Assembly (NCBI GenBank): GCA_021792255.1
Contig: JAJYUZ010000001.1
Span: 310,001 to 374,000, forward strand
Origin: Thermoplasmata archaeon
GTDB taxonomy: Archaea; Thermoplasmatota; Thermoplasmata; Thermoplasmatales; GCA-001856825
Direction: 5' to 3'
Length of the DNA: 64,000 nucleotides
In this document: positions 1 to 64,000 of the stretch, piece after piece
Position numbering within the stretch: the stretch's first letter is position 1
How the letters are laid out: each line of letters opens with the position of its first letter
The notes under the pieces: model-generated
The model's database searches: none
What the model was told of the DNA's origin: nothing
What the model saw: the letters and a program-made list of their open reading frames with translations, nothing else
Position numbers and translations under genes: made by a program

Positions 1-985
1 CGTCCTGAATCGTAAATTCGATGTCCTGCACATCCTTGTAGTGTTCTTCGAGTATGTCGGCAGACTTCTTGAGTTCGACATAAGCGTGAGGGATTTCGTT
101 TCTCAGTTTGTCGACCGAGGAGGGAGTTCTTATTCCTGCAACCACGTCTTCCCCCTGAGCGTTTATGAGGTACTCTCCATAGAGCTTCTTTTCTCCCGTG
201 TTCGGATCTCTGGTGAATGCGACCCCAGTCGCCGAGTTGGGTCCGAGGTTCCCATAAATCATCGCTACTACGGAAACCGCAGTTCCTAAGGAATCTGGAA
301 TGTTGTTGATCTTTCTGTAGACGATCGCCCTCTCGTTTTTCCACGAATCGAAAACGGCGTTGACTGCAAGCTCGAGTTGCTTGTATGGATCGCTGGGCAA
401 CTCCTTTCCAGACGACTTGATTATCTGCTTGAAATCTCCGACAATCTCCTTCCAGTCCTTCTCCCCTAGTTCGAAGTCGTTTTGAACGTTGAGACTACTC
501 TTCTTTCGTTCAATGACTTCATCGAACTTCCTTCCGTTAAGTCCCAGCACTATCCTTCCGAACATCTGGATGAATCTTCTGTAAGAATCCCAGGCAAACC
601 TTGGATTGTTGGTTTCTTTGGAAAACAACTCGACGTTCTGGTCATTCAGTCCCAAATTCAGGACCGTATCCAGCATTCCTGGCATGCTTACTGGGGCACC
701 AGACCTTACTGACACGAGCATGATCTTTGGAGCACCCCCGAAGATCCTACCCGTTTTGGCTTCGAGATTTTTCACCGATTGAACCACTCTCTCCCACAGT
801 CCGGCTGGGAGCTTGTTGTTCTTGAAGTAGTAATTGCATACCTCAGTAGTGATAGTGAATCCGGGAGGAGTTCTTAACCCAATTCTGGTCATTTCGGCCA
901 GACCAGCTCCCTTTCCGCCAAGAAGATTTTTCATGTCCTTTGAGCCTTCTTCGAAACTGTAAATGTACTTGGGTTCAGTAGACAT
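1..985 (-). CDS. ppdK: Pyruvate, phosphate dikinase, N-terminal part (runs off the left edge)
   Basis: Minus-strand open frame from ATG at 985: MSTEPKYIYSFEEGSKDMKNLLGGKGAGLAEMTRIGLRTPPGFTITTEVC...; the GGKGAGLAEM and SMPGMLDTVLNLG motifs are typical of PPDK. Confidence 0.9.
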   Translation of the reverse strand, partial: MSTEPKYIYSFEEGSKDMKNLLGGKGAGLAEMTRIGLRTPPGFTITTEVCNYYFKNNKLPAGLWERVVQSVKNLEAKTGRIFGGAPKIMLVSVRSGAPVSMPGMLDTVLNLGLNDQNVELFSKETNNPRFAWDSYRRFIQMFGRIVLGLNGRKFDEVIERKKSSLNVQNDFELGEKDWKEIVGDFKQIIKSSGKELPSDPYKQLELAVNAVFDSWKNERAIVYRKINNIPDSLGTAVSVVAMIYGNLGPNSATGVAFTRDPNTGEKKLYGEYLINAQGEDVVAGIRTPSSVDKLRNEIPHAYVELKKSADILEEHYKDVQDIEFTIQD

Positions 986-1101
986 ATTCCAGTATACGAG
1001 TTCCAATTTTAATATTTACGTTGAGAATCGCTCTAAGTAAAGGGCATCTGAATGCATCCAATTAAAATTTCGTAAAAAAGACGATATTCCAGCGGCAACC
1101 A

Positions 1102-2340
1102 TCAACTGTATCTCAGTATTGCACCGATACCGCCAAACGAATTTAAGAACAATGCACCCTCGTCCGATTCGTCACCTACAAGTTCAATCTTTGAATCGCT
1201 GCTCTGTCCCTTTTCGATGTACTCCTCTATCAGGTCTGTCTGAGCAATCATCACCATTGGTTTCCCGCACTTGGGGCAAAGATGTTCCTTTTCCTCCTGT
1301 GAGATCTCTGACAACTCTGTTCCGTCGTCCTCGCACCTGTACGTAAACTTCATTTTCCTGAGTCCCTTGGATATGATCAGAGTGTCGACCCTTCCTTGGT
1401 TCAGAACGTTTGAGACTTCCTTGTCCCCATACGCCGCCAGTCCTGTCCCTTTCTTTATTTCAACGAGCAACCTTTCTATTATCTTCTTCTCCTTCGCAAT
1501 CTCGAGGCTGTTGAGAGTTTGGGACGCCTTGTCTACTAGTTCCTTCAGGCCGTATTCATTAGTGTAACCCACGTCATAAAGATCTACAACCTTCTCTTGA
1601 ATCTGGTACTGAAGATAGCTGTGTTTGTAAAAGAAATCCTTGGTCGAACCAGGGCCCCCGATCAAGACTCCTTTTAATCCCTGCTCTCTAAGAAAGGCTG
1701 TTGAGGCCAACTCGCCTATTTTGGTGAAAAATTCGTGAGCTGCAAGCTCTATTAACCTCTCGTACCTTCTCGAGCTCTGACCACCCTGGTGATGCTTGCT
1801 AGGAACCTGAGAATCCTTGTTTTCTATTACCTCGATTCTTGAACCCCTGAGAACCCCTACCGTAGCCTCCGCTCTATCAATGACTATCAGTCCATAGACC
1901 TCCTTCTTCTCCAGCATAGGAAGGATCGGATCGAGATAGAATTTTGAATCGCACCTGTAGAGGAAACTTGTTACGGATTGAGGGGGCTCTATGAAGTAAG
2001 AGACCATGTCGCTCTTATCGCCTCTTGTAGGTACGTATCCTACGAAAATTGCTAGTCCATGCTCTGGAGGCTTTCTGTAGTACTTGAGCTTGCTCATTAT
2101 GCTTTCAATAGCAGTTGTTACGTTCTTTCTGGTCGTCTTACTTTTGATATTGCTAGAAGTGGAGTACTCATCCCTGAGATAAGCAACGACGTCACTGATC
2201 TGCCTCTCCGGGGGAACGTAAACGGATATAAGCTCAGTGCCTCTTCCTTCTAATTTTTTGATCTGATCTACGTACTTTTTAAACTGATATTCCTTTAAAG
2301 ACTTTTCAATATCTCTCTTGTTCTGTTCAAGTTCAGACAT
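1102..2340 (-). CDS. prf1: Peptide chain release factor aRF1
   Basis: 412 aa; archaeal/eukaryal class I RF features (ISVYVPPERQISDVV, GLAIFVG, GGQSSRRYERL, GGPGSTKDFF). Confidence 0.95.
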   Translation of the reverse strand: MSELEQNKRDIEKSLKEYQFKKYVDQIKKLEGRGTELISVYVPPERQISDVVAYLRDEYSTSSNIKSKTTRKNVTTAIESIMSKLKYYRKPPEHGLAIFVGYVPTRGDKSDMVSYFIEPPQSVTSFLYRCDSKFYLDPILPMLEKKEVYGLIVIDRAEATVGVLRGSRIEVIENKDSQVPSKHHQGGQSSRRYERLIELAAHEFFTKIGELASTAFLREQGLKGVLIGGPGSTKDFFYKHSYLQYQIQEKVVDLYDVGYTNEYGLKELVDKASQTLNSLEIAKEKKIIERLLVEIKKGTGLAAYGDKEVSNVLNQGRVDTLIISKGLRKMKFTYRCEDDGTELSEISQEEKEHLCPKCGKPMVMIAQTDLIEEYIEKGQSSDSKIELVGDESDEGALFLNSFGGIGAILRYS

Positions 2341-2349
2341 CTTTCTCCG

Positions 2350-3120
2350 TCAGCTGGTCGCATTAGCCTGTTGTGTCTGTTCCACCTTCTTCTCTTCTTC
2401 CTTCTTTTCTTCAGCTCTCTTTTCGAAAATTTCTTTGAAAATGACGGTTTTATTGGCAACGTACTCTCTTATCGCACCGACTATTGCAAATTTCGCTAGT
2501 GGCCACGAATCGTCTATCTTGGCTGAATCTGGAATTGTTATCGTTATCTGATCTCCCGTCTCGATGTTGAATTTGTCGTTGTCTTTCGTAAAATTGATTT
2601 CGATTATCGCTGCTATCTTTTTCTCTTCCCCATCAATTTTCTCCAGGACCTTATAACTGTACTTTATCGTTTTACCAGCGAGTGGATGATTAAAATCTAC
2701 TACTACCCTTCCAGCCGTTACGGTAAGTATCTTTCCATATTTGTCCCCGATTCTTACCATCTTTCCTGGTTCGGCAAAAACGTCTTTTCCGCTCCTTCCT
2801 GCTCTTTTCTCTTCTTCGATAAGAGACCTTTCCACCTCTCGGTAAGAGCTGACTCGGACGTTGTTTGTATCTCTTACGCCGAATGCCTTTTCCGGGGAGA
2901 GCGATATCTCTTTTTCCTCTCCGACGTTCGCCTTTTCAATATCATCTTCTAGGTCTTTCAACAGTCTGCCAGATCCTAATATTGTAACGATTGGTTTATA
3001 GGAGGAGTGTTCGTCATAGATTCCATTATCTTTTGCTTTCTTTTCATCCGTGGTTTCAACTAACTTGCTATCATCAGTGTAGGTATCGAATTGCAATTTT
3101 ATGATGTCCCCTTTTTCCAT
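2350..3120 (-). CDS. FKBP-type peptidyl-prolyl cis-trans isomerase (SlyD-like)
   Basis: 256 aa; N-terminal GDIIKLQFDTYTDDSKLVETT, VDFNHPLAGKTIKYSYKV typical of archaeal long FKBPs. Confidence 0.9.
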   Translation of the reverse strand: MEKGDIIKLQFDTYTDDSKLVETTDEKKAKDNGIYDEHSSYKPIVTILGSGRLLKDLEDDIEKANVGEEKEISLSPEKAFGVRDTNNVRVSSYREVERSLIEEEKRAGRSGKDVFAEPGKMVRIGDKYGKILTVTAGRVVVDFNHPLAGKTIKYSYKVLEKIDGEEKKIAAIIEINFTKDNDKFNIETGDQITITIPDSAKIDDSWPLAKFAIVGAIREYVANKTVIFKEIFEKRAEEKKEEEKKVEQTQQANATS

Positions 3121-3370
3121 TTATCCCACTCTTTCATCCATAACAATCAAAACTATAAAAAGGCTAGGAACGTCTACAAACTCAAATTCTTCCACGACTT
3201 TCCTCTTTTGAGGTAACTTTTGCAGCAAATTCAATTCATTTAGTACCAGTAGAATAAATGGAGTGATTAGGAGGGCATAATAAGCACCGGATTTAGTTAA
3301 CCTCTTGACAATAGGAAGAAAACTTCTGGAGTGGCCTATTTTTATTTACTACCTCGCAATTACTCTCATT

Positions 3371-3443
3371 AGCCCCGTGGTGTAGTGGCCAAGCATAGCG
3401 GGCTCTGGACCCGTTGACAGCAGTTCGAATCTGCTCGGGGCTA
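3371..3443 (+). tRNA. tRNA-Gln (anticodon CTG)
   Basis: Cloverleaf: acceptor AGCCCCG/CGGGGCT, anticodon stem GCGGG-CTCTGGA-CCCGT, T-arm with GTTCGAAT. Confidence 0.9.
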
Positions 3444-3558
3444 CTTGTTCAGCCGAAATGGATTGTTTCTGATATCTTCGGACCTTTTTAGAAACAGTTT
3501 AGATTGAGATTTTTGAATTCCTTCTCATTTTGTCCGAGAGCTTGAGAAACACCACAAA

Positions 3559-4667
3559 TCATGTTGGATATAAGATGTCCCATGAATTGTTCCAAGTCTC
3601 CTGAGAATAACCGTAAACGTTCGTATCGTAAGTTCCGAGTTGCATAACGTAAGAAGAATCAACGTTATTATTCTCATAAGGATCTTCAACCATATCATAG
3701 ACATTGTACCAGGTAAGATTGTGAAGAGTAGTAAGATATACAGTTTGATAAGAGCCGCCAGGACCTGCACTGTATATAGTTCCTCCCTCAAAACTTATGG
3801 AGGTATTAAATTCGGGAATTTGTTGTGTGAGAATAAGACTATCATCACTGTAAACAAAATTTCCAGCTTGAACTATTGTTGCGGTATAATAACCATGCTT
3901 GAAGAGATATTGCCATAATAGGCGTGACAATTGTTGTAGTCATATATTGTGGTATACCACGTTCCGCTTATCTTCTGTATGTTCAAGGAAAGTATGTTTC
4001 CGAACTGTATTGGGTAAGTTTGCTGCCCTTGATAAAAGTCCATTGCACTGGGATAGTGCTCATTCCATAAGAAAAGATGGTGAGGAAAAACTGTACTATT
4101 ATTGTCTGTCCATCCATATCCTGCTTGAATCATTTGATCTCCTCCTGCAGATTGGTCTTCAAGTCCGATTCAGGTTATTCCAAATCGATAGTAATTTTGA
4201 TAAACACCATCAGAATCATAGACATGATTTATCCTTTGGTTTGAAGGAGGTTCCGTAAAGTGAACCACGTTAACGTTGGCTGAGGCCGCACTTATTGAAT
4301 CCGCTATTCCAGTGTAAACATCATAGTATTCATAGTCTGCAGCTGTTTCAGAGTCTCCACCATACGTACTCAGTTTTTTGACTTGTTCTGAGCTGTGGCT
4401 AGAGCTAGCATCGTATAGAGGGCCACTATAATATATGGGGTACTCAGTAAGTTCAGGCCCCACTACTTGGTTAGAAGTAGTATTCAGCGCCCATGTATAA
4501 GTCGATAGGGTTGTAGCGGTAGCTGAACTAAGCGAAAAATAAGCAAGAATAGAAATGGCTCCCACAAACTGGGCCCCCAAATCTACTTGTAATGTCGAAT
4601 TTCCGAAGAGAGATTCAATATCAGCAACCGAAGTCGAATTAACAAGAGATTTATATTCTCCTACCAT
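3559..4667 (-). pseudogene. Degraded peptidase G1 (glutamic/eqolisin-like) secreted protease
   Basis: Three minus-strand fragments (4170-4667, 3873-4133, 3559-3930). The first two are in one frame separated by a TGA: ...YYRFGIT*IGLEDQSAGGDQMIQAGYGW...; the third is in a different frame; an in-frame TAG lies upstream and no signal peptide is present. Confidence 0.65.
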
Positions 4668-4961
4668 TTGAGATAAAACATCAGTTTCATTTTCCGAATG
4701 CTATTGTGAATGCTGTGCGAAACTGCGGTACAGTGAAGCTGAGTGAGGACCGGTGATGGTCTTTGTCTGTAACTGAGCTAGAACACAAATAAACTATTTG
4801 TGAATCGGTAATAAGTCAAATTGTGTTATCAACCCAAAATCAACAACTATGCCTGTACATCCAATAGTTAACAGAACTTAACGTTGATCAAGATCCAACA
4901 TTGAAATTGGTCTAAAAATCGAAGTTTTTGCTGGTTCTGAATTCTGTAGCATCATTTACGA

Positions 4962-6302
4962 TCAACTACCCTTGAGTATGCGTTTGGCCTCCGCAGTTAA
5001 TTTTCGGGGTATGTCCTCCCTTATTGCTTTAATCGAGCCAAGAGTTTTCTCAATTTCTTCCAGCTTTACATCTTCTAGAGCAATATAACTGTCCGGAGGA
5101 TATTCTCCAATTTGTTCTCCCCGTCGCAATTTGGTCCCGACAGTTCTGTAAGCGTCTTTCCATTTTAAGCCGCTTACGAAAAGGGAATAAGCCTCCATTG
5201 TAGAGTTCGTTGAATTCTCGATTGCCTGATGCGCCTTTATCTCATCAATCTTGATGCCAGCAAAGAACTCTTTCATTGCCTCAAGTATTTTAGCCACCGT
5301 CAGAGTCATTTCTATGGTCTCGTCTTTGGAAAGCTGAAATTCCCTGTGATACCCTGTACCTTTGTTCATATTTATTGAGATTGCCGTGACAAGTTTACCC
5401 AAGGCGTCGGATGCAAATCCCTGAATCATTTCCAAAAAATCTGGATTTTTCTTATTCGGCATCAGCGAACTTCCGGTAGTGAAACCCTTCGGAAACTCAA
5501 CGAATCCATTTTCACCGGAACTGAATCCGATCAAATCCTGGGCGAACCGTGAAAGAGCAGAAAGAATGCGTGCCACAATAAATGCTACTTCAGTGTCGTC
5601 AGCGGATCTATAAAATGAGCCATGTACAGGATTATCATATGCCTTTTCGAATCCGAGTTTCCTGGCTATTTTATCCAGATCAACGTGTAGGGGAGAGCCA
5701 TAGCCGGAACCGTATCCCAAAGGGGAGTGTTCCTTAAATTTGAGATAGAGTGTCAACGAGTCCTGAGAGAAATCAACAAGAACCAGACCGACATAGTCAA
5801 AATATGTCGCGAAAGCAACCGGCATGGCCTGCCTATAATGAGTATGTCCTGCCATGTATCCATTAGTTCCTGCGAGATTTTCTCTGATAACTCTGACATT
5901 TTCTAAAAGGAGGCTGGCAATTTCCAACAGCTTATCGAGATAGAAGGATCTGATATCGAAATGGCTCTGGTCGTTCCTGGAGAGGAATATCCTCAGGTTT
6001 TTTCCTGCTTCAGTCCTTTCATTAGCCAAGGTATCCACAAACGAATGAATATCTTCGAACTCTTCCTTCAATGCAGGTTTCTCCTTCAGCAGATCAAGAA
6101 GGGTCTGGATTATTTCTTTAGAGTCCTCTTTCGGGATGACGTGTTTTTTGAACAGCTCGATGTGATACGCAAGAAGTCCGTACAGTTCATAGTTCAGCAT
6201 AAAAGAGTCTATCTTGTTATCCTCTGCAGTCATCAAGGCTGACAGATCAGGCCCTCCAGAGTCCGAGGCACCTCCAGACCAGATTCGGTTTCCCGATTTC
6301 AT
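4962..6302 (-). CDS. argH: Argininosuccinate lyase
   Basis: 446 aa; GSSLMPNKKNPDFLEMIQG signature. Confidence 0.95.
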   Translation of the reverse strand: MKSGNRIWSGGASDSGGPDLSALMTAEDNKIDSFMLNYELYGLLAYHIELFKKHVIPKEDSKEIIQTLLDLLKEKPALKEEFEDIHSFVDTLANERTEAGKNLRIFLSRNDQSHFDIRSFYLDKLLEIASLLLENVRVIRENLAGTNGYMAGHTHYRQAMPVAFATYFDYVGLVLVDFSQDSLTLYLKFKEHSPLGYGSGYGSPLHVDLDKIARKLGFEKAYDNPVHGSFYRSADDTEVAFIVARILSALSRFAQDLIGFSSGENGFVEFPKGFTTGSSLMPNKKNPDFLEMIQGFASDALGKLVTAISINMNKGTGYHREFQLSKDETIEMTLTVAKILEAMKEFFAGIKIDEIKAHQAIENSTNSTMEAYSLFVSGLKWKDAYRTVGTKLRRGEQIGEYPPDSYIALEDVKLEEIEKTLGSIKAIREDIPRKLTAEAKRILKGS

Positions 6303-7522
6303 GCCTTCAATTCAACCTCAACACCGATTCCATTTCTTGCTTTCCTTGTCAGGATGGTTTCGTTGCCATATACGTAAATAAATCCTGGGGATTTGCTTTG
6401 ATCGAACGTCTGTCCTTTGCCATAGCTAGAAAACTCGATATTGTAAATTGAATTCTTGCTCTCTATACCAATCGGAATAATATTCCCCTTATACAGCTTG
6501 AGACTGACACTACCGTTGTAAGCGTGGTTTATACTCTTCTCAATATTGTTTATGTGGTCCATTACGGGATCAAACCATAGTCCCGAGTAGACAAAATCTG
6601 AGAAGTGGTTATCAATGGTTTTCTTTAGATCGAGTTCCTTCTTGTTAAGAACGGCATTTCCAAGATATTTGTGCGCCGTGATGAGAGTCACTGCTGCTGG
6701 GCACTCATAAAATTCGTGACTCTTTATCCCTACAACCCTGTCCTCTATGAGCTGAATACCTCCAACGCCATTGTCCCCTGAAAGTTTGTCTAACTCAATA
6801 ATCAAACTTTTCAGATCCATCTTCTTATTGTTCAGTGCAACGGGTATTCCATACTCAAAGTCAATCGACACTATGTCTGGATCGTCCTTTGCTTTTTCTG
6901 CAGGCTTCACCCACTGGTAAGCATCATCGGGAATACCCTGAGCAATGTCTTCAATAGAAGACCCTTCCACAGACCTCCCCCAGAGATTTTCATCCACCGA
7001 ATATTTCCCTCCATAGGGGATTTCGATACCATTCTTTATTGCATATTCGATTTCGTCATCCCGGTTCATGTTCATGTCTCTTACTGGTGCTATTACCTTG
7101 AGAGAATCATCGAGCGCCCTTATGGATACCTCGAAACGGACCTGATCGTTCCCTTTACCAGTGCTTCCATGTACAATTGTATCACAGTCAAGATCGTGGG
7201 CTATTTCTACTGCCTCCTTCGCCATCAATGGCCTGGCAAGACTAGTAGAGAGAGGATAAACCCCCTCATAAAGTGCGTCACTCATTATTCCCTTCGCTAC
7301 ATATTGGTTTGCAAATGTCTCAGTTACATCGCGAGTAATTGTCTCTCTCGCTCCAAGCCGCTTGGCTTTCTTTGCTATTTCTATAAGATTATTTTTCTCC
7401 TGACCGACATCAAGTGTCAAGGTTGAAACTTCGTATCCAAGTTTCTCTTGCAACCATTTTATCATGACCGAAGTGTCAAGCCCTCCGGAATATAACAGCA
7501 GTGCTTTTCCTTGCATGTTCAT
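6299..7522 (-). CDS. argG: Argininosuccinate synthase
   Basis: 407 aa; LLLYSGGLDTSVMIKWL, HGSTGKGNDQVRFE; 4-bp overlap with argH. Confidence 0.97.
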   Translation of the reverse strand: MNMQGKALLLYSGGLDTSVMIKWLQEKLGYEVSTLTLDVGQEKNNLIEIAKKAKRLGARETITRDVTETFANQYVAKGIMSDALYEGVYPLSTSLARPLMAKEAVEIAHDLDCDTIVHGSTGKGNDQVRFEVSIRALDDSLKVIAPVRDMNMNRDDEIEYAIKNGIEIPYGGKYSVDENLWGRSVEGSSIEDIAQGIPDDAYQWVKPAEKAKDDPDIVSIDFEYGIPVALNNKKMDLKSLIIELDKLSGDNGVGGIQLIEDRVVGIKSHEFYECPAAVTLITAHKYLGNAVLNKKELDLKKTIDNHFSDFVYSGLWFDPVMDHINNIEKSINHAYNGSVSLKLYKGNIIPIGIESKNSIYNIEFSSYGKGQTFDQSKSPGFIYVYGNETILTRKARNGIGVEVELKA

Positions 7523-7624
7523 CTTGAATTAATAATGCGATATAAATCTCGTTATCAAGAACGATATTTCTGACATTAAATTTCACAATTATCATAAGGA
7601 AATGTTAATTTATACAATCAACAT

Positions 7625-8230
7625 ATGTACGAGATGAATAGAAATATGGGGAAAAATCTGAGCGTAGAAGACGTCGTTCTCATTTACCTGAAGGAGAACC
7701 CCGAAATTTCTGTTGCGCTGGACCAGGGGATAATTAATGTCAGTCGGCTAGCCAAAACAATTACCAAGTCGAGGACAGGACTTAACCCGATTTCTGTTAG
7801 GGCAGCCTTGAACAGGGCAAAGGAAAGGGGAATAGGTCCGGGACAAAAGGAAAAAGCAGACAACTTACTGAGGCGCAGCAAGATATCACTTCAGGATAAG
7901 ATAAGCGTCCTGAAATCTTCTGGGCCGTTGCAATTAAAATACATTTCAGCAACATTCCTCGAGAACAGCGTGGTATACATCATTGATGAAATGATACAGA
8001 AACTTCCCCCTTCTTCCGATGGGGTTTTGGTAGATAGTCACGTGAGTATGGTTCACATACTTTCGCCCAAAGAGATTGAAGTGACGCCTGGATTCGTCAT
8101 GCGTATTACTCATAAGTTGTTTGCGCGTGGTATCAATATCCTTCAGCTTATTTCCTGCTATAATGAAACCATACTCATAATAGAAAAGGAGAAGGGGATT
8201 TCTGCGTATGAAATTCTGAGTACTGCGTGA
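7625..8230 (+). CDS. HTH-like protein with C-terminal ACT-like domain, candidate arginine pathway regulator
   Basis: 201 aa; C-term VMRITHKLFARGINILQLISCYNETILIIEKEKGISAYEIL resembles ACT domains; divergent from argG. Confidence 0.6.
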   Translation: MYEMNRNMGKNLSVEDVVLIYLKENPEISVALDQGIINVSRLAKTITKSRTGLNPISVRAALNRAKERGIGPGQKEKADNLLRRSKISLQDKISVLKSSGPLQLKYISATFLENSVVYIIDEMIQKLPPSSDGVLVDSHVSMVHILSPKEIEVTPGFVMRITHKLFARGINILQLISCYNETILIIEKEKGISAYEILSTA

Positions 8231-8498
8231 CTGTTCAATTGGTAAAGTTCAGAGCTAGATATCGAGGATTATGCATTGAAACATCAAAATTGAAATATTT
8301 ACCGATTTACGAGAATATTTAGGTTCACCAGTACAACTCTTCCTGCATTCCAGACTTCCTTCCCGTCCAAAATGAAGCAACAGCAAATTGTCGAAAATCT
8401 AAAACTAATATTCCAACCGGCGATTTACACACTGAATGAGGTGTCGTTTTTAGAAAAACGGAGGCAACAATTTTTAACTCTAGAACTCATCGCTAAAG

Positions 8499-9080
8499 GT
8501 GTCGCCTCGACTTATCATTCTACAAGGTGGCGAAGATGTCAAGAGGAGAACGAATAGCGCAATGTTCGAGAAGATCGTTCGAATCTCAGAGAACGGGACG
8601 ATACTCGTAGTACCCTGGACATCCAATTCAATGACCAAGGAAACTGAATATAGGGCCTTGTTAGGGAAATATTTTATTGACGTTGGATTCGAAGACGTTG
8701 TTTTCCTAGAAAGAAATGATTCGGAATCGGAAATTTCATCCAAATTCGCGAGAGCAGGGGCATTGTATCTCCCGGGAGGAGATCCCGTGATTCTAAAAGA
8801 GGAGATGCAATTGAAGGGCATTCATGAAAAGATACGTGATTATTCTGGAATAGTCATTGGAAATTCGGCTGGAGCAATTGTGCTATCGAATGGAGCATAT
8901 GTTGCTGGGAAGTTCTTGAAAGGGTTCGGTTTCGTGGAAAAGACGATTAAAGTACATTTCGAATTAGAGAGACAAGATCGTGTACCGAATGTTGAGGGTC
9001 CAGTGGTAGGAATCCCTGAGAATATGTGGATATCGATTTCAACGAGCCTCCAAACAGAGGTAGGAGAAAGAAAGGCGTAG
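8499..9080 (+). CDS. Peptidase S51 (cyanophycinase/dipeptidase E-like)
   Basis: LYLPGGDPVILKEEM, IVIGNSAGAIVLSNGAYV, VVGIPENM motifs; exact start uncertain. Confidence 0.75.
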   Translation: MSPRLIILQGGEDVKRRTNSAMFEKIVRISENGTILVVPWTSNSMTKETEYRALLGKYFIDVGFEDVVFLERNDSESEISSKFARAGALYLPGGDPVILKEEMQLKGIHEKIRDYSGIVIGNSAGAIVLSNGAYVAGKFLKGFGFVEKTIKVHFELERQDRVPNVEGPVVGIPENMWISISTSLQTEVGERKA

Positions 9081-9316
9081 AGAGATTCTTAGAGAGACAA
9101 CCACTGATGTCGTCTTATAGAATAGAGAATGCAACTCCCGGCGCGAGGATTTGGATTCACAAGAAGTTTGATGTGTGAAAAAGCCTCAGTAGGAATGGTT
9201 CGATCTAATATGCTTCTAAGAATTCGAGTCTCTTTCTTGCATATCAATGAAACTCCTGGTACTATTAACTATCCTAAAGGAACGATTTTTATACCGTGAT
9301 TTGCTTTATACTTATT

Positions 9317-9751
9317 ATGCTCGATAGCGATGCATCCACTGCGAAGACACTTACATTAGTCGCCATAATATTACAAACCATCTTCTTTGCAATAGGAGCA
9401 TTTGCCACATTGATCTTATCATTATTTTTCGCTGCGTCAAGAACAATTACATATAATGGAACCGTCACTAGGACTGTCGTCAGCACGGGCGGCGTTACAA
9501 TTGTGGGATTGATTTTCTCAATATTTTTCGTAATAGCAATAGTATGGATCCTCCTCGATTATTTCTTGATCTATAAGAAACTCGCAGACGGAAAAGTGCA
9601 AGAGGCAGAAACACCGTCACTGGTGCTGGGCTTGATTCAGTTAATACTAGGGGGAGTCATTACCGGGATTTTGCTGATACTTGCTTATGTGAAGATCAGA
9701 GATTCCTTACAGAAGAACCCGCCCCAGACAATCAATATGCCCCAGCAATGA
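9317..9751 (+). CDS. Multi-pass membrane protein of unknown function
   Basis: ORF 9296-9751 with likely start at MLDSDAST; about 4 hydrophobic segments. Confidence 0.6.
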   Translation: MLDSDASTAKTLTLVAIILQTIFFAIGAFATLILSLFFAASRTITYNGTVTRTVVSTGGVTIVGLIFSIFFVIAIVWILLDYFLIYKKLADGKVQEAETPSLVLGLIQLILGGVITGILLILAYVKIRDSLQKNPPQTINMPQQ

Positions 9752-9842
9752 TGCCGGAAACTGATACAATGCAAACGCGAATTTCTTTTTAGCGCAAGCG
9801 ATGATAGTTACTCCATATTAGAAACAATAGAAATTAACTGAA

Positions 9843-10955
9843 TTATTTTACTTCATTCTCGTACATTTCAGAGATAAGATCTGAGATGGCGGGAGATGCC
9901 GTCAAGCCTGGCGATTCTATTCCAATAAGATTTATGAGTCCTGGCAGTCCATTCCCTTCCTCATTCATTATCACGAAATCCTTGAATGAATCGTTCGGTC
10001 CTTGAATCTTGGGTCTTATCCCAGAAGAATCTTCGTTTATCTGGGCGTTATCAATAGAAGGTAGATAGCCCCTTACGTCCTTACGGAACTCTTCTTCCCT
10101 GGTCTCAACCCTGTAATCTATTTTGTCGACGTAATACGAGTTTGGTCCCATTTTGATCGAGCCAGAAATGTCTGGAGTAAGGTGTATTCCGAGTCCCGCC
10201 CCTGCAGGAACTGGATACACTAAACGCCTTACCAGAGGAGTGCCGGTTATTCTAAAGTAGTCGCCTTTGCAATAATGGAGGCGGTATCCAAGTCTGTCCA
10301 CGTCCAGTCCCGCCATCTCTGCAACTCTATCAGCGTATAAGCCCGCAGAATTAATGACAGTATTCGCCACGATTACGAATTCGTCGTTTGAGCTCCTCGC
10401 AGTAATCTCATATCCTGAATTTCCTTTCCTTATCGACTTGACAACAGTATTTGTCGAAATAATTGCGCCGTTTATGCCGATCTTAGCTTGATAGTAATTC
10501 ATGAGTTCATCGGGTTCTACTATGCCGGAAGAAGGAGAATATAAGGCCCGGTCTGCTGCGACATTCGGTTCCATCTTTTTGATCTGATCACTGTCAAGGA
10601 GCTCCAAGTCCAGTATCCCATTTTCTTCCCCCTGCCTCTTGAGTTTTTCTATCTCCTTTATCTCTCTTTCTCCTCTCGCTACCGTCAGCTTACCCAGTCT
10701 CTTGTAAGGAATTCTATTCCTCCCACAAAGGTCGTACATTTTCCTATTTCCTTTGACGCACAGTTCTGCCTTCAGGGAATCCCTGGGATAGTGAATTCCG
10801 GAATGGATGACGCCGCTATTGTGGCTACTCACTTCCTGGCCAACTCTCTTGTTCTTTTCAAATATGAAAACGTCTTTGTTAAGCTCGGAAAGTTTGGCAG
10901 CGATTGCGAGCCCTACCACGCCCCCTCCGATTATCACTATATTTGCTCTTTCCAT
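9843..10955 (-). CDS. lhgO: L-2-hydroxyglutarate oxidase-like FAD-dependent oxidoreductase
   Basis: 370 aa; IVIIGGGVVGLAIA, VSSHNSGVIHSGIHYPRDSLKAELCVKGN, GPNDSFKDFVI, GIESPGLTASPAI. Confidence 0.9.
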   Translation of the reverse strand: MERANIVIIGGGVVGLAIAAKLSELNKDVFIFEKNKRVGQEVSSHNSGVIHSGIHYPRDSLKAELCVKGNRKMYDLCGRNRIPYKRLGKLTVARGEREIKEIEKLKRQGEENGILDLELLDSDQIKKMEPNVAADRALYSPSSGIVEPDELMNYYQAKIGINGAIISTNTVVKSIRKGNSGYEITARSSNDEFVIVANTVINSAGLYADRVAEMAGLDVDRLGYRLHYCKGDYFRITGTPLVRRLVYPVPAGAGLGIHLTPDISGSIKMGPNSYYVDKIDYRVETREEEFRKDVRGYLPSIDNAQINEDSSGIRPKIQGPNDSFKDFVIMNEEGNGLPGLINLIGIESPGLTASPAISDLISEMYENEVK

Positions 10956-11070
10956 GGATTACAGGAATGAAATCTGTTTTAATGGAAGTTCTTTTTGGTG
11001 TTTTCGACCTGACTGCTAACATATCGCTATAAATGTCAGATCGGAGGACTTAGTACGAATGACCCTTAAC

Positions 11071-12870
11071 TCATTCTGCCTTGCCCGAAAATGTATTTAA
11101 GCTTCTCCTGTAGAGCTCCGTGAAAATACCCTCCTCCTTTGATAGATAGTCTAGGGTACCCTCCTGGACAACCATGCCTTTTTCCAAAACGATAATCCTG
11201 TCTGCAAGAGTGATGAGAGAGAATCTGTGGGAGATTAGAATCAGGGTCCCGTTCTTAGTATAATTTCTCATTGCAGTGATTATGCTCTTTTCAGACTTCG
11301 AATCTATCTGGGCGGTAGCCTCGTCCATGATTATGATATCGGGATTTCGGACAAACGCCCTCATTATTGAGACTGCCTGTCTCTGTCCCTCAGAAAGATT
11401 CCTGCCCATTTCTCCTACAGGAGAGTCTAAACCCTTTGGAAGCGAGTGGAAGATTTCATTCATTCCGTATCTTTTGATGAGCGACAGAACCTCCTCTCTT
11501 GTAATTCCTCTCTTAGAGTATTCGATGTTCTCAAAGATCGAACCATTGAATAGGAAGGGCTCCTGTAGAACGGGGATTATGAGCTTTCTGTACTCTCTCG
11601 TCTCGACACTCCAGAGATTTTTCATGTCTATCGTTATTTCCCCTTCCTCTGGGGATTTAAACTTCAATATGACGTTCGTGAGGGTCGTCTTGCCAGCTCC
11701 GGTCCTTCCAACTATCGCAACGCACTCACCTTTCTTTATTTCGATCGAGATGTTTGACAATGCAACACTGCTTTCGTAGGTCGCCTTAATCTTGTCCGTA
11801 ATTATGGAATCCGAGAATGCCGGGATCGGATCTTTCCCGAAATCACTATCAGGGTTGCTATCTATGATGCTGTAAATTCTCGAAGCTCCTACGACAGAAT
11901 TCTGGTAAGTATTGTAGAGTTGTGATAGCTGTACGATAGGATTGAAAAACTGCTGAACGTACGCAATGAATGCAACGACGATTCCTAGACTGATCTGACC
12001 ATTTAGCAGAGAAATCGATCCCTCGTAGATTACGAGGACCATTCCCACTGCCTCTATTACCCTTATAATCGAACTATAAAATGATGACAACCGAGTAGCG
12101 ACCATGTTTGCTCTGAAATTATCGGAATTGAGTGATTCGAATTTGCTCTCCGTGTGTGACTCGATATTGAATGCTTTTACGGTCCTGATCGCTGCAATCG
12201 TTTCTGCCAGATTCCCGGTTATGGCTGCTATCGCCCTCCTCGTCCTGAGATAATTTGATCTAACTCTCGTTTGCAATGTGATCGTAAAAATTCCAAGTAT
12301 GGGCATGACGATAAGACTGTAGAGGGCAAGTCTCGTATCAAGATGAAACATTATTCCTGCAGCAATGATTATGGTCGTGACCCCTGAAATCACTTGAGGA
12401 AGCTGGTAAGTGAGAAAGTCGGAAATTGACTCAGAATCGTTCGAAATTCTGCTTATCAGATACCCGACCTTAACCTTGCTGAAGAACTCGAGGGGAACTC
12501 TCTGCAATTTCTCGAATGACCTGTCCCTCATTCTCTTGATCACTCCCTGAGCGACCTTGGTTGAGCTGAGCGCCATCCACCTGTTGCTGAAAAACTGAAC
12601 GAAATATAGCAGGAAGAAGAGGGTCGCATACACCAGGAGTAAGTGTGCATTCCTAGACAGAATAGAATTTACGGCAAATCCTAGAGCTAGAGGATAAAGC
12701 ACCCCGGCGATAGCCGTGACCACTACCGAGATGACAAACTGCGCAGATTCCTTCTTCCAGTAAAAGATGTCCTTGACCATTCTGAGCATTGTTCTTTTCC
12801 CTTTCTCCGGTTTTAGGAACTTGTCCTCTAAAGCATCATATCCTGTCGACATACCGACCCTCCTCCCCAT
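11071..12870 (-). CDS. ABC exporter half-transporter (TMD-NBD)
   Basis: 599 aa; Walker A GRTGAGKTT, signature LSEGQRQ, Walker B IIIMDEAT, H-loop ISHR. Confidence 0.92.
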   Translation of the reverse strand: MGRRVGMSTGYDALEDKFLKPEKGKRTMLRMVKDIFYWKKESAQFVISVVVTAIAGVLYPLALGFAVNSILSRNAHLLLVYATLFFLLYFVQFFSNRWMALSSTKVAQGVIKRMRDRSFEKLQRVPLEFFSKVKVGYLISRISNDSESISDFLTYQLPQVISGVTTIIIAAGIMFHLDTRLALYSLIVMPILGIFTITLQTRVRSNYLRTRRAIAAITGNLAETIAAIRTVKAFNIESHTESKFESLNSDNFRANMVATRLSSFYSSIIRVIEAVGMVLVIYEGSISLLNGQISLGIVVAFIAYVQQFFNPIVQLSQLYNTYQNSVVGASRIYSIIDSNPDSDFGKDPIPAFSDSIITDKIKATYESSVALSNISIEIKKGECVAIVGRTGAGKTTLTNVILKFKSPEEGEITIDMKNLWSVETREYRKLIIPVLQEPFLFNGSIFENIEYSKRGITREEVLSLIKRYGMNEIFHSLPKGLDSPVGEMGRNLSEGQRQAVSIMRAFVRNPDIIIMDEATAQIDSKSEKSIITAMRNYTKNGTLILISHRFSLITLADRIIVLEKGMVVQEGTLDYLSKEEGIFTELYRRSLNTFSGKAE

Positions 12871-14563
12871 AAGTTTCTTCCTTGAGCTCCCCTTCTTCTA
12901 TCACAAGCACCTTGTTGGCAAATGATAATGCAGAGGCTCTAAGACTGATCATCAGAATTATCGTGTCCTTGAGCGATGCCTTCAGATTGTCAAATATGCT
13001 GATCTCTGTGTCAGGATCCACGCTGGACGTGGCATCATCGAGGATCAGTATCAAAGGATTCCTGAGAACTGCCCTAGCTATCGCAATCCGCTGTCTTTGC
13101 CCACCAGAAAGAGTGATTCCCCTCTCGCCTATGACCGTATCATATTTCAGAGGAAGGGACTCTATAAATTCCGAGATCGATGCAAGTGCGGATGCTCTCT
13201 TTACCTCGGCGTCGGAGGCCTGAATTCCAAACAGAATGTTTTCCTTGATGGTACCGGACAACAGAATTATCTCTTGTGGTACTATTGATATTCTGCTCCT
13301 AAGCAGACTAATAGGAATGTCCTTGATGTTTCTCGATCCTATAGAAATGACTCCGGAGTCAGAATCATAATATCTAGTTATCAAGTTTACCATCGAGGTC
13401 TTGCCTGCACCCGTCTTTCCCGTAATTCCAATGAACTCTCCCGGAAGGGCTCTGAAGGTCACGTCTTTCAGAATAACGATATCACCTCTGGTGAACCTTA
13501 CGTGATCGAAACCTAGCATACCCGGGAGAAGACTTTCGCCGGAGCTAGCAACATCCTCCTCTCCGCCGGAAGCTGTTATCTCCTGTATCCTTCCGATTGC
13601 TGCCCTGGAATTTTCAGAAAACACTATCATTCTGCCTAGGAATGATACCGGGCTCGTCAGCATGGCGAATATTGTCACCGCCGCCACCAGACCACCAACA
13701 CTAGTCCTGTTGACCAGATCTAAATACCCTCCAAAACCGATAACAGAGCTAGATACCACGGCAACCGCCAAAGGCATGAGATTGTTGAAGGTGTTCCTCG
13801 ATTTTACTACCCTATAGTTTTCATCGTAGTACTCCTTGGTCATTGCAGAGTACTTATCCACTTCCTGGTTCTCGGCTGCCAAGCCTCTTACGACCCTTTG
13901 ACCGACTACGTTCTCTTGAAGGGTCTCTCCAAGCTTTCCGTAAGTCGTCCTTATCTCCTTCCATATTGGTCTCTGTCTCCTAGACGAAAGCATGCCCAGG
14001 ATGATCAAGACCGGAACTATCAGAGCGAGAAGGAGGGAGAACAAGGGAGATACAAGAAAGAGAAGAACGAAAGCTTCGATGATTAGGAATATTGTAGGAA
14101 ACAAGTTTGTGAACATGGATAGATTGAAATTCCGTGTTGCCTCGATGTCCATGGTCCCTCTCGAAAGCAAGTCTCCGGAAGTTTGTGTTTCAAAGAACAA
14201 AAACCGCTTCCTTACAAGATGGGCGACGAGATCCTTTCTCAGATTGAACGCGAACGTCTGGCTTATGTACTGCCCCCCATAGTTGACTATGAAACTCACC
14301 ATGCCCGAAATGGAGTAGGCTATGACGATCAGAATGCTTATGTGAAGTATTGATGAATAATCTCCAGCTTCGAGTGCTGAAACAGCATCTCCTATGTAGA
14401 TTGGGACGAGAAGGAGAGTAAAATTTGAGACCATTCCAGCTACTATGACCAACGTGAAAATTCCCCGCCTGTTCTTCAGATAGGGTCTGGCAAAAAGTAC
14501 TGGTTCGAACACTTTCAAGAATGATCCTAATCTCACCTTTAGTTGCACTCGGTCAACAGACAT
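12836..14563 (-). CDS. ABC exporter half-transporter (TMD-NBD), degenerate NBD
   Basis: 575 aa; Walker A GKTGAGKTS, LSGGQRQR, LILILDDATSSVD; overlaps the 599-aa partner. Confidence 0.92.
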   Translation of the reverse strand: MSVDRVQLKVRLGSFLKVFEPVLFARPYLKNRRGIFTLVIVAGMVSNFTLLLVPIYIGDAVSALEAGDYSSILHISILIVIAYSISGMVSFIVNYGGQYISQTFAFNLRKDLVAHLVRKRFLFFETQTSGDLLSRGTMDIEATRNFNLSMFTNLFPTIFLIIEAFVLLFLVSPLFSLLLALIVPVLIILGMLSSRRQRPIWKEIRTTYGKLGETLQENVVGQRVVRGLAAENQEVDKYSAMTKEYYDENYRVVKSRNTFNNLMPLAVAVVSSSVIGFGGYLDLVNRTSVGGLVAAVTIFAMLTSPVSFLGRMIVFSENSRAAIGRIQEITASGGEEDVASSGESLLPGMLGFDHVRFTRGDIVILKDVTFRALPGEFIGITGKTGAGKTSMVNLITRYYDSDSGVISIGSRNIKDIPISLLRSRISIVPQEIILLSGTIKENILFGIQASDAEVKRASALASISEFIESLPLKYDTVIGERGITLSGGQRQRIAIARAVLRNPLILILDDATSSVDPDTEISIFDNLKASLKDTIILMISLRASALSFANKVLVIEEGELKEETYGEEGRYVDRI

Positions 14564-14785
14564 TGTTTGGTTTTTCTCCCTGACTTATGATTTCCGAGAT
14601 GATGGCTGTAGATATTATTTTTTGGATTAGGGCAATAAATTTTCTATTGAATTTTTGGGAGTTTTGAATCTGTAATTGGCATCGATCCTAGAGAGCGGTG
14701 AAAGAAATTCTAGACTATCTCTTCATTTTTACATTCACCTTTTTGCTACGCTAATGATTAAATAGAGTGTCCGTCATGTCAAAAC

Positions 14786-17263
14786 ATGACGCGGAAATTA
14801 CTCGTCTTTTTGGTGCTTGTGATTTCAGTCGTAATGCTCGTGCCTGGCATTTCGATGCTCCAAAATTCTCACGCACCTACGGCCATAAAAACGCCTTCTA
14901 TCACGTCGGTCAGTCCCGCCGGTCTCGGAACAAACATCGTAAGCAGCCCACCAACCACGTATAAGCACTATTTCCCACCGAACTTCAATGCAAGGACTAA
15001 GGAAGTTAATGGTGTTGTGACGCCTCTGTACTCGACAAGCCCTGCTCCAATGGGAGTTGGTTCATGGGGAATCACCAACAATTCTGGTGCGATTACTGGA
15101 TATGTTCTCAACACATCAAGTTTTGAGGGGACTGCGGTTCTAAACAATCTTACGACGGTAGACTTGACGAACGACGGACCTGATCAGTACACGATGCAGC
15201 TCAATACGATATTAAGAAACGTTACGCTCTTTGGGAATTCGAGCTTCGTCTTCTGGAATCAGAATGTAGTTCTCTACACGGCACACAATCACACTCTGAC
15301 TTTCGAAGACAATATTTGGAATTTCACTAGCTCTTCTTTCCTTATGAATAATAACACCTTTTACAGCTATGATGGCAACCTTATTGCTCCATACTATTAC
15401 TACGCAGTCGGACCCTCCCTGTCAGTGAGTTACCCATTCACCGTTCACCTTTTCCTCAATTCTACCATGATAAACAACAGAGATGCAGTTTTCTTCAATT
15501 ACTCAGTAATTTCTTCTAACGGGACATACACAGGTTCCTATGACAGAGTCATTTTCAACAGCACCTACGGAATGCCTTCGACTTTCAGTACTCCTACTGC
15601 ATACTACCAGATAAACGGATTCCAAGTCACCCCTAACGGGTTTTTGCCATATGACGCAGAACTCATGATAGGAGGACCTGGAGGAGGAAGTACGACAAAC
15701 GTATTCTCCATAAACGGTACTATGACCTTATCATACCTTCCATCCGGATCAACGACCAGCCAGTACATTTCTGTGCCTTCCGCATATGACTTTGGAACGG
15801 ACACTGGTGAGACAGCATCCGGCATTGCAGAATGGTGGACTGGAAATACCGTTCACTTAGGTACGGGACCTTCCTTACTCTATCCAATGTGGAATATATC
15901 TTCGAATTCGGGGTACCAGACCTTGTCCGGTACTGTGACTCCGTCCAATTCGTTTATCTTCATGAGCAATGGGACGTTCAGTGATCCTTATGCAGCTTGG
16001 GCTCCGGTCAACAATGATGGATCGTTCAATTATCAGCTTGCTCCTGGAATTTACTCTGGAAGGGTTCTGATGAGCGACTATGTTCCTCAGAATTTCTCAT
16101 TCACTTCATCCGCATCCGTGAGCATATCTCTTGTGAAGAACACTGCAAAGGGCATCTACACACCTCTGGTCGCTATGAACAACCAGCAACTCCAGTATAT
16201 CTCTTCGAGCGGAAATGGTACCCAGGGCAACCCTTACGTGATTGAAAACAACCAGTACTTTGCCATAGATCCTCTGTTCTGGGAATGGAATGACTATCTC
16301 TTCCCTGTGTTCTCCGGTATATTGCTTGTGGACACCAGCGCATATGTGCTGATATCGCATGCAGCGCCATTCCTGATATACTATCCATCCTTCACGTACC
16401 CGGTTTTGGACTATTACGGCCTTCCAACCTATAACTTCATGCCAACGGAACTCTACGGCACTTCGCACGTTTCTATAATGAACAGTCAGTATACGGGATG
16501 GTTCCCTTCGGCTTTCCAGTCAACCTACGGTTATCCGGTGATAGGAAATGTAATCACTTGGAATGCCTCTTCTACTCTGATAGCAAACAATGACTTCCTC
16601 GATATGGGCGCCTCAGTTACTGTATATGGAGGATCAGGCAACCTGATCTGGGGGAACTATTTTGAGCAGAGTGAGCCGATCGCACCAGCTGGTTTACTTG
16701 CGTTCGGACCCGATCCGATTGGACTGACAATATATTCTTCGGACAACACGATATTCAACAACAATTTCTACGTTCTTATCACGACCTTGTCTCCTGCGTA
16801 CAACATATACAACGGAGCAACAACGCTCTATAACAACACCTGGAATGTCACGGCTGAGCCTTCTACAACCGCCACAGCGTTCAACGGTCAGTCTCTATCA
16901 GGCAGCGTAGTGGACAATGGTTACGTCTCTGGAAACGTCTACTGGGATGAAATCCCAGGACAGCCTTACAACGATTCTGGATTCGTCGCCAGCGGCTATG
17001 ATTATTCACCGGTCGTTCCGAATGTGTACAACGTCACAGTAACGTTAAACAACCTCAAACCCGGAATGACGGCAAACGTATATCTCGTCCAGGATAGTCA
17101 GTACCAATATCTTTTCGAGAACTCGGGTACCTCCACTGTGACAGTTCCGACTTTCAACGGAACTTACTTCATTGTAGTCGTTGCCCAGGGACAGTTCTAC
17201 TTCGATTACAAACAGACAGTAACAGTCAACGGAAACTCAGTAGCAGTCACAATAAACCTTTGA
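14786..17263 (+). CDS. Thermopsin-family (peptidase A5) secreted acid protease
   Basis: 825 aa; signal peptide, PAPMGVGSWGITNNSG, ELMIGGPGGGSTTNVF, C-terminal beta-rich region. Confidence 0.88.
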   Translation: MTRKLLVFLVLVISVVMLVPGISMLQNSHAPTAIKTPSITSVSPAGLGTNIVSSPPTTYKHYFPPNFNARTKEVNGVVTPLYSTSPAPMGVGSWGITNNSGAITGYVLNTSSFEGTAVLNNLTTVDLTNDGPDQYTMQLNTILRNVTLFGNSSFVFWNQNVVLYTAHNHTLTFEDNIWNFTSSSFLMNNNTFYSYDGNLIAPYYYYAVGPSLSVSYPFTVHLFLNSTMINNRDAVFFNYSVISSNGTYTGSYDRVIFNSTYGMPSTFSTPTAYYQINGFQVTPNGFLPYDAELMIGGPGGGSTTNVFSINGTMTLSYLPSGSTTSQYISVPSAYDFGTDTGETASGIAEWWTGNTVHLGTGPSLLYPMWNISSNSGYQTLSGTVTPSNSFIFMSNGTFSDPYAAWAPVNNDGSFNYQLAPGIYSGRVLMSDYVPQNFSFTSSASVSISLVKNTAKGIYTPLVAMNNQQLQYISSSGNGTQGNPYVIENNQYFAIDPLFWEWNDYLFPVFSGILLVDTSAYVLISHAAPFLIYYPSFTYPVLDYYGLPTYNFMPTELYGTSHVSIMNSQYTGWFPSAFQSTYGYPVIGNVITWNASSTLIANNDFLDMGASVTVYGGSGNLIWGNYFEQSEPIAPAGLLAFGPDPIGLTIYSSDNTIFNNNFYVLITTLSPAYNIYNGATTLYNNTWNVTAEPSTTATAFNGQSLSGSVVDNGYVSGNVYWDEIPGQPYNDSGFVASGYDYSPVVPNVYNVTVTLNNLKPGMTANVYLVQDSQYQYLFENSGTSTVTVPTFNGTYFIVVVAQGQFYFDYKQTVTVNGNSVAVTINL

Positions 17264-17320
17264 TCACTTTTCTTTCTCCTTTTTTTTCTTTTTCTTTTTA
17301 AAACCAAGATTATTTATGCC
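17264..17320 (+). terminator. Oligo-T/pyrimidine tract, likely archaeal terminator
   Basis: cttttctttctccttttttttctttttcttttt immediately after the thermopsin stop. Confidence 0.55.
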
Positions 17321-17330
17321 ATTTTTATGA

Positions 17331-18098
17331 TTGATATCCCGTATGGATTATGGTTACACCAGCATCATAGGCAAGACCAGGGAAAAAGATGAAGACTCGT
17401 TATTGATCCTCTCGGCACTGTCTTCGTCGAATCAGACTAGCGAGGAGAGGATCCTGGCAGTGGTTGCTGATGGCATGGGTGGAGGGGAATCGGGAGAGAT
17501 CGCTAGCAAGATAGCAGTGGATGCATTCAAGAGCTCCCTTGGTCCTCTAATTCTCAGAGACAAATATCGGAGCATGGAGATTAGGGATATGATGAAGGAA
17601 AGCTTTGTTAGGGCAAATTCCGATATATTGCAGTATGCGAGGGTACAAAACTTCTACTTGATGGGCACAACCGCGACAACCGTGTTCCTCTCTGGGGATC
17701 ACTTGGCTGTCGGAAACATAGGAGACTCTAGAACGTACATTTTTGACTCAAATGGACACACCAAATTCAGAACCAGAGATCACACTTATGTCCAAGGGCT
17801 TGTAGATTCAAAAGAGATTTCCGCGGAAGATGCGCGAAGTGATCCCCGCAGAAACGAACTCACTAGGGCGCTGGGAATAGAAGCAGTTGCTTCACCCGAT
17901 TACTACAGAATAAAAATTAGAAGCGGGGACTCTATCCTGCTCTGCTGTGATGGATTATGGGAAGCTTACAGCGATGAGGAAATCGGAATGTCTGTCGCTT
18001 CTCAAGCTCCCGCTCAAGAAATTGCGAATAGCCTTACGGCATCTGCGAACGAGAAAGACGGGAGTGACAACATCTCCATGATACTTATCAGAACATAG
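17331..18098 (+). CDS. PP2C-family protein serine/threonine phosphatase
   Basis: GKTREKDEDSLL, VVADGMGGGESGEIAS, VGNIGDSRTYI, DGSDNISMILI. Confidence 0.93.
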   Translation: MISRMDYGYTSIIGKTREKDEDSLLILSALSSSNQTSEERILAVVADGMGGGESGEIASKIAVDAFKSSLGPLILRDKYRSMEIRDMMKESFVRANSDILQYARVQNFYLMGTTATTVFLSGDHLAVGNIGDSRTYIFDSNGHTKFRTRDHTYVQGLVDSKEISAEDARSDPRRNELTRALGIEAVASPDYYRIKIRSGDSILLCCDGLWEAYSDEEIGMSVASQAPAQEIANSLTASANEKDGSDNISMILIRT

Positions 18099-18187
18099 CC
18101 AATCAAACGTGGAGCGCTGTAAATATGCTCTAATTTTTTTAATATATGTAAGAAAGATTTATTAGACTTAACTTCTATCGGTCTATA

Positions 18188-18439
18188 TTGAAAATCGACA
18201 AGAAAGCGAGGGCAGCGATCATAATATTCGCTGAGGGCGTCATTGTCTATTTTATCACCTCCTATTTCATAATAGGTCCTCTTTTCCGAGAGTTCTACGT
18301 CAGCCAGCCCGTGGTCGGTCAGCTTCCGTATATTACTGCTTACATTTCGGTGGGAATTGCAGCCGCGTTCACTAGCATAGCCCTGGTCGTCTACCCTGCA
18401 TTGAAGTTTAGAGAGTCTGGTGAGGAAGTTGGACAATAA
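18188..18439 (+). CDS. Small two-TM protein at the head of the cytochrome oxidase operon
   Basis: 83 aa from TTG start; two hydrophobic helices; overlaps coxII start. Confidence 0.6.
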   Translation: MKIDKKARAAIIIFAEGVIVYFITSYFIIGPLFREFYVSQPVVGQLPYITAYISVGIAAAFTSIALVVYPALKFRESGEEVGQ

Positions 18440-18866
18440 GACTAAAGTGGAACTGATCTGGATTGTTGCGGTCATTGCAATCCTGGGCTGGGCAGCAGTT
18501 TCGAACGCTTCCTACCTCCACACAAATTCGGTCAATATTGCAAACCCGGTCGGAAGTAGTCCAGAGGGAGTCGTTATCAACGTAACTGGCTATCAATGGG
18601 CTTGGGCCTTCCAGTATCCCAACGGAACTATTAGCACTGATGTTTTGTATCTAAACAATAACACAACCTATACTCTTATGGTCTCAAGCAAGGACGTCAT
18701 CCACGATCTTTACATCCCCCAGTTCGGAGTGAATGTCTACGCGGTGAATGGACATCCTAACCAGATAACGTTCAAGCCTACGAAGGCTGGGACTTACATA
18801 TTTGAATGTGTGGAGTACTGTGGCGAATACCACTACGAGATGAGGGGGACGGTGGTGGTCACTTAA
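18420..18866 (+). CDS. Heme-copper oxidase subunit II (CuA)
   Basis: GYQWAWAFQYPNG, CVEYCGEYHYEM CuA ligand motif. Confidence 0.95.
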   Translation: MRKLDNKTKVELIWIVAVIAILGWAAVSNASYLHTNSVNIANPVGSSPEGVVINVTGYQWAWAFQYPNGTISTDVLYLNNNTTYTLMVSSKDVIHDLYIPQFGVNVYAVNGHPNQITFKPTKAGTYIFECVEYCGEYHYEMRGTVVVT

Positions 18867-20503
18867 TGGGCTTTTCTTTTGAGCTTGCAGTATTTGGTTC
18901 CACCATCGCAATATTGATCATAATGGGATTCCTCCTGTACTATTTTGCAGTCGATTATAGAAGGAACCTTCTCGGTAACGGAAATTCGGAACTTCCGAAG
19001 AAGGAATCCAATGCCATTCTCTCAAAAATGAGTAGGGAACTGAGCTTCACTGCATTCATAATGGACGACAGCAAGTCGATCGGTATCAGGTACATAATTA
19101 CGAGTCTTGCGTTGTTCTTTATAGCGGGACTTGCGGGGATAGGAATGAGATTATCACTCTGGTTTCCAAACCCCAGTTTCCTTACGCCAGTTCAGTACAA
19201 CATCCTTCTCACTGCTCACGGAACGCTTATGTTATACGGGTGGGCAGTCGGAGGTATCCTGGGCCTAAGCTATTATTTGCTTCCTACTTCGATTCGGCTC
19301 AGGAAAGATTCGCTTGGGGTTGTAAGCTCAATAATGTACTGGATGTTCTTGGTTGGCTCACTATTCATTATCTTTTCTAGGAGTACTGCTACTTGGTACT
19401 TTTACTACCCACTGGTCGACCAACTCACCGCATCGGGTGGAGGGACACTTTCCTTCGGTAGTCTCATAGGAGTCATGCTCATACTCGTAGCAACTGTCGT
19501 GTCGAGCATCATATTCCTGAAGATGATCTTCCTTGATAGGGATGAGTCGATCAGGCTGTCAAACCTTCCCCTATTCGCTTGGTCAATTGTATCGACTGCA
19601 TTCTTGATAATCGCTTCCGCTCCAGTATCTATTATCGCAGATGGATTCCTAATATACGACCTCATAAACCCGATATTCTTTCAAGCAGCGAACGGCACTG
19701 CTCTTGCATATGCAATCCTCTTCTGGTTCTGGGGGCATCCTATAGTCTATGTTGCGGTCATACCTGCATTTGGACTCATTTATGAACTTCTTCCGAGATT
19801 TACTGGAACGAAGATATACAGCTACAAGGCGGGAGTTCTTTCCCTGCTGTTGCTCATGGTTCTCAGTGGCACCGTCTGGGGGCACCACCTGTTCAACAGT
19901 GGTCTTGGAACCGTCTGGGACCTTATCTTTTCGACCACCTCTTTCATCGTTGCAGTACCATCAGCTATGTCCGTTTTTAACTGGATAGCGACTATGTGGG
20001 TCGGAAGGATTAGAATTACCGTTCCCACTTTGTTCATAATCAATGCAATTATCGATTTCATCATTGGTGGAGTTTCTGGAGTGATGGCTGCTGATGTCGG
20101 AGTAAATCAGCTCATTCACGGGACTTACGCCATAACCGCACACTTTCACTTCATACTTCTGGGCCTAACGACTGGGATGGCCTTCGCTGCAATCTACGTG
20201 TTGTTTCCTACCCTTACCGGGGGAAGAAATTACAACATTCCAATGGCAAAGGTACACTTCTATCTGACCTCGATTGGTACCTGGGTGATGTCTGGATTTT
20301 GGCTCGTAGGTGGTTTTGCGGGAATGCCGAGAAGAGTCGCAGGTTATTTCGGTATCTTTCAGACTTATCAGGACGCAGCAGCCATAGGAGGAGTCATACT
20401 GGGACTGGGGTATCTGATATTCTTGATAAACTTCCTTTACTCGGGGAGTAGACCAGTTGAGACAGGAACGGGAAACATCCTGGAAGAGGAGGTATCAGCG
20501 TGA
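18866..20503 (+). CDS. Heme-copper oxidase subunit I
   Basis: FWFWGHPIVYVAVIPAFG, GTVWGHHLFNSGL, HGTYAITAHFHFILLG; ORF track begins 18806 but ATG at 18866 overlaps the subunit II stop. Confidence 0.95.
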   Translation: MGFSFELAVFGSTIAILIIMGFLLYYFAVDYRRNLLGNGNSELPKKESNAILSKMSRELSFTAFIMDDSKSIGIRYIITSLALFFIAGLAGIGMRLSLWFPNPSFLTPVQYNILLTAHGTLMLYGWAVGGILGLSYYLLPTSIRLRKDSLGVVSSIMYWMFLVGSLFIIFSRSTATWYFYYPLVDQLTASGGGTLSFGSLIGVMLILVATVVSSIIFLKMIFLDRDESIRLSNLPLFAWSIVSTAFLIIASAPVSIIADGFLIYDLINPIFFQAANGTALAYAILFWFWGHPIVYVAVIPAFGLIYELLPRFTGTKIYSYKAGVLSLLLLMVLSGTVWGHHLFNSGLGTVWDLIFSTTSFIVAVPSAMSVFNWIATMWVGRIRITVPTLFIINAIIDFIIGGVSGVMAADVGVNQLIHGTYAITAHFHFILLGLTTGMAFAAIYVLFPTLTGGRNYNIPMAKVHFYLTSIGTWVMSGFWLVGGFAGMPRRVAGYFGIFQTYQDAAAIGGVILGLGYLIFLINFLYSGSRPVETGTGNILEEEVSA

Positions 20504-21063
20504 GAAAGACGACTCCGCTAGCAATTTTTGTGATAGTGTTGCTTGCTGCCGGCGGATCATTTGTCTGGTTTGTGGAGCAATCCGGGGGTAGCTCGGCGAC
20601 AACAATAGCTCCCTACAATTCGACGCAGGTCATAGTTCTCTATGCCAACTATCAGGGATGGAACTACAATTCCTCCATTCCGAACCCCACTCTCTATGAA
20701 AAGACTCACGTTCTCCTGGAATTCAAGGTGATAGAACAGGACAATCTACCTCATACTCTTACTATCAATCCTGGTTCCAACGAAAGCGCCTCTAATTACA
20801 TAGTGAGCGTGAATATCCCTGCAGTTACAGGCACTATTGTCTGGGTAAACTGGTCCTTTGCAAATCCGGGGATCTACACATATTGGTGCGAGGTTCATCC
20901 AGAGACAATGGTGGGAAAACTGGTTCTGAATTCCACAACGAGCAATACCACAAATGCGTCCGTCGCATCGCCCCTACCCCCTGAAATAGCTGATATCGTT
21001 GGTTATTCAAGTTCGATACACAGCCCATACGCTCTAAGGGATGCGAATGAAGAAGTTTGGTAA
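20500..21063 (+). CDS. Membrane-anchored cupredoxin (plastocyanin/sulfocyanin-like)
   Basis: N-terminal TM; DNLPHTLTI and YTYWCEVHPETMVGKLVL copper-site motif. Confidence 0.85.
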   Translation: MRKTTPLAIFVIVLLAAGGSFVWFVEQSGGSSATTIAPYNSTQVIVLYANYQGWNYNSSIPNPTLYEKTHVLLEFKVIEQDNLPHTLTINPGSNESASNYIVSVNIPAVTGTIVWVNWSFANPGIYTYWCEVHPETMVGKLVLNSTTSNTTNASVASPLPPEIADIVGYSSSIHSPYALRDANEEVW

Positions 21064-21916
21064 ACTATTTGGTTTGACTAAACCCGGAATCGCAGTTCTC
21101 CTTGACCTGGTAGCCGTCACAACTTTTGTGCTTGGACTCCGGAGTTTGAGCGACCTTTGGAAGATAGTGCCGCTTCTCGTTTCGGGAACACTCGCATCGT
21201 TTTCTTCCTCACTGGCTAACAACTTCATCGATAGAGACATCGACTCAAGAATGCGCAGAACCGAGTGGCGGTCTTCAATAGGAAGCAGAATAGGGTATTT
21301 CGTGTCGATCCCCTTATTACTGGGAATTTCTCTCTCGGTTGCGTACCTGTTTCTCAATTCCACGACTGCATTGTGGATTTTCGGAGGTTTCCTAAGCTAT
21401 TCGTTTCTCTATACCGTGGTCCTAAAGAGACGGACGTCTTGGAACATAGTTATTGGTGGAATTGCTGGTTCATTCCCTGCTCTTGCAGGGTGGTCAGCGG
21501 TAAATTCACCATACTCTTTGGTGTCGATATTTGTCGCATCGATCGTGTTCCTCTGGACACCAACCCACTTTTGGACCCTAGCACTCAAGTACAAGGATGA
21601 TTACAGAGATGCAAATATCCCCATGCTACCGGCAGTCAGAGATGAGAATTTTACTATTAATGCGATTATTGTGAACACCATAATCTTGATCGCGTTCTCA
21701 TTCCTTCCTTTAGCCATAAATATGGGTTTCCCGATACTTTACGACGTGCTGGTGGTCCCGATTTCGGCCTATTTCCTTGTGAGAGTTTTACTGTTGAAAT
21801 TCAAGAAGGGAAGTGCCTTGTTGAAGTCATCGCTTGGGGCTTTTCTCGCGAGCAACTATTATCTTACGGCATTTCTAGTCATCGTGATTGTTGGCACTGC
21901 AATAAGATTGGTGTGA
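21041..21916 (+). CDS. ctaB: Protoheme IX farnesyltransferase
   Basis: LTKPGIAVLLDLVA, NNFIDRDIDSRMRRTEWR, TPTHFWTLALKYKDDY. Confidence 0.95.
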   Translation: MRMKKFGKLFGLTKPGIAVLLDLVAVTTFVLGLRSLSDLWKIVPLLVSGTLASFSSSLANNFIDRDIDSRMRRTEWRSSIGSRIGYFVSIPLLLGISLSVAYLFLNSTTALWIFGGFLSYSFLYTVVLKRRTSWNIVIGGIAGSFPALAGWSAVNSPYSLVSIFVASIVFLWTPTHFWTLALKYKDDYRDANIPMLPAVRDENFTINAIIVNTIILIAFSFLPLAINMGFPILYDVLVVPISAYFLVRVLLLKFKKGSALLKSSLGAFLASNYYLTAFLVIVIVGTAIRLV

Positions 21917-21920
21917 GAAG

Positions 21921-23264
21921 ATGCAAAAAAAACTTCTAAACGCTCTGCCATTGGTTGCTATCTACATTTTTTGGAATGCCCCCTTTCTGCTCAAGGGGTT
22001 TACCGTCCAGAGCGGTGTTCTCGGAGAGTTCATCCTCCTCGAGGTGGGGGTGCTTGCTTTTTTCACTGTGGCTGCTCTGTACACCGGTAGATTGGGCAGG
22101 TTGTACTTCGCTCTGTCTCTGTGGTCGATCATTTTCGGAGTGACGTTTGGAAGCGTGAGCGAAGCTAGGTTCAGTCCATTCTTCTTTGTCGCTTTTGTGA
22201 TAGCGATCCGATTCTTCTTATCGAACAGGGAGAAAGGCGATCTGTCTGTCGGTTCAGCATCTGTCGCATTATTTTTCATACTCCTCTTACTCTCGACGAG
22301 TCTAAGATTCGTTCACTTGAACTCTGTTACACCTAGTTCCGGCTATCTCTTTTCCATATACGACAACACATCACATTTGGGCGTTCCAATCACCTACGTT
22401 TATGGACTGGTTTTCGCAATAGGTCAAGTCAGCCTTACCCTGTCTCCCATAACGGCGCTTCTATTCCCTCTGATTGCTTATTTGACTGCAGACAATACTT
22501 TCCTGATAGTCCGTTCATTCAGGTCCATTGGAGGATCTTCTATAACTGCAGCTATCGTAACAGCAATTGCATGCCAGTGTGAGAATACTATAGGACTGAT
22601 ATCTGGTACGGTATCTTCGCTGGCGCTTTCAATTCTCCCCTACTTCATCTTCTTGGCTGCTGGAATGTTGATTCTCACTAATTTTTATCTGCACCGACCA
22701 AGGAAATTGTTGGTCCCCCGGATAAACAGACTTTCTGCCCTTCTATTTTTCATTTTGACGCTCGCAGTAGAATTCGCTATAGTCTATACAGGTGCGATCT
22801 ACAATCTAGCGGTGTTCGGATTCAATTCATTTCTCTCGCTCTTTTCTGGATTTCTGTTGGGTCAGGTCACTGGAGTCAAGTGGAGGATGCCCGTCCATTA
22901 TGTTGCGTTTGCATTTGCGCTGCAGACTGTTCTGTTCATTCCGTCGCTCATAAGGTACGCTCTAGTTTCACCACCATTCTTTGAATTGTACAGCGTTGCT
23001 GGAATGGCGGCGGGATTCATCATCTCTTTATCGTTTAGAAACAGAGACAATCTCTCAAGGATAGGCATATTCGAATTCGTGTTCTCGATGGAGGCTATGA
23101 TCGCATCTGTGTTGTTGTACCTGACACTGTTCTCTGTTTCATTCTTTTCAGGCTATTCAGAGATAGCTGTGATAGACTTCTCGGTTTTCATCCTCTTGGT
23201 CAGTCTCCCGGCAATGTGGTTTTCTAACATTTACCTACTTAGTGTCAGGGCTTTTGGAAGCTAG
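21921..23264 (+). CDS. Polytopic membrane protein, oxidase-operon associated
   Basis: 447 aa, many TM segments, TAIACQCENTIGLISG. Confidence 0.75.
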   Translation: MQKKLLNALPLVAIYIFWNAPFLLKGFTVQSGVLGEFILLEVGVLAFFTVAALYTGRLGRLYFALSLWSIIFGVTFGSVSEARFSPFFFVAFVIAIRFFLSNREKGDLSVGSASVALFFILLLLSTSLRFVHLNSVTPSSGYLFSIYDNTSHLGVPITYVYGLVFAIGQVSLTLSPITALLFPLIAYLTADNTFLIVRSFRSIGGSSITAAIVTAIACQCENTIGLISGTVSSLALSILPYFIFLAAGMLILTNFYLHRPRKLLVPRINRLSALLFFILTLAVEFAIVYTGAIYNLAVFGFNSFLSLFSGFLLGQVTGVKWRMPVHYVAFAFALQTVLFIPSLIRYALVSPPFFELYSVAGMAAGFIISLSFRNRDNLSRIGIFEFVFSMEAMIASVLLYLTLFSVSFFSGYSEIAVIDFSVFILLVSLPAMWFSNIYLLSVRAFGS

Positions 23265-25193
23265 TCCAACCTTTATCACATTTCTAATGTCGTAGAAATG
23301 TATGTTATCGTACGGACAGGCAAGGATGCAAGATCCGGAACCGACGCACTTCGAACTCTTGAAGTATCCGTTCTTTATGAATTGAGCAGGCAGATCCCCC
23401 AGTCCCACTTCGCACGCGGTCACACAATCCTTGGTGGGGCACTTTGCGCATACGTTAGAATCTATCGCCTTGATTCTGAAAAAACCAAGTCTGCTGAAGA
23501 ACCCTACGAAAACTCCAGTTGTGCACCACCCGTATCTCCTGCAGGGGCTCATTCCAACGAAAGGGATTGAGATGAAGAAGAGGTACCACAGCAAATTCCA
23601 AATTAGGTACGAATAAAGGATGGCGGGATCGAAAGGAAGTTTGATGAGTTCTACTGATATTGCAAAGCTAGCAACGGCAGAAGCGAGCATGAACATCCAG
23701 CTACCCCCTGCAATTTTCTTTACAAAAGGCGAATATCTGCTGCCTATGTTCTTTTTGCTTATTTTCGATTTGTAGTTCAACTCGATCATTTCTTGACCGA
23801 GAGTACCGCCGTACATTACTGCAGAAGGGCACAGTGTGCTGCAGTAAGAGCGTCGTCCGAACAGCAGGGCCAGCACGGCGTAGACCGCATACGAGAGGAC
23901 CATCGGTAAAATCAGGTCTCCTCTTACCGGCCCCAGTGCACCAACGTTTGCCCAGAGAGGGATTCTCGACCAACCGGCGACATAACTGGGACCATAGAGA
24001 GTGTAGGTGAAGTAAGCGAGCAGAGCGAAGGAGAGGCTGATCCTCTTTTCTAACCACTTGATCTTCTTCATTCTGAACAATACGAGTGCTCCCATCTCCA
24101 GACCCATCAAAAAGAGAAACACGGGAGAGGCCGCAGTGACCGCAATGAAAGGAATAATGGAGAGGTAAACGTTGCTCACGAGTGCAGGTCTCACTGCCTC
24201 AGTTATGAGATATGATAACGAACTCAAACCAGATCCACGGAGCGTGTACAATCCGGCAAGTATGTCGAGAGGAATGCTCATGATCAATTCAGCGACAAAT
24301 GTTCCAGATAGCAGGAAAAATAACCACATCTTTTTGACGATCCAGCCATCCACTGTCCGCACATCCCTTCCCGTAAATACGAAAAAGAAGTAGAGCCCCA
24401 TTCCAACTAGCACTGATATAGCATAAAATGACCAACTTACCAGATTATCTGAGCCCAGAGAATATGACAAGAAAAAACCTATCGAATTGAGTAGATAGAC
24501 GAAAAGAGATATGTCTATTATTCTCTTCTTTTCAGAAATGATTTTGCTCTTTGAATTGGATGCCTCTTCTAGGAGGATTATCATCCCCGCAACCATGATG
24601 AGCGCATTTGCGGCTAGCAACTCGAGATGAAACGAGGAAAACAAAGCGGGGGAAGCTATATCCATTCCCGCCAGTGCAATCAGAAGATACCTTACCGTCC
24701 CCTTTATTCTGAAGAACAATATGGATGCCACCATTTCGACTTCCATAGGTAGCACAAAATACAGAGAATTGATGGTCTGAGGGATATCAATAAGCGTGTT
24801 GCTACTGAACTTGAAACCCAGGACTATTAGGACAAATACCGTCATCAGGACTTCGTTCAGGACGAAAGTCGCCGGCAAGAAGATCCTGTCGGTCTTCAAC
24901 CCTCCCTTCCATTCCATAGAGTAGAAGAAGAATAGAAGGACCAGGAAAGAGACCATTGGAACCATTATTATGTTTATTGCAACGACAGAATTCAGGAACC
25001 CCTTAGGTTCCACCAGATACCAGCTCAGGCCGACAAACATGCTGGCCATCATCACGAGGATGTAGTACAAAGCGTACTTCATCTTCTTGGATACGTTCAT
25101 TCTGGAGAATGTGAATTCAGCGTACAGAATGAAGAATACCATGAAGGATATTATTCCCAGGGCGATCATTTCTCCAGAAGACACTATTTTCAA
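23235..25193 (-). CDS. Membrane-bound NapH-like polyferredoxin
   Basis: 652 aa; N-terminal TM bundle; CSTLCPSAVMYGG; C-terminal CAKCPTKDCVTACEVG and CVGSGSCILACPYDN. Confidence 0.8.
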   Translation of the reverse strand: MKIVSSGEMIALGIISFMVFFILYAEFTFSRMNVSKKMKYALYYILVMMASMFVGLSWYLVEPKGFLNSVVAINIIMVPMVSFLVLLFFFYSMEWKGGLKTDRIFLPATFVLNEVLMTVFVLIVLGFKFSSNTLIDIPQTINSLYFVLPMEVEMVASILFFRIKGTVRYLLIALAGMDIASPALFSSFHLELLAANALIMVAGMIILLEEASNSKSKIISEKKRIIDISLFVYLLNSIGFFLSYSLGSDNLVSWSFYAISVLVGMGLYFFFVFTGRDVRTVDGWIVKKMWLFFLLSGTFVAELIMSIPLDILAGLYTLRGSGLSSLSYLITEAVRPALVSNVYLSIIPFIAVTAASPVFLFLMGLEMGALVLFRMKKIKWLEKRISLSFALLAYFTYTLYGPSYVAGWSRIPLWANVGALGPVRGDLILPMVLSYAVYAVLALLFGRRSYCSTLCPSAVMYGGTLGQEMIELNYKSKISKKNIGSRYSPFVKKIAGGSWMFMLASAVASFAISVELIKLPFDPAILYSYLIWNLLWYLFFISIPFVGMSPCRRYGWCTTGVFVGFFSRLGFFRIKAIDSNVCAKCPTKDCVTACEVGLGDLPAQFIKNGYFKSSKCVGSGSCILACPYDNIHFYDIRNVIKVGLASKSPDTK

Positions 25194-25381
25194 GATTTAA
25201 CCTCAATTAAAAAAACTTTCTTAGTCGCCAAGCTATCAAACTTGAGCTGATTTTCCCTATAAAAAGACGAGAAGAGATTTTGTGGCATTGACCACGATCT
25301 TCGCGGAGGGGGAACGACCTCAGAAGGACGTTCTTGGCTTGAACTTCCGGATAACTCGTCTCATATCCTATCAAGGAAATC

Positions 25382-26059
25382 TCAGGTCGGAATCAGAGTT
25401 GAGGCGAGGCCCGGATAGTGTACGAGAATTGGAAAGAGGGACCAGATGATAAAATGCACGGTTGAAGAGAGAAGGCAATTTTTTGTAAATTTTGCCAAAA
25501 GCCCATAGAAAATCCCCATACCGAAAACAGACGATAGCATCAGAAGATTGTACGGGTATGGATAGCCTGCTCCGTTGTCTGCAATCACGTACTTTGAATA
25601 GTATAAGACGTAGACGAGTGCCTGGACGATGAGAGATAGGTAGGGAGAGATCGACCTTAGAAACAACCGCTGAAGCAGATATCTAAAATTAAATTCCTCG
25701 ATGAGGATGGGTGCGATGAGAATACTGGGAAGCACTACCGCCCAACTAGGGTCCGTAATAGAGAAGTAGAATACTGTAATCACGAAACTCAAAAGGAGCA
25801 TCGAGAAAGGGACGATGGAAGACTTAAAATCTAGACTAATTTCAGTCCTGAAAAGATAGACAGAAAGGGGAATGGTGATAATCCCCGTTACAATGTTCAG
25901 GAAGAAGAATATACGACTGTTCATTAAGATAAAGAGAAAGCTAGTCGCGATAAATATCAGAAAAATAGCAACCAAAAAGTACTTCTTATTCAATTCAGTT
26001 CGGTGCTTAATTATCCTTAAAATTAATAAGTTTACTAAAAAGATTAAAATACTTTCCAT
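25382..26059 (-). CDS. CPBP/CAAX-like intramembrane metalloprotease
   Basis: LIEEFNFRYLLQRLF and SSTVHFIIW motifs; likely start MESILIF at 26059, not the upstream start in the ORF track. Confidence 0.75.
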   Translation of the reverse strand: MESILIFLVNLLILRIIKHRTELNKKYFLVAIFLIFIATSFLFILMNSRIFFFLNIVTGIITIPLSVYLFRTEISLDFKSSIVPFSMLLLSFVITVFYFSITDPSWAVVLPSILIAPILIEEFNFRYLLQRLFLRSISPYLSLIVQALVYVLYYSKYVIADNGAGYPYPYNLLMLSSVFGMGIFYGLLAKFTKNCLLSSTVHFIIWSLFPILVHYPGLASTLIPT

Positions 26060-26073
26060 CAATTTGACTTTGA

Positions 26074-26799
26074 ATGAATGAGGGGATCGATGAAACAAAG
26101 CGAAATTTTCTCAAGTTAATGGTTACTGCATCTGTCGTTGCCGGTGCCGGTCTATCTCTTGGAGTCGTCGTTAAATCCCTTTCTCCACCGCAGGCAGGGA
26201 TAAACAGTTTCCCAACTCTAAAGCTGGTAGACTCTTCTGGTAATCCAGTGCTAACATCGAGCCTTCCCACGAATGATCCCTCTGCGATGCAATTCAGTTA
26301 TCCTCTCCAGAGCACTCCTAATTTCTTATTGAGTATAGGAGATTCAAATGGAACGCCAGTCAACATTGGCGCAACACAGGTTTCTATACCCGCCACAGGT
26401 GCCACTTACCAGTCATATTCGGGAGTCGGTAAGAATGGATCTGTAGTTGCGTACAGTGCAATTTGCCAGCATCTGGGTTGTATATTTCCAGAACTCAGGT
26501 TTTACCCGGCCGGCGTAGAATCTATTACTCTTGGTGGGAAGACTTACACGGGCGTCCTCCACTGTCTCTGTCACGGGAGCACTTACGATCCTGAGAAGGG
26601 TTGTTCAGTGCTGACCGGACCGACAACCCATCCTCTTCCAATGATCAAGTTGGTCTGGGATTCTTCTACGGACGAGCTGTACGTATCGAACATGGTAGGT
26701 CCTACCATCTACGGAAGGGCATCAGACTTGACCGGAGAGACCCCAATATCCGGTACCACCACAGAGGTGACCAACTTGGGGAATCCATTTACTGCGTGA
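26074..26799 (+). CDS. Rieske 2Fe-2S protein
   Basis: CQHLGCIFPE and CLCHGSTYDPEKG; N-terminal KRNFLKLM plus hydrophobic helix. Confidence 0.95.
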   Translation: MNEGIDETKRNFLKLMVTASVVAGAGLSLGVVVKSLSPPQAGINSFPTLKLVDSSGNPVLTSSLPTNDPSAMQFSYPLQSTPNFLLSIGDSNGTPVNIGATQVSIPATGATYQSYSGVGKNGSVVAYSAICQHLGCIFPELRFYPAGVESITLGGKTYTGVLHCLCHGSTYDPEKGCSVLTGPTTHPLPMIKLVWDSSTDELYVSNMVGPTIYGRASDLTGETPISGTTTEVTNLGNPFTA

Positions 26800-26808
26800 G
26801 GAGCAAAG

Positions 26809-28455
26809 ATGTCATCAATAAAAGAGAGAGTGAAAAAAGCCAGAGATTTTGGAACTGGTGCATGGAATTGGTTCATGAACCGGTCTCATCTTGACAGACT
26901 TCCATTAAGAAAGACTCCAGATTACATGCGTCAGTGGGGAGGAAAATGGTACTGGACAGGAGCTCTAATAACTATAGCATTTACTTATGAGGTCCTTACC
27001 GGAGTAATCCTCCTGCTCTATTACAACCCAGCCAGTCCCTATCCTTCTACTCAGTACATCCTGAACTCGGTTCCGTTTGGAAAACTCTTACTCGCAACTC
27101 ACCTTTACGGAGCCTACGCCATGATAGTGCTGGTCTACATCCACATGTTCAGGAACTATTTCGTCGGTGCATACAAGAAACCGAGAGAGCTTCAGTGGAT
27201 CATTGGAGTTCTTTTGCTCGCACTCACGATAGGTGCAGGATACTTTGGCTATTCTCTCAGCGGAGACGTACTTTCCTATGATGCTCAAGACGTCGGCAGA
27301 GGTATCGCGAGTTTAATTCCAGTGCTTGGCCAATGGCTAGTATCAGTCGGTTTTGGAAATGGCACTACAACTAGCCTCTTTACAAAGTTCTTGGGCTATC
27401 ACATCATAATGGTAGGACTGATCGCACTGCTCTTTGGGTATCATTTCTATCTCGCAGAGGCAAACACGATGCTTCCGTCCTCGAAGATCAGCAAGTACAG
27501 GGCGCCTGCTAGCACTCCTGAAACAGAAAACATGAAACCCTGGTACCCCTCCAACCTCCTGTATCTTGTAGAGTTAGGCTTGCTGACAATAGGGTTCATA
27601 GTATTTATTCCTAGCTTTGTCGGGCTTTTCCCCAATACTCCCATACTGATCTCCCCGTTCCCTGGACCATTACCGACGAGTGCAGCCGCTGCTCTGATAC
27701 CGCCATATCCTCCGTGGTTCCTATTGTTCGTGTACAAGGCCGTCGATTTCGGCATGTTTACGAATTATATGGGACCGCTCAATGCCTCAATAGTCTTCGG
27801 CCTGTTACCTCTAATCTACTTCTTGGTAATCCCTTTCTTGGACCGTGGTAACTCACTTCATCCCCTCGATAGGCCAATTACGACGTCACTAGGAATTATC
27901 AGTATCGTTTACCTCATAATACTCAGTGTATGGGGGGCGTTCACTCCGGGCTTGATTATACCCTCCACCCAGGTCGCCTTGGTCCTCTTACCTCCAGCAA
28001 TAATTACGTTTGCAGCAATCTTTGGAATTTCGAAGATGTGGAAGAAGGGGAAGTTAAAGATCGGAAACAAATCCACCACTTCTTCCTTTTTTATTTTCAT
28101 ATCGGGCCTTGTCGTGGCTGTAATTCTTACTGGCTACTCATTCTCCTACTTCGTGGGCCACGCATCCATTTTGTCCCTGGGTAAGCTTGTCTTATCTGGC
28201 GGAGCCATGGGATTCCTCGCCATTGGGACTGCTAAGACTTCTGACCAGTTACCAGATCAGAAGTTCAAAAAGATACCTACAGGAGCCTATGTTGCAATCG
28301 CTCTATTGACCTTTATGTGTTGGGTGCTTCTCGGTCTTTCGTTAAAGCTAGACCCGATCAGCCAAGCAATGACAGTCGGAATGGCACTCGGAACCGTCCT
28401 TATCTTTTCAGGAATAGCACTCGCAATATACAGACGAATAATCTATGGTGAGTGA
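26809..28455 (+). CDS. Cytochrome b (bc1-type)
   Basis: 548 aa; GALITIAFTYEVLTGVILLLYYNP, HLYGAYAMIVLVYIHMFRNY, paired His in TM helices, PPYPPWFLLFVYK. Confidence 0.93.
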   Translation: MSSIKERVKKARDFGTGAWNWFMNRSHLDRLPLRKTPDYMRQWGGKWYWTGALITIAFTYEVLTGVILLLYYNPASPYPSTQYILNSVPFGKLLLATHLYGAYAMIVLVYIHMFRNYFVGAYKKPRELQWIIGVLLLALTIGAGYFGYSLSGDVLSYDAQDVGRGIASLIPVLGQWLVSVGFGNGTTTSLFTKFLGYHIIMVGLIALLFGYHFYLAEANTMLPSSKISKYRAPASTPETENMKPWYPSNLLYLVELGLLTIGFIVFIPSFVGLFPNTPILISPFPGPLPTSAAAALIPPYPPWFLLFVYKAVDFGMFTNYMGPLNASIVFGLLPLIYFLVIPFLDRGNSLHPLDRPITTSLGIISIVYLIILSVWGAFTPGLIIPSTQVALVLLPPAIITFAAIFGISKMWKKGKLKIGNKSTTSSFFIFISGLVVAVILTGYSFSYFVGHASILSLGKLVLSGGAMGFLAIGTAKTSDQLPDQKFKKIPTGAYVAIALLTFMCWVLLGLSLKLDPISQAMTVGMALGTVLIFSGIALAIYRRIIYGE

Positions 28456-28538
28456 GAAGAAAGCAAGATTATCTGGTTTTTTATTTTCACATAGACGTAA
28501 TTTCGGAAATCTTTAGTTAGTTTCATCCATGCAGGTAA

Positions 28539-29252
28539 ATGGATTATTTTGCCAGTTTTTTTGGTGGAAAAGTCGGAATCGTATCAGGAGCTGGAATGGG
28601 ACAGGGAAAAGCAGTAGTGAAACTCCTACTAGAAAATGGTGCTAACGTCGTGGCTTTTTCTAGGAGTGGAAACAAACCGGACCTCAACCACAAGAACCTG
28701 AGAGTCATGAAGGGTGATTCTTCAGATCTTGCATCGCTTCAGAACGTACGAGACTTTGTGGAAAAGGAATATGGAACTCTGAACTTTTTGTACAACAATC
28801 ATGGGTTTTTTGCTCCTCACAGCACGAAATTCAGCGGAGACACTGCTACGGAATTCTTCAACCGAAATGTGGTTTCTTCTATCAACACGATCGAAACATT
28901 ACACTCATTGATGAGACAAGGTGGGAGTATTGTAAGCGTTGGCGCTTCGCCTGCCATTTACCACCTAAGCTCGCTCGAATACGCAGTATCGAAGAGAGCA
29001 GTGGAAGAGATGACAAGAAAAATGGCTTCGATCTTAAAGGCGAAGAACATCAGAGTCAACGCCATAATGCCCGGAAGCGTGGATGCTTCCAAGGAGATAG
29101 AGGAGATCTCTCCCTTTGGATTCAAATCACTGGAGGGAAAAAAAGATGTGTCGACCCTTGAGGTCGCATATACTGCCCTATTCCTTCTAAGCGATCTATC
29201 ATACGGAATAAACGGACAATCCATTAATGTCGACGCAGGAATGCGTCTGTAG
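28539..29252 (+). CDS. Short-chain dehydrogenase/reductase
   Basis: GIVSGAGMGQGKAVVKLL, YAVSKRAVEEMTR, GQSINVDAGMRL. Confidence 0.9.
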   Translation: MDYFASFFGGKVGIVSGAGMGQGKAVVKLLLENGANVVAFSRSGNKPDLNHKNLRVMKGDSSDLASLQNVRDFVEKEYGTLNFLYNNHGFFAPHSTKFSGDTATEFFNRNVVSSINTIETLHSLMRQGGSIVSVGASPAIYHLSSLEYAVSKRAVEEMTRKMASILKAKNIRVNAIMPGSVDASKEIEEISPFGFKSLEGKKDVSTLEVAYTALFLLSDLSYGINGQSINVDAGMRL

Positions 29253-29375
29253 GTAGATCTCAAGATATCGATAGGAGAAGCATTCTTTTAAGGAACGTAT
29301 CGAGTCTCTGATGATGATTTTCGTTTCGGATTTTTAAAAACAGTAATTAAATAATTGTATTGACTGAGAGAGAAG

Positions 29376-30290
29376 ATGTCTGAAAATGTCATCAAAGTAT
29401 CTAATCTGGTTAAGAGCTATTCTGATGTACGTGCGGTAGATGGCATTTCCTTCTCGATCGAAAGGGGTGAAGTCTTTAGCATCCTAGGGCCTAATGGCGC
29501 TGGAAAAACCACCACCGTTGAAATACTTGAGGGAGTAAGGAACAGAACATCTGGCGATGTTCAAGTGCTGGGACAGGACCCAGAAAAAAGTAGATCCTTG
29601 GTCTTTAAAGTCGGCATATTACCGCAGGATTTTTCATTCGTCTACAATAGCACTCCAAAGGAGGCCCTTGATTTCTATAAGGGAACTCTAAGGGCATCTA
29701 GCGATCTACACGAGATTCTTGAAATGGTTGAATTGGAAGACAAGTCGTCAACGCCATTCCAAAAACTTTCTGGCGGGCAGAAGCAAAAATTAGGCCTCGC
29801 ACTTTCCCTGGTAAATAATCCAGAAATACTTTTCTTGGATGAACCAACTTCAGGACTGGACCCCCGTGCGAGGCGTAACATTTGGAAAGTCATAAAGGGC
29901 CTGAAAGATGCGGGGAAGAGTATCCTCCTTACGACGCACTATTTGGAAGAAGCAGAACTGCTGGCAGACAGAGTCGCTATAATGAACAAGGGGAAAATAA
30001 TCGACTCGGGTCGACCAATGGAGATAGTCGAAAGGCACCACGAGGACGACAATCTCATCATAAGAGGAGATGGCGAAGTGGAGAGACTTCTGACAGCTGG
30101 TGGATTTCTATTTCATAGAGAGGGTGCCTACTTAAAGATAAATCTCAAGAGTATAAAAGACGCAACCGAGATAATCAATTACCTTTACGAACGAAAGGCA
30201 GCATTTGAAGACTTCACGCTAAAGAGAGAGAGTTTGGAAGACGTGTTCGTGAGAATGATAGGAGCGATCGAAGAAGATGAATCTGAATAG
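29376..30290 (+). CDS. ABC transporter ATP-binding protein
   Basis: GPNGAGKTTTVEIL, LSGGQKQKLGLAL, LFLDEPTSGLDP. Confidence 0.95.
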   Translation: MSENVIKVSNLVKSYSDVRAVDGISFSIERGEVFSILGPNGAGKTTTVEILEGVRNRTSGDVQVLGQDPEKSRSLVFKVGILPQDFSFVYNSTPKEALDFYKGTLRASSDLHEILEMVELEDKSSTPFQKLSGGQKQKLGLALSLVNNPEILFLDEPTSGLDPRARRNIWKVIKGLKDAGKSILLTTHYLEEAELLADRVAIMNKGKIIDSGRPMEIVERHHEDDNLIIRGDGEVERLLTAGGFLFHREGAYLKINLKSIKDATEIINYLYERKAAFEDFTLKRESLEDVFVRMIGAIEEDESE

Positions 30291-31377
30291 AACAAGCGCC
30301 TACTTCGTTCTTCACGCAAAATCCTATATGAGGTCTAGATCCGCTCTGTTCTTTCAATTAGCGTTCCCAATCATTCTCATACTCCTTTTTGGAGCTATAT
30401 TCTCGGGATCTTCTTACTCTCCTTCTACTTTGATAGTCCAGAACGAAAGTCCATCGGTTGCTTCCTGGGGGGTTGTAAATGCTATCAACGAATCGGGATT
30501 ATTTAAGGTCCACGTGATTCCTGAGAACGAGAACTTGACAAAATATATCACAAACAACTCGGTGGAAGCAGCTCTTCTGATTCCATCTAATTTTACAACA
30601 AATATTTACAGCGGAGGTAAGGGATACATAATGCTGGAGGGACACTCGAACCCAACAGTGGCAAGCGTAGACTATCAGACACTAAATGGAATTTTCACAG
30701 AGATAAATTTCAGATCCAGTAACACTACCCAAAAACTCGTTCTTTCTTCTCAGATTGCGATTGGCAATACGGGAAAGACAATCAACTATTATGTCCCTGG
30801 CTTGATCGGCTTCACCGTTCTGAGTACGATGTTCAACATGGTCTATACTGTTCCTAACTATAGACGAGAAAAACTGTTCAGACAGCTGTCTTTCAGTGGA
30901 TTGACGAAATCAGAGTGGATAACTGCAAATATGATGTTCTCGTTCCTGATGTTGATCCTTTCGGACGTCATTCTTGTAGCCATTGGAATTTATGTTTTCG
31001 GAGCTTCACTAGTCCTGAACATCCAGACAATTTTGACTTCTGCGCTAATCATCTTTGGAGGACTCTTCTTCTTTACGAGCGTAGGAATCCTAGCGGGGCT
31101 AGTATCTGACAACGAAGAAACGGTATCCGTAGTTGGTAATTTGGTCATGTTCCCGATGATGTTCCTCTCAGGAGTCTTCTTTCCGCTGACGTTTGCGCCA
31201 GCCTATTTAGTGACTATTTCAAAGTTTCTTCCATTGACCTATTTCATCAATTCCTTGATCTCGGTTTTAGATTACGGAAACATATCGTCTGTCGCCCTTC
31301 AGATTCTATGGCTTCTTTTGGGTTCTGCAATCCTATTCATAATAGCGGTGACATTATTCAGCTGGAAACAGAAATGA
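30277..31377 (+). CDS. ABC-2 type transporter permease
   Basis: 366 aa, six-TM ABC-2 architecture, FLSGVFFPLTFAP; overlaps ATPase gene. Confidence 0.88.
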   Translation: MNLNRTSAYFVLHAKSYMRSRSALFFQLAFPIILILLFGAIFSGSSYSPSTLIVQNESPSVASWGVVNAINESGLFKVHVIPENENLTKYITNNSVEAALLIPSNFTTNIYSGGKGYIMLEGHSNPTVASVDYQTLNGIFTEINFRSSNTTQKLVLSSQIAIGNTGKTINYYVPGLIGFTVLSTMFNMVYTVPNYRREKLFRQLSFSGLTKSEWITANMMFSFLMLILSDVILVAIGIYVFGASLVLNIQTILTSALIIFGGLFFFTSVGILAGLVSDNEETVSVVGNLVMFPMMFLSGVFFPLTFAPAYLVTISKFLPLTYFINSLISVLDYGNISSVALQILWLLLGSAILFIIAVTLFSWKQK

Positions 31378-31417
31378 GTGCTTAACTTCTTATACTAATT
31401 TTTTATTTTTAAAGTAT

Positions 31418-34060
31418 ATGGGAAAATTGACAGCGGTACTTTCGGGGATCGCAATTTTGCTCATTTTTTCATACTACCTCTTGTCTGTGTCCTTTAACCC
31501 GCTCATAAACTGGATAGGGCCGATTATTGGATTTAGACTGAATCTTATTCTGGGGTTGTTGTGGCTTGATCAGGGCACCCCACTCCAGTACGTATCCATA
31601 TTTGCGATCTGGGCTATTGTTGGACTGATTGTCGGACTCTCTTCGAAGAAATTCGGGGGCGTCTTTGGCACTGCAATCACTATCTGGGTAGTCGTGGGTT
31701 TGATAATGACGATCTCAATAGGTGCAATTGCCATTGGATTTTTAAATGGGTCTAATCTAAACAATCTATTTAATTCACTACCTAACCTAAGCAATGTCCC
31801 ACCTGGTTCTGACATATATTCGATCCTTCACGAACCAGTAATTTCAAGGTGGTTCGACCTGTTGCTACCCTTGATCTCGGGAGGAACGTTGACCACGCTG
31901 CTCAGCACGTGGTCTAAGTTAAGCACTGTTTCCAAAGTATCGGAAATTTTCGGTATCGTATTCCCATTCATTCTAGGGCCGTTAGAGGCCTTCATCATCC
32001 TCGTAGTTTTCGGCGTGATTGGACTTTACATAAAGAGACTGTTCTTTGGTTCTTCCAAAGGGCCCAAGAGAGGATGGAAACTGAAGAAGAGCAAGGTCGC
32101 ATCGATCTTATTTGTTTTAATCCTGATTGGTTCTTCAAGTGCAATTGTCCTAGACCACGGTACTAATGTGGGATTTAGTACAACGACCACAATGGAAAAA
32201 ACAGCAATGGCAGAGCTAGGATCAGTTTCAATGATTCTTCCTTCGGTAGCCCCAAACGGTATAGGATCTTCAACCGCAACTGCCCTCCAATCGGTGAATA
32301 ATCTGATCAGTGGTACAGGAAATATTCAAGCTTACTCTAACTCACCATACGGATATCCGCCATCTTCAGTAGTATCGGGACTATCTAATGGATCAATAAG
32401 AGGGGACCTCGCCATCTCCCTGTTGGAAAAGCAAGGGAGCCTCTTAAACGTATATGCAGCGCTGAATTTTTCCAACAAGACTAATGGTTTTCTTACACAC
32501 CCGGCCTTCGAGAACAGCGAGTTCAGCTTTTTGATTTTACAATCGAACTTGACCCAACTCGTCCAGTCATTTGAAAATTCGACCAATTCGTCTAGTGGAT
32601 CGCGGTCCAATTCCAGTTCCTACAATCTGTCTGGTACGTCCCTTTCGGGCCTTACCGGGTATGTGAATCTTGTCCCGGGATATATTTTTGTCATCGCCTA
32701 CAATGGGTCGATAGCGGCTACAAAGGATTACGCTGACAGTGCAGCTTCTTATGTGACCTCGAGCCTAGGAATGCCTAGTTATCAGAGTCTAATCGCAATT
32801 AACTCGGCGAGCATCAATAATCTGACAAAACTGGGATCGAGTTCGGGAGGAAGCAATTCGAGCAATGGAATAAGTGTATACGTTTATGCGGCTACACCCA
32901 ATTTCAAAGATGTGGCTCAGAATTTTTCTAAAAATCTGCTGGGTCAGATCGATAGTGGCCCAGTTGGCACCTTGCTCGGAAACTCTATAGATTCAGGGTA
33001 CCTCGTACCTGGATCAAATTCCTTGAGTTCAAGCTCGAGTTTAATCGTACTCGGTGATCTCAATTCGGGATTATTTTCTGGCCTTCTTAACAACACCGCT
33101 GCGAGTGCCTATTCTGCTTTCACGAGTGGGGGATCTTTCGTCCTTGAGCTCTCGGAGTGGCAGCACAGGTTTTACTCCTCTGATTCCAACTCTGTCACCG
33201 GCGGAACCCTATTTAATTACAACGGACCCCTGAACTTTTCCAGTAACGAGATGACTGTGCTTGGATTCGGTAGTGAACTTTCGATGTCATTTACCAATAT
33301 GACTTCAGTGCTGTCTGGTCTCAGTGCGAACTTGTTCACAAACAATGCTACTTTGGCCAAAGGACTCAGCGCATACACCAACAACTCTTCCAAAATCAAA
33401 ACCATTATGATTGCCAATGGACCCTTCTATCTTTCCCAACACGGGTACAACGTAAGCAGTCCGTTCCCTGCGAACCTATCATTCAGTCTAAGCGACAGGT
33501 ATATTGCCTATGGAGAAGTGGCCCTCAATATTTCTGTGACAAACAACGACAATCAGCCTCTAAACAACTTGAATATCTCACTCCAGAAGTTCTTCTCCGA
33601 TTATGGAAGCACTATAGGGAATCCAAACGGCAACCCAACGACCATTTACATTGGCACAATTGCCCCGGGTCAGACTGCATCTTTCGTGTACAATATTACC
33701 CTTAAGGGGACAGGACTCTACTATCTGCCTCCCCCAACAGCAAGCTATAATTACGGAGGCACTTCCTTTTCGACCCAGTATGGATCTGGGTATTTCATCT
33801 CTACGCAGAAGCCCTCGGTGGCTTATGCAGTCACTTCCTCAGTGCTGGTTCTGATGAACCTGTATGGACCTCTGCGACCTTTGACCCAATTCCATTTGGG
33901 ACCGTTGAACATCGTCGAGCTGATCATCCTTCTGATAATAGTTCTTGACGTCTTCCTGGAATACAGGTCATTCGTCAAGTGGAGAACAGAGAAAAAGAGG
34001 ATTAAGGAAGGACCCAGTGACGGAAACAAAGATGCGATTGCGGGAGAACCTCCCAAATAA
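31418..34060 (+). CDS. Large membrane protein with Ser/Asn-rich extracytoplasmic domain
   Basis: 880 aa; N-terminal TM cluster, long extracellular region, C-terminal TM. Confidence 0.75.
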   Translation: MGKLTAVLSGIAILLIFSYYLLSVSFNPLINWIGPIIGFRLNLILGLLWLDQGTPLQYVSIFAIWAIVGLIVGLSSKKFGGVFGTAITIWVVVGLIMTISIGAIAIGFLNGSNLNNLFNSLPNLSNVPPGSDIYSILHEPVISRWFDLLLPLISGGTLTTLLSTWSKLSTVSKVSEIFGIVFPFILGPLEAFIILVVFGVIGLYIKRLFFGSSKGPKRGWKLKKSKVASILFVLILIGSSSAIVLDHGTNVGFSTTTTMEKTAMAELGSVSMILPSVAPNGIGSSTATALQSVNNLISGTGNIQAYSNSPYGYPPSSVVSGLSNGSIRGDLAISLLEKQGSLLNVYAALNFSNKTNGFLTHPAFENSEFSFLILQSNLTQLVQSFENSTNSSSGSRSNSSSYNLSGTSLSGLTGYVNLVPGYIFVIAYNGSIAATKDYADSAASYVTSSLGMPSYQSLIAINSASINNLTKLGSSSGGSNSSNGISVYVYAATPNFKDVAQNFSKNLLGQIDSGPVGTLLGNSIDSGYLVPGSNSLSSSSSLIVLGDLNSGLFSGLLNNTAASAYSAFTSGGSFVLELSEWQHRFYSSDSNSVTGGTLFNYNGPLNFSSNEMTVLGFGSELSMSFTNMTSVLSGLSANLFTNNATLAKGLSAYTNNSSKIKTIMIANGPFYLSQHGYNVSSPFPANLSFSLSDRYIAYGEVALNISVTNNDNQPLNNLNISLQKFFSDYGSTIGNPNGNPTTIYIGTIAPGQTASFVYNITLKGTGLYYLPPPTASYNYGGTSFSTQYGSGYFISTQKPSVAYAVTSSVLVLMNLYGPLRPLTQFHLGPLNIVELIILLIIVLDVFLEYRSFVKWRTEKKRIKEGPSDGNKDAIAGEPPK

Positions 34061-34079
34061 TCTGAACTCTGATGTTGCT

Positions 34080-35315
34080 TTATTTCAGGACGCCCTGTTC
34101 ATTCGGACTAGTTGTAAGCACGGCTGCACTCGTAGCGTACCTACTAGAAATTACCGTGAAACTGATGGAACCTGCCAGTATGCTAAATATGACGACGTAA
34201 AAGACTGTGTTTCCAAAAGTGCTGAAGAGGGCCGGGTTGGTCGATAGAACTATTCCTAATAGTACTATAACCGTGGGCCCTCTGTGGACAAAGGAAGAGA
34301 CCAAGAGGCTGTCTCGACCAAACCACTTTGTGATTCCATTCACAGAAAATACTTCAAAGAAGCGCATTGCTATTATAGCCGCAGTTAAAATAGCAGCCAC
34401 TATAAGCGCCTGAAAGTCGAATATGTTTACCAGAATTCCAGTGTAGACATAGAAAATGGTGAGCACTATGAACGTTATTTCTTGGTTGAAAAAGTCCAGC
34501 TGGGTGATGTCGACCGTGCCGGACACCTTCAGTATCTTGGATAAAGCATGAGAATTCGCTATGAGTATAGAGAATATGAAAACCGCTAGGATAGCTGAGG
34601 CCCCAATGTAATCGGCGACTCCCCAGATCACAAACAGAACTGCGATAGTTGCTATGTAATAGTGAGGCGCTGAAGCCTGTTTTAGAACGATGAGCCAGAG
34701 TATTCCCATGACTCCTCCAAGAACTATTGCTTCTGAAAAACTACTGAAGAGGTAAGTGGTGATACTCACTATCGTAGACGGCTGGTCTATTAGACTGAGA
34801 ATGAGCAAAGCGCCTATGACGTTCAAGACAGAATTGAAAATGGTTTCGACTTCAATCGTGTGCTTGGTGGCTTCATCAAGCTTTATTCTTGCTAAGAGTG
34901 GAATGATGAAAGGAGCAGCCGTCTCGCTTAGTATTGTAGAAATCAATAACGAAACGAGGAGAGGCATCTTGAAGACGAAATAGAGGATAGGGGTCAACAG
35001 TCCAATGACAAACGCTAGGTCAGCGATGGCTGTTCCGATCCCTTTGGATAAAGAGTGGCCAAACTTTTGCAAATCGAGCTTCAAGAGTCCCCCAAAAACG
35101 ATGAGAATCAAAGCAACGATCCCAACAAAACTCAGCAGAGATCTTAGAATAGATATATAAACGGAAGGAATGATTCCAGAATAGTGGATGAGTATCCCGA
35201 TGAGCAGGAGGAGAAGCATATCGGGAATTCGCTTCTTTCGGAACGCTATCTCCCCAACGAAACCAAGAAGCATGATCCCTGACAGCAACAATAGTAGTTC
35301 ATCGGTCGTTATCAA
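34080..35315 (-). CDS. Cation:proton antiporter (CPA family)
   Basis: 411 aa polytopic; IGILIHYSGIIPSVY, SETAAPFIIPLLARIKLDEATKHTIEVETIFNSVLNVIGALL. Confidence 0.85.
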   Translation of the reverse strand: MITTDELLLLLSGIMLLGFVGEIAFRKKRIPDMLLLLLIGILIHYSGIIPSVYISILRSLLSFVGIVALILIVFGGLLKLDLQKFGHSLSKGIGTAIADLAFVIGLLTPILYFVFKMPLLVSLLISTILSETAAPFIIPLLARIKLDEATKHTIEVETIFNSVLNVIGALLILSLIDQPSTIVSITTYLFSSFSEAIVLGGVMGILWLIVLKQASAPHYYIATIAVLFVIWGVADYIGASAILAVFIFSILIANSHALSKILKVSGTVDITQLDFFNQEITFIVLTIFYVYTGILVNIFDFQALIVAAILTAAIIAMRFFEVFSVNGITKWFGRDSLLVSSFVHRGPTVIVLLGIVLSTNPALFSTFGNTVFYVVIFSILAGSISFTVISSRYATSAAVLTTSPNEQGVLK

Positions 35316-35458
35316 TGCCTCAAAACTCTCTTCTCGCTAATAACATTTTTTGTCGTCAAAACATACATACTTGAACTTTTTGATTACTGCCTGAAAGAAA
35401 TTTTAGACGACAGGGAAATGAAATATTGAGAATTAACTCCGAATGCAAGGATTGAGTT

Positions 35459-35932
35459 TCACTCTTTTGTGAACTTCGTCATGTTTTTCAATAAGAAGGT
35501 CACGTTCATCGTCACGATAGCAAACCCTACAACGTTTAACGAACCGAATGAAGGTATAAGCAACGTCAGTTTCTCGATAGAGGGAATGTAAATTCCCAGC
35601 ATGGAGAATACCAGCATTAGAAACAAAATCGTCGGTAGAACGTTGTTTTTAACTAGTTGATCATTGGACCCTGATTGTCTTTTGGAGAGAAAAAATGAAG
35701 CAAAAAGTATTGCAACTGGGAGATAGAACAGGAAAGCCAGTACGACCAGTAGGAATGGAAGCCCGAAACTGTTCAAGACTCTGAAATTGAAGGTGAGAAA
35801 CAGAACAATTGAAGGCACTATAATCAGTAGATCTACGAGAGTGATTATCGATATTGCGTCCTTCGGATTCTTGATGGATAACCTCTGTCTTATAACATTA
35901 TTGTTCAATCCGTCAGACAACACATTTCCCAT
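35459..35932 (-). CDS. Small polytopic membrane protein
   Basis: 157 aa, about 4 TM segments; no recognised family. Confidence 0.55.
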   Translation of the reverse strand: MGNVLSDGLNNNVIRQRLSIKNPKDAISIITLVDLLIIVPSIVLFLTFNFRVLNSFGLPFLLVVLAFLFYLPVAILFASFFLSKRQSGSNDQLVKNNVLPTILFLMLVFSMLGIYIPSIEKLTLLIPSFGSLNVVGFAIVTMNVTFLLKNMTKFTKE

Positions 35933-36143
35933 TGCAATTAATTACATAGTATCCAGGTATAAATAATTGTCTGCTTAATGTCATACAATTGTCAGAGTTA
36001 TACGTCGATGACAGGGAATAATCCATAGAAGGTGTGTGAGCAAGTCGATAAGAATGAAGGTTTGCGGTGCAAGGGAAGAAAGGTGTTTCCACTTTCGTTA
36101 GGACTTTGCACAACTTTTATTTTGAATCACACGATACTTGTAA

Positions 36144-37574
36144 ATGGAATTCTTGAAGTATTCAGAGAATTATTCCAAAGGAGTCAACGCACTGATAGTA
36201 CCCGTTTTTGAAGATTTCATTCCTGTCGATACAAGAAAGATAGAAAACGAGACTCATGTTCTTACAATCGCAAAGAAGTCTGAATTTTCTGGAAAGAAAG
36301 GCGAATCATTTGACACTTTTGATTCTAAATTGGGTAAGAGAATACTTCTTATCGGACTTGGAAAGAAGAAAGAAATGGAAAACGAGTCCCTGAGAAGATC
36401 TTACTCTGCAGCCTTTAATTCGGTCAAATCGATCCCAAAAGGGGTTGTGCAAGTTCTCCTTCCCGGAGTTTCTCCAGAGGAGCCAAAGGAAGTCACGTTT
36501 GCAATCGCGGTTGCAGCTTATGATTTTGATAAATATAGGAAAGAAAAGAGCAAAATCAAAATCAAGAGCATTTTACTGACCTCCAAATATGATGAAGCCT
36601 CAATCAAGGAAGGTAAGGCTATAGCAGACGCCGTGAACTTTACAAGAGACATAGCAAATCTTCCTCCATCGATTGGCACTCCGTCATATTTCGAAGAGGT
36701 TGCGAAGAAGATCTCTGGAGTGAAGGTCAAGTCGTTCGCCAGAGAAGACTTTCTGAGACTCAAAATGGGAGGGTTAGAAGGAGTATCTAGGGCAGCAAAG
36801 GAAGCAGCAAAGTTGCTCATCATGGAGTACGGACCCAAAGACAAGAAACCGGTTCTCTTAGTTGGAAAAGGTATAACCTTTGACAGCGGAGGGATATCGA
36901 TAAAGCCTTCCGAAGGGATGGATGAAATGAAGTTCGATAAGTGTGGAGCTTCGGCTGTCGTTGGAACAATGAAACTGATTGCTGAACTGAAATTAAAGAG
37001 ACACGTGATAGGAATGGCCCCTCTCACCGAAAACTTGCCTGGTGGGAACGCGTACAAACCTGGGGACATACTGACTCATTACAATGGTGTGACGTCAGAA
37101 GTACTATCGACGGACGCAGAAGGAAGACTGGTGCTTGCGGATGCACTCAGCTATGGGACCTCGAATTTTAAGCCATCAGAAGTAATAGATTTAGCCACTC
37201 TGACGGGTGCTTGCATTGTCGCTCTGGGAAACAACTATGCGGGTATGATGGGAAACAACGATTCATTAAAGAACAAGATCATGAAGGCATCAAAGAAGTC
37301 CTGGGAGAAAGTGTGGGAATTACCCTTGGACAGTGATTTTCAGGACCAGATAAAGAGCAAAGTTGCGGACATAAAGAATACTGGCGGAAGGGAGGGAGGA
37401 GCTGAGACGGCTGGCGCTTTTCTAAGCAGATTCGTCGGAGAGACCCCTTGGGTCCACCTCGATATTGCAGGTACGGCATGGACCCAGAAGAATAACTCCC
37501 ACAGAGCTTATCTACCACCTGGAGCGACGGGTTTTGGCGTGCGACTATTGTACGAGTACCTAAAAGGAGAATGA
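36144..37574 (+). CDS. pepA: Leucyl aminopeptidase (M17)
   Basis: VGKGITFDSGGISIKPSEGMDEMKFDKCGA, STDAEGRLVLADAL. Confidence 0.95.
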   Translation: MEFLKYSENYSKGVNALIVPVFEDFIPVDTRKIENETHVLTIAKKSEFSGKKGESFDTFDSKLGKRILLIGLGKKKEMENESLRRSYSAAFNSVKSIPKGVVQVLLPGVSPEEPKEVTFAIAVAAYDFDKYRKEKSKIKIKSILLTSKYDEASIKEGKAIADAVNFTRDIANLPPSIGTPSYFEEVAKKISGVKVKSFAREDFLRLKMGGLEGVSRAAKEAAKLLIMEYGPKDKKPVLLVGKGITFDSGGISIKPSEGMDEMKFDKCGASAVVGTMKLIAELKLKRHVIGMAPLTENLPGGNAYKPGDILTHYNGVTSEVLSTDAEGRLVLADALSYGTSNFKPSEVIDLATLTGACIVALGNNYAGMMGNNDSLKNKIMKASKKSWEKVWELPLDSDFQDQIKSKVADIKNTGGREGGAETAGAFLSRFVGETPWVHLDIAGTAWTQKNNSHRAYLPPGATGFGVRLLYEYLKGE

Positions 37575-37800
37575 CGTTAGTCTACAGCCGGTAGATAATA
37601 GAGGTCTAAGAATTACTCAGTTAAGTGGAGGGAATAGCTTTCAGACCGCACTTTATAGATCTATGTATTCAGCCGACTTATTGAAATTCGGCGGCAATTT
37701 TTCACAACAATGCCTCTTAAATGTCATCCGTCAGATGCCTGAATATTGCCATGGTTTTTGCCATAAAAATGATTATATAAAGGAAAAACAATGATTTGCG

Positions 37801-40302
37801 ATGAAAAAGAGAGCTGTAATCGCCCCGATAATAGGCGTTTTCATTATCGTGGTTGTTCTAATATTGGGTTCGTTCACTCCGTTGATCTCAATTCTTAATC
37901 CTACTACGGGTGTAATTCAGAACTCCAGAGATCTCGTGGTTGGTAACAGTTCAATCAATCTGCCTGGCATATCCAGCAAAGTTGTCGTCGTACAGGACAA
38001 GTACGGCGTCTATCACTTCTATGCATCAAACACGAAGGATCTGTTCTATTCGCTCGGCTTTATGCAGGCAAAAGAACGACTTGAAGAAATTGAAGTTTTT
38101 GGACTTGAGGGAATGGGTCAAATGCACACGTTGTTTGGGAGCTCGTATTTGAATTATGATAGGTTCCAAACTCTTACGGGAGCACCCATTACGGCTGAGA
38201 AGGACTGGAACAGCGTTCTCAATAATTCCTCCTCCAACTCCACCGATCTTCTGACAAAGAATGCGATGATCTCATACGCCAGCGGAATAAATGCCTATAT
38301 TAACTATTCAGAATCTCATAATACCGTACCTCTTCTTTTTAAGCTCTTGGGAGTCAAACCGTATTACTGGTCGCCAGTATATTCATATGCCGTGCAAGAA
38401 CTAATGGCACAGCAGCTGGAATTTGGGGATGACAGTCTGCAGTTTGCGGTCCTCTACAGTCTGCTTGGTAACCTCACCTACGATCTGCTCCCGACTTTCT
38501 CCTCGGTCCAGACCTATTACTACGGTGGGTATTATGGACTCCCCAATCAAGGGGTTTTGCATATGTCTCACAACACATATCCAATGAATTCTACCGTGCT
38601 CTCTTTGACCAAGACTCTACTCTATCGGTTTAAGTATGACCCTCCAACCTACTTCAATTTCAGTACAAGCGATCACAGCAATGAGCTAGTAGTCGCTGGG
38701 AATAGAACGACAACCGGGTATCCCATCCTGATGGGAGGCCCTGTTCTGGGTTTCTCACTTCCAGCAATCTGGTTCCAAGTTCAACTAGTAGCACCAGGAC
38801 TGGATGTCTATGGAGTCGTTCTTCCGGGGGCTCCCGCCGTCGTTATCGGGTTCAACAATAACATCGCTTGGACGCTCACCGACACCCAAGCCATATCTTC
38901 GGGCACTTTCTTCTTTTCCCAACAGGTGATAGGAGACTCGTACATCTGGAATGGCACAGCGTATCCACTTCAGACTTACAAGATAAATGGATTTGAAGTG
39001 AACTGGACTAACCTTGGACCCGTTATGGCTCAGCAGGGAAGTACTGCCCTGGTTATGGACTGGATGGGCAACATCGTAAGCAATGAGATTGGTACCCTCA
39101 TCGAACTCAATTCTGCGTCTAACTGGTCGCAGTTTAGAAGCGATTTATCTACCTGGATCGCACCGTATCAAAATTTCGCATTTGCCAACAGGACTACAAT
39201 AGCCGATATTTCACCTTCCTATTATCCTATTTTTGGTGGTGCTACCTACAACCCAGCATCAATAATGCCGGGGAACGGAAGCGAATACATATCAGGTTCG
39301 ATTCCATACAATCGAGTCCCACAAGTCGTAAATCCCTCGCAGGGTTTCATCGTGAGTTCTAACCAGAGACAGGTTGGCCCGAGTTATCCTTACTGGTTCG
39401 GAATCTCGAACAGTTTCTCCTCCGGATACAGAGCACAGATGGAGGTTAACTATCTTTCGAGTCATTCCACTGTCTCTCCAAACAATATCGTGAGCTTCCA
39501 GGGAACCAACTATACCGATTATGAAGCTCAAGTTGCCGTCCCGTACATCCTGAGCTATCTCAAAGGAAACACTAACGCTTCCGTCGAAAAAGCATACTCC
39601 CTTCTTTCGGGTTGGAACTTTAACATGACCACTGAATCAGATGCGGCCTCGGTCTGGTTCTTCACGTATATGTATCTTTTCAACGATACGTTCTTCCCCT
39701 TCTTAGAAGACCACGGAGTGATGCCGGAGTACAATACGACCCTGGGAGTACCATCTGGAATGGGAGGAAGCTACCCGAATACCACCGGTTCTGCTTCGAT
39801 GGATATTGTCTTGCTGAACGCATTAGTGACTGGATCGGCAAGTCCGTTCTCCAACCAGAGCATGGAGAACCTTGTGACAGAGTCGGTCGTGCAAGCGATG
39901 AATTTCCTGAATGAGAAGTACCCTTCTGGAAACTATACCTGGGGAAAATTCTATGGATTCCTTTTCCCTAACCTTTTCGGATTTGGTGAGTTTAATGCCG
40001 GTCCGATCTCCAAGGGAGGGGATTTCAATAGTCCAAACGATGCATCCGGTGTTGGACCAAATAATTATCCGACGGGAGGGCAGAGCTGGGAAATGGTCGT
40101 AAATATGTCCAACGTTTCTCATTCATACGGCGTATATCCCGGCGGTCAGAGCGAAAATCCGGCGAGTCCCCTGTACTCCAATTACGTGAATGATTGGATA
40201 AACGATACCTATCTGCCCCTCCTCTTCTATCCGGCGTACTCTTCGTTCCCCACTCAAGAAGTGATGGATACTATCTCTCTGGTTCCGGAGGGATCTCAGT
40301 GA
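37801..40302 (+). CDS. Penicillin acylase-family secreted hydrolase
   Basis: 833 aa; signal anchor; nucleophile region DHSNELVVAGNRTTTGYPILMGGPVLG, VLPGAPAVVIGFNNNIAWTLTD. Confidence 0.92.
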   Translation: MKKRAVIAPIIGVFIIVVVLILGSFTPLISILNPTTGVIQNSRDLVVGNSSINLPGISSKVVVVQDKYGVYHFYASNTKDLFYSLGFMQAKERLEEIEVFGLEGMGQMHTLFGSSYLNYDRFQTLTGAPITAEKDWNSVLNNSSSNSTDLLTKNAMISYASGINAYINYSESHNTVPLLFKLLGVKPYYWSPVYSYAVQELMAQQLEFGDDSLQFAVLYSLLGNLTYDLLPTFSSVQTYYYGGYYGLPNQGVLHMSHNTYPMNSTVLSLTKTLLYRFKYDPPTYFNFSTSDHSNELVVAGNRTTTGYPILMGGPVLGFSLPAIWFQVQLVAPGLDVYGVVLPGAPAVVIGFNNNIAWTLTDTQAISSGTFFFSQQVIGDSYIWNGTAYPLQTYKINGFEVNWTNLGPVMAQQGSTALVMDWMGNIVSNEIGTLIELNSASNWSQFRSDLSTWIAPYQNFAFANRTTIADISPSYYPIFGGATYNPASIMPGNGSEYISGSIPYNRVPQVVNPSQGFIVSSNQRQVGPSYPYWFGISNSFSSGYRAQMEVNYLSSHSTVSPNNIVSFQGTNYTDYEAQVAVPYILSYLKGNTNASVEKAYSLLSGWNFNMTTESDAASVWFFTYMYLFNDTFFPFLEDHGVMPEYNTTLGVPSGMGGSYPNTTGSASMDIVLLNALVTGSASPFSNQSMENLVTESVVQAMNFLNEKYPSGNYTWGKFYGFLFPNLFGFGEFNAGPISKGGDFNSPNDASGVGPNNYPTGGQSWEMVVNMSNVSHSYGVYPGGQSENPASPLYSNYVNDWINDTYLPLLFYPAYSSFPTQEVMDTISLVPEGSQ

Positions 40303-40667
40303 AAATTAATGGCGCTCTCGGATTCATACTCTCTACGCTGATCGTCATAGTACTGGGAGTCGCACTCCTATTCACAAGCATATGGTACACAGTTCTATTT
40401 TCAGGACTCGTTGCTTCTATTGTTATCAGAAGGGGTTATCTTATCTCCATTCTGTCGAGCTTCGCCGGAGGAGTGTTGGGTATTCTAATCATCTTCCTTA
40501 TGCTTCCCACAGGATACTTGGGACCGGTGATGAATGAAGTCGGTGCGATTGCTGGAATTCCCTCAGTGGCGCTGTTCGCGCTTATCTTTCTTATTAACGG
40601 AGGCCTATGCGTCTCAGGAGCACTGATAGGGACTTTTGTCGCTAGATTTATTCAAAAGAGTCGGTGA
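40299..40667 (+). CDS. Small polytopic membrane protein coupled to the acylase gene
   Basis: GTG start at 40299 overlaps acylase TGA (GTGA); MKINGALGFILSTLIVIVLG... Confidence 0.65.
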   Translation: MKINGALGFILSTLIVIVLGVALLFTSIWYTVLFSGLVASIVIRRGYLISILSSFAGGVLGILIIFLMLPTGYLGPVMNEVGAIAGIPSVALFALIFLINGGLCVSGALIGTFVARFIQKSR

Positions 40668-40838
40668 GGAAAATACAGAATACGCCCATCTGAAGTTGGA
40701 GCATGCTGAGCACTGAAAAATTCCACCTTATCAGGTATCTAGCCTAGCATTACTTCTCTTCATCTTAATAGACGCCAGTAATTGACTGTACTTTAAGCAC
40801 ACATTATTTCCTTTATTAATTAGAGAACCTCCAACGAA

Positions 40839-41045
40839 GTGAGAATCTATGCAGCAGTGAAGAGGCTCATTGATGGCATGAGCCGTTGGGATATCTCGAG
40901 GAATATGGGCACAGGGATAAGCCTGTCCTGTGTCAGGAGCACAGTATCAGAGCTCATAGACGGAGGAGATGATGATCATTGCACACGGTTCAAGAGGGAA
41001 GTGACTGGAAAGCGTCGATGCCATTTGAACATGACCATGTTTTAG
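40839..41045 (+). pseudogene. Possible transposase HTH remnant
   Basis: RIYAAVKRLIDGMSRWDISRNMGTGISLSCVRSTVSELIDG resembles the N-terminal HTH/linker of Mutator/IS256-type transposases; fragment only, no inverted repeats seen. Confidence 0.3.
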
Positions 41046-41169
41046 CGCCACAGGAGGATTCATAAAATTGAAATATATCTTCGTCGTTGGGTTATTTTGA
41101 TGAAGAGACAGGATTTACGTCCTGAAAATATATTTTTTTACGGGAACCAACAAAAAAGGTGAAAAAAAG

Positions 41170-41601
41170 ATGCCTACATACGTTTTGGATTCTAAATGCA
41201 AAGGAAATGGCAAATGTGAAGAAATCTGCCCCAGTGACATCATGCGGCTGGATCGTGAGACAAACAAGGCCTACAACGTAGAGCCTGATATGTGCTGGGA
41301 ATGTTTCTCCTGCGTAAAAGCATGCCCTGAGAACGCTATAAGCGTGCGTCCGTATGCAGATTATGGGCCACTGGGCTCGGAAATATCTGTCAAGAGGGAC
41401 GAGGAAAGAAACGACATTAAATGGGATATCGTCTACCGGGATCAAAGGAAGAAGCATTTTGAGTTTGCAATCAGAACTACTACATGGGGTTCTATAAATA
41501 TTGAGGAAAAGGAAGTTAGAGATCTTGATGGTGAAGAGCTTGCCGGCGAGCCACAGATGCTTTTCACTGGAAAGCCTCTACCGGTTATTGAAAGGAAATG
41601 A
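41170..41601 (+). CDS. aprB: Adenylylsulfate (APS) reductase beta subunit
   Basis: 143 aa; DMCWECFSCVKACPENAI, YADYGPLGSEI, FAIRTTTWGSI, LAGEPQML. Confidence 0.93.
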   Translation: MPTYVLDSKCKGNGKCEEICPSDIMRLDRETNKAYNVEPDMCWECFSCVKACPENAISVRPYADYGPLGSEISVKRDEERNDIKWDIVYRDQRKKHFEFAIRTTTWGSINIEEKEVRDLDGEELAGEPQMLFTGKPLPVIERK

Positions 41602-41616
41602 GGGGAGGTGATCTAA

Positions 41617-43449
41617 ATGTTGATAAAAAGGGTGGATTCTGATATCCTGATTATAGGTGGTGGAATGGCAGGCTGCGGTGCTGCATACGAAGCAAGAAAA
41701 TGGGGAAAGAATCTCAAGATTATAATAGTGGAGAAAGCAAACATCGATAGGAGTGGCGCTGTTGCAATGGGGCTTTCGGCAATAAATACCTATCTCGGAA
41801 TGCGATGGAACGAGAACACTCCAGAAGATTACGTAAGCTACGTTAGAGGAGACCTGATGGGCATAATAAGAGAGGATCTTGTATATGATATTGGAAGGCA
41901 CGTGGATTCCAGCGTCCACCTCTTTGAAGAGTGGGGCCTCCCCATCGTAAAATCTGAGGAGACAGGCAGATACACCCGGGAAGGCAGATGGCAGGTTCTG
42001 ATTCATGGAGAGAGCTATAAGCCTATAGTGGCAGAGGCTGCTAAGAAAGCAGCTACCGAAGTAATCAACAGAGTGATGGTCACACGCCTCCTAAAGGATC
42101 CGAATGATCCAAACAGGATATCAGGAGCCGTAGGTTTTGATGTCAGAGATGGATCTATGTATGTTTTCAGGAGTAAGGCTGTGATCCTTGCTGCTGGAGG
42201 AGCCACACACATATTCAGGCCACGCTCTGTCGGTGAAGGCTGGGGTAGAACGTGGTACTCTCCATGGAGCAGTGGATCTGCCTATGGATTGGCCATTGAG
42301 GCTGGGGCCAAGATGGTTCAGATGGAAATAAGACTCGTTCCGACAAGATTCAAGGATGGTTATGGGCCAGTCGGTGCCTGGTTTCTTTACATAAAGTCAA
42401 AAGCAACTAACGCGCTCGGAGAGAGCTACGATACAAACAGGGAAAAGCTTAGAAAGAAATACGGAAAATACGCTGATGTAAAACCCATTCCTACCTGCCT
42501 CAGGAACGACCTTATGCTCGATGAGATCAGGCAGGGAAAATCGCCGATTCTTATGCATACGGAAGACGCTCTTGACTCAAGAGATAAGGAGGAGGCTGGA
42601 TGGGAGGACTTCTTGGATATGACTGTTAGTCAGGCACTGGTGTGGGCATCACAAAATATCGATCCCAAGGAGAAGCCCTCAGAACTTGTTGTAACTGAAC
42701 CTTATATAATGGGATCCCACGCGGTAAATGCAGGTACCTGGGTCAGTGGTCCGCCAGGAATCGCACCAAAAGAATATTCTTGGGGGTACAACAGGATGAC
42801 CGTGATTATAGGGCTTTTTGCCGCGGGAGATGCTGCAGGCGGTGCTGCACACAAGTTTTCCTCTGGGTCCTTTGCAGAGGGAAGAATAGCAGGCAAGAAT
42901 GCTGTTAGATACCTGAGAGATAATAATCCCAAGCTTTCGGAGATGGATGATGAAGCTATAGAATCCTTCAAGTCTGAAATCTTTGCACCGTTTGAAAATT
43001 ATAATCTTGGCCGCAGTTTTATCACTAAGAAGGGAGTGGTATCACCATATTACCTGCTTCCATCCCAGGGGCTTAAACGTCTTGAGAAGATCATGGATGA
43101 ATATTCGGCAGGAGTATCATCGGACTACACGACAAATGCCGTTGCAATGAGAAGAGGTCTGGAATTGCTTGATATGCTTCAGGAGGATCTGCCACTTCTA
43201 GGAGCTGAAGATATTCACCAACTGCAGCGCGCCTGGGAATTGCACCATAGGGTTATGACAGCCCAGGCTGTAATGAGGCACACGCTCTTCAGGGAAGAAA
43301 CGAGATGGCCTGGGTATTATTACAGATCAGACTTTCCGCAGATTGACGATATGAACTGGCACGTATTTGTAGTCTCAAAATATGACAGCAAATCCAATAA
43401 ATGGGAGTTTGAGAAGATCCCAGTCATACATATTATAGGGGACAGCTAA
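41617..43449 (+). CDS. aprA: Adenylylsulfate (APS) reductase alpha subunit
   Basis: 610 aa; DILIIGGGMAGCGAAYEARKW, GRWQVLIHGESYKPIVAEAAKKA, GAHKFSSGSFAEGRIAGKNAVRY. Confidence 0.95.
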   Translation: MLIKRVDSDILIIGGGMAGCGAAYEARKWGKNLKIIIVEKANIDRSGAVAMGLSAINTYLGMRWNENTPEDYVSYVRGDLMGIIREDLVYDIGRHVDSSVHLFEEWGLPIVKSEETGRYTREGRWQVLIHGESYKPIVAEAAKKAATEVINRVMVTRLLKDPNDPNRISGAVGFDVRDGSMYVFRSKAVILAAGGATHIFRPRSVGEGWGRTWYSPWSSGSAYGLAIEAGAKMVQMEIRLVPTRFKDGYGPVGAWFLYIKSKATNALGESYDTNREKLRKKYGKYADVKPIPTCLRNDLMLDEIRQGKSPILMHTEDALDSRDKEEAGWEDFLDMTVSQALVWASQNIDPKEKPSELVVTEPYIMGSHAVNAGTWVSGPPGIAPKEYSWGYNRMTVIIGLFAAGDAAGGAAHKFSSGSFAEGRIAGKNAVRYLRDNNPKLSEMDDEAIESFKSEIFAPFENYNLGRSFITKKGVVSPYYLLPSQGLKRLEKIMDEYSAGVSSDYTTNAVAMRRGLELLDMLQEDLPLLGAEDIHQLQRAWELHHRVMTAQAVMRHTLFREETRWPGYYYRSDFPQIDDMNWHVFVVSKYDSKSNKWEFEKIPVIHIIGDS

Positions 43450-43713
43450 GTACATAGCCTACAGGTGACACGGTGGTGCTGAGATCATTGAAAGCGTTGA
43501 CGTAGCAGACAGGTTCATGGAGGCAGGGCGGCCCTCGTAAATGTTCCTGCACCTCCTGTTTCTGGATATCCTGAGAGATGTGCACGTTTATCATTTATTA
43601 ATCTATAATTCTTTCAATTCTGCATAATATGTAGGTCTAATTCCTCCATTATCTTCCTTGATTTCTTTAATTCCTTTTAGGCAAAAATTAGGGATTCAAT
43701 TACGTTTCACAAG

Positions 43714-43788
43714 CGGGCCCGCGGGGATTTGAACCCCGGATCATTGGCTTAGAAGGCCAATGCCTTATCCAGACTAGGCCACGGGCCC
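43714..43788 (-). tRNA. tRNA-Arg (anticodon TCT)
   Basis: Reverse complement GGGCCCG...ATTGGCCTTCTAAGCCAAT...CGGGGTTCAAATCCCCGCGGGCCCG; anticodon loop CTTCTAA. Confidence 0.92.
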
Positions 43789-43916
43789 CGATGTTGATTC
43801 CAATGGCAATTGCGATACCATTATTATTTTTTCCTCGTGATCCTTGGTTGAATTCAATCCCCTCTTTGTATTATATCCATCGCTTGGTTTTTTAAGGTCC
43901 ACCTCATACCGACATA

Positions 43917-44507
43917 ATGAAACCAGGCCTCCTTATTGCAGTAGCGAGACACGGTCAAACGGACTCCAATGTCAAAGGATTGTGGGTAGGCAATGGAGAC
44001 GACCCACTCAACGAGACGGGAAAAGAACAAGCCCGAAGGCTTGCCAAATCACTCACTAGTTACAATTTTGATTTCATCGTCTCGAGTGACAAGAGAAGAT
44101 CCATACAGACCGCTGAAATAGTCTCAGGGGCGATCGGCGTCCCATTCTATGGACAGCGTAAGGATCTTAGAGACAGAGATTACGGAGCAATGGAGGGACT
44201 GACGACCGATCAGATCAGAGAAAGGTATGGAGTGGAGATGAAATCTCTCTCTAGGGAAATAGACGACCTGGGCGCTTCTGAAACTGTTGCCTCGGTCTTA
44301 AAGAGAGTAAAAGAGTTCGCCGATATTGTAAGAAATAATTTCGATGGCAAAAAAATAATCGTGATAACACATGGGGCATTTATCAGGTCTTTTTACGAAA
44401 TGTACGTTCATGAGTCCGATAATCTAAGATTCACGAACTGTTCTCACTTTATAGTTCGACTGCTGGAGGGCGAGACTGAACTCGTCGAGGACTTGCAGAC
44501 AATCTGA
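43917..44507 (+). CDS. Histidine phosphatase / phosphoglycerate mutase-like
   Basis: VARHGQTDSNVKGLWVG, SSDKRRSIQTAEIV, ITHGAFIRSF. Confidence 0.92.
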   Translation: MKPGLLIAVARHGQTDSNVKGLWVGNGDDPLNETGKEQARRLAKSLTSYNFDFIVSSDKRRSIQTAEIVSGAIGVPFYGQRKDLRDRDYGAMEGLTTDQIRERYGVEMKSLSREIDDLGASETVASVLKRVKEFADIVRNNFDGKKIIVITHGAFIRSFYEMYVHESDNLRFTNCSHFIVRLLEGETELVEDLQTI

Positions 44508-44559
44508 TTTTCTGTTTTAAATTCTCCAGTGAATGATAAATACTGAGACAAGATTGAGA

Positions 44560-44862
44560 ACTGGTAGTCCCAGGATGGCCGTCGCCAGATATGGTGAGGA
44601 AAGTCCTCCCTCCGGGTAGCAATCTGGATAAAACCCTGGTCGAGAGACCAGCTCTTCCTCAAAAGAAATGACACAGTTTCGGTCAAGGGTGAACCTTTAG
44701 AAGGGGACGTTCCCGAAAACTTGATGAGACAGAGGGGGTGAGATAGGAGCAAGCTCAAGCAGTTCTCATGACAGCTATCAGAGGAACAGGTAGAGCGCAA
44801 TAGTCAAATGCCATCAACCCGAAAGGGCTAACAGAAGGAGGCTTACTCGGGACAACCTCTAC
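44560..44862 (+). ncRNA. rnpB: Archaeal RNase P RNA
   Basis: CR-I-like GGTGAGGAAAGTCCTCCC and CR-V-like ACAGAAGGAGGCTTACTC (P4), GGTAGAGCGCAA core, terminal P1 pairing ggtagtccc (44563-44571) / gggacaacc (44849-44857). Confidence 0.9.
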
Positions 44863-44935
44863 TTTCAATGCTCCAAACTTGAAATTTATCAAAATCAGAC
44901 GTAAGTTTTATAATTCCTCATATCATAAATGGGCA

Positions 44936-45421
44936 ATGGAAGACGAAGTCTCAAACAGAACAGAAGCGCTCCTGATTGCCACAGTGACCGCCTTGGCCAA
45001 AAATGAAATCGCGGCTGCTCTATCCATCGACCCTAAGGTGGTCTCAAAGTCCCTTGGGATTCTGAAAAAGAGATACGAAAACACGTCGCTTGAATTGAAG
45101 ATGATTGGAAGAAAGTACAAAGTGGGAGTGAGGGACAAGTACAGCGACCTGGCATTCAAGTATTCTGAGAGTGAAATTAGCAAAGGTGAACTGGAGATCA
45201 TCGGCCTGCTATTCAGGAAGGGGAAGACGTACATTTCTCACGTGGAGAGACTTCGCGGAAAGAAGACTGAAGAAGAACTGGATCATCTTGGCAAGCTTGG
45301 ACTGGTGGAGATAATTCCAAGAGGAAGAAGAAGACTGGTCAAGCTCACGAGAACTTTCTTCCAGAAGTATGGCAAGGAGCTGAAAGAGAGAGTAAAGCAG
45401 GAAGAAAAGGTGCCTAGTTGA
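44936..45421 (+). CDS. scpB: Segregation and condensation protein B
   Basis: RTEALLIATVTALAKNEIAAALSIDPKVV..., two winged-helix repeats; likely start MEDEVSN at 44936. Confidence 0.75.
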   Translation: MEDEVSNRTEALLIATVTALAKNEIAAALSIDPKVVSKSLGILKKRYENTSLELKMIGRKYKVGVRDKYSDLAFKYSESEISKGELEIIGLLFRKGKTYISHVERLRGKKTEEELDHLGKLGLVEIIPRGRRRLVKLTRTFFQKYGKELKERVKQEEKVPS

Positions 45422-46731
45422 GAGCTCTCCTGATTGGTGGAGGGGGAAGAGAGCACGCGATTGGGCTTTCTATTGTAAAATCGGGTGCTGAACTCGTCGT
45501 GATATCGGTCAATAAGAATCCAGGTCTCCAGAGAATTTCTAGGAAGATTGTCGTCGGCGACGAAAATGACAGCGAGTGGGTATTGAAAAATGCATTAAAA
45601 TTGAAACCAGACTACGTCTTCATCGGTCCAGAGGCACCACTGGCCCACGGCGTATCTGACATTCTTTTGGAGAATGGGTTCAATGTTTTTGCCCCATCTT
45701 CGACTGCCGCCAAACTCGAAACTTCCAAGGTTTATTGTCGAAAGTTCTTGTCGGAGAATAAGATAGGAGGGAATATAGAGAGCACCTCTTTCTCTGACCC
45801 AGACAGAGCTGCTGATTTCATTGACGGATTAGAGTACGATTTTGTCATAAAACCAGACGGACTCACGGGAGGGAAGGGAGTCGTGGTTCAGGGAGTTCAC
45901 TTCAGTTCGAAGGAAGATGGTGCGAAGATCGCCCGAGATTATCTTAGCTCGGGTAAGAGTGCCCTGTTGATTGAAAAAAAGATGGTGGGAGAGGAGTTCA
46001 GCCTGCAGGCGTTCGTAAAGGGAAAGAAAATTTACTTCCTTCCAATAGTTCAGGACTACAAGAGGGCTTATGAAAATGACACGGGTCCGAACACTGGAGG
46101 AATGGGATCTATATGTTATTCCGAGAGGGGTCTCCCCTTCATAGATTTTGAAACCGTTGTCAAGGCAAAGGGCATAATGGAAGAGCTGGTAGCTAAATTT
46201 GCAGAAAAAATAGTCGATTATGTTGGTCCGATATACGGAGGTTTCATTTCGACCTCAGATGGTCCGAAACTCCTAGAAATAAATGCGAGGCTTGGGGACC
46301 CAGAGGCTATGAACGTCTTATCCCTCATGGAGAACTCTATGATGGACGTTGCCATAATGATGCTACACGACAGAGAAATAAATCCCGAATTCAGGAACAG
46401 AATCAATGTGCTGAGATATCTTGTACCAAAGGGATATGGAAGCAAACCTGAGCCTTCCGCAATTCAGATGGACGAAGAGGAAATTCTTCTAAAGGATTTG
46501 AAGATTTATTATGCTTCTGTACACCTAAAGGGGAAACATCTGGAGCAAACAAATTCTCGTTCCATTGCTCTGGTCTCCGAAGGTAATGACTTGAGAGAAA
46601 TTTCAAGAAGATTTGATGGGCTTTCGCCTCTATTGAGGGGAAGCTATTACATGAGAAATGACATAGGAACCGAAAAGATGATTGAAGACAAGAAGAATTT
46701 TATGAGCAGAGTCATGGCTGGAATAGCCTGA
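45418..46731 (+). CDS. purD: Phosphoribosylamine-glycine ligase
   Basis: TTG start; LLIGGGGREHAIG, PDGLTGGKGVVV, FLPIVQDYKRAYENDTGPNTGGMG, EINARLGDPEAMNVL. Confidence 0.96.
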   Translation: MRALLIGGGGREHAIGLSIVKSGAELVVISVNKNPGLQRISRKIVVGDENDSEWVLKNALKLKPDYVFIGPEAPLAHGVSDILLENGFNVFAPSSTAAKLETSKVYCRKFLSENKIGGNIESTSFSDPDRAADFIDGLEYDFVIKPDGLTGGKGVVVQGVHFSSKEDGAKIARDYLSSGKSALLIEKKMVGEEFSLQAFVKGKKIYFLPIVQDYKRAYENDTGPNTGGMGSICYSERGLPFIDFETVVKAKGIMEELVAKFAEKIVDYVGPIYGGFISTSDGPKLLEINARLGDPEAMNVLSLMENSMMDVAIMMLHDREINPEFRNRINVLRYLVPKGYGSKPEPSAIQMDEEEILLKDLKIYYASVHLKGKHLEQTNSRSIALVSEGNDLREISRRFDGLSPLLRGSYYMRNDIGTEKMIEDKKNFMSRVMAGIA

Positions 46732-47314
46732 AGTGGATGAGTTCCAGCACCCCAGGAACCGTAATTTCCCTTTCGTGAATTGAGAATTTCCTCAGACTTC
46801 CCATATTTGACACGAAATCACCATTAGGGAACCCACCAATTATGAGGTTGGACTGATCGGTGATGACGAGACCGGGATTTCCCCTTGGATGAAGGACTGC
46901 AGCGCTTCCAATAATTCCCTTGCTTTCTAGATAATCCATAAGACTCGTTCTCTTTTCACGCTCGATCAGTATTCTTTCCACACGCTCCACAAACTCTGGA
47001 TATCCGGCACCAAAATTTCCAAAGTCTGATTTTTCTATGATTGTGTTATTTTTTGTGTGGATGGCATACTCCAGATCGATAGAGTCGTTGAGTGGCGATT
47101 CTTCATTTATCCTGACGAACTCATAAGCGATGTCTGGAAAACCTATTCTGCGCACTTCATTTGGGAAGTGTCTCTTGATAGAATCCCTCATAAGATAATT
47201 ATCGAGAATCGCCGTCTCCTTACCCATTCTCTTCAGCAAATCCCTGACTTCTTTGTCATCACGCATCCGTTCCGGAACGAGCTCTAGTTCTGCATCTGCC
47301 AAAACGATGAACAT
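46712..47314 (-). CDS. nep1: rRNA pseudouridine methyltransferase Nep1/Emg1
   Basis: LADAELELVPE, HPRGNPGLVITD, IGGFPNGDFVS. Confidence 0.85.
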   Translation of the reverse strand: MFIVLADAELELVPERMRDDKEVRDLLKRMGKETAILDNYLMRDSIKRHFPNEVRRIGFPDIAYEFVRINEESPLNDSIDLEYAIHTKNNTIIEKSDFGNFGAGYPEFVERVERILIEREKRTSLMDYLESKGIIGSAAVLHPRGNPGLVITDQSNLIIGGFPNGDFVSNMGSLRKFSIHEREITVPGVLELIHFRLFQP

Positions 47315-47601
47315 TATCCAAAAATAGAACCAAAGCTATCGTTTACGCTCTGTCTTTCCTTCTCGATCAACTCTTCCACTTTCTTTGCCTTTTCCTTATC
47401 TATCTTCTCCGATATCTTGTTCAGCTCCTCTCTTGCGACTTTCAGTCGCTCTTCTAACCCTTCTAGTATGAGGTACTGGAAACCCTCCTCTCCAAACATT
47501 GAAGAGTCTTTAATTGTGATTGAAAGCCTGAATACTTGGTCCATGGCCAGAATCTTTTCCATATCGGCTTTCTTAGCTAGTGGAATCTTGTAAACGTCCA
47601 T
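47314..47601 (-). CDS. Conserved small coiled-coil protein
   Basis: 95 aa, charged C-terminal helix; coupled to nep1. Confidence 0.6.
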   Translation of the reverse strand: MDVYKIPLAKKADMEKILAMDQVFRLSITIKDSSMFGEEGFQYLILEGLEERLKVAREELNKISEKIDKEKAKKVEELIEKERQSVNDSFGSIFG

Positions 47602-47624
47602 ACTACCTCAGGAGTAATCCCTAA

Positions 47625-49100
47625 TTATCCTTTTTCCAGCCGTTTCACCCAGTTCTTTCTAGACAGGACTATTAAGGAAATCGTCACCGCGACCAGCGCA
47701 GTTAGAGAAATTACCAGGGCTATAAGGGGGTTTTGACTTGTGCCCCTCTGGTAGGGGACAATTGATAGAGACAGGGACTGAGTACCATTCCCGCTGGTCC
47801 CAAACGAGATTATAGTTTCGTTGGCGGTACGGGTGACAGTATAGTTAGTGTCCTTCTCTACCACTCCATTGAGTGAGAACTTAGAAACTGTAAAGTTTCC
47901 CTGAATTACAACGACGATTTTTTGGGTCCCATTCTGGGTGAACTGAAACATCAAGTTCCCGTGATCGAACGAAAGGTTCTGGTATGTGACGTTCGGAGAA
48001 AATGGAATGAAGTACGCCTGGTTATCGATAAATATCTCGGTCGAAGCGTTTCCAAGCACATTATTGCTCTGACTTGGTCCACTGGTCGTCTGGACCGAAG
48101 GCAAGAACCTGACCACCACGAAACTGATTGGAGAATTCACGACTAGGGTGGAGTTATTGAGTGAGGCTCCGCCATAGACGTCCACATATCCGAGAATTCT
48201 GAACCCATTTTGAATTTTGAATATGTGTTCTTCACTCATTGAAATTGGCCAGTGGGACGATGGATCCTCACTCGAGCCCCCGTTTCCGGATTGGCCGTCT
48301 TCCCTGTATCCGAAATGGAAGCCTTCTGCCAGTTTGATATCGATTGAAGTGTTAAACCCGTCGAGATAGATCAACGGGAAAAGACCATCCGAGACGAACA
48401 TTCCCACATTTCCTTTGGTTGTCAGGCTCTGCGTGTTGAAAGAAAGGGAGGCGCTGCCTGAGCTAGAGATCTTCGATATGACTGACACCGCAGATTGTCT
48501 GTTTATGAGCGAATAATTATTGATCTGACCGGCGGAATAGTAAAAACTCGAATAATTTCCATAATAATTATCTCCACTTGATTGGAAACTGTTCTCGATA
48601 TAGTTGTAGTCTGATAATGGGCAGTTTATGTACGAAATTGACAGTTCGCCCATATTAGCAGAACTATTGATCACTATGAGATTTCCTGATTCAGAAATTT
48701 GACCATTTGTGACTAACATTCCGAGATAATTTGTTTGATAAAAATACACATATTCCATTTGGGAGAATGCATAATCGAAAGCGCCTATTCCGGAGTACGA
48801 TAGCGCGGGTACAATGGTGACCGTTCCGGTCCCCTGCCAGAAGAGAGGCATCATTTTGTCTTCACTAACGTAAGGCATATCCATAGAAAGGGAGAATCCA
48901 GAAACGTTGAAGTAGTTGAATACCTCAATGGTCTGACTGTTTACTTGTACGGAAAAATCTGAAATACCATTGGATGTCGTGTTGAAAGTATCGTATGCGC
49001 TTGCTGTACCATCAACGGAACCGCTGGCCTGTACTACACCAGTCAAGCCCGATAACAGCATCAGTGAGATGAGAAATACGACGGCAAACAGGTATTTCAT
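47625..49100 (-). CDS. Secreted/cell-surface protein with C-terminal TM anchor
   Basis: 491 aa; N-terminal signal peptide, Ser/Asn-rich beta domain, terminal TM followed by KNWVKRLEKG. Confidence 0.75.
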   Translation of the reverse strand: MKYLFAVVFLISLMLLSGLTGVVQASGSVDGTASAYDTFNTTSNGISDFSVQVNSQTIEVFNYFNVSGFSLSMDMPYVSEDKMMPLFWQGTGTVTIVPALSYSGIGAFDYAFSQMEYVYFYQTNYLGMLVTNGQISESGNLIVINSSANMGELSISYINCPLSDYNYIENSFQSSGDNYYGNYSSFYYSAGQINNYSLINRQSAVSVISKISSSGSASLSFNTQSLTTKGNVGMFVSDGLFPLIYLDGFNTSIDIKLAEGFHFGYREDGQSGNGGSSEDPSSHWPISMSEEHIFKIQNGFRILGYVDVYGGASLNNSTLVVNSPISFVVVRFLPSVQTTSGPSQSNNVLGNASTEIFIDNQAYFIPFSPNVTYQNLSFDHGNLMFQFTQNGTQKIVVVIQGNFTVSKFSLNGVVEKDTNYTVTRTANETIISFGTSGNGTQSLSLSIVPYQRGTSQNPLIALVISLTALVAVTISLIVLSRKNWVKRLEKG

Positions 49101-49203
49101 TTATTTTGTAGTATAAGTCTATATTAAAGGAATTTGATACAAATTTCGAAATCGATTAAGAAGAGTTATTATTTGTTGCTCAAATTAAGGAGAAGGTGAG
49201 ATT

Positions 49204-50064
49204 GTGCCTGGAACTATCAAGGTTAATGAACCAACCCCTAAATCCCCAGTAGATTTTAAACTCAGTACCGAAGATGAGAGTGTCAAAAATATAGGTAATG
49301 TAATAGTTGTAATGAGCGGGAAAGGAGGCGTGGGTAAATCAACTGTTTCGGCAAATCTAGCAGTTGAATTGTCGACGAGAGGTTATCAAGTAGGTCTGGT
49401 AGACGCAGACATGCACGGACCTGATATACCACAGATGCTGGGACTGGTAGATGACAAACCAGTAATGGATGAAAACAAGAAGATAATTCCAGTCAGTTAC
49501 AGCAACAATTTGAAAGTGATTTCGATAGAATACTTCCTGCCGTCGAGGGATACTCCGGTGATCTGGAGAGGAGCACTTAAGCACAAGATGATTCAACAAT
49601 TCGTAAAGGACATGGCCTGGGGAAAACTCGACTTTCTGATTTTCGACCTTCCTCCAGGAACGGGAGATGAACCCCTGTCAATTGTCCAGATAATTCCAAA
49701 GATAACGGGATTTGTGATTGTTGGAACACCACAAGAAGTGGCGATGATTGACGTCAAGAAAGCTATCAATTTCGCCAAACAACTTAACACGCCGGTGATT
49801 GGTCTAATAGAAAACATGAGTGGATTTATTTGCCCTCACTGTGGAAAAACCACGTACATTTTTAAAGAGGGGACCGGAGAGAAAGTCTCTAAGGAGTTCG
49901 GAATAAACTTCCTCGGCTCAATACCCCTGGAAGCGTCCGTAGTGGAAGACGGGGACGACGGAACTCCGATGATACTTTCGCACCCCGAAAGCGACAGTTC
50001 AAAGAGCTTCAAGACCGTTGTCGATAACGTTCTGAAGTACGCCGGAATCCCCAAGAAACTTTAA
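49204..50064 (+). CDS. Mrp/NBP35-type P-loop ATPase (Fe-S cluster carrier)
   Basis: VMSGKGGVGKSTVSANLA, DADMHGPDIPQMLG, FICPHCGKTTYIF (CxxC). Confidence 0.95.
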   Translation: MPGTIKVNEPTPKSPVDFKLSTEDESVKNIGNVIVVMSGKGGVGKSTVSANLAVELSTRGYQVGLVDADMHGPDIPQMLGLVDDKPVMDENKKIIPVSYSNNLKVISIEYFLPSRDTPVIWRGALKHKMIQQFVKDMAWGKLDFLIFDLPPGTGDEPLSIVQIIPKITGFVIVGTPQEVAMIDVKKAINFAKQLNTPVIGLIENMSGFICPHCGKTTYIFKEGTGEKVSKEFGINFLGSIPLEASVVEDGDDGTPMILSHPESDSSKSFKTVVDNVLKYAGIPKKL

Positions 50065-50101
50065 CAGGCATAGTCCCATAAAATAAACAAGAAGGCTCCA
50101 G

Positions 50102-51022
50102 ATGAAAATTAGGACGGAGAGTCTTTCAAAGACTTACGACAAGAAAAACCAAGCACTAAGAGAGCTGTCTTTGGATCTAAATCTTAACGGGATATTCTCG
50201 ATCATAGGTAGGAATGGTGCTGGAAAGACTACACTCATTAGGATATTATCAACTGAGCTGATGCCCACCTCTGGTAAGGGGTTCATAAACGATTTGGACG
50301 TAGTAGAAAAGGCAGAGGTCGTGAGACAGGAAATTGCAATAGTCCCGCAGGAGGCACGTCCACTACCATGGCTAACGCCGTTACAAACCGTAAGTTCGTA
50401 CCTAATGTGGAGGGGGTATTCGTACAGAGAAGCCAAAGAAAAAGGGAAAGAGGCCCTGCGGGAGCTTGGATTGGAAGGAAAGGAAGGAGAAAAGAGCAGG
50501 AAACTCTCCGGCGGACAGAAAAGGAAACTGATGGTAGCGACCGTAATCTCGAGCGAAGCTCCAGTTGTATTCCTTGACGAACCGACGACCGGACTCGACT
50601 ATCTGTCGAGGAAAGAACTCTGGCAGCTGCTATCTAAGATGAAGAAAGATAGGTCGATCATACTGACAACCCACTACCTAGAGGAGGCGGAGATATTGGG
50701 TGACCAAATAATGATACTGGATCAAGGTAAACTCGTCGATATCGGAGGCATAGATCATCTCAGATCGAAAGTTAAATTGCCTTACGTGCTCAAGGTACAT
50801 TCTGGAAATTTTAAGATAGAGGATGATGAAGTTCAAGTTCAACCTGTGTCTGAGAAAGAAACGTTCGTTTATGGCTCCGCTTCAAAGATCTATGGGCTCG
50901 TTCCGTATTTGTTGACAAACAAGATGAAATTCACGGTTGAAGAGGCCTCTCTAAGTGATATATTTGAACAATACCTTGGCAACGAGGAGGAGGGTGGAAA
51001 CGATGAAAAGGAGGATTGGTAG
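50102..51022 (+). CDS. ABC transporter ATP-binding protein
   Basis: GRNGAGKTTLIRIL, LSGGQKRKLMVA, VFLDEPTTGLD. Confidence 0.94.
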   Translation: MKIRTESLSKTYDKKNQALRELSLDLNLNGIFSIIGRNGAGKTTLIRILSTELMPTSGKGFINDLDVVEKAEVVRQEIAIVPQEARPLPWLTPLQTVSSYLMWRGYSYREAKEKGKEALRELGLEGKEGEKSRKLSGGQKRKLMVATVISSEAPVVFLDEPTTGLDYLSRKELWQLLSKMKKDRSIILTTHYLEEAEILGDQIMILDQGKLVDIGGIDHLRSKVKLPYVLKVHSGNFKIEDDEVQVQPVSEKETFVYGSASKIYGLVPYLLTNKMKFTVEEASLSDIFEQYLGNEEEGGNDEKEDW

Positions 51023-51746
51023 CCAGATAATGGCTTCCATCTTGGTGAATTCAATTTATGCTATGATAAATTATCCCGTAATTCTGATCAACACACTCCT
51101 TGCGCCCCTTGCTATACTCGCAGTAGTGACATTCGCAAGCAGAGGTACATTGCTTCCCGTCGCTGCTGTCGGTGCATTAATAATGAACATGGTTTCGAGC
51201 GGTACTTCCCTGCAGCAAGACCTATCGCACCTTAAGAACGATATGAGGCTGCAGGACATGATCGTCAGTTCCCCTACAAGTTCACTTGTCTATGTCGTTG
51301 GCATGGCGATATCTGAGATCGTATATTCCATACCCACACTTGCATTCCTCATAATTTTGAACGTCTTGTTTGTAAAGACCACCGCACTCGGCGCATTTAT
51401 TATTTTCTTAGATATGGCGACTATATTCACATTCTCCATATCCCTTGGATTTTTTCTCTCGACCTTCACTTCTGACATCATACAGTCCTGGGGATTTTCG
51501 GGCATACTTTCACCGCTGCTGACGACCATACCTCCGGTGTACTATCCAATTAGCTACATCCCATTACCATATAGGTACCTTGCATATCTCTCCCCCACGA
51601 CTTATGCATCCGAGATTGCCCAGAGCCAAACGGGATTCTATAGCCCTGGTGCCATTGGTTTTGCGGTTTCGTGGATTGTGCTTCTGTCTGTCACAATCGT
51701 GCTGACCTATCTCGCACTGAAGAGATCGAGATGGAGGGAAAATTAG
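51003..51746 (+). CDS. ABC-2 type permease
   Basis: ORF 50955-51746, probable ATG at 51003; six hydrophobic segments; overlaps ATPase gene. Confidence 0.85.
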   Translation: MKRRIGSQIMASILVNSIYAMINYPVILINTLLAPLAILAVVTFASRGTLLPVAAVGALIMNMVSSGTSLQQDLSHLKNDMRLQDMIVSSPTSSLVYVVGMAISEIVYSIPTLAFLIILNVLFVKTTALGAFIIFLDMATIFTFSISLGFFLSTFTSDIIQSWGFSGILSPLLTTIPPVYYPISYIPLPYRYLAYLSPTTYASEIAQSQTGFYSPGAIGFAVSWIVLLSVTIVLTYLALKRSRWREN

Positions 51747-51809
51747 TCTGAAGCAACCAGAAAATGCATTCAAGCTTAAATAGCAATGATAATTTAGATT
51801 CTCATATCA

Positions 51810-52163
51810 ATGAAGGAAGATAAAAGAGGTAGGACGTTCAAGGGAATTATTTCGTTAATAATTCTAAAGTCCCTATGGAACGCACCTGGCTATGGATATC
51901 AACTAGAGAGGGAAGTCAACAAGGGTCTAAACCAGAAATTGAGCAATGGAGAGATTTATTCCATTCTAAGGAACATGGAGATCCGTGGGTTAATAAAGAA
52001 CAGAAATGACTCCCAGCCTGGAAGGAACAGGAAGTACTATGAAATAAGCGGCGATGGAAAAAAGTACCTGTTGAATCAGGCGCTGAACATGGACCTAGCC
52101 ATAAATACGATGCAGGAAATTATCAAATTTGTCCATTCTGTCTCTGAAAAGGAAAAGTACTGA
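51810..52163 (+). CDS. PadR-family transcriptional regulator
   Basis: LIILKSLWNAPGYGYQLEREVNKGL...NGEIYSILRNMEIRGLI...RKYYEISGDGKKYL. Confidence 0.9.
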   Translation: MKEDKRGRTFKGIISLIILKSLWNAPGYGYQLEREVNKGLNQKLSNGEIYSILRNMEIRGLIKNRNDSQPGRNRKYYEISGDGKKYLLNQALNMDLAINTMQEIIKFVHSVSEKEKY

Positions 52164-52363
52164 CAGCTTGATCAGATATTCGAGTGGATTGGCCAGTTCG
52201 ACCGAAAGGATCCCAGACGACTCCCACATCTTTTGTCCAAAGAACAATATGTGAATTACCTATCAACGGAGGGAAGACAGAGAAACCCAGTCTTGAACTC
52301 AGAATTTTGTCACTTTAGCTCAGACTCCTAACATTATTTATAAAAGCAGTGAATTCTTAACAC

Positions 52364-53278
52364 GTGAATCAGACAATCCTGTTTTATGGAGATGAGGAGA
52401 TTCTGAAGAGTCTCTCTAAGAGGGGCTCAGAAACCGATATAAGATATTACAACACCAGGATTTCGGGAAACGAAATGACTTTCCTCTACCCCTTCAAATT
52501 CCCCGAGAGGATCCAAACGCTCTTGAACGCTGCATCGGTATCCAACAAGGCAATTTTGGCTGTTAACGAACTTGATAAGAGCGTAGGAGAGTTTTTGCTA
52601 ACGCTGGATTACCACCAGATTAGGAATTTGGGTGTAATATCTGATCCCAATTTAACCGAACAAATTCAGAAGATTGCCACAGGCATGGGAATAAAGGTAC
52701 ACGCGCTTAACCCGAAGTACGAAGACATTGAAAAATTTTCACAGGTACCGCTGGAGGACCCAAAAGCTGAAAACTTGGTGGTACTGGATCAGAGCTTTCA
52801 AGTCAAAGGTGTAGGTACGGTTAGTCTCGGATTCGTGCTTGGCGGTGAGATAAAGAAACACATGGTATTGAAAGCTTATCCATCAGGTAAATCTGTCGAC
52901 ATAAAGAGCATACAAATTATGGATGTGGACATGGAAACTGCAACCCCTTTTTCTAGAGTAGGACTGGCATATAGGAACGCTGAAGTCGATGATGTTCCAA
53001 AAGGTACTTTGCTCTATTCCAGAGAGGGAATAGAATTTACTGATAGCATAACACTTGAAGTCAGGACTAATCCGACCGTTAAGGTGGTTCCTTCGGTAGG
53101 AGACAAGATACAAATTAACTTCCTTTTCAACAACATTAATGCGGAAATCTCTGACATCTCGGAGGGGCGATACCTAATTGATGCGGACAAGAAAGTCCCA
53201 ATTATGGACTCAATCTTCTCAATATCCTCTCTCAACTCTAGCCCAAGGGTGGTAGGAGCTGGGAAACCTGGAAATTGA
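52364..53278 (+). CDS. SelB-like elongation factor paralog with degenerate G domain
   Basis: 304 aa; no P-loop; domain II-like FQVKGVGTVSLGFVLGGEIKKHMVLKAYPSGKSVDIKSIQIMDVDM. Confidence 0.75.
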   Translation: MNQTILFYGDEEILKSLSKRGSETDIRYYNTRISGNEMTFLYPFKFPERIQTLLNAASVSNKAILAVNELDKSVGEFLLTLDYHQIRNLGVISDPNLTEQIQKIATGMGIKVHALNPKYEDIEKFSQVPLEDPKAENLVVLDQSFQVKGVGTVSLGFVLGGEIKKHMVLKAYPSGKSVDIKSIQIMDVDMETATPFSRVGLAYRNAEVDDVPKGTLLYSREGIEFTDSITLEVRTNPTVKVVPSVGDKIQINFLFNNINAEISDISEGRYLIDADKKVPIMDSIFSISSLNSSPRVVGAGKPGN

Positions 53279-53495
53279 AACCAAACTGAAGGTTAAAGGA
53301 AAAGAAGCAGAAATCATCATTCGAGCGGTACTTGAGGATCACAAGAAGTATATGAATTGCAGGAAGACAAAGGAGGGATACCTCTGCACCATTAGGGGTC
53401 AAACCAATGATGTCCGGAAGACGCTCAATGAATTTCTAGAATCCATCTTATACCTGGAGAGAGTGTCAGAAAGCCTCGAAGCCCGAGTGGGGTAG
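53256..53495 (+). CDS. Pcc1-like (KEOPS subunit-like) small protein; start codon unresolved
   Basis: Open frame ELGNLEIETKLKVKGKEAEIIIRAVLEDHKKYMNCRKTKEGYLCTIRGQTNDVRKTLNEFLESILYLERVSESLEARVG*; TLNEFLESIL resembles the Pcc1 C-terminal helix; not in the supplied ORF track. Confidence 0.5.
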   Translation, partial: ELGNLEIETKLKVKGKEAEIIIRAVLEDHKKYMNCRKTKEGYLCTIRGQTNDVRKTLNEFLESILYLERVSESLEARVG

Positions 53496-53555
53496 TTTGG
53501 ATTATCCTAGAGGCCTGCGGAGCCTCAGACCTGGGTTCGAATCCCAGCTCGGGCG
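53481..53555 (+). tRNA. tRNA-Arg (anticodon GCG)
   Basis: GCCCGAG...GAGGCCTGCGGAGCCTC...CTGGGTTCGAATCCCAGCTCGGGCG; anticodon loop CTGCGGA. Confidence 0.93.
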
Positions 53556-53619
53556 TCTTTCTAGAGCGGTCTGACGGGTCGGTTTACGACAAAAACTAAA
53601 ATACAATTTACAGATAGCA

Positions 53620-54636
53620 TTGAGCAAGATGTCTTTGAGTACAGGGCACGATAAGGTCGCGACAAGATTTTCCTTTTCTGGAAGACTTAAAAGAAATGCT
53701 TCTTTCAAGGTCGGAGTTGTCATAATTGGAATCTATCTGGTCATTTCTTTGTTAGACGTCGCTTACCCGAAATACATTAACGTGAGCAATGCATTTAATT
53801 TGTTTGCCTTTACTAACCCTGGACTTAAATCCGTTGTGCTGACACAACCATCTCCCCCAACACTCAACCATGGCTGGATGTACATATTTGGAACCACAGC
53901 TTATGAGATTCCCATACTTCCCGCTATCCTTGCGTCGATACCGATCGACCTCGGGTATGCTGTACTGATAGCTGGAGTGAGCGCGGTCATAGGCACGCTG
54001 ATCGGAGTAACTGGCGCATTCTTTTCAAGGGAATCAGAATGGCTGATATCGGTCATTTCAAACGCATTTATCAGTTTTCCACTCATCATCTCAGTCGTGA
54101 TTTTCGGCTTTTTGTTTCACTTCACAATACTCTCAATTTTTGCAGGAATAGTAGTGGTACTGTGGGCATATTATGCTCAAATAACTCGGATGCTCACGCT
54201 CAATGTGAAGGCGAAGCAATTTATCGAGGCAGCACGGGCCTCAGGAGCGTCTGACTTGCGCATAGTCTACTCGCACATCGTTCCGAACATAACTACGCCA
54301 ATTCTCATAAGGCTCTCTCTCGACATGGCTACTGTGGTCTTGATCTTCTCGGCTGCAAACTTCATGTTCTGGGCGCAGTTTTTGCCTCTCGCAACGATAC
54401 CAGAACTGGGCAGCCTCATCAATGGATTCCCAGAATTTGGATATCAATTTGGGTATCCAATAGGAGGACCAGTAATGGGGGGGGGCCATTACATTCCTGC
54501 CACTGCTGCCGTATTTCTATATCTGGGATACTGGTGGACCGTCTTGTTTCCCATCTTGTTCTTGTTGGTCCTAGTCATAGGTCTAATAGCACTTTCGGAT
54601 GGCCTTAGAAAAGCTATGGATCCAAGAACCACATAG
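53620..54636 (+). CDS. Dpp/Opp-type ABC transporter permease (DppC-like)
   Basis: ARASGASDLRIVYSHIVPNITTPILI EAA motif. Confidence 0.9.
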   Translation: MSKMSLSTGHDKVATRFSFSGRLKRNASFKVGVVIIGIYLVISLLDVAYPKYINVSNAFNLFAFTNPGLKSVVLTQPSPPTLNHGWMYIFGTTAYEIPILPAILASIPIDLGYAVLIAGVSAVIGTLIGVTGAFFSRESEWLISVISNAFISFPLIISVVIFGFLFHFTILSIFAGIVVVLWAYYAQITRMLTLNVKAKQFIEAARASGASDLRIVYSHIVPNITTPILIRLSLDMATVVLIFSAANFMFWAQFLPLATIPELGSLINGFPEFGYQFGYPIGGPVMGGGHYIPATAAVFLYLGYWWTVLFPILFLLVLVIGLIALSDGLRKAMDPRTT

Positions 54637-54663
54637 TGCGATGCTGTATATCCCAGAACAATG

Positions 54664-55737
54664 TCAAGTCCGTACGAGCGGATTCTTCGCATAATGGATT
54701 GTGTCTATTGTGATTGCACCGAAGATCAAGATTAGCCCAAGGAGAAATATTGTGACTGCCGTTGGGTAGTACTGACCGTGAGCCATGGTCGTGATGAGAA
54801 ACAGTCCTATCCCAGGATAATCGAACACGTACTCCATCATGACTATGTTGCTGAGTAGAAAGGCTACCATGATGGTCGCAGAAGCCATCACAGGCATTAC
54901 AGCGTTGGGCCTGACGTGCTTTATTTCGATTTGTCTCTCTGGTACGCCGCGACTTCTCGCGCTCCTCACATATTCCGTGCCCATGTTGTCGGTGTAACCG
55001 GCTTCCAAGAGGGAAGTGACGATCGCGGTAATACCAATTACTAACGTTGTGACTGGAAGTACGAGGTGCATAAATGCATTGGCTGCAAGGGTATAATCGC
55101 CGTGTATAAGAGAATCGAACAGGAGCATGTGCGTAGGGCTGGATATCAGCACTCCATTACTCTCCAACCATGCTGGTTTTGGTACTCCTGACGGAAGTGC
55201 GATCGGATTAAACGCGCCAGTAATAGGAAAGACCGCAAGCGGGTTTCCGCTTATCACTCCCTTTCCCAACAGAACCTGGAGAAGCAGACCTACCACGTAA
55301 GCGGGAGTTAGGTAGCCTACGATGACTGCTGACCTTCCGAACTTTGCGAGTCTGTAAGTATGATGTGTGCCGAGGTACCTTCCCAACGGGAACGAGATTA
55401 TCAATGCAATCGGAGCTGCGATGATCACTACTTCAAGAGTAGAAAAGAGATAAATGTCTATAAGCATCGTAAGTGGGCCGCTGTAAGTAGCTTCGGTTCC
55501 TGCTGTGAGATAGCCCCAGTGTCCAATCAAGATATCTACTACGAATATTCCGAAAGCAGTTAGATAAGAAGTAATTGAGTCCGAAAAGGCTGGAAAACCT
55601 GACGAAATAGGACTACCATTTCCTATAAACGAAAACACTACAAATATGAAATAGAGGATGATCAAGATTGTCGGTGGAACCGATGCAAGTCTTTTGAGAA
55701 AGTACGACCACATGCTCATCTTAGACTGTACGACCAA
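54664..55737 (-). CDS. Dpp/Opp-type ABC transporter permease (DppB-like)
   Basis: YVRSARSRGVPERQIEIKHVRPNAVMPVM EAA motif; VFDYPGIGLFL. Confidence 0.9.
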   Translation of the reverse strand: MVVQSKMSMWSYFLKRLASVPPTILIILYFIFVVFSFIGNGSPISSGFPAFSDSITSYLTAFGIFVVDILIGHWGYLTAGTEATYSGPLTMLIDIYLFSTLEVVIIAAPIALIISFPLGRYLGTHHTYRLAKFGRSAVIVGYLTPAYVVGLLLQVLLGKGVISGNPLAVFPITGAFNPIALPSGVPKPAWLESNGVLISSPTHMLLFDSLIHGDYTLAANAFMHLVLPVTTLVIGITAIVTSLLEAGYTDNMGTEYVRSARSRGVPERQIEIKHVRPNAVMPVMASATIMVAFLLSNIVMMEYVFDYPGIGLFLITTMAHGQYYPTAVTIFLLGLILIFGAITIDTIHYAKNPLVRT

Positions 55738-55804
55738 GGTAGAATCGCATAAAGATTTTTTGCCCAGGCAGAAGCAGTACAGACATTGTCATTTCCATGA
55801 TGAC

Positions 55805-56419
55805 TCAGGCCGTCATTGTCAAGATTTCATCGTGGACTAATGCGCTTGGATTCGAAATAGCGATGTGATAGACGTCCATAGCGAACGCGAACTGCCCCGA
55901 GTATCCTGCCACGATAAGCACCATCGAACCAGCACCAGAATTGTTACCAAAAGTACCACCCAATACGATGGCAGTGTACCGGAAATTATTAAATGATTCG
56001 TTCGTCACGGCAACGGAGAACCCTACTCCTTGCTGGTAACCCTGCAGATCTATCATTGCATTTTCGTAGATCTGCGCTACGAACGAAGATGCAGAGGACT
56101 GCGATAAGAATTCGAATGAACCCATTATGAGTTCGCCGTAACCTGATGACCTAACGAAGGATGCAGCTATTGCTTTGATGGGTTTCTCCGAAGACTGACT
56201 GGAAAAGATACTGCTCGTTGCGGGTATCTCGTTTAACCCTACTCCAGATGTATTGTTGACTTGTGAATCGCTGACTATCCCGATGTGGAGAGTAGATAAA
56301 GGATGTAGTGAACCGTTATGACTTTCGATAATTTCAAAGGGAACGAATATTAAAACAGCAACTACTATCACGACTGCGACTCCGGTCACTACGGCACGGA
56401 TTTGTCCGTCAGCATTCAT
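55805..56419 (-). CDS. Membrane-anchored extracytoplasmic protein, unknown
   Basis: 204 aa; single N-terminal TM, Ser-rich exodomain. Confidence 0.6.
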   Translation of the reverse strand: MNADGQIRAVVTGVAVVIVVAVLIFVPFEIIESHNGSLHPLSTLHIGIVSDSQVNNTSGVGLNEIPATSSIFSSQSSEKPIKAIAASFVRSSGYGELIMGSFEFLSQSSASSFVAQIYENAMIDLQGYQQGVGFSVAVTNESFNNFRYTAIVLGGTFGNNSGAGSMVLIVAGYSGQFAFAMDVYHIAISNPSALVHDEILTMTA

Positions 56420-56800
56420 AGGTTTATGAAATTAACAAAGAGTAAAAAGATTTCGCAGAGCTTGTTCGCTGGACGAATTCTTGCCATGTTCCAATTTTGC
56501 CTGTAATCCATTAAGATCTAACAAGCAAGTCTGAGGCCCATAATTGTAAGAAATCCATCTAGAGAAATCTAGAGGATTCAGATAGGCACCCTACCCCGAA
56601 TTAGAGTCCACTAAAGAGTAACAAGATAGCATTTAATTAGTCTCAGTTTACGGTCAGGTTGAAAGAAAGGAGAATTACCAAACGATTGGCACAAAGAATA
56701 GGCATCTATACTCACGAAAAACTGGGGTATTGTTGACCGCCGCGGTACTTGGATAAAGTCCTTCGAAATTTACTCAACCTTTGAAACGAGAAGTATTTTT

Positions 56801-57763
56801 TCATCGGCTATGTGATATCACTATAGTATCTCCCCTCAACGCATTTTCAAACTCGGTCTCGAAGATAATGTGCCCTGGATCGTTTCCCGTCCTCTTGATG
56901 ATCACTGGCTCGATTTCCCTAAACCCATCTGACAATCTCTTCTTGATTTTGACATCTTCCCCCTTTTCGAATTCACAGTTTATTCTCAGAAGATCTACGT
57001 CCGAAGGAATCACAATTTGAATTGGCCTGTTCGGAAAATTATATCTATAATTCAAGAACAAGTATCTCTCTTCTGATTTACGCATCGGCCTGTTAAGTGT
57101 AATAGAAATACCTGTTCTATCTGACCCGGAATACAAAACGTTTTCCTCATGTAGTGTGATTTTCTTAGTTTCGTCGAATGCAGATAAGTTTATCTGATTA
57201 AGCGAGTTCAAATCTCCCATAGGTAGAGAAATATTATATCCTGCAATTATGCCTAGACCGAAATTCTTAATGTGAACGAACATTGTAACAAATGTCTCAT
57301 CATGCGTGAAGTCAAATCCGATTGACATACTTGTCGTCTTAATTTCTTGTCCCGATGGACTCCCTGTTTTCTTACCATACAGTACAGTTCCATTCACTGT
57401 CCTTTTGCTCATCAAGTCAAGTTTAAGTAATTTTTTGATATTCCTATAGACGGTAGCTGTTACAACAGGTCTTCCGTATGAATTTTCAAGTAGCGACTTG
57501 ATTTCACCAAATCTCAATTCTTTTTCGCGCAACCGTAAGGAGACAATCTCTTCTAGGGCGTTAAATAATGATCCCTTTGGGGCTTGAGTAATAGAGCTTC
57601 GACTAACTCCATCGCCAGGTTGTCTACAGTAGTGCACTATTCCATTTGCGTGGACGAATTTCAAATAGTGGTATTTTTTTCCTTTAGAGCTAGACGTATA
57701 GTTGATCTTTCTCGCTTGACCACCACAAGCTTGACAGACTTCTAGCACCGCTTTCCTTCCCAT
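56801..57763 (-). CDS. Zinc-ribbon/winged-helix regulator, paralog B
   Basis: 320 aa; CQACGGQARKINY...KKYHYLKFVHANGIVHYCRQ, wHTH (LLENSYGRPVVTATVYRNIKKLLKLDLMSKRTVNGTVLYGK), beta-rich C-term. Confidence 0.65.
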   Translation of the reverse strand: MGRKAVLEVCQACGGQARKINYTSSSKGKKYHYLKFVHANGIVHYCRQPGDGVSRSSITQAPKGSLFNALEEIVSLRLREKELRFGEIKSLLENSYGRPVVTATVYRNIKKLLKLDLMSKRTVNGTVLYGKKTGSPSGQEIKTTSMSIGFDFTHDETFVTMFVHIKNFGLGIIAGYNISLPMGDLNSLNQINLSAFDETKKITLHEENVLYSGSDRTGISITLNRPMRKSEERYLFLNYRYNFPNRPIQIVIPSDVDLLRINCEFEKGEDVKIKKRLSDGFREIEPVIIKRTGNDPGHIIFETEFENALRGDTIVISHSR

Positions 57764-57824
57764 TTAATTGTCAATTACCTTCTTCAATATTCAAATTTCC
57801 GTTTTCCTAGACTGAAAGTGATTC

Positions 57825-58787
57825 TCAGGAGTGCTTCCATTTGAATTGCAGGACAGAAAATGGCTCGACGTCGGAGATTCTGATACCACTGATGTGTTTC
57901 CACATGGGAGAAGAAGCTTCCATACTGTTATTCGATAACTCTCTGGTTTCATTCCTAGATGCCAGGGTCAAGGATGCACTGAGCTTAATGTCATTATCCC
58001 CAGAAATTGAAAATTGAAAATTGTCCATCCTGGTCGCAGCGGAAAAAACGAATGACATTTTTGGTTCCGGCCACTTATATTCTACCTTAATGTCTCTTAG
58101 TTCTCCGGGGAGGAGCGGGATAGGCATTTTCAAAAGTACTCTCTTGTCCGTGGGAGAATCTTCAATCAGCAGTACTTTAAAATCTTTGGAATTGGAAGGA
58201 TCTGTAGCGTGCAATTCTATATCTTCGAACCTCATATCCACATCTCCTACGTATCTGAATGGAACGTAATAAAGTGGCCAAGAGTGGTCATTTTTGATTA
58301 TGTAAGTGAATACGTGTTTCTTGAATGTATAGTCTTTATCAATGTCCACCAGTCCGATTTTCAGTGAGTTGATTACGAAACTCAAACGATCTTTTGATAC
58401 CGTGTTTATGTAATAGAGACTCCTTCCTCTCTTATGCTTTTCAATCATTCCAATTTTTGCTAGTCTTTCCAAACTGACCTTGATTGAACCAAACCCGATA
58501 TCGGAGAAGTTTTTGACAAGTAGTTTTTTGATATCCTTGTTCCTAAACGTGCCAAGTTTGAAATCTTGAGAGTTAATAGTCTCTATAAGGACCCTCTCAA
58601 GTTCTCCTTTCTTTATGTACTTCTGACCTTTTTGATCCTGGTTTGAATAATGAATGGCTCCTTCGTGATGATAAATGAAGTAATCATAACGCTTGCCATA
58701 TTTGTTCATCACCCATTTACGGGTTACCCTCGCTCGCTCACCGCATACAGGGCAAACCTCCTGACGCTCGCCAAAGGTCATCGACAA
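57825..58787 (-). CDS. Zinc-ribbon/winged-helix regulator, paralog A
   Basis: 320 aa; CPVCGERARVTRKW...KRYDYFIYHHEGAIHYSNQ, wHTH (FGSIKVSLERLAKIGMIEKHKRGRSLYYIN), beta-rich C-term. Confidence 0.65.
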   Translation of the reverse strand: MSMTFGERQEVCPVCGERARVTRKWVMNKYGKRYDYFIYHHEGAIHYSNQDQKGQKYIKKGELERVLIETINSQDFKLGTFRNKDIKKLLVKNFSDIGFGSIKVSLERLAKIGMIEKHKRGRSLYYINTVSKDRLSFVINSLKIGLVDIDKDYTFKKHVFTYIIKNDHSWPLYYVPFRYVGDVDMRFEDIELHATDPSNSKDFKVLLIEDSPTDKRVLLKMPIPLLPGELRDIKVEYKWPEPKMSFVFSAATRMDNFQFSISGDNDIKLSASLTLASRNETRELSNNSMEASSPMWKHISGIRISDVEPFSVLQFKWKHS

Positions 58788-58807
58788 ACAATAGTATATA
58801 GTATAAA

Positions 58808-58826
58808 AAAGTTAGAAAAACTAATC
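58808..58826. promoter_or_regulatory. Candidate operator upstream of paralog A
   Basis: aaagttagaaaaactaatc (+ strand): imperfect inverted repeat TTAG-N5-CTAA; minus strand carries TTTTCTAACTTT followed by an A/T-rich TATA-like stretch. Confidence 0.5.
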
Positions 58827-58841
58827 CATTGAAAAGCTGCT

Positions 58842-58937
58842 TTACGCTCCGCCCACGTAGGCTCCACCTAGTGGTCTTACGATTGCGAAGTACGTACTAA
58901 CCACAAGAGCGAGCACCGCTACAATTAGCTCAAACAT
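58842..58937 (-). CDS. 31-aa single-TM microprotein
   Basis: MFELIVAVLALVVSTYFAIVRPLGGAYVGGA; GGGGGA just upstream of the ATG; TATA-like CAGTATATTATAG further upstream. Confidence 0.45.
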   Translation of the reverse strand: MFELIVAVLALVVSTYFAIVRPLGGAYVGGA

Positions 58938-58984
58938 TTGAATCCCCCATTGTTCTATAATATACTGGTATTTCGATACTACTG

Positions 58985-59009
58985 CAAAGTTAGAAAAGTT
59001 TTCTAACTT
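58985..59009. promoter_or_regulatory. 25-bp palindromic operator candidate between divergent promoters
   Basis: AAAGTTAGAAAA-G-TTTTCTAACTTT: 12-bp perfect arms around one central base, flanked by TATA-like sequences on both sides. Confidence 0.65.
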
Positions 59010-59052
59010 TATAATACTATTGAATAGTCTCATTAAGTTATACAGTTGAAGA

Positions 59053-59472
59053 GTGATGGAATCTAAAGCGTTAGGTACTGTCAGGGTGATGCGAATTAGC
59101 TCTGTACGGCACCGATCAGAATCGCGAGACGGACAGATTGAGTCAAAAGACGGAGAAATAAGACTGCGGCAGAGTAGCGGGCGCCCTTCGAGGAACCAAT
59201 CCCCCTCCTCGTGTGTGGAGCTAGTTCTCACCGACAGCCTTTATTCTCCTAGCTTTCTAGACGTAACAGACGAATTAGAACTTCTAGAGATCGTACGCTC
59301 GGAAGGTATGTACACTCTCGGTTTAGCCGATAAAAAGTGGATAAAATCTAAACCTAACTCTGCGGTCGCTTATAATTCAATGCGTAGAGCAAAGTTCATT
59401 TTAAATCTTGACCCCTCAATTTGGTTCAGTTACGGGACCTTTTCGATTGGAACTGATGTGGAGGATGCCTGA
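59053..59472 (+). CDS. Hypothetical protein (start uncertain)
   Basis: 139-aa ORF downstream of the palindrome; C-terminal part LDVTDELELLEIVRSEGMYTLGLADKKWIKSK looks protein-like. Confidence 0.45.
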   Translation: MMESKALGTVRVMRISSVRHRSESRDGQIESKDGEIRLRQSSGRPSRNQSPSSCVELVLTDSLYSPSFLDVTDELELLEIVRSEGMYTLGLADKKWIKSKPNSAVAYNSMRRAKFILNLDPSIWFSYGTFSIGTDVEDA

Positions 59473-59890
59473 ATTGTCTCTAGGCGAGCTGGATTTTGAG
59501 AATGGTAGTGTCCTTAGAGAACAGAAAGATATCAAAGAGAGAGTAAAGGATGACACAAAGCTTCTGGTCTCTTTGCATGATATTGAATTTTCAAAAGAGA
59601 AAGAGGGATATTTAGAGGTAGCTACCGACATTTTCTTCTCGAGACTCCTTCATCTCCTTTATGTACGCAACGTAGAAGCTGGAAAGGATTTCGAAACAGC
59701 GAAAGAGAAAGCAAAGACAGTCCTCATCTCTCAGTTGGAGAAAAAGAAACAAACCCTCCTGACAAAGTCAGTATTTCAGAATGACAGCGCTAAAGATTAT
59801 GGCATGAGAGGGAAGAGATTGTTTCTGCTGAACAAAGCCATCTCGATACTTGAGGCTTACAACGGTGAACCGCCATATTTCAATTACTGA
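59456..59890 (+). CDS. Hypothetical helical protein
   Basis: ORF 59408-59890, probable ATG at 59456 or 59465 overlapping the upstream stop; helix-rich, charged. Confidence 0.6.
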   Translation: MWRMPELSLGELDFENGSVLREQKDIKERVKDDTKLLVSLHDIEFSKEKEGYLEVATDIFFSRLLHLLYVRNVEAGKDFETAKEKAKTVLISQLEKKKQTLLTKSVFQNDSAKDYGMRGKRLFLLNKAISILEAYNGEPPYFNY

Positions 59891-60105
59891 GTATGTTTTA
59901 CTTAAGCTAGGGAAAAACCGATTTTATACTTAGTTCTCACCTTGACAGTGGCAGAGAAACAGGCTTTTTATTTTTCCAATCCTTAAGCTCTGTCCCTACT
60001 ATATACTTTGGAAGATGCCATTTCGAAAAATACTAACCTTTCCTAGATAATCAGCACGGGACTTCCAGTTGATTCCCGCGCTTCTCTTTGATTTCGATTT
60101 ATCAG

Positions 60106-60873
60106 TCATCGGGATTTAAGTTGCGTCTCTATCTTACTTATTTTCCTCAAAACTTCTGTAACAAGGGCTTTCGAGCTTTCGAGTTTTTCAGACTTAGCGG
60201 ATACTTCCACCTCGATTTCGGATTCTTCTCCTCCCTTTAACATCGGGTGCGATTTAATGTAAATCTTGCCGTTATATTCCTCCATCAATTCTGTAATATA
60301 TGGAGCGAGTGAGGCTTCATAGATCCCAGTCACCAGCACTGAATCTTCGAAATAAAAGCTATTACTCAGTTTAATCCTATTTTCTATGTGTTTCAACATT
60401 GACCTCATTTCGCTTGGCACTCCAGGAAGGATGAAAATTTTAGTAGATTGCAGATGGTATTCGATCCCGGGAGCAGTCCCTTCAACGTTCCTTATAACGG
60501 TCGATCCTTTTGGTACCAGTGCCATTTTTTCCCTCTCCTTAGTCATCTCAACCCCCCGCTTTTCGATCCTGGCTTTAATTGTTTTATATATCTCTGCGTC
60601 TACGACAATTGGAATTTTGAATTCATCAGCAAATGAGGATACTGTTATGTCGTCAAACGTTGGCCCTAGTCCCCCAGAAGAAACAATCACGTCACAGAGC
60701 CCAACAAGAGATCTGAAAGCATTCCCTATTTCCTCTTTGATATCGGGCACCGATATGCCTCTATGGACGTCATAACCTGCGAAGTAAAGCATTCTACCGA
60801 TCTCGGCTGCGTTGGTATTCACCGTCTTTCCTTTGAGAATTTCATTCCCTATCGTTATGACGCAAGCCTTCAT
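60106..60873 (-). CDS. CinA N-terminal-like / molybdopterin-binding domain protein
   Basis: ITIGNEILKGKTVNTNAAEIGRML, VSSGGLGPTFDDIT, FILPGVPSEMRSML. Confidence 0.92.
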   Translation of the reverse strand: MKACVITIGNEILKGKTVNTNAAEIGRMLYFAGYDVHRGISVPDIKEEIGNAFRSLVGLCDVIVSSGGLGPTFDDITVSSFADEFKIPIVVDAEIYKTIKARIEKRGVEMTKEREKMALVPKGSTVIRNVEGTAPGIEYHLQSTKIFILPGVPSEMRSMLKHIENRIKLSNSFYFEDSVLVTGIYEASLAPYITELMEEYNGKIYIKSHPMLKGGEESEIEVEVSAKSEKLESSKALVTEVLRKISKIETQLKSR

Positions 60874-61010
60874 ATTGAGGTTAGTGTAGACGCAGTCTTA
60901 TTGGTTTCTATGTTTGAACTTTTTATTCCTAATTCAAGACTAAATATTATTTTGGTGCGCTAAAATGTTTCAGTGATAAAACTTTTATTAGCAAAATAAC
61001 TCACCGGTAA

Positions 61011-62756
61011 ATGGAATACAAATGGACGGTCTTGGTAAACACTACTTTGGGCGGGCTAATGGGATCAATCAACATGACCATTGTCCTCATTTCACTACCT
61101 ACGATTTTTAGGGGTCTTAACATTGACCCTACTGCCCCGGGAGAGTTCATAATGTTGCTCTGGGTAATGTTGGGTTACAGCATTATTCTTGCCACTCTGC
61201 TGGTGACATTTGGGAGGCTTTCCGACGTTTATGGTAGGACGCGGCTTTACACTTTGGGTTTTATCATCTTTACAGTTGGGTCTATCTTAAGCTCCATAAT
61301 TCCGGATGGATCTGGTAACAGAGGAGCAGAGATGCTCATTGGATTTAGGATGGTGCAGGCAATTGGTGGAGGGCTACTGATGGTAAACAGTACTGCACTC
61401 ATCACCGATGCTTTTGACTCCAGTGAAAGGGGACGAGCACTCGGAATTAATCAGATTTCTTTCATATCAGGATCGTTGATCGGACTAATAGCTGGCGGTC
61501 TGCTTGCGTCAAGTAACTGGCACTTGGTATTCATAGTGAACATTCCCTTTGCTGTTGCTGGTTCTCTTTGGTCCGTATTCAAGCTGAAACAGACTACGAA
61601 GAGAGTAAAGGTTCCAATGGACATAGCTGGAAACATTGCACTTGGAGGGGGGTTAGTCTTGATAAGCCTTGGATTCACTTACGCACTCGTACCATATGGT
61701 ACCTCCTCCATGGGTTGGGGAAGCCCTTGGGTCTTGATCTCTTTTGCAGTGGGCTCAGTCTTGTTGATACTATTCGCGTTCATCGAACTGAGGGTAAAGT
61801 ATCCATTATTCAATTTGCACCTTTTTAAAATAAGAGCCTTCAACTACGGCAACCTTGCAAACTTCATGTCTGCCCTCGGAAGAGGGGCTATTATGTTCCT
61901 CGTAGTCATATGGCTACAGGGCATTTATCTTCCACTGCACGGATTCTCTTATTCATCGACACCATTCTGGGCTGGCATATACATGCTGCCAATGATGGTC
62001 GGTTTCATTGCTCTTGGCCCAATCGGAGGTATGCTGACTGACAAGTATGGTGCACGTATTTTCGCTACAGTGGGTATGGTAATAATTGCATTATCCTTGT
62101 ATCTGCTGACCTTACTTCCATACAATTTCAACGTATGGCAATTCGAAATAATTCTACTAATGAACGGTATCGGTAGCGGATTATTTGCAGCACCCAATAC
62201 AACCGCTGTCATGAACTCTTTACCCCCCGAAAGCAGGGGAGCTGGTAGCGGAATGAGAACGACATTCAATAACATCGGTCAGACTATCAGTATGGCAATA
62301 TTCTTTTCAATAGCAATCACTGTATTTTCACAGAAACTTCCGTCTTCACTTTTGCAGACATCCCAGTCGATCGGACTCCCGACACAGATCGCAGTAGCGA
62401 TCTCCCAAATTCCGCCTTCTGGCGCCCTGTTCGCGGCCTTCCTTGGAATAAATCCTGCCGCCAGTTTTCCTTCTTCAATGCTGAGTCTGGTTTCACCTAC
62501 CGCGTTAAAGTCATTGATGTCCCTTACTTTCTTTCCTAACGCAATCGGACCGTCCTTCATGATAGGTCTCAAGTACTCACTGTACGTCGCAATCGTGATA
62601 ACCCTTATTGGAGCAGTACTCTCTGCACTCAGTGGAGGGAGGTATGTACACGGAGAAGGGTACACAGACGGAAAGAGATCAAGGAGTTCTGAAGATAAAA
62701 AAGCCAGCGATGTCCCTACCACCGAACCGAGTACTGGACACGGGGGCCAAAAATGA
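61011..62756 (+). CDS. MFS drug transporter (DHA2/EmrB-QacA type)
   Basis: 581 aa; GRLSDVYGRTRLYTLGFIIFTVGS; many TM segments. Confidence 0.93.
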   Translation: MEYKWTVLVNTTLGGLMGSINMTIVLISLPTIFRGLNIDPTAPGEFIMLLWVMLGYSIILATLLVTFGRLSDVYGRTRLYTLGFIIFTVGSILSSIIPDGSGNRGAEMLIGFRMVQAIGGGLLMVNSTALITDAFDSSERGRALGINQISFISGSLIGLIAGGLLASSNWHLVFIVNIPFAVAGSLWSVFKLKQTTKRVKVPMDIAGNIALGGGLVLISLGFTYALVPYGTSSMGWGSPWVLISFAVGSVLLILFAFIELRVKYPLFNLHLFKIRAFNYGNLANFMSALGRGAIMFLVVIWLQGIYLPLHGFSYSSTPFWAGIYMLPMMVGFIALGPIGGMLTDKYGARIFATVGMVIIALSLYLLTLLPYNFNVWQFEIILLMNGIGSGLFAAPNTTAVMNSLPPESRGAGSGMRTTFNNIGQTISMAIFFSIAITVFSQKLPSSLLQTSQSIGLPTQIAVAISQIPPSGALFAAFLGINPAASFPSSMLSLVSPTALKSLMSLTFFPNAIGPSFMIGLKYSLYVAIVITLIGAVLSALSGGRYVHGEGYTDGKRSRSSEDKKASDVPTTEPSTGHGGQK

Positions 62757-63187
62757 AAAATGAATATGCTATGCTATTGGACCAATTGACCTCGATAAGG
62801 AAACTGAGAAAAAAAATACTCAGTGAAATTAATGCCAACCTGAAAGACTTCAATTCCAGTGATTTCCAGGTTTTACACAGGATATGCAGGGGAATAAAAG
62901 AACCCATGATGAGCGACCTTTCAAAATCGACCGGATTGTCTCACGCTTTGATAACTTCATCTGTTGATAGCCTGGAAGAACTGGATCTTGTAAAGAGGAA
63001 GAGAGGACCTGACAGAAGAAGCTACGTCATAAAACTGACAAGTAAGGGGGTCGAGAAGTGTCAAGAAATGGAAGAACTGAAGAACAGGAGTATAGATTCA
63101 TTGTTCAGGAGCATGTCTAAGGAGGATCTTTCAGAGCTGAAAGAGACCCTTAAAAAATTGAACGATCTCATGGGAAAATATGCATGA
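62753..63187 (+). CDS. MarR-family transcriptional regulator
   Basis: 144 aa; LSKSTGLSHALITSSVDSLEELDLVKRKRGPDRRSYVIKLTSKG; 4-bp overlap with MFS gene. Confidence 0.9.
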   Translation: MKNEYAMLLDQLTSIRKLRKKILSEINANLKDFNSSDFQVLHRICRGIKEPMMSDLSKSTGLSHALITSSVDSLEELDLVKRKRGPDRRSYVIKLTSKGVEKCQEMEELKNRSIDSLFRSMSKEDLSELKETLKKLNDLMGKYA

Positions 63188-63449
63188 CAAATGACACTGA
63201 ATGATCTACCAGTGAGATCACCCGTTTCGACCGATCCATAAGCTGAATCTTTTACGTTCTTTTCCTGGATTAGAGTTTCCCTATCAGCAAGGTTCCTTTT
63301 AGGAATCAGAAACCAAGCCCTTGCTATTGGTAACAGACTTCTTCAAATCAAAAAGAGCCCTTATCTCCAACGGAGAAAGATTTTACTACCTTCAAATCTG
63401 TAAACATTTTTTTTCTTGTCTTCTGTAATAAGTTGGCATCATAGAAGCA

Positions 63450-64000
63450 TTAGATTATCAGCGTTTCCTGATCCACTTTTCTCTTTGAGAGTCCGAGGTC
63501 AGCTACATTTATTTCTAAACCACCATAAAGTCTTGTCGACTGTTTTCCTGAGAATAGTGCAGCTGCGACCATTCCTGCTGCGTCGGCTTTCATTATCCCG
63601 CTTCCACTACTCCCATTTACTACTGAAAGGTTCATGTGTCTTTCGAAAACGTAGGTGCCATCCATGTTATTCATGGAATAGAAGCCCGCCCAGCTCGACC
63701 GTATGCGGGAATTAGAAAAAGCCGGAACGTACTCTCTAAGGACTGTGTAAAGATTGTTTGAGTAATAATCCTCATCAGCAGTCGGATTCTCTTCTAGTGA
63801 AAATCCTCTCCCGATTCCCTCAACGTAGGATACCCAGAACATCTTTGATTTTGGATCTGGCCTCAGGTCAATTGTGGGACTAGGGAGAATTGTAAACGGA
63901 AAGAGGTCCTCCTCCCCCGTCACTTTTCTTGTCATCATTTTAGAGATTTCCTCGCTCTGGACCTGAAACACCTGAACCTTCTTTGGTTGAGTGAATGCGT
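63450..64000 (-). CDS. FAD-dependent oxidoreductase (DAO family), C-terminal part, runs off the right edge
   Basis: SWAGFYSMNNMDGTYVFERHMNLSVVNGSSGSGIMKADAAGMVAAALFSGKQ; frame stays open to the window end. Confidence 0.8.
   Translation of the reverse strand, partial: AFTQPKKVQVFQVQSEEISKMMTRKVTGEEDLFPFTILPSPTIDLRPDPKSKMFWVSYVEGIGRGFSLEENPTADEDYYSNNLYTVLREYVPAFSNSRIRSSWAGFYSMNNMDGTYVFERHMNLSVVNGSSGSGIMKADAAGMVAAALFSGKQSTRLYGGLEINVADLGLSKRKVDQETLII

What the first reader, a model, noticed from the sequence alone, without database searches (positions are those of the whole stretch)
53256..53495. Pcc1-like ORF with no canonical start, overlapping SelB-like stop and ending inside tRNA-Arg
An ORF missing from the track encodes about 72-79 aa with a Pcc1/KEOPS-like C-terminus (RKTLNEFLESILYLERV). 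No ATG/GTG/TTG lies in frame between the upstream TAG (53253) and an internal ATG about 75 nt into the conserved part, so translation needs CTG/ATT initiation or a +1 shift from the SelB-like gene (stop 53276-53278). Its own TAG (53493-53495) lies within tRNA-Arg(GCG), giving a 15-bp CDS/tRNA overlap.
Basis: partly seen in the sequence, partly recalled or inferred. Interest (0 to 1): 0.65.

Follow-up and report, generated by a model that had tools for sequence, protein, structure and literature searches.

The report
Archaeal KEOPS gene starting with CTG
A small archaeal gene for a subunit of the tRNA-modifying KEOPS complex (a Pcc2 protein, the only Pcc1-family protein detectable in this archaeal family) appears to be translated from a CTG codon instead of the usual ATG, GTG or TTG, from inside the end of its upstream neighbour, which explains why gene finders miss it.

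Summary
The ORF is real. It lies directly behind the same SelB-like gene in 14 of 15 genomes held of this Thermoplasmatales family; the 15th is only 52% complete. It evolves as protein: all 66 third codon positions vary within the genus, and dN is far below a saturated dS. No ATG, GTG or TTG precedes it in ten genomes of the genus, so a local indel is excluded.

The likely start is CTG 53268-53270. It is CTG in 12 genomes and TTG in two, one of which has an in-frame TAA immediately before that TTG. A Shine-Dalgarno AGGAG (53254-53258), matching this genome's 16S 3' end, lies 9 nt upstream. Of 70 fourfold-degenerate SelB codons, the only three with an invariant third base lie in this initiation region (p = 7e-5).

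The protein belongs to the Pcc2 branch of the Pcc1/Pcc2 family (tree split 100/100; predicted fold β-α-β-β-α, best structural match the Pcc1-Pcc2 complex). Its usual D/E-D/E signature reads N-E. No canonical Pcc1 was found in any of these genomes, although Kae1 and Cgi121 are present in those tested. The stop inside tRNA-Arg is the tRNA's own U13-A14-G15.

Translation from CTG is inferred, not measured. A frameshift is disfavoured.

The parts
52364..53278 (+). Upstream gene: SelB-like (aSelBL-type) protein, 304 aa, GTG start, ends TGA 53276-53278
   Evidence: TIGR00475 selB 4e-12 and EF-Tu domain 2 at 9.4e-07; same neighbour in all 14 family genomes that hold the ORF
53254..53258 (+). Shine-Dalgarno-like AGGAG, 9 nt before CTG 53268, lying inside the SelB-like gene
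   Evidence: Complement of CTCCT at this genome's 16S 3' end; AGGAG in 9 and AGGGG in 1 of 10 genus members although two of its bases are third positions of SelB codons
53268..53270 (+). Probable start codon CTG
   Evidence: CTG in 12 genomes, TTG in 2; TAA directly before the TTG in G012; third base of the overlapping SelB codon invariant in 14 of 14; beta strand 1 begins at residue 2
53268..53495 (+). Pcc2-type KEOPS subunit gene, 75 aa plus stop TAG 53493-53495, overlapping the upstream gene by 11 nt
   Evidence: Conserved frame and purifying selection; Pcc2 clade; predicted Pcc1/Pcc2 fold
53481..53555 (+). tRNA-Arg(GCG); its bases 13-15 (TAG) supply the stop codon, 15-nt overlap
   Evidence: ARAGORN and Rfam; same tRNA behind the ORF in relatives

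Best explanation
53268-53495 encodes a 75-aa Pcc2-type subunit of KEOPS, the archaeal tRNA t6A synthase complex. Shown by sequence: it is a conserved protein gene locked behind a SelB-like gene and before tRNA-Arg(GCG), its reading frame has no ATG/GTG/TTG start in the whole genus, and the initiation region (AGGAG, spacer, CTG) is under selection beyond the SelB code. Inferred: ribosomes that translate and terminate on the SelB-like gene (TGA 53276-53278), or that bind AGGAG afresh, begin the second protein with initiator Met-tRNA at CTG 53268, 8 nt upstream of that stop. A C is kept in the first position because it is also the second base of a Pro or Ala codon (CCT, GCT) of the SelB-like protein; the more distant genus g3 has Ile (ATT) there and has TTG. 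Also inferred: since no canonical Pcc1 is detectable in the family, this protein fills the Pcc1 place on Kae1. The stop inside the tRNA is a by-product of the conserved tRNA bases U13-A14-G15.
For: Orthologues in 14 of 15 family genomes with the same junction. Purifying selection with saturated synonymous sites. Codon 53268 is CTG in 12, TTG in 2, with a stop immediately before the TTG in G012, so translation cannot start further upstream there. SelB third-base conservation is confined to the initiation region: 3 of 70 fourfold columns invariant, all among the last four, p = 7e-5. 16S 3' end GGATCACCTCCT pairs with AGGAG, spacing 9 nt. Of 44 other conserved frames examined in the window, 39 have an ATG (29), GTG (6) or TTG (4) start shared with relatives; four of the other five have a canonical codon within the first six codons of the frame, and the fifth (44804) opens inside RNase P RNA. 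Pcc2 identity: profile match to the Pcc2 set E 2e-11, probability 97%, against E 1.8e-4, probability 48%, to the Pcc1 set; tree split 100/100; the Pcc2 set matches solved Pcc1 and Pcc2 chains at 1e-12 to 9e-6; predicted fold beta-alpha-beta-beta-alpha, pLDDT 86, best PDB match 7a67 Pcc1-Pcc2. Kae1 in a 524-aa frame and Cgi121 present, no Pcc1 found.
Against: No ribosome profiling or protein data. CTG 53259 and ATT 53274 are also invariant in the genus. Two of the three invariant SelB third bases (53260, 53263) lie in the spacer, which a start at 53268 does not by itself explain. No single-sequence family model reaches its cut-off for this protein and the fold match is weak (E 0.013). The family signature D/E-D/E reads N-E.
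Confidence: 0.75

Rival explanations
1. Same protein, but initiation at CTG 53259 (TTG in genera g2 and g4), giving three more residues.
For: YTG in all 14 genomes; TTG in G011 and G013; explains the invariant third bases at 53260 and 53263.
Against: AGGAG directly abuts this codon, so it cannot serve as its Shine-Dalgarno; no conserved alternative is seen further upstream; in G012 the frame hits TAA two codons later.
Confidence: 0.1
2. Programmed +1 frameshift at the end of the SelB-like gene makes a SelB-Pcc2 fusion.
For: The SelB frame is one base away and the C-terminal SelB codons have invariant third bases.
Against: In g3 the SelB stop lies 6 nt later, its last codons differ and a TTG stands at the start position; G012 has TAA in the ORF frame just before it; no stable RNA structure around the junction in this genome, z = +1.1.
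Confidence: 0.05
3. Initiation at ATT 53274, overlapping the SelB stop as ATTGA.
For: ATT in 12 genomes, ATA in 2; ATT is named as a possible rare start in such overlaps (PMC10666635).
Against: 15 nt from AGGAG, too far for a usual Shine-Dalgarno; cuts off the start of beta strand 1; g3 has ATA here but a regular TTG at 53268.
Confidence: 0.05
4. Sequencing or assembly error hides a normal start.
For: The relatives with public titles are metagenome-assembled genomes.
Against: The same junction without ATG/GTG/TTG in ten separately assembled genomes of the genus at 66-75% protein identity.
Confidence: 0.01

Closest known systems
Pcc2, fifth subunit of archaeal KEOPS (Daugeron et al. 2023, PMC9889334)
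   Same: Pcc1-family fold and size; branches with the Pcc2-type paralogues of neighbouring families f3 and f4. The paper also reports pcc2 genes missed by automatic annotation.
   Different: Signature reads N-E instead of D/E-D/E; no canonical Pcc1 found beside it; CTG start; behind a SelB-like gene.
Canonical Pcc1 (PF09341, NF011470)
   Same: Same fold; N at the first signature position.
   Different: No 'REIPRT'-type motif, outside the Pcc1 clade; not beside prefoldin beta, where Pcc1 lies in families f4 and f6.
Termination-reinitiation at overlapping archaeal gene pairs (Huber et al. 2019 and 2023, PMC6728339, PMC10666635)
   Same: Short overlap of co-directed genes, with the second start just upstream of the first stop.
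   Different: 11-nt overlap and CTG instead of ATG/GTG; coupling here is inferred, not shown.
aSelBL, archaeal SelB-like proteins (Atkinson et al. 2011, PMC3037878)
   Same: The upstream gene; aSelBL is reported in Thermoplasmatales, with a diverged GTPase function.
   Different: The pairing with Pcc2 and tRNA-Arg was found only in family f1; SelB-like genes of families f3 and f6 have other neighbours.

Membership tests
Pcc2 (archaeal KEOPS) | Groups with Pcc2-type paralogues and not with Pcc1 | tested here: met
   Tree split 100/100; hhalign E 2e-11 to the Pcc2 set against 1.8e-4 to the Pcc1 set. The comparison Pcc2 set is from this order; it matches solved Pcc1 and Pcc2 chains.
Pcc2 (archaeal KEOPS) | D/E-D/E in helix 2 where Pcc1 has N-S/T (PMC9889334) | tested here: inconclusive
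   N-E in 14 of 14: second position Pcc2-like, first Pcc1-like. One f3 member of the Pcc2 set reads N-D.
Pcc1/Pcc2 superfamily | beta-alpha-beta-beta-alpha fold of about 75-90 residues | tested here: met
   Predicted E2-9 H14-25 E29-34 E37-45 H46-74, pLDDT 86; top PDB match 7a67, probability 1.00 but E 0.013.
Canonical Pcc1 (PF09341) | Score above the curated cut-off | tested here: not met
   No hit for the window protein; best of 14 members E 0.0082.
KEOPS subunit | Other KEOPS subunits in the genome | tested here: met
   TsaD/Kae1 1.1e-69 in a 524-aa frame and Cgi121 1.3e-10 in G000; the same in five other family genomes tested.
KEOPS subunit | Physical binding to Kae1 or Pcc1 and role in t6A synthesis | not testable with these tools
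   Needs biochemistry.
CTG-initiated gene | Direct evidence of the N-terminus | not testable with these tools
   No proteomics or Ribo-seq.

The most novel reading that the evidence does not exclude
A whole archaeal family has lost canonical Pcc1 and runs KEOPS with one Pcc2-derived protein carrying a hybrid N-E signature. Its gene is translated from an evolutionarily fixed CTG start held in place by the code of the overlapping SelB-like gene and coupled to that gene's translation.
Probability: 0.45. Interest if true: 0.65.

Novelty: new variant of a known kind. Interest (0 to 1): 0.5.

Why it matters
A conserved CTG start with a comparative record of CTG-to-TTG exchange would be a clear natural case of near-cognate initiation in archaea; two searches of the held papers showed no archaeal case by title or abstract, though such searches are limited. 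It shows how overlap with a neighbouring gene can pin a non-standard start codon. If Pcc1 is truly absent, this family tests whether a Pcc2-type protein alone can support t6A synthesis, since in Pyrococcus a KEOPS with Pcc2 in place of Pcc1 was inactive (PMC9889334). Practically, gene finders limited to ATG/GTG/TTG miss this gene.

Tried and rejected
Indel error: rejected by ten genomes of the genus. Internal ATG 53352 as start: not conserved and would remove β1 and α1. Membership in canonical Pcc1: rejected by tree, profile and neighbourhood. Family models alone: no hit above cut-off; the RecX hit (0.0015 to 0.0093, far below its cut-off) and the Botulinum neurotoxin PDB hits (E about 0.5) are chance. 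Order-wide conservation of the SelB-Pcc2 pair: not found outside family f1. Pcc1 beside prefoldin beta in f1: absent. Other candidates for a start without ATG/GTG/TTG in the window: 44804 is the 3' end of RNase P RNA; 20461 and 62699 have GTG/ATG starts shared with relatives. RNA structure at the junction of this genome: none beyond shuffles.

Full report
What is there. The frame 53256-53495 is open and lacks ATG, GTG and TTG until ATG 53352. Upstream is a 304-aa SelB-like gene (52364-53278; SelB model 4e-12, EF-Tu domain 2 at 9.4e-07). Downstream is tRNA-Arg(GCG) at 53481-53555. The window lies in a 1.59-Mb, 93.6% complete genome; public relatives are titled Thermoplasmata or Thermoplasmatales archaeon.

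It is a gene. The ORF was found in 14 of 15 genomes of the family (the exception is 52% complete), always behind the same SelB-like gene. Within the genus all 66 third codon positions differ somewhere among ten genomes, against 32 first and 29 second positions, and dS is saturated for most pairs while dN is mostly 0.14-0.31.

Where it starts. Codon 53268 is CTG in all genomes of genera g1, g2 and g4 that hold the gene (12) and TTG in both g3 genomes; G012 has TAA just before the TTG, which excludes an upstream start there. AGGAG at 53254-53258 is complementary to CTCCT at this genome's 16S 3' end (GGATCACCTCCT), 9 nt before CTG 53268, 0 nt before CTG 53259 and 15 nt before ATT 53274. The overlapping SelB code gives a clean test: of 71 fourfold-degenerate SelB codons, four have an invariant third base in ten genomes. 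One is the SelB start codon itself; the other three are at 53258, 53261 and 53267. The chance that all three fall among the last four of 70 is 7e-5 (the genomes are related, so this is a guide, not an exact probability). So the initiation region is under selection beyond the SelB protein. Two of those bases lie in the spacer; a start at 53268 does not by itself explain them, and I hold 10% for a start at 53259.

Why CTG and not ATG or TTG (inference). The first base of the start codon is the second base of a SelB codon: Pro CCT in most, Ala GCT in G013, Ile ATT in g3. Only in g3 is it T, giving TTG. In the window no other conserved protein gene was found that lacks an ATG/GTG/TTG near the beginning of its frame, so this is not a general habit of the genome.

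What it encodes. Single-sequence family models are below cut-off. Profiles and trees settle it: two Pcc1-family paralogues exist in families f3 and f4, a canonical one (beside prefoldin beta in f4 and f6) and a second one. The present protein aligns with the second (E 2e-11 against 1.8e-4 for the first) and branches with it at 100/100 support. The second set matches solved Pcc1 and Pcc2 chains and carries mostly D-D where Pcc1 has N-S, the signature published for Pcc2 (PMC9889334). The present family reads N-E, invariant in 14 sequences. The predicted model is β-α-β-β-α with β1 starting at residue 2; the best solved match is the Pcc1-Pcc2 complex 7a67, E 0.013, followed mostly by KH domains.

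Is canonical Pcc1 gone? Neither PF09341 nor a profile of the order's own Pcc1 proteins (positive controls 1e-23 to 1e-30) finds a credible Pcc1 in any family genome searched, and prefoldin beta has no Pcc1 before it in the nine family genomes where it was found. Kae1 and Cgi121 are present in the six family genomes tested. Incomplete genomes and strong divergence remain possible. Family f6 mostly shows the opposite, Pcc1 without a detectable second paralogue, with exceptions G041 and G055.

The tRNA overlap. The stop TAG is tRNA bases 13-15. G005, G006 and G007 end with TAA directly before the tRNA, and G012 and G014 end well upstream. The overlap is therefore not a conserved device. If the transcript runs through the tRNA, RNase P cleavage would remove the stop codon; whether the tRNA has its own promoter was not tested.

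Verdict. Observation confirmed; interpretation right in kind, corrected to Pcc2 and to a start at CTG 53268. Initiation, coupling and the sole-Pcc role are inferences awaiting experiment.

Noticed in passing
window 44563-44857 +: Archaeal RNase P RNA (RF00373, 158 bits); its 3' end mimics a conserved ORF without a start codon at 44804.
   Followed up: yes
window 52364-53278 +: The SelB-like protein matches only elongation-factor domain 2 and the following part; no GTP-binding domain model was hit, so its GTPase part looks strongly diverged.
   Followed up: no
window 53447-53454 +: CTTATACC about 27-34 nt before the tRNA-Arg, inside the Pcc2 gene, resembles an archaeal TATA box; it is not kept in G002, G005, G006 or G007.
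   Followed up: partly
L041, L049, L055, L056: In families f4 and f6 canonical Pcc1 lies directly before prefoldin beta; this arrangement is absent in the window's family.
   Followed up: partly
L049 3151-4295, L053 1060-2219: In family f4 the Pcc2-type gene also overlaps the end of its upstream gene, by about 50-60 nt.
   Followed up: no
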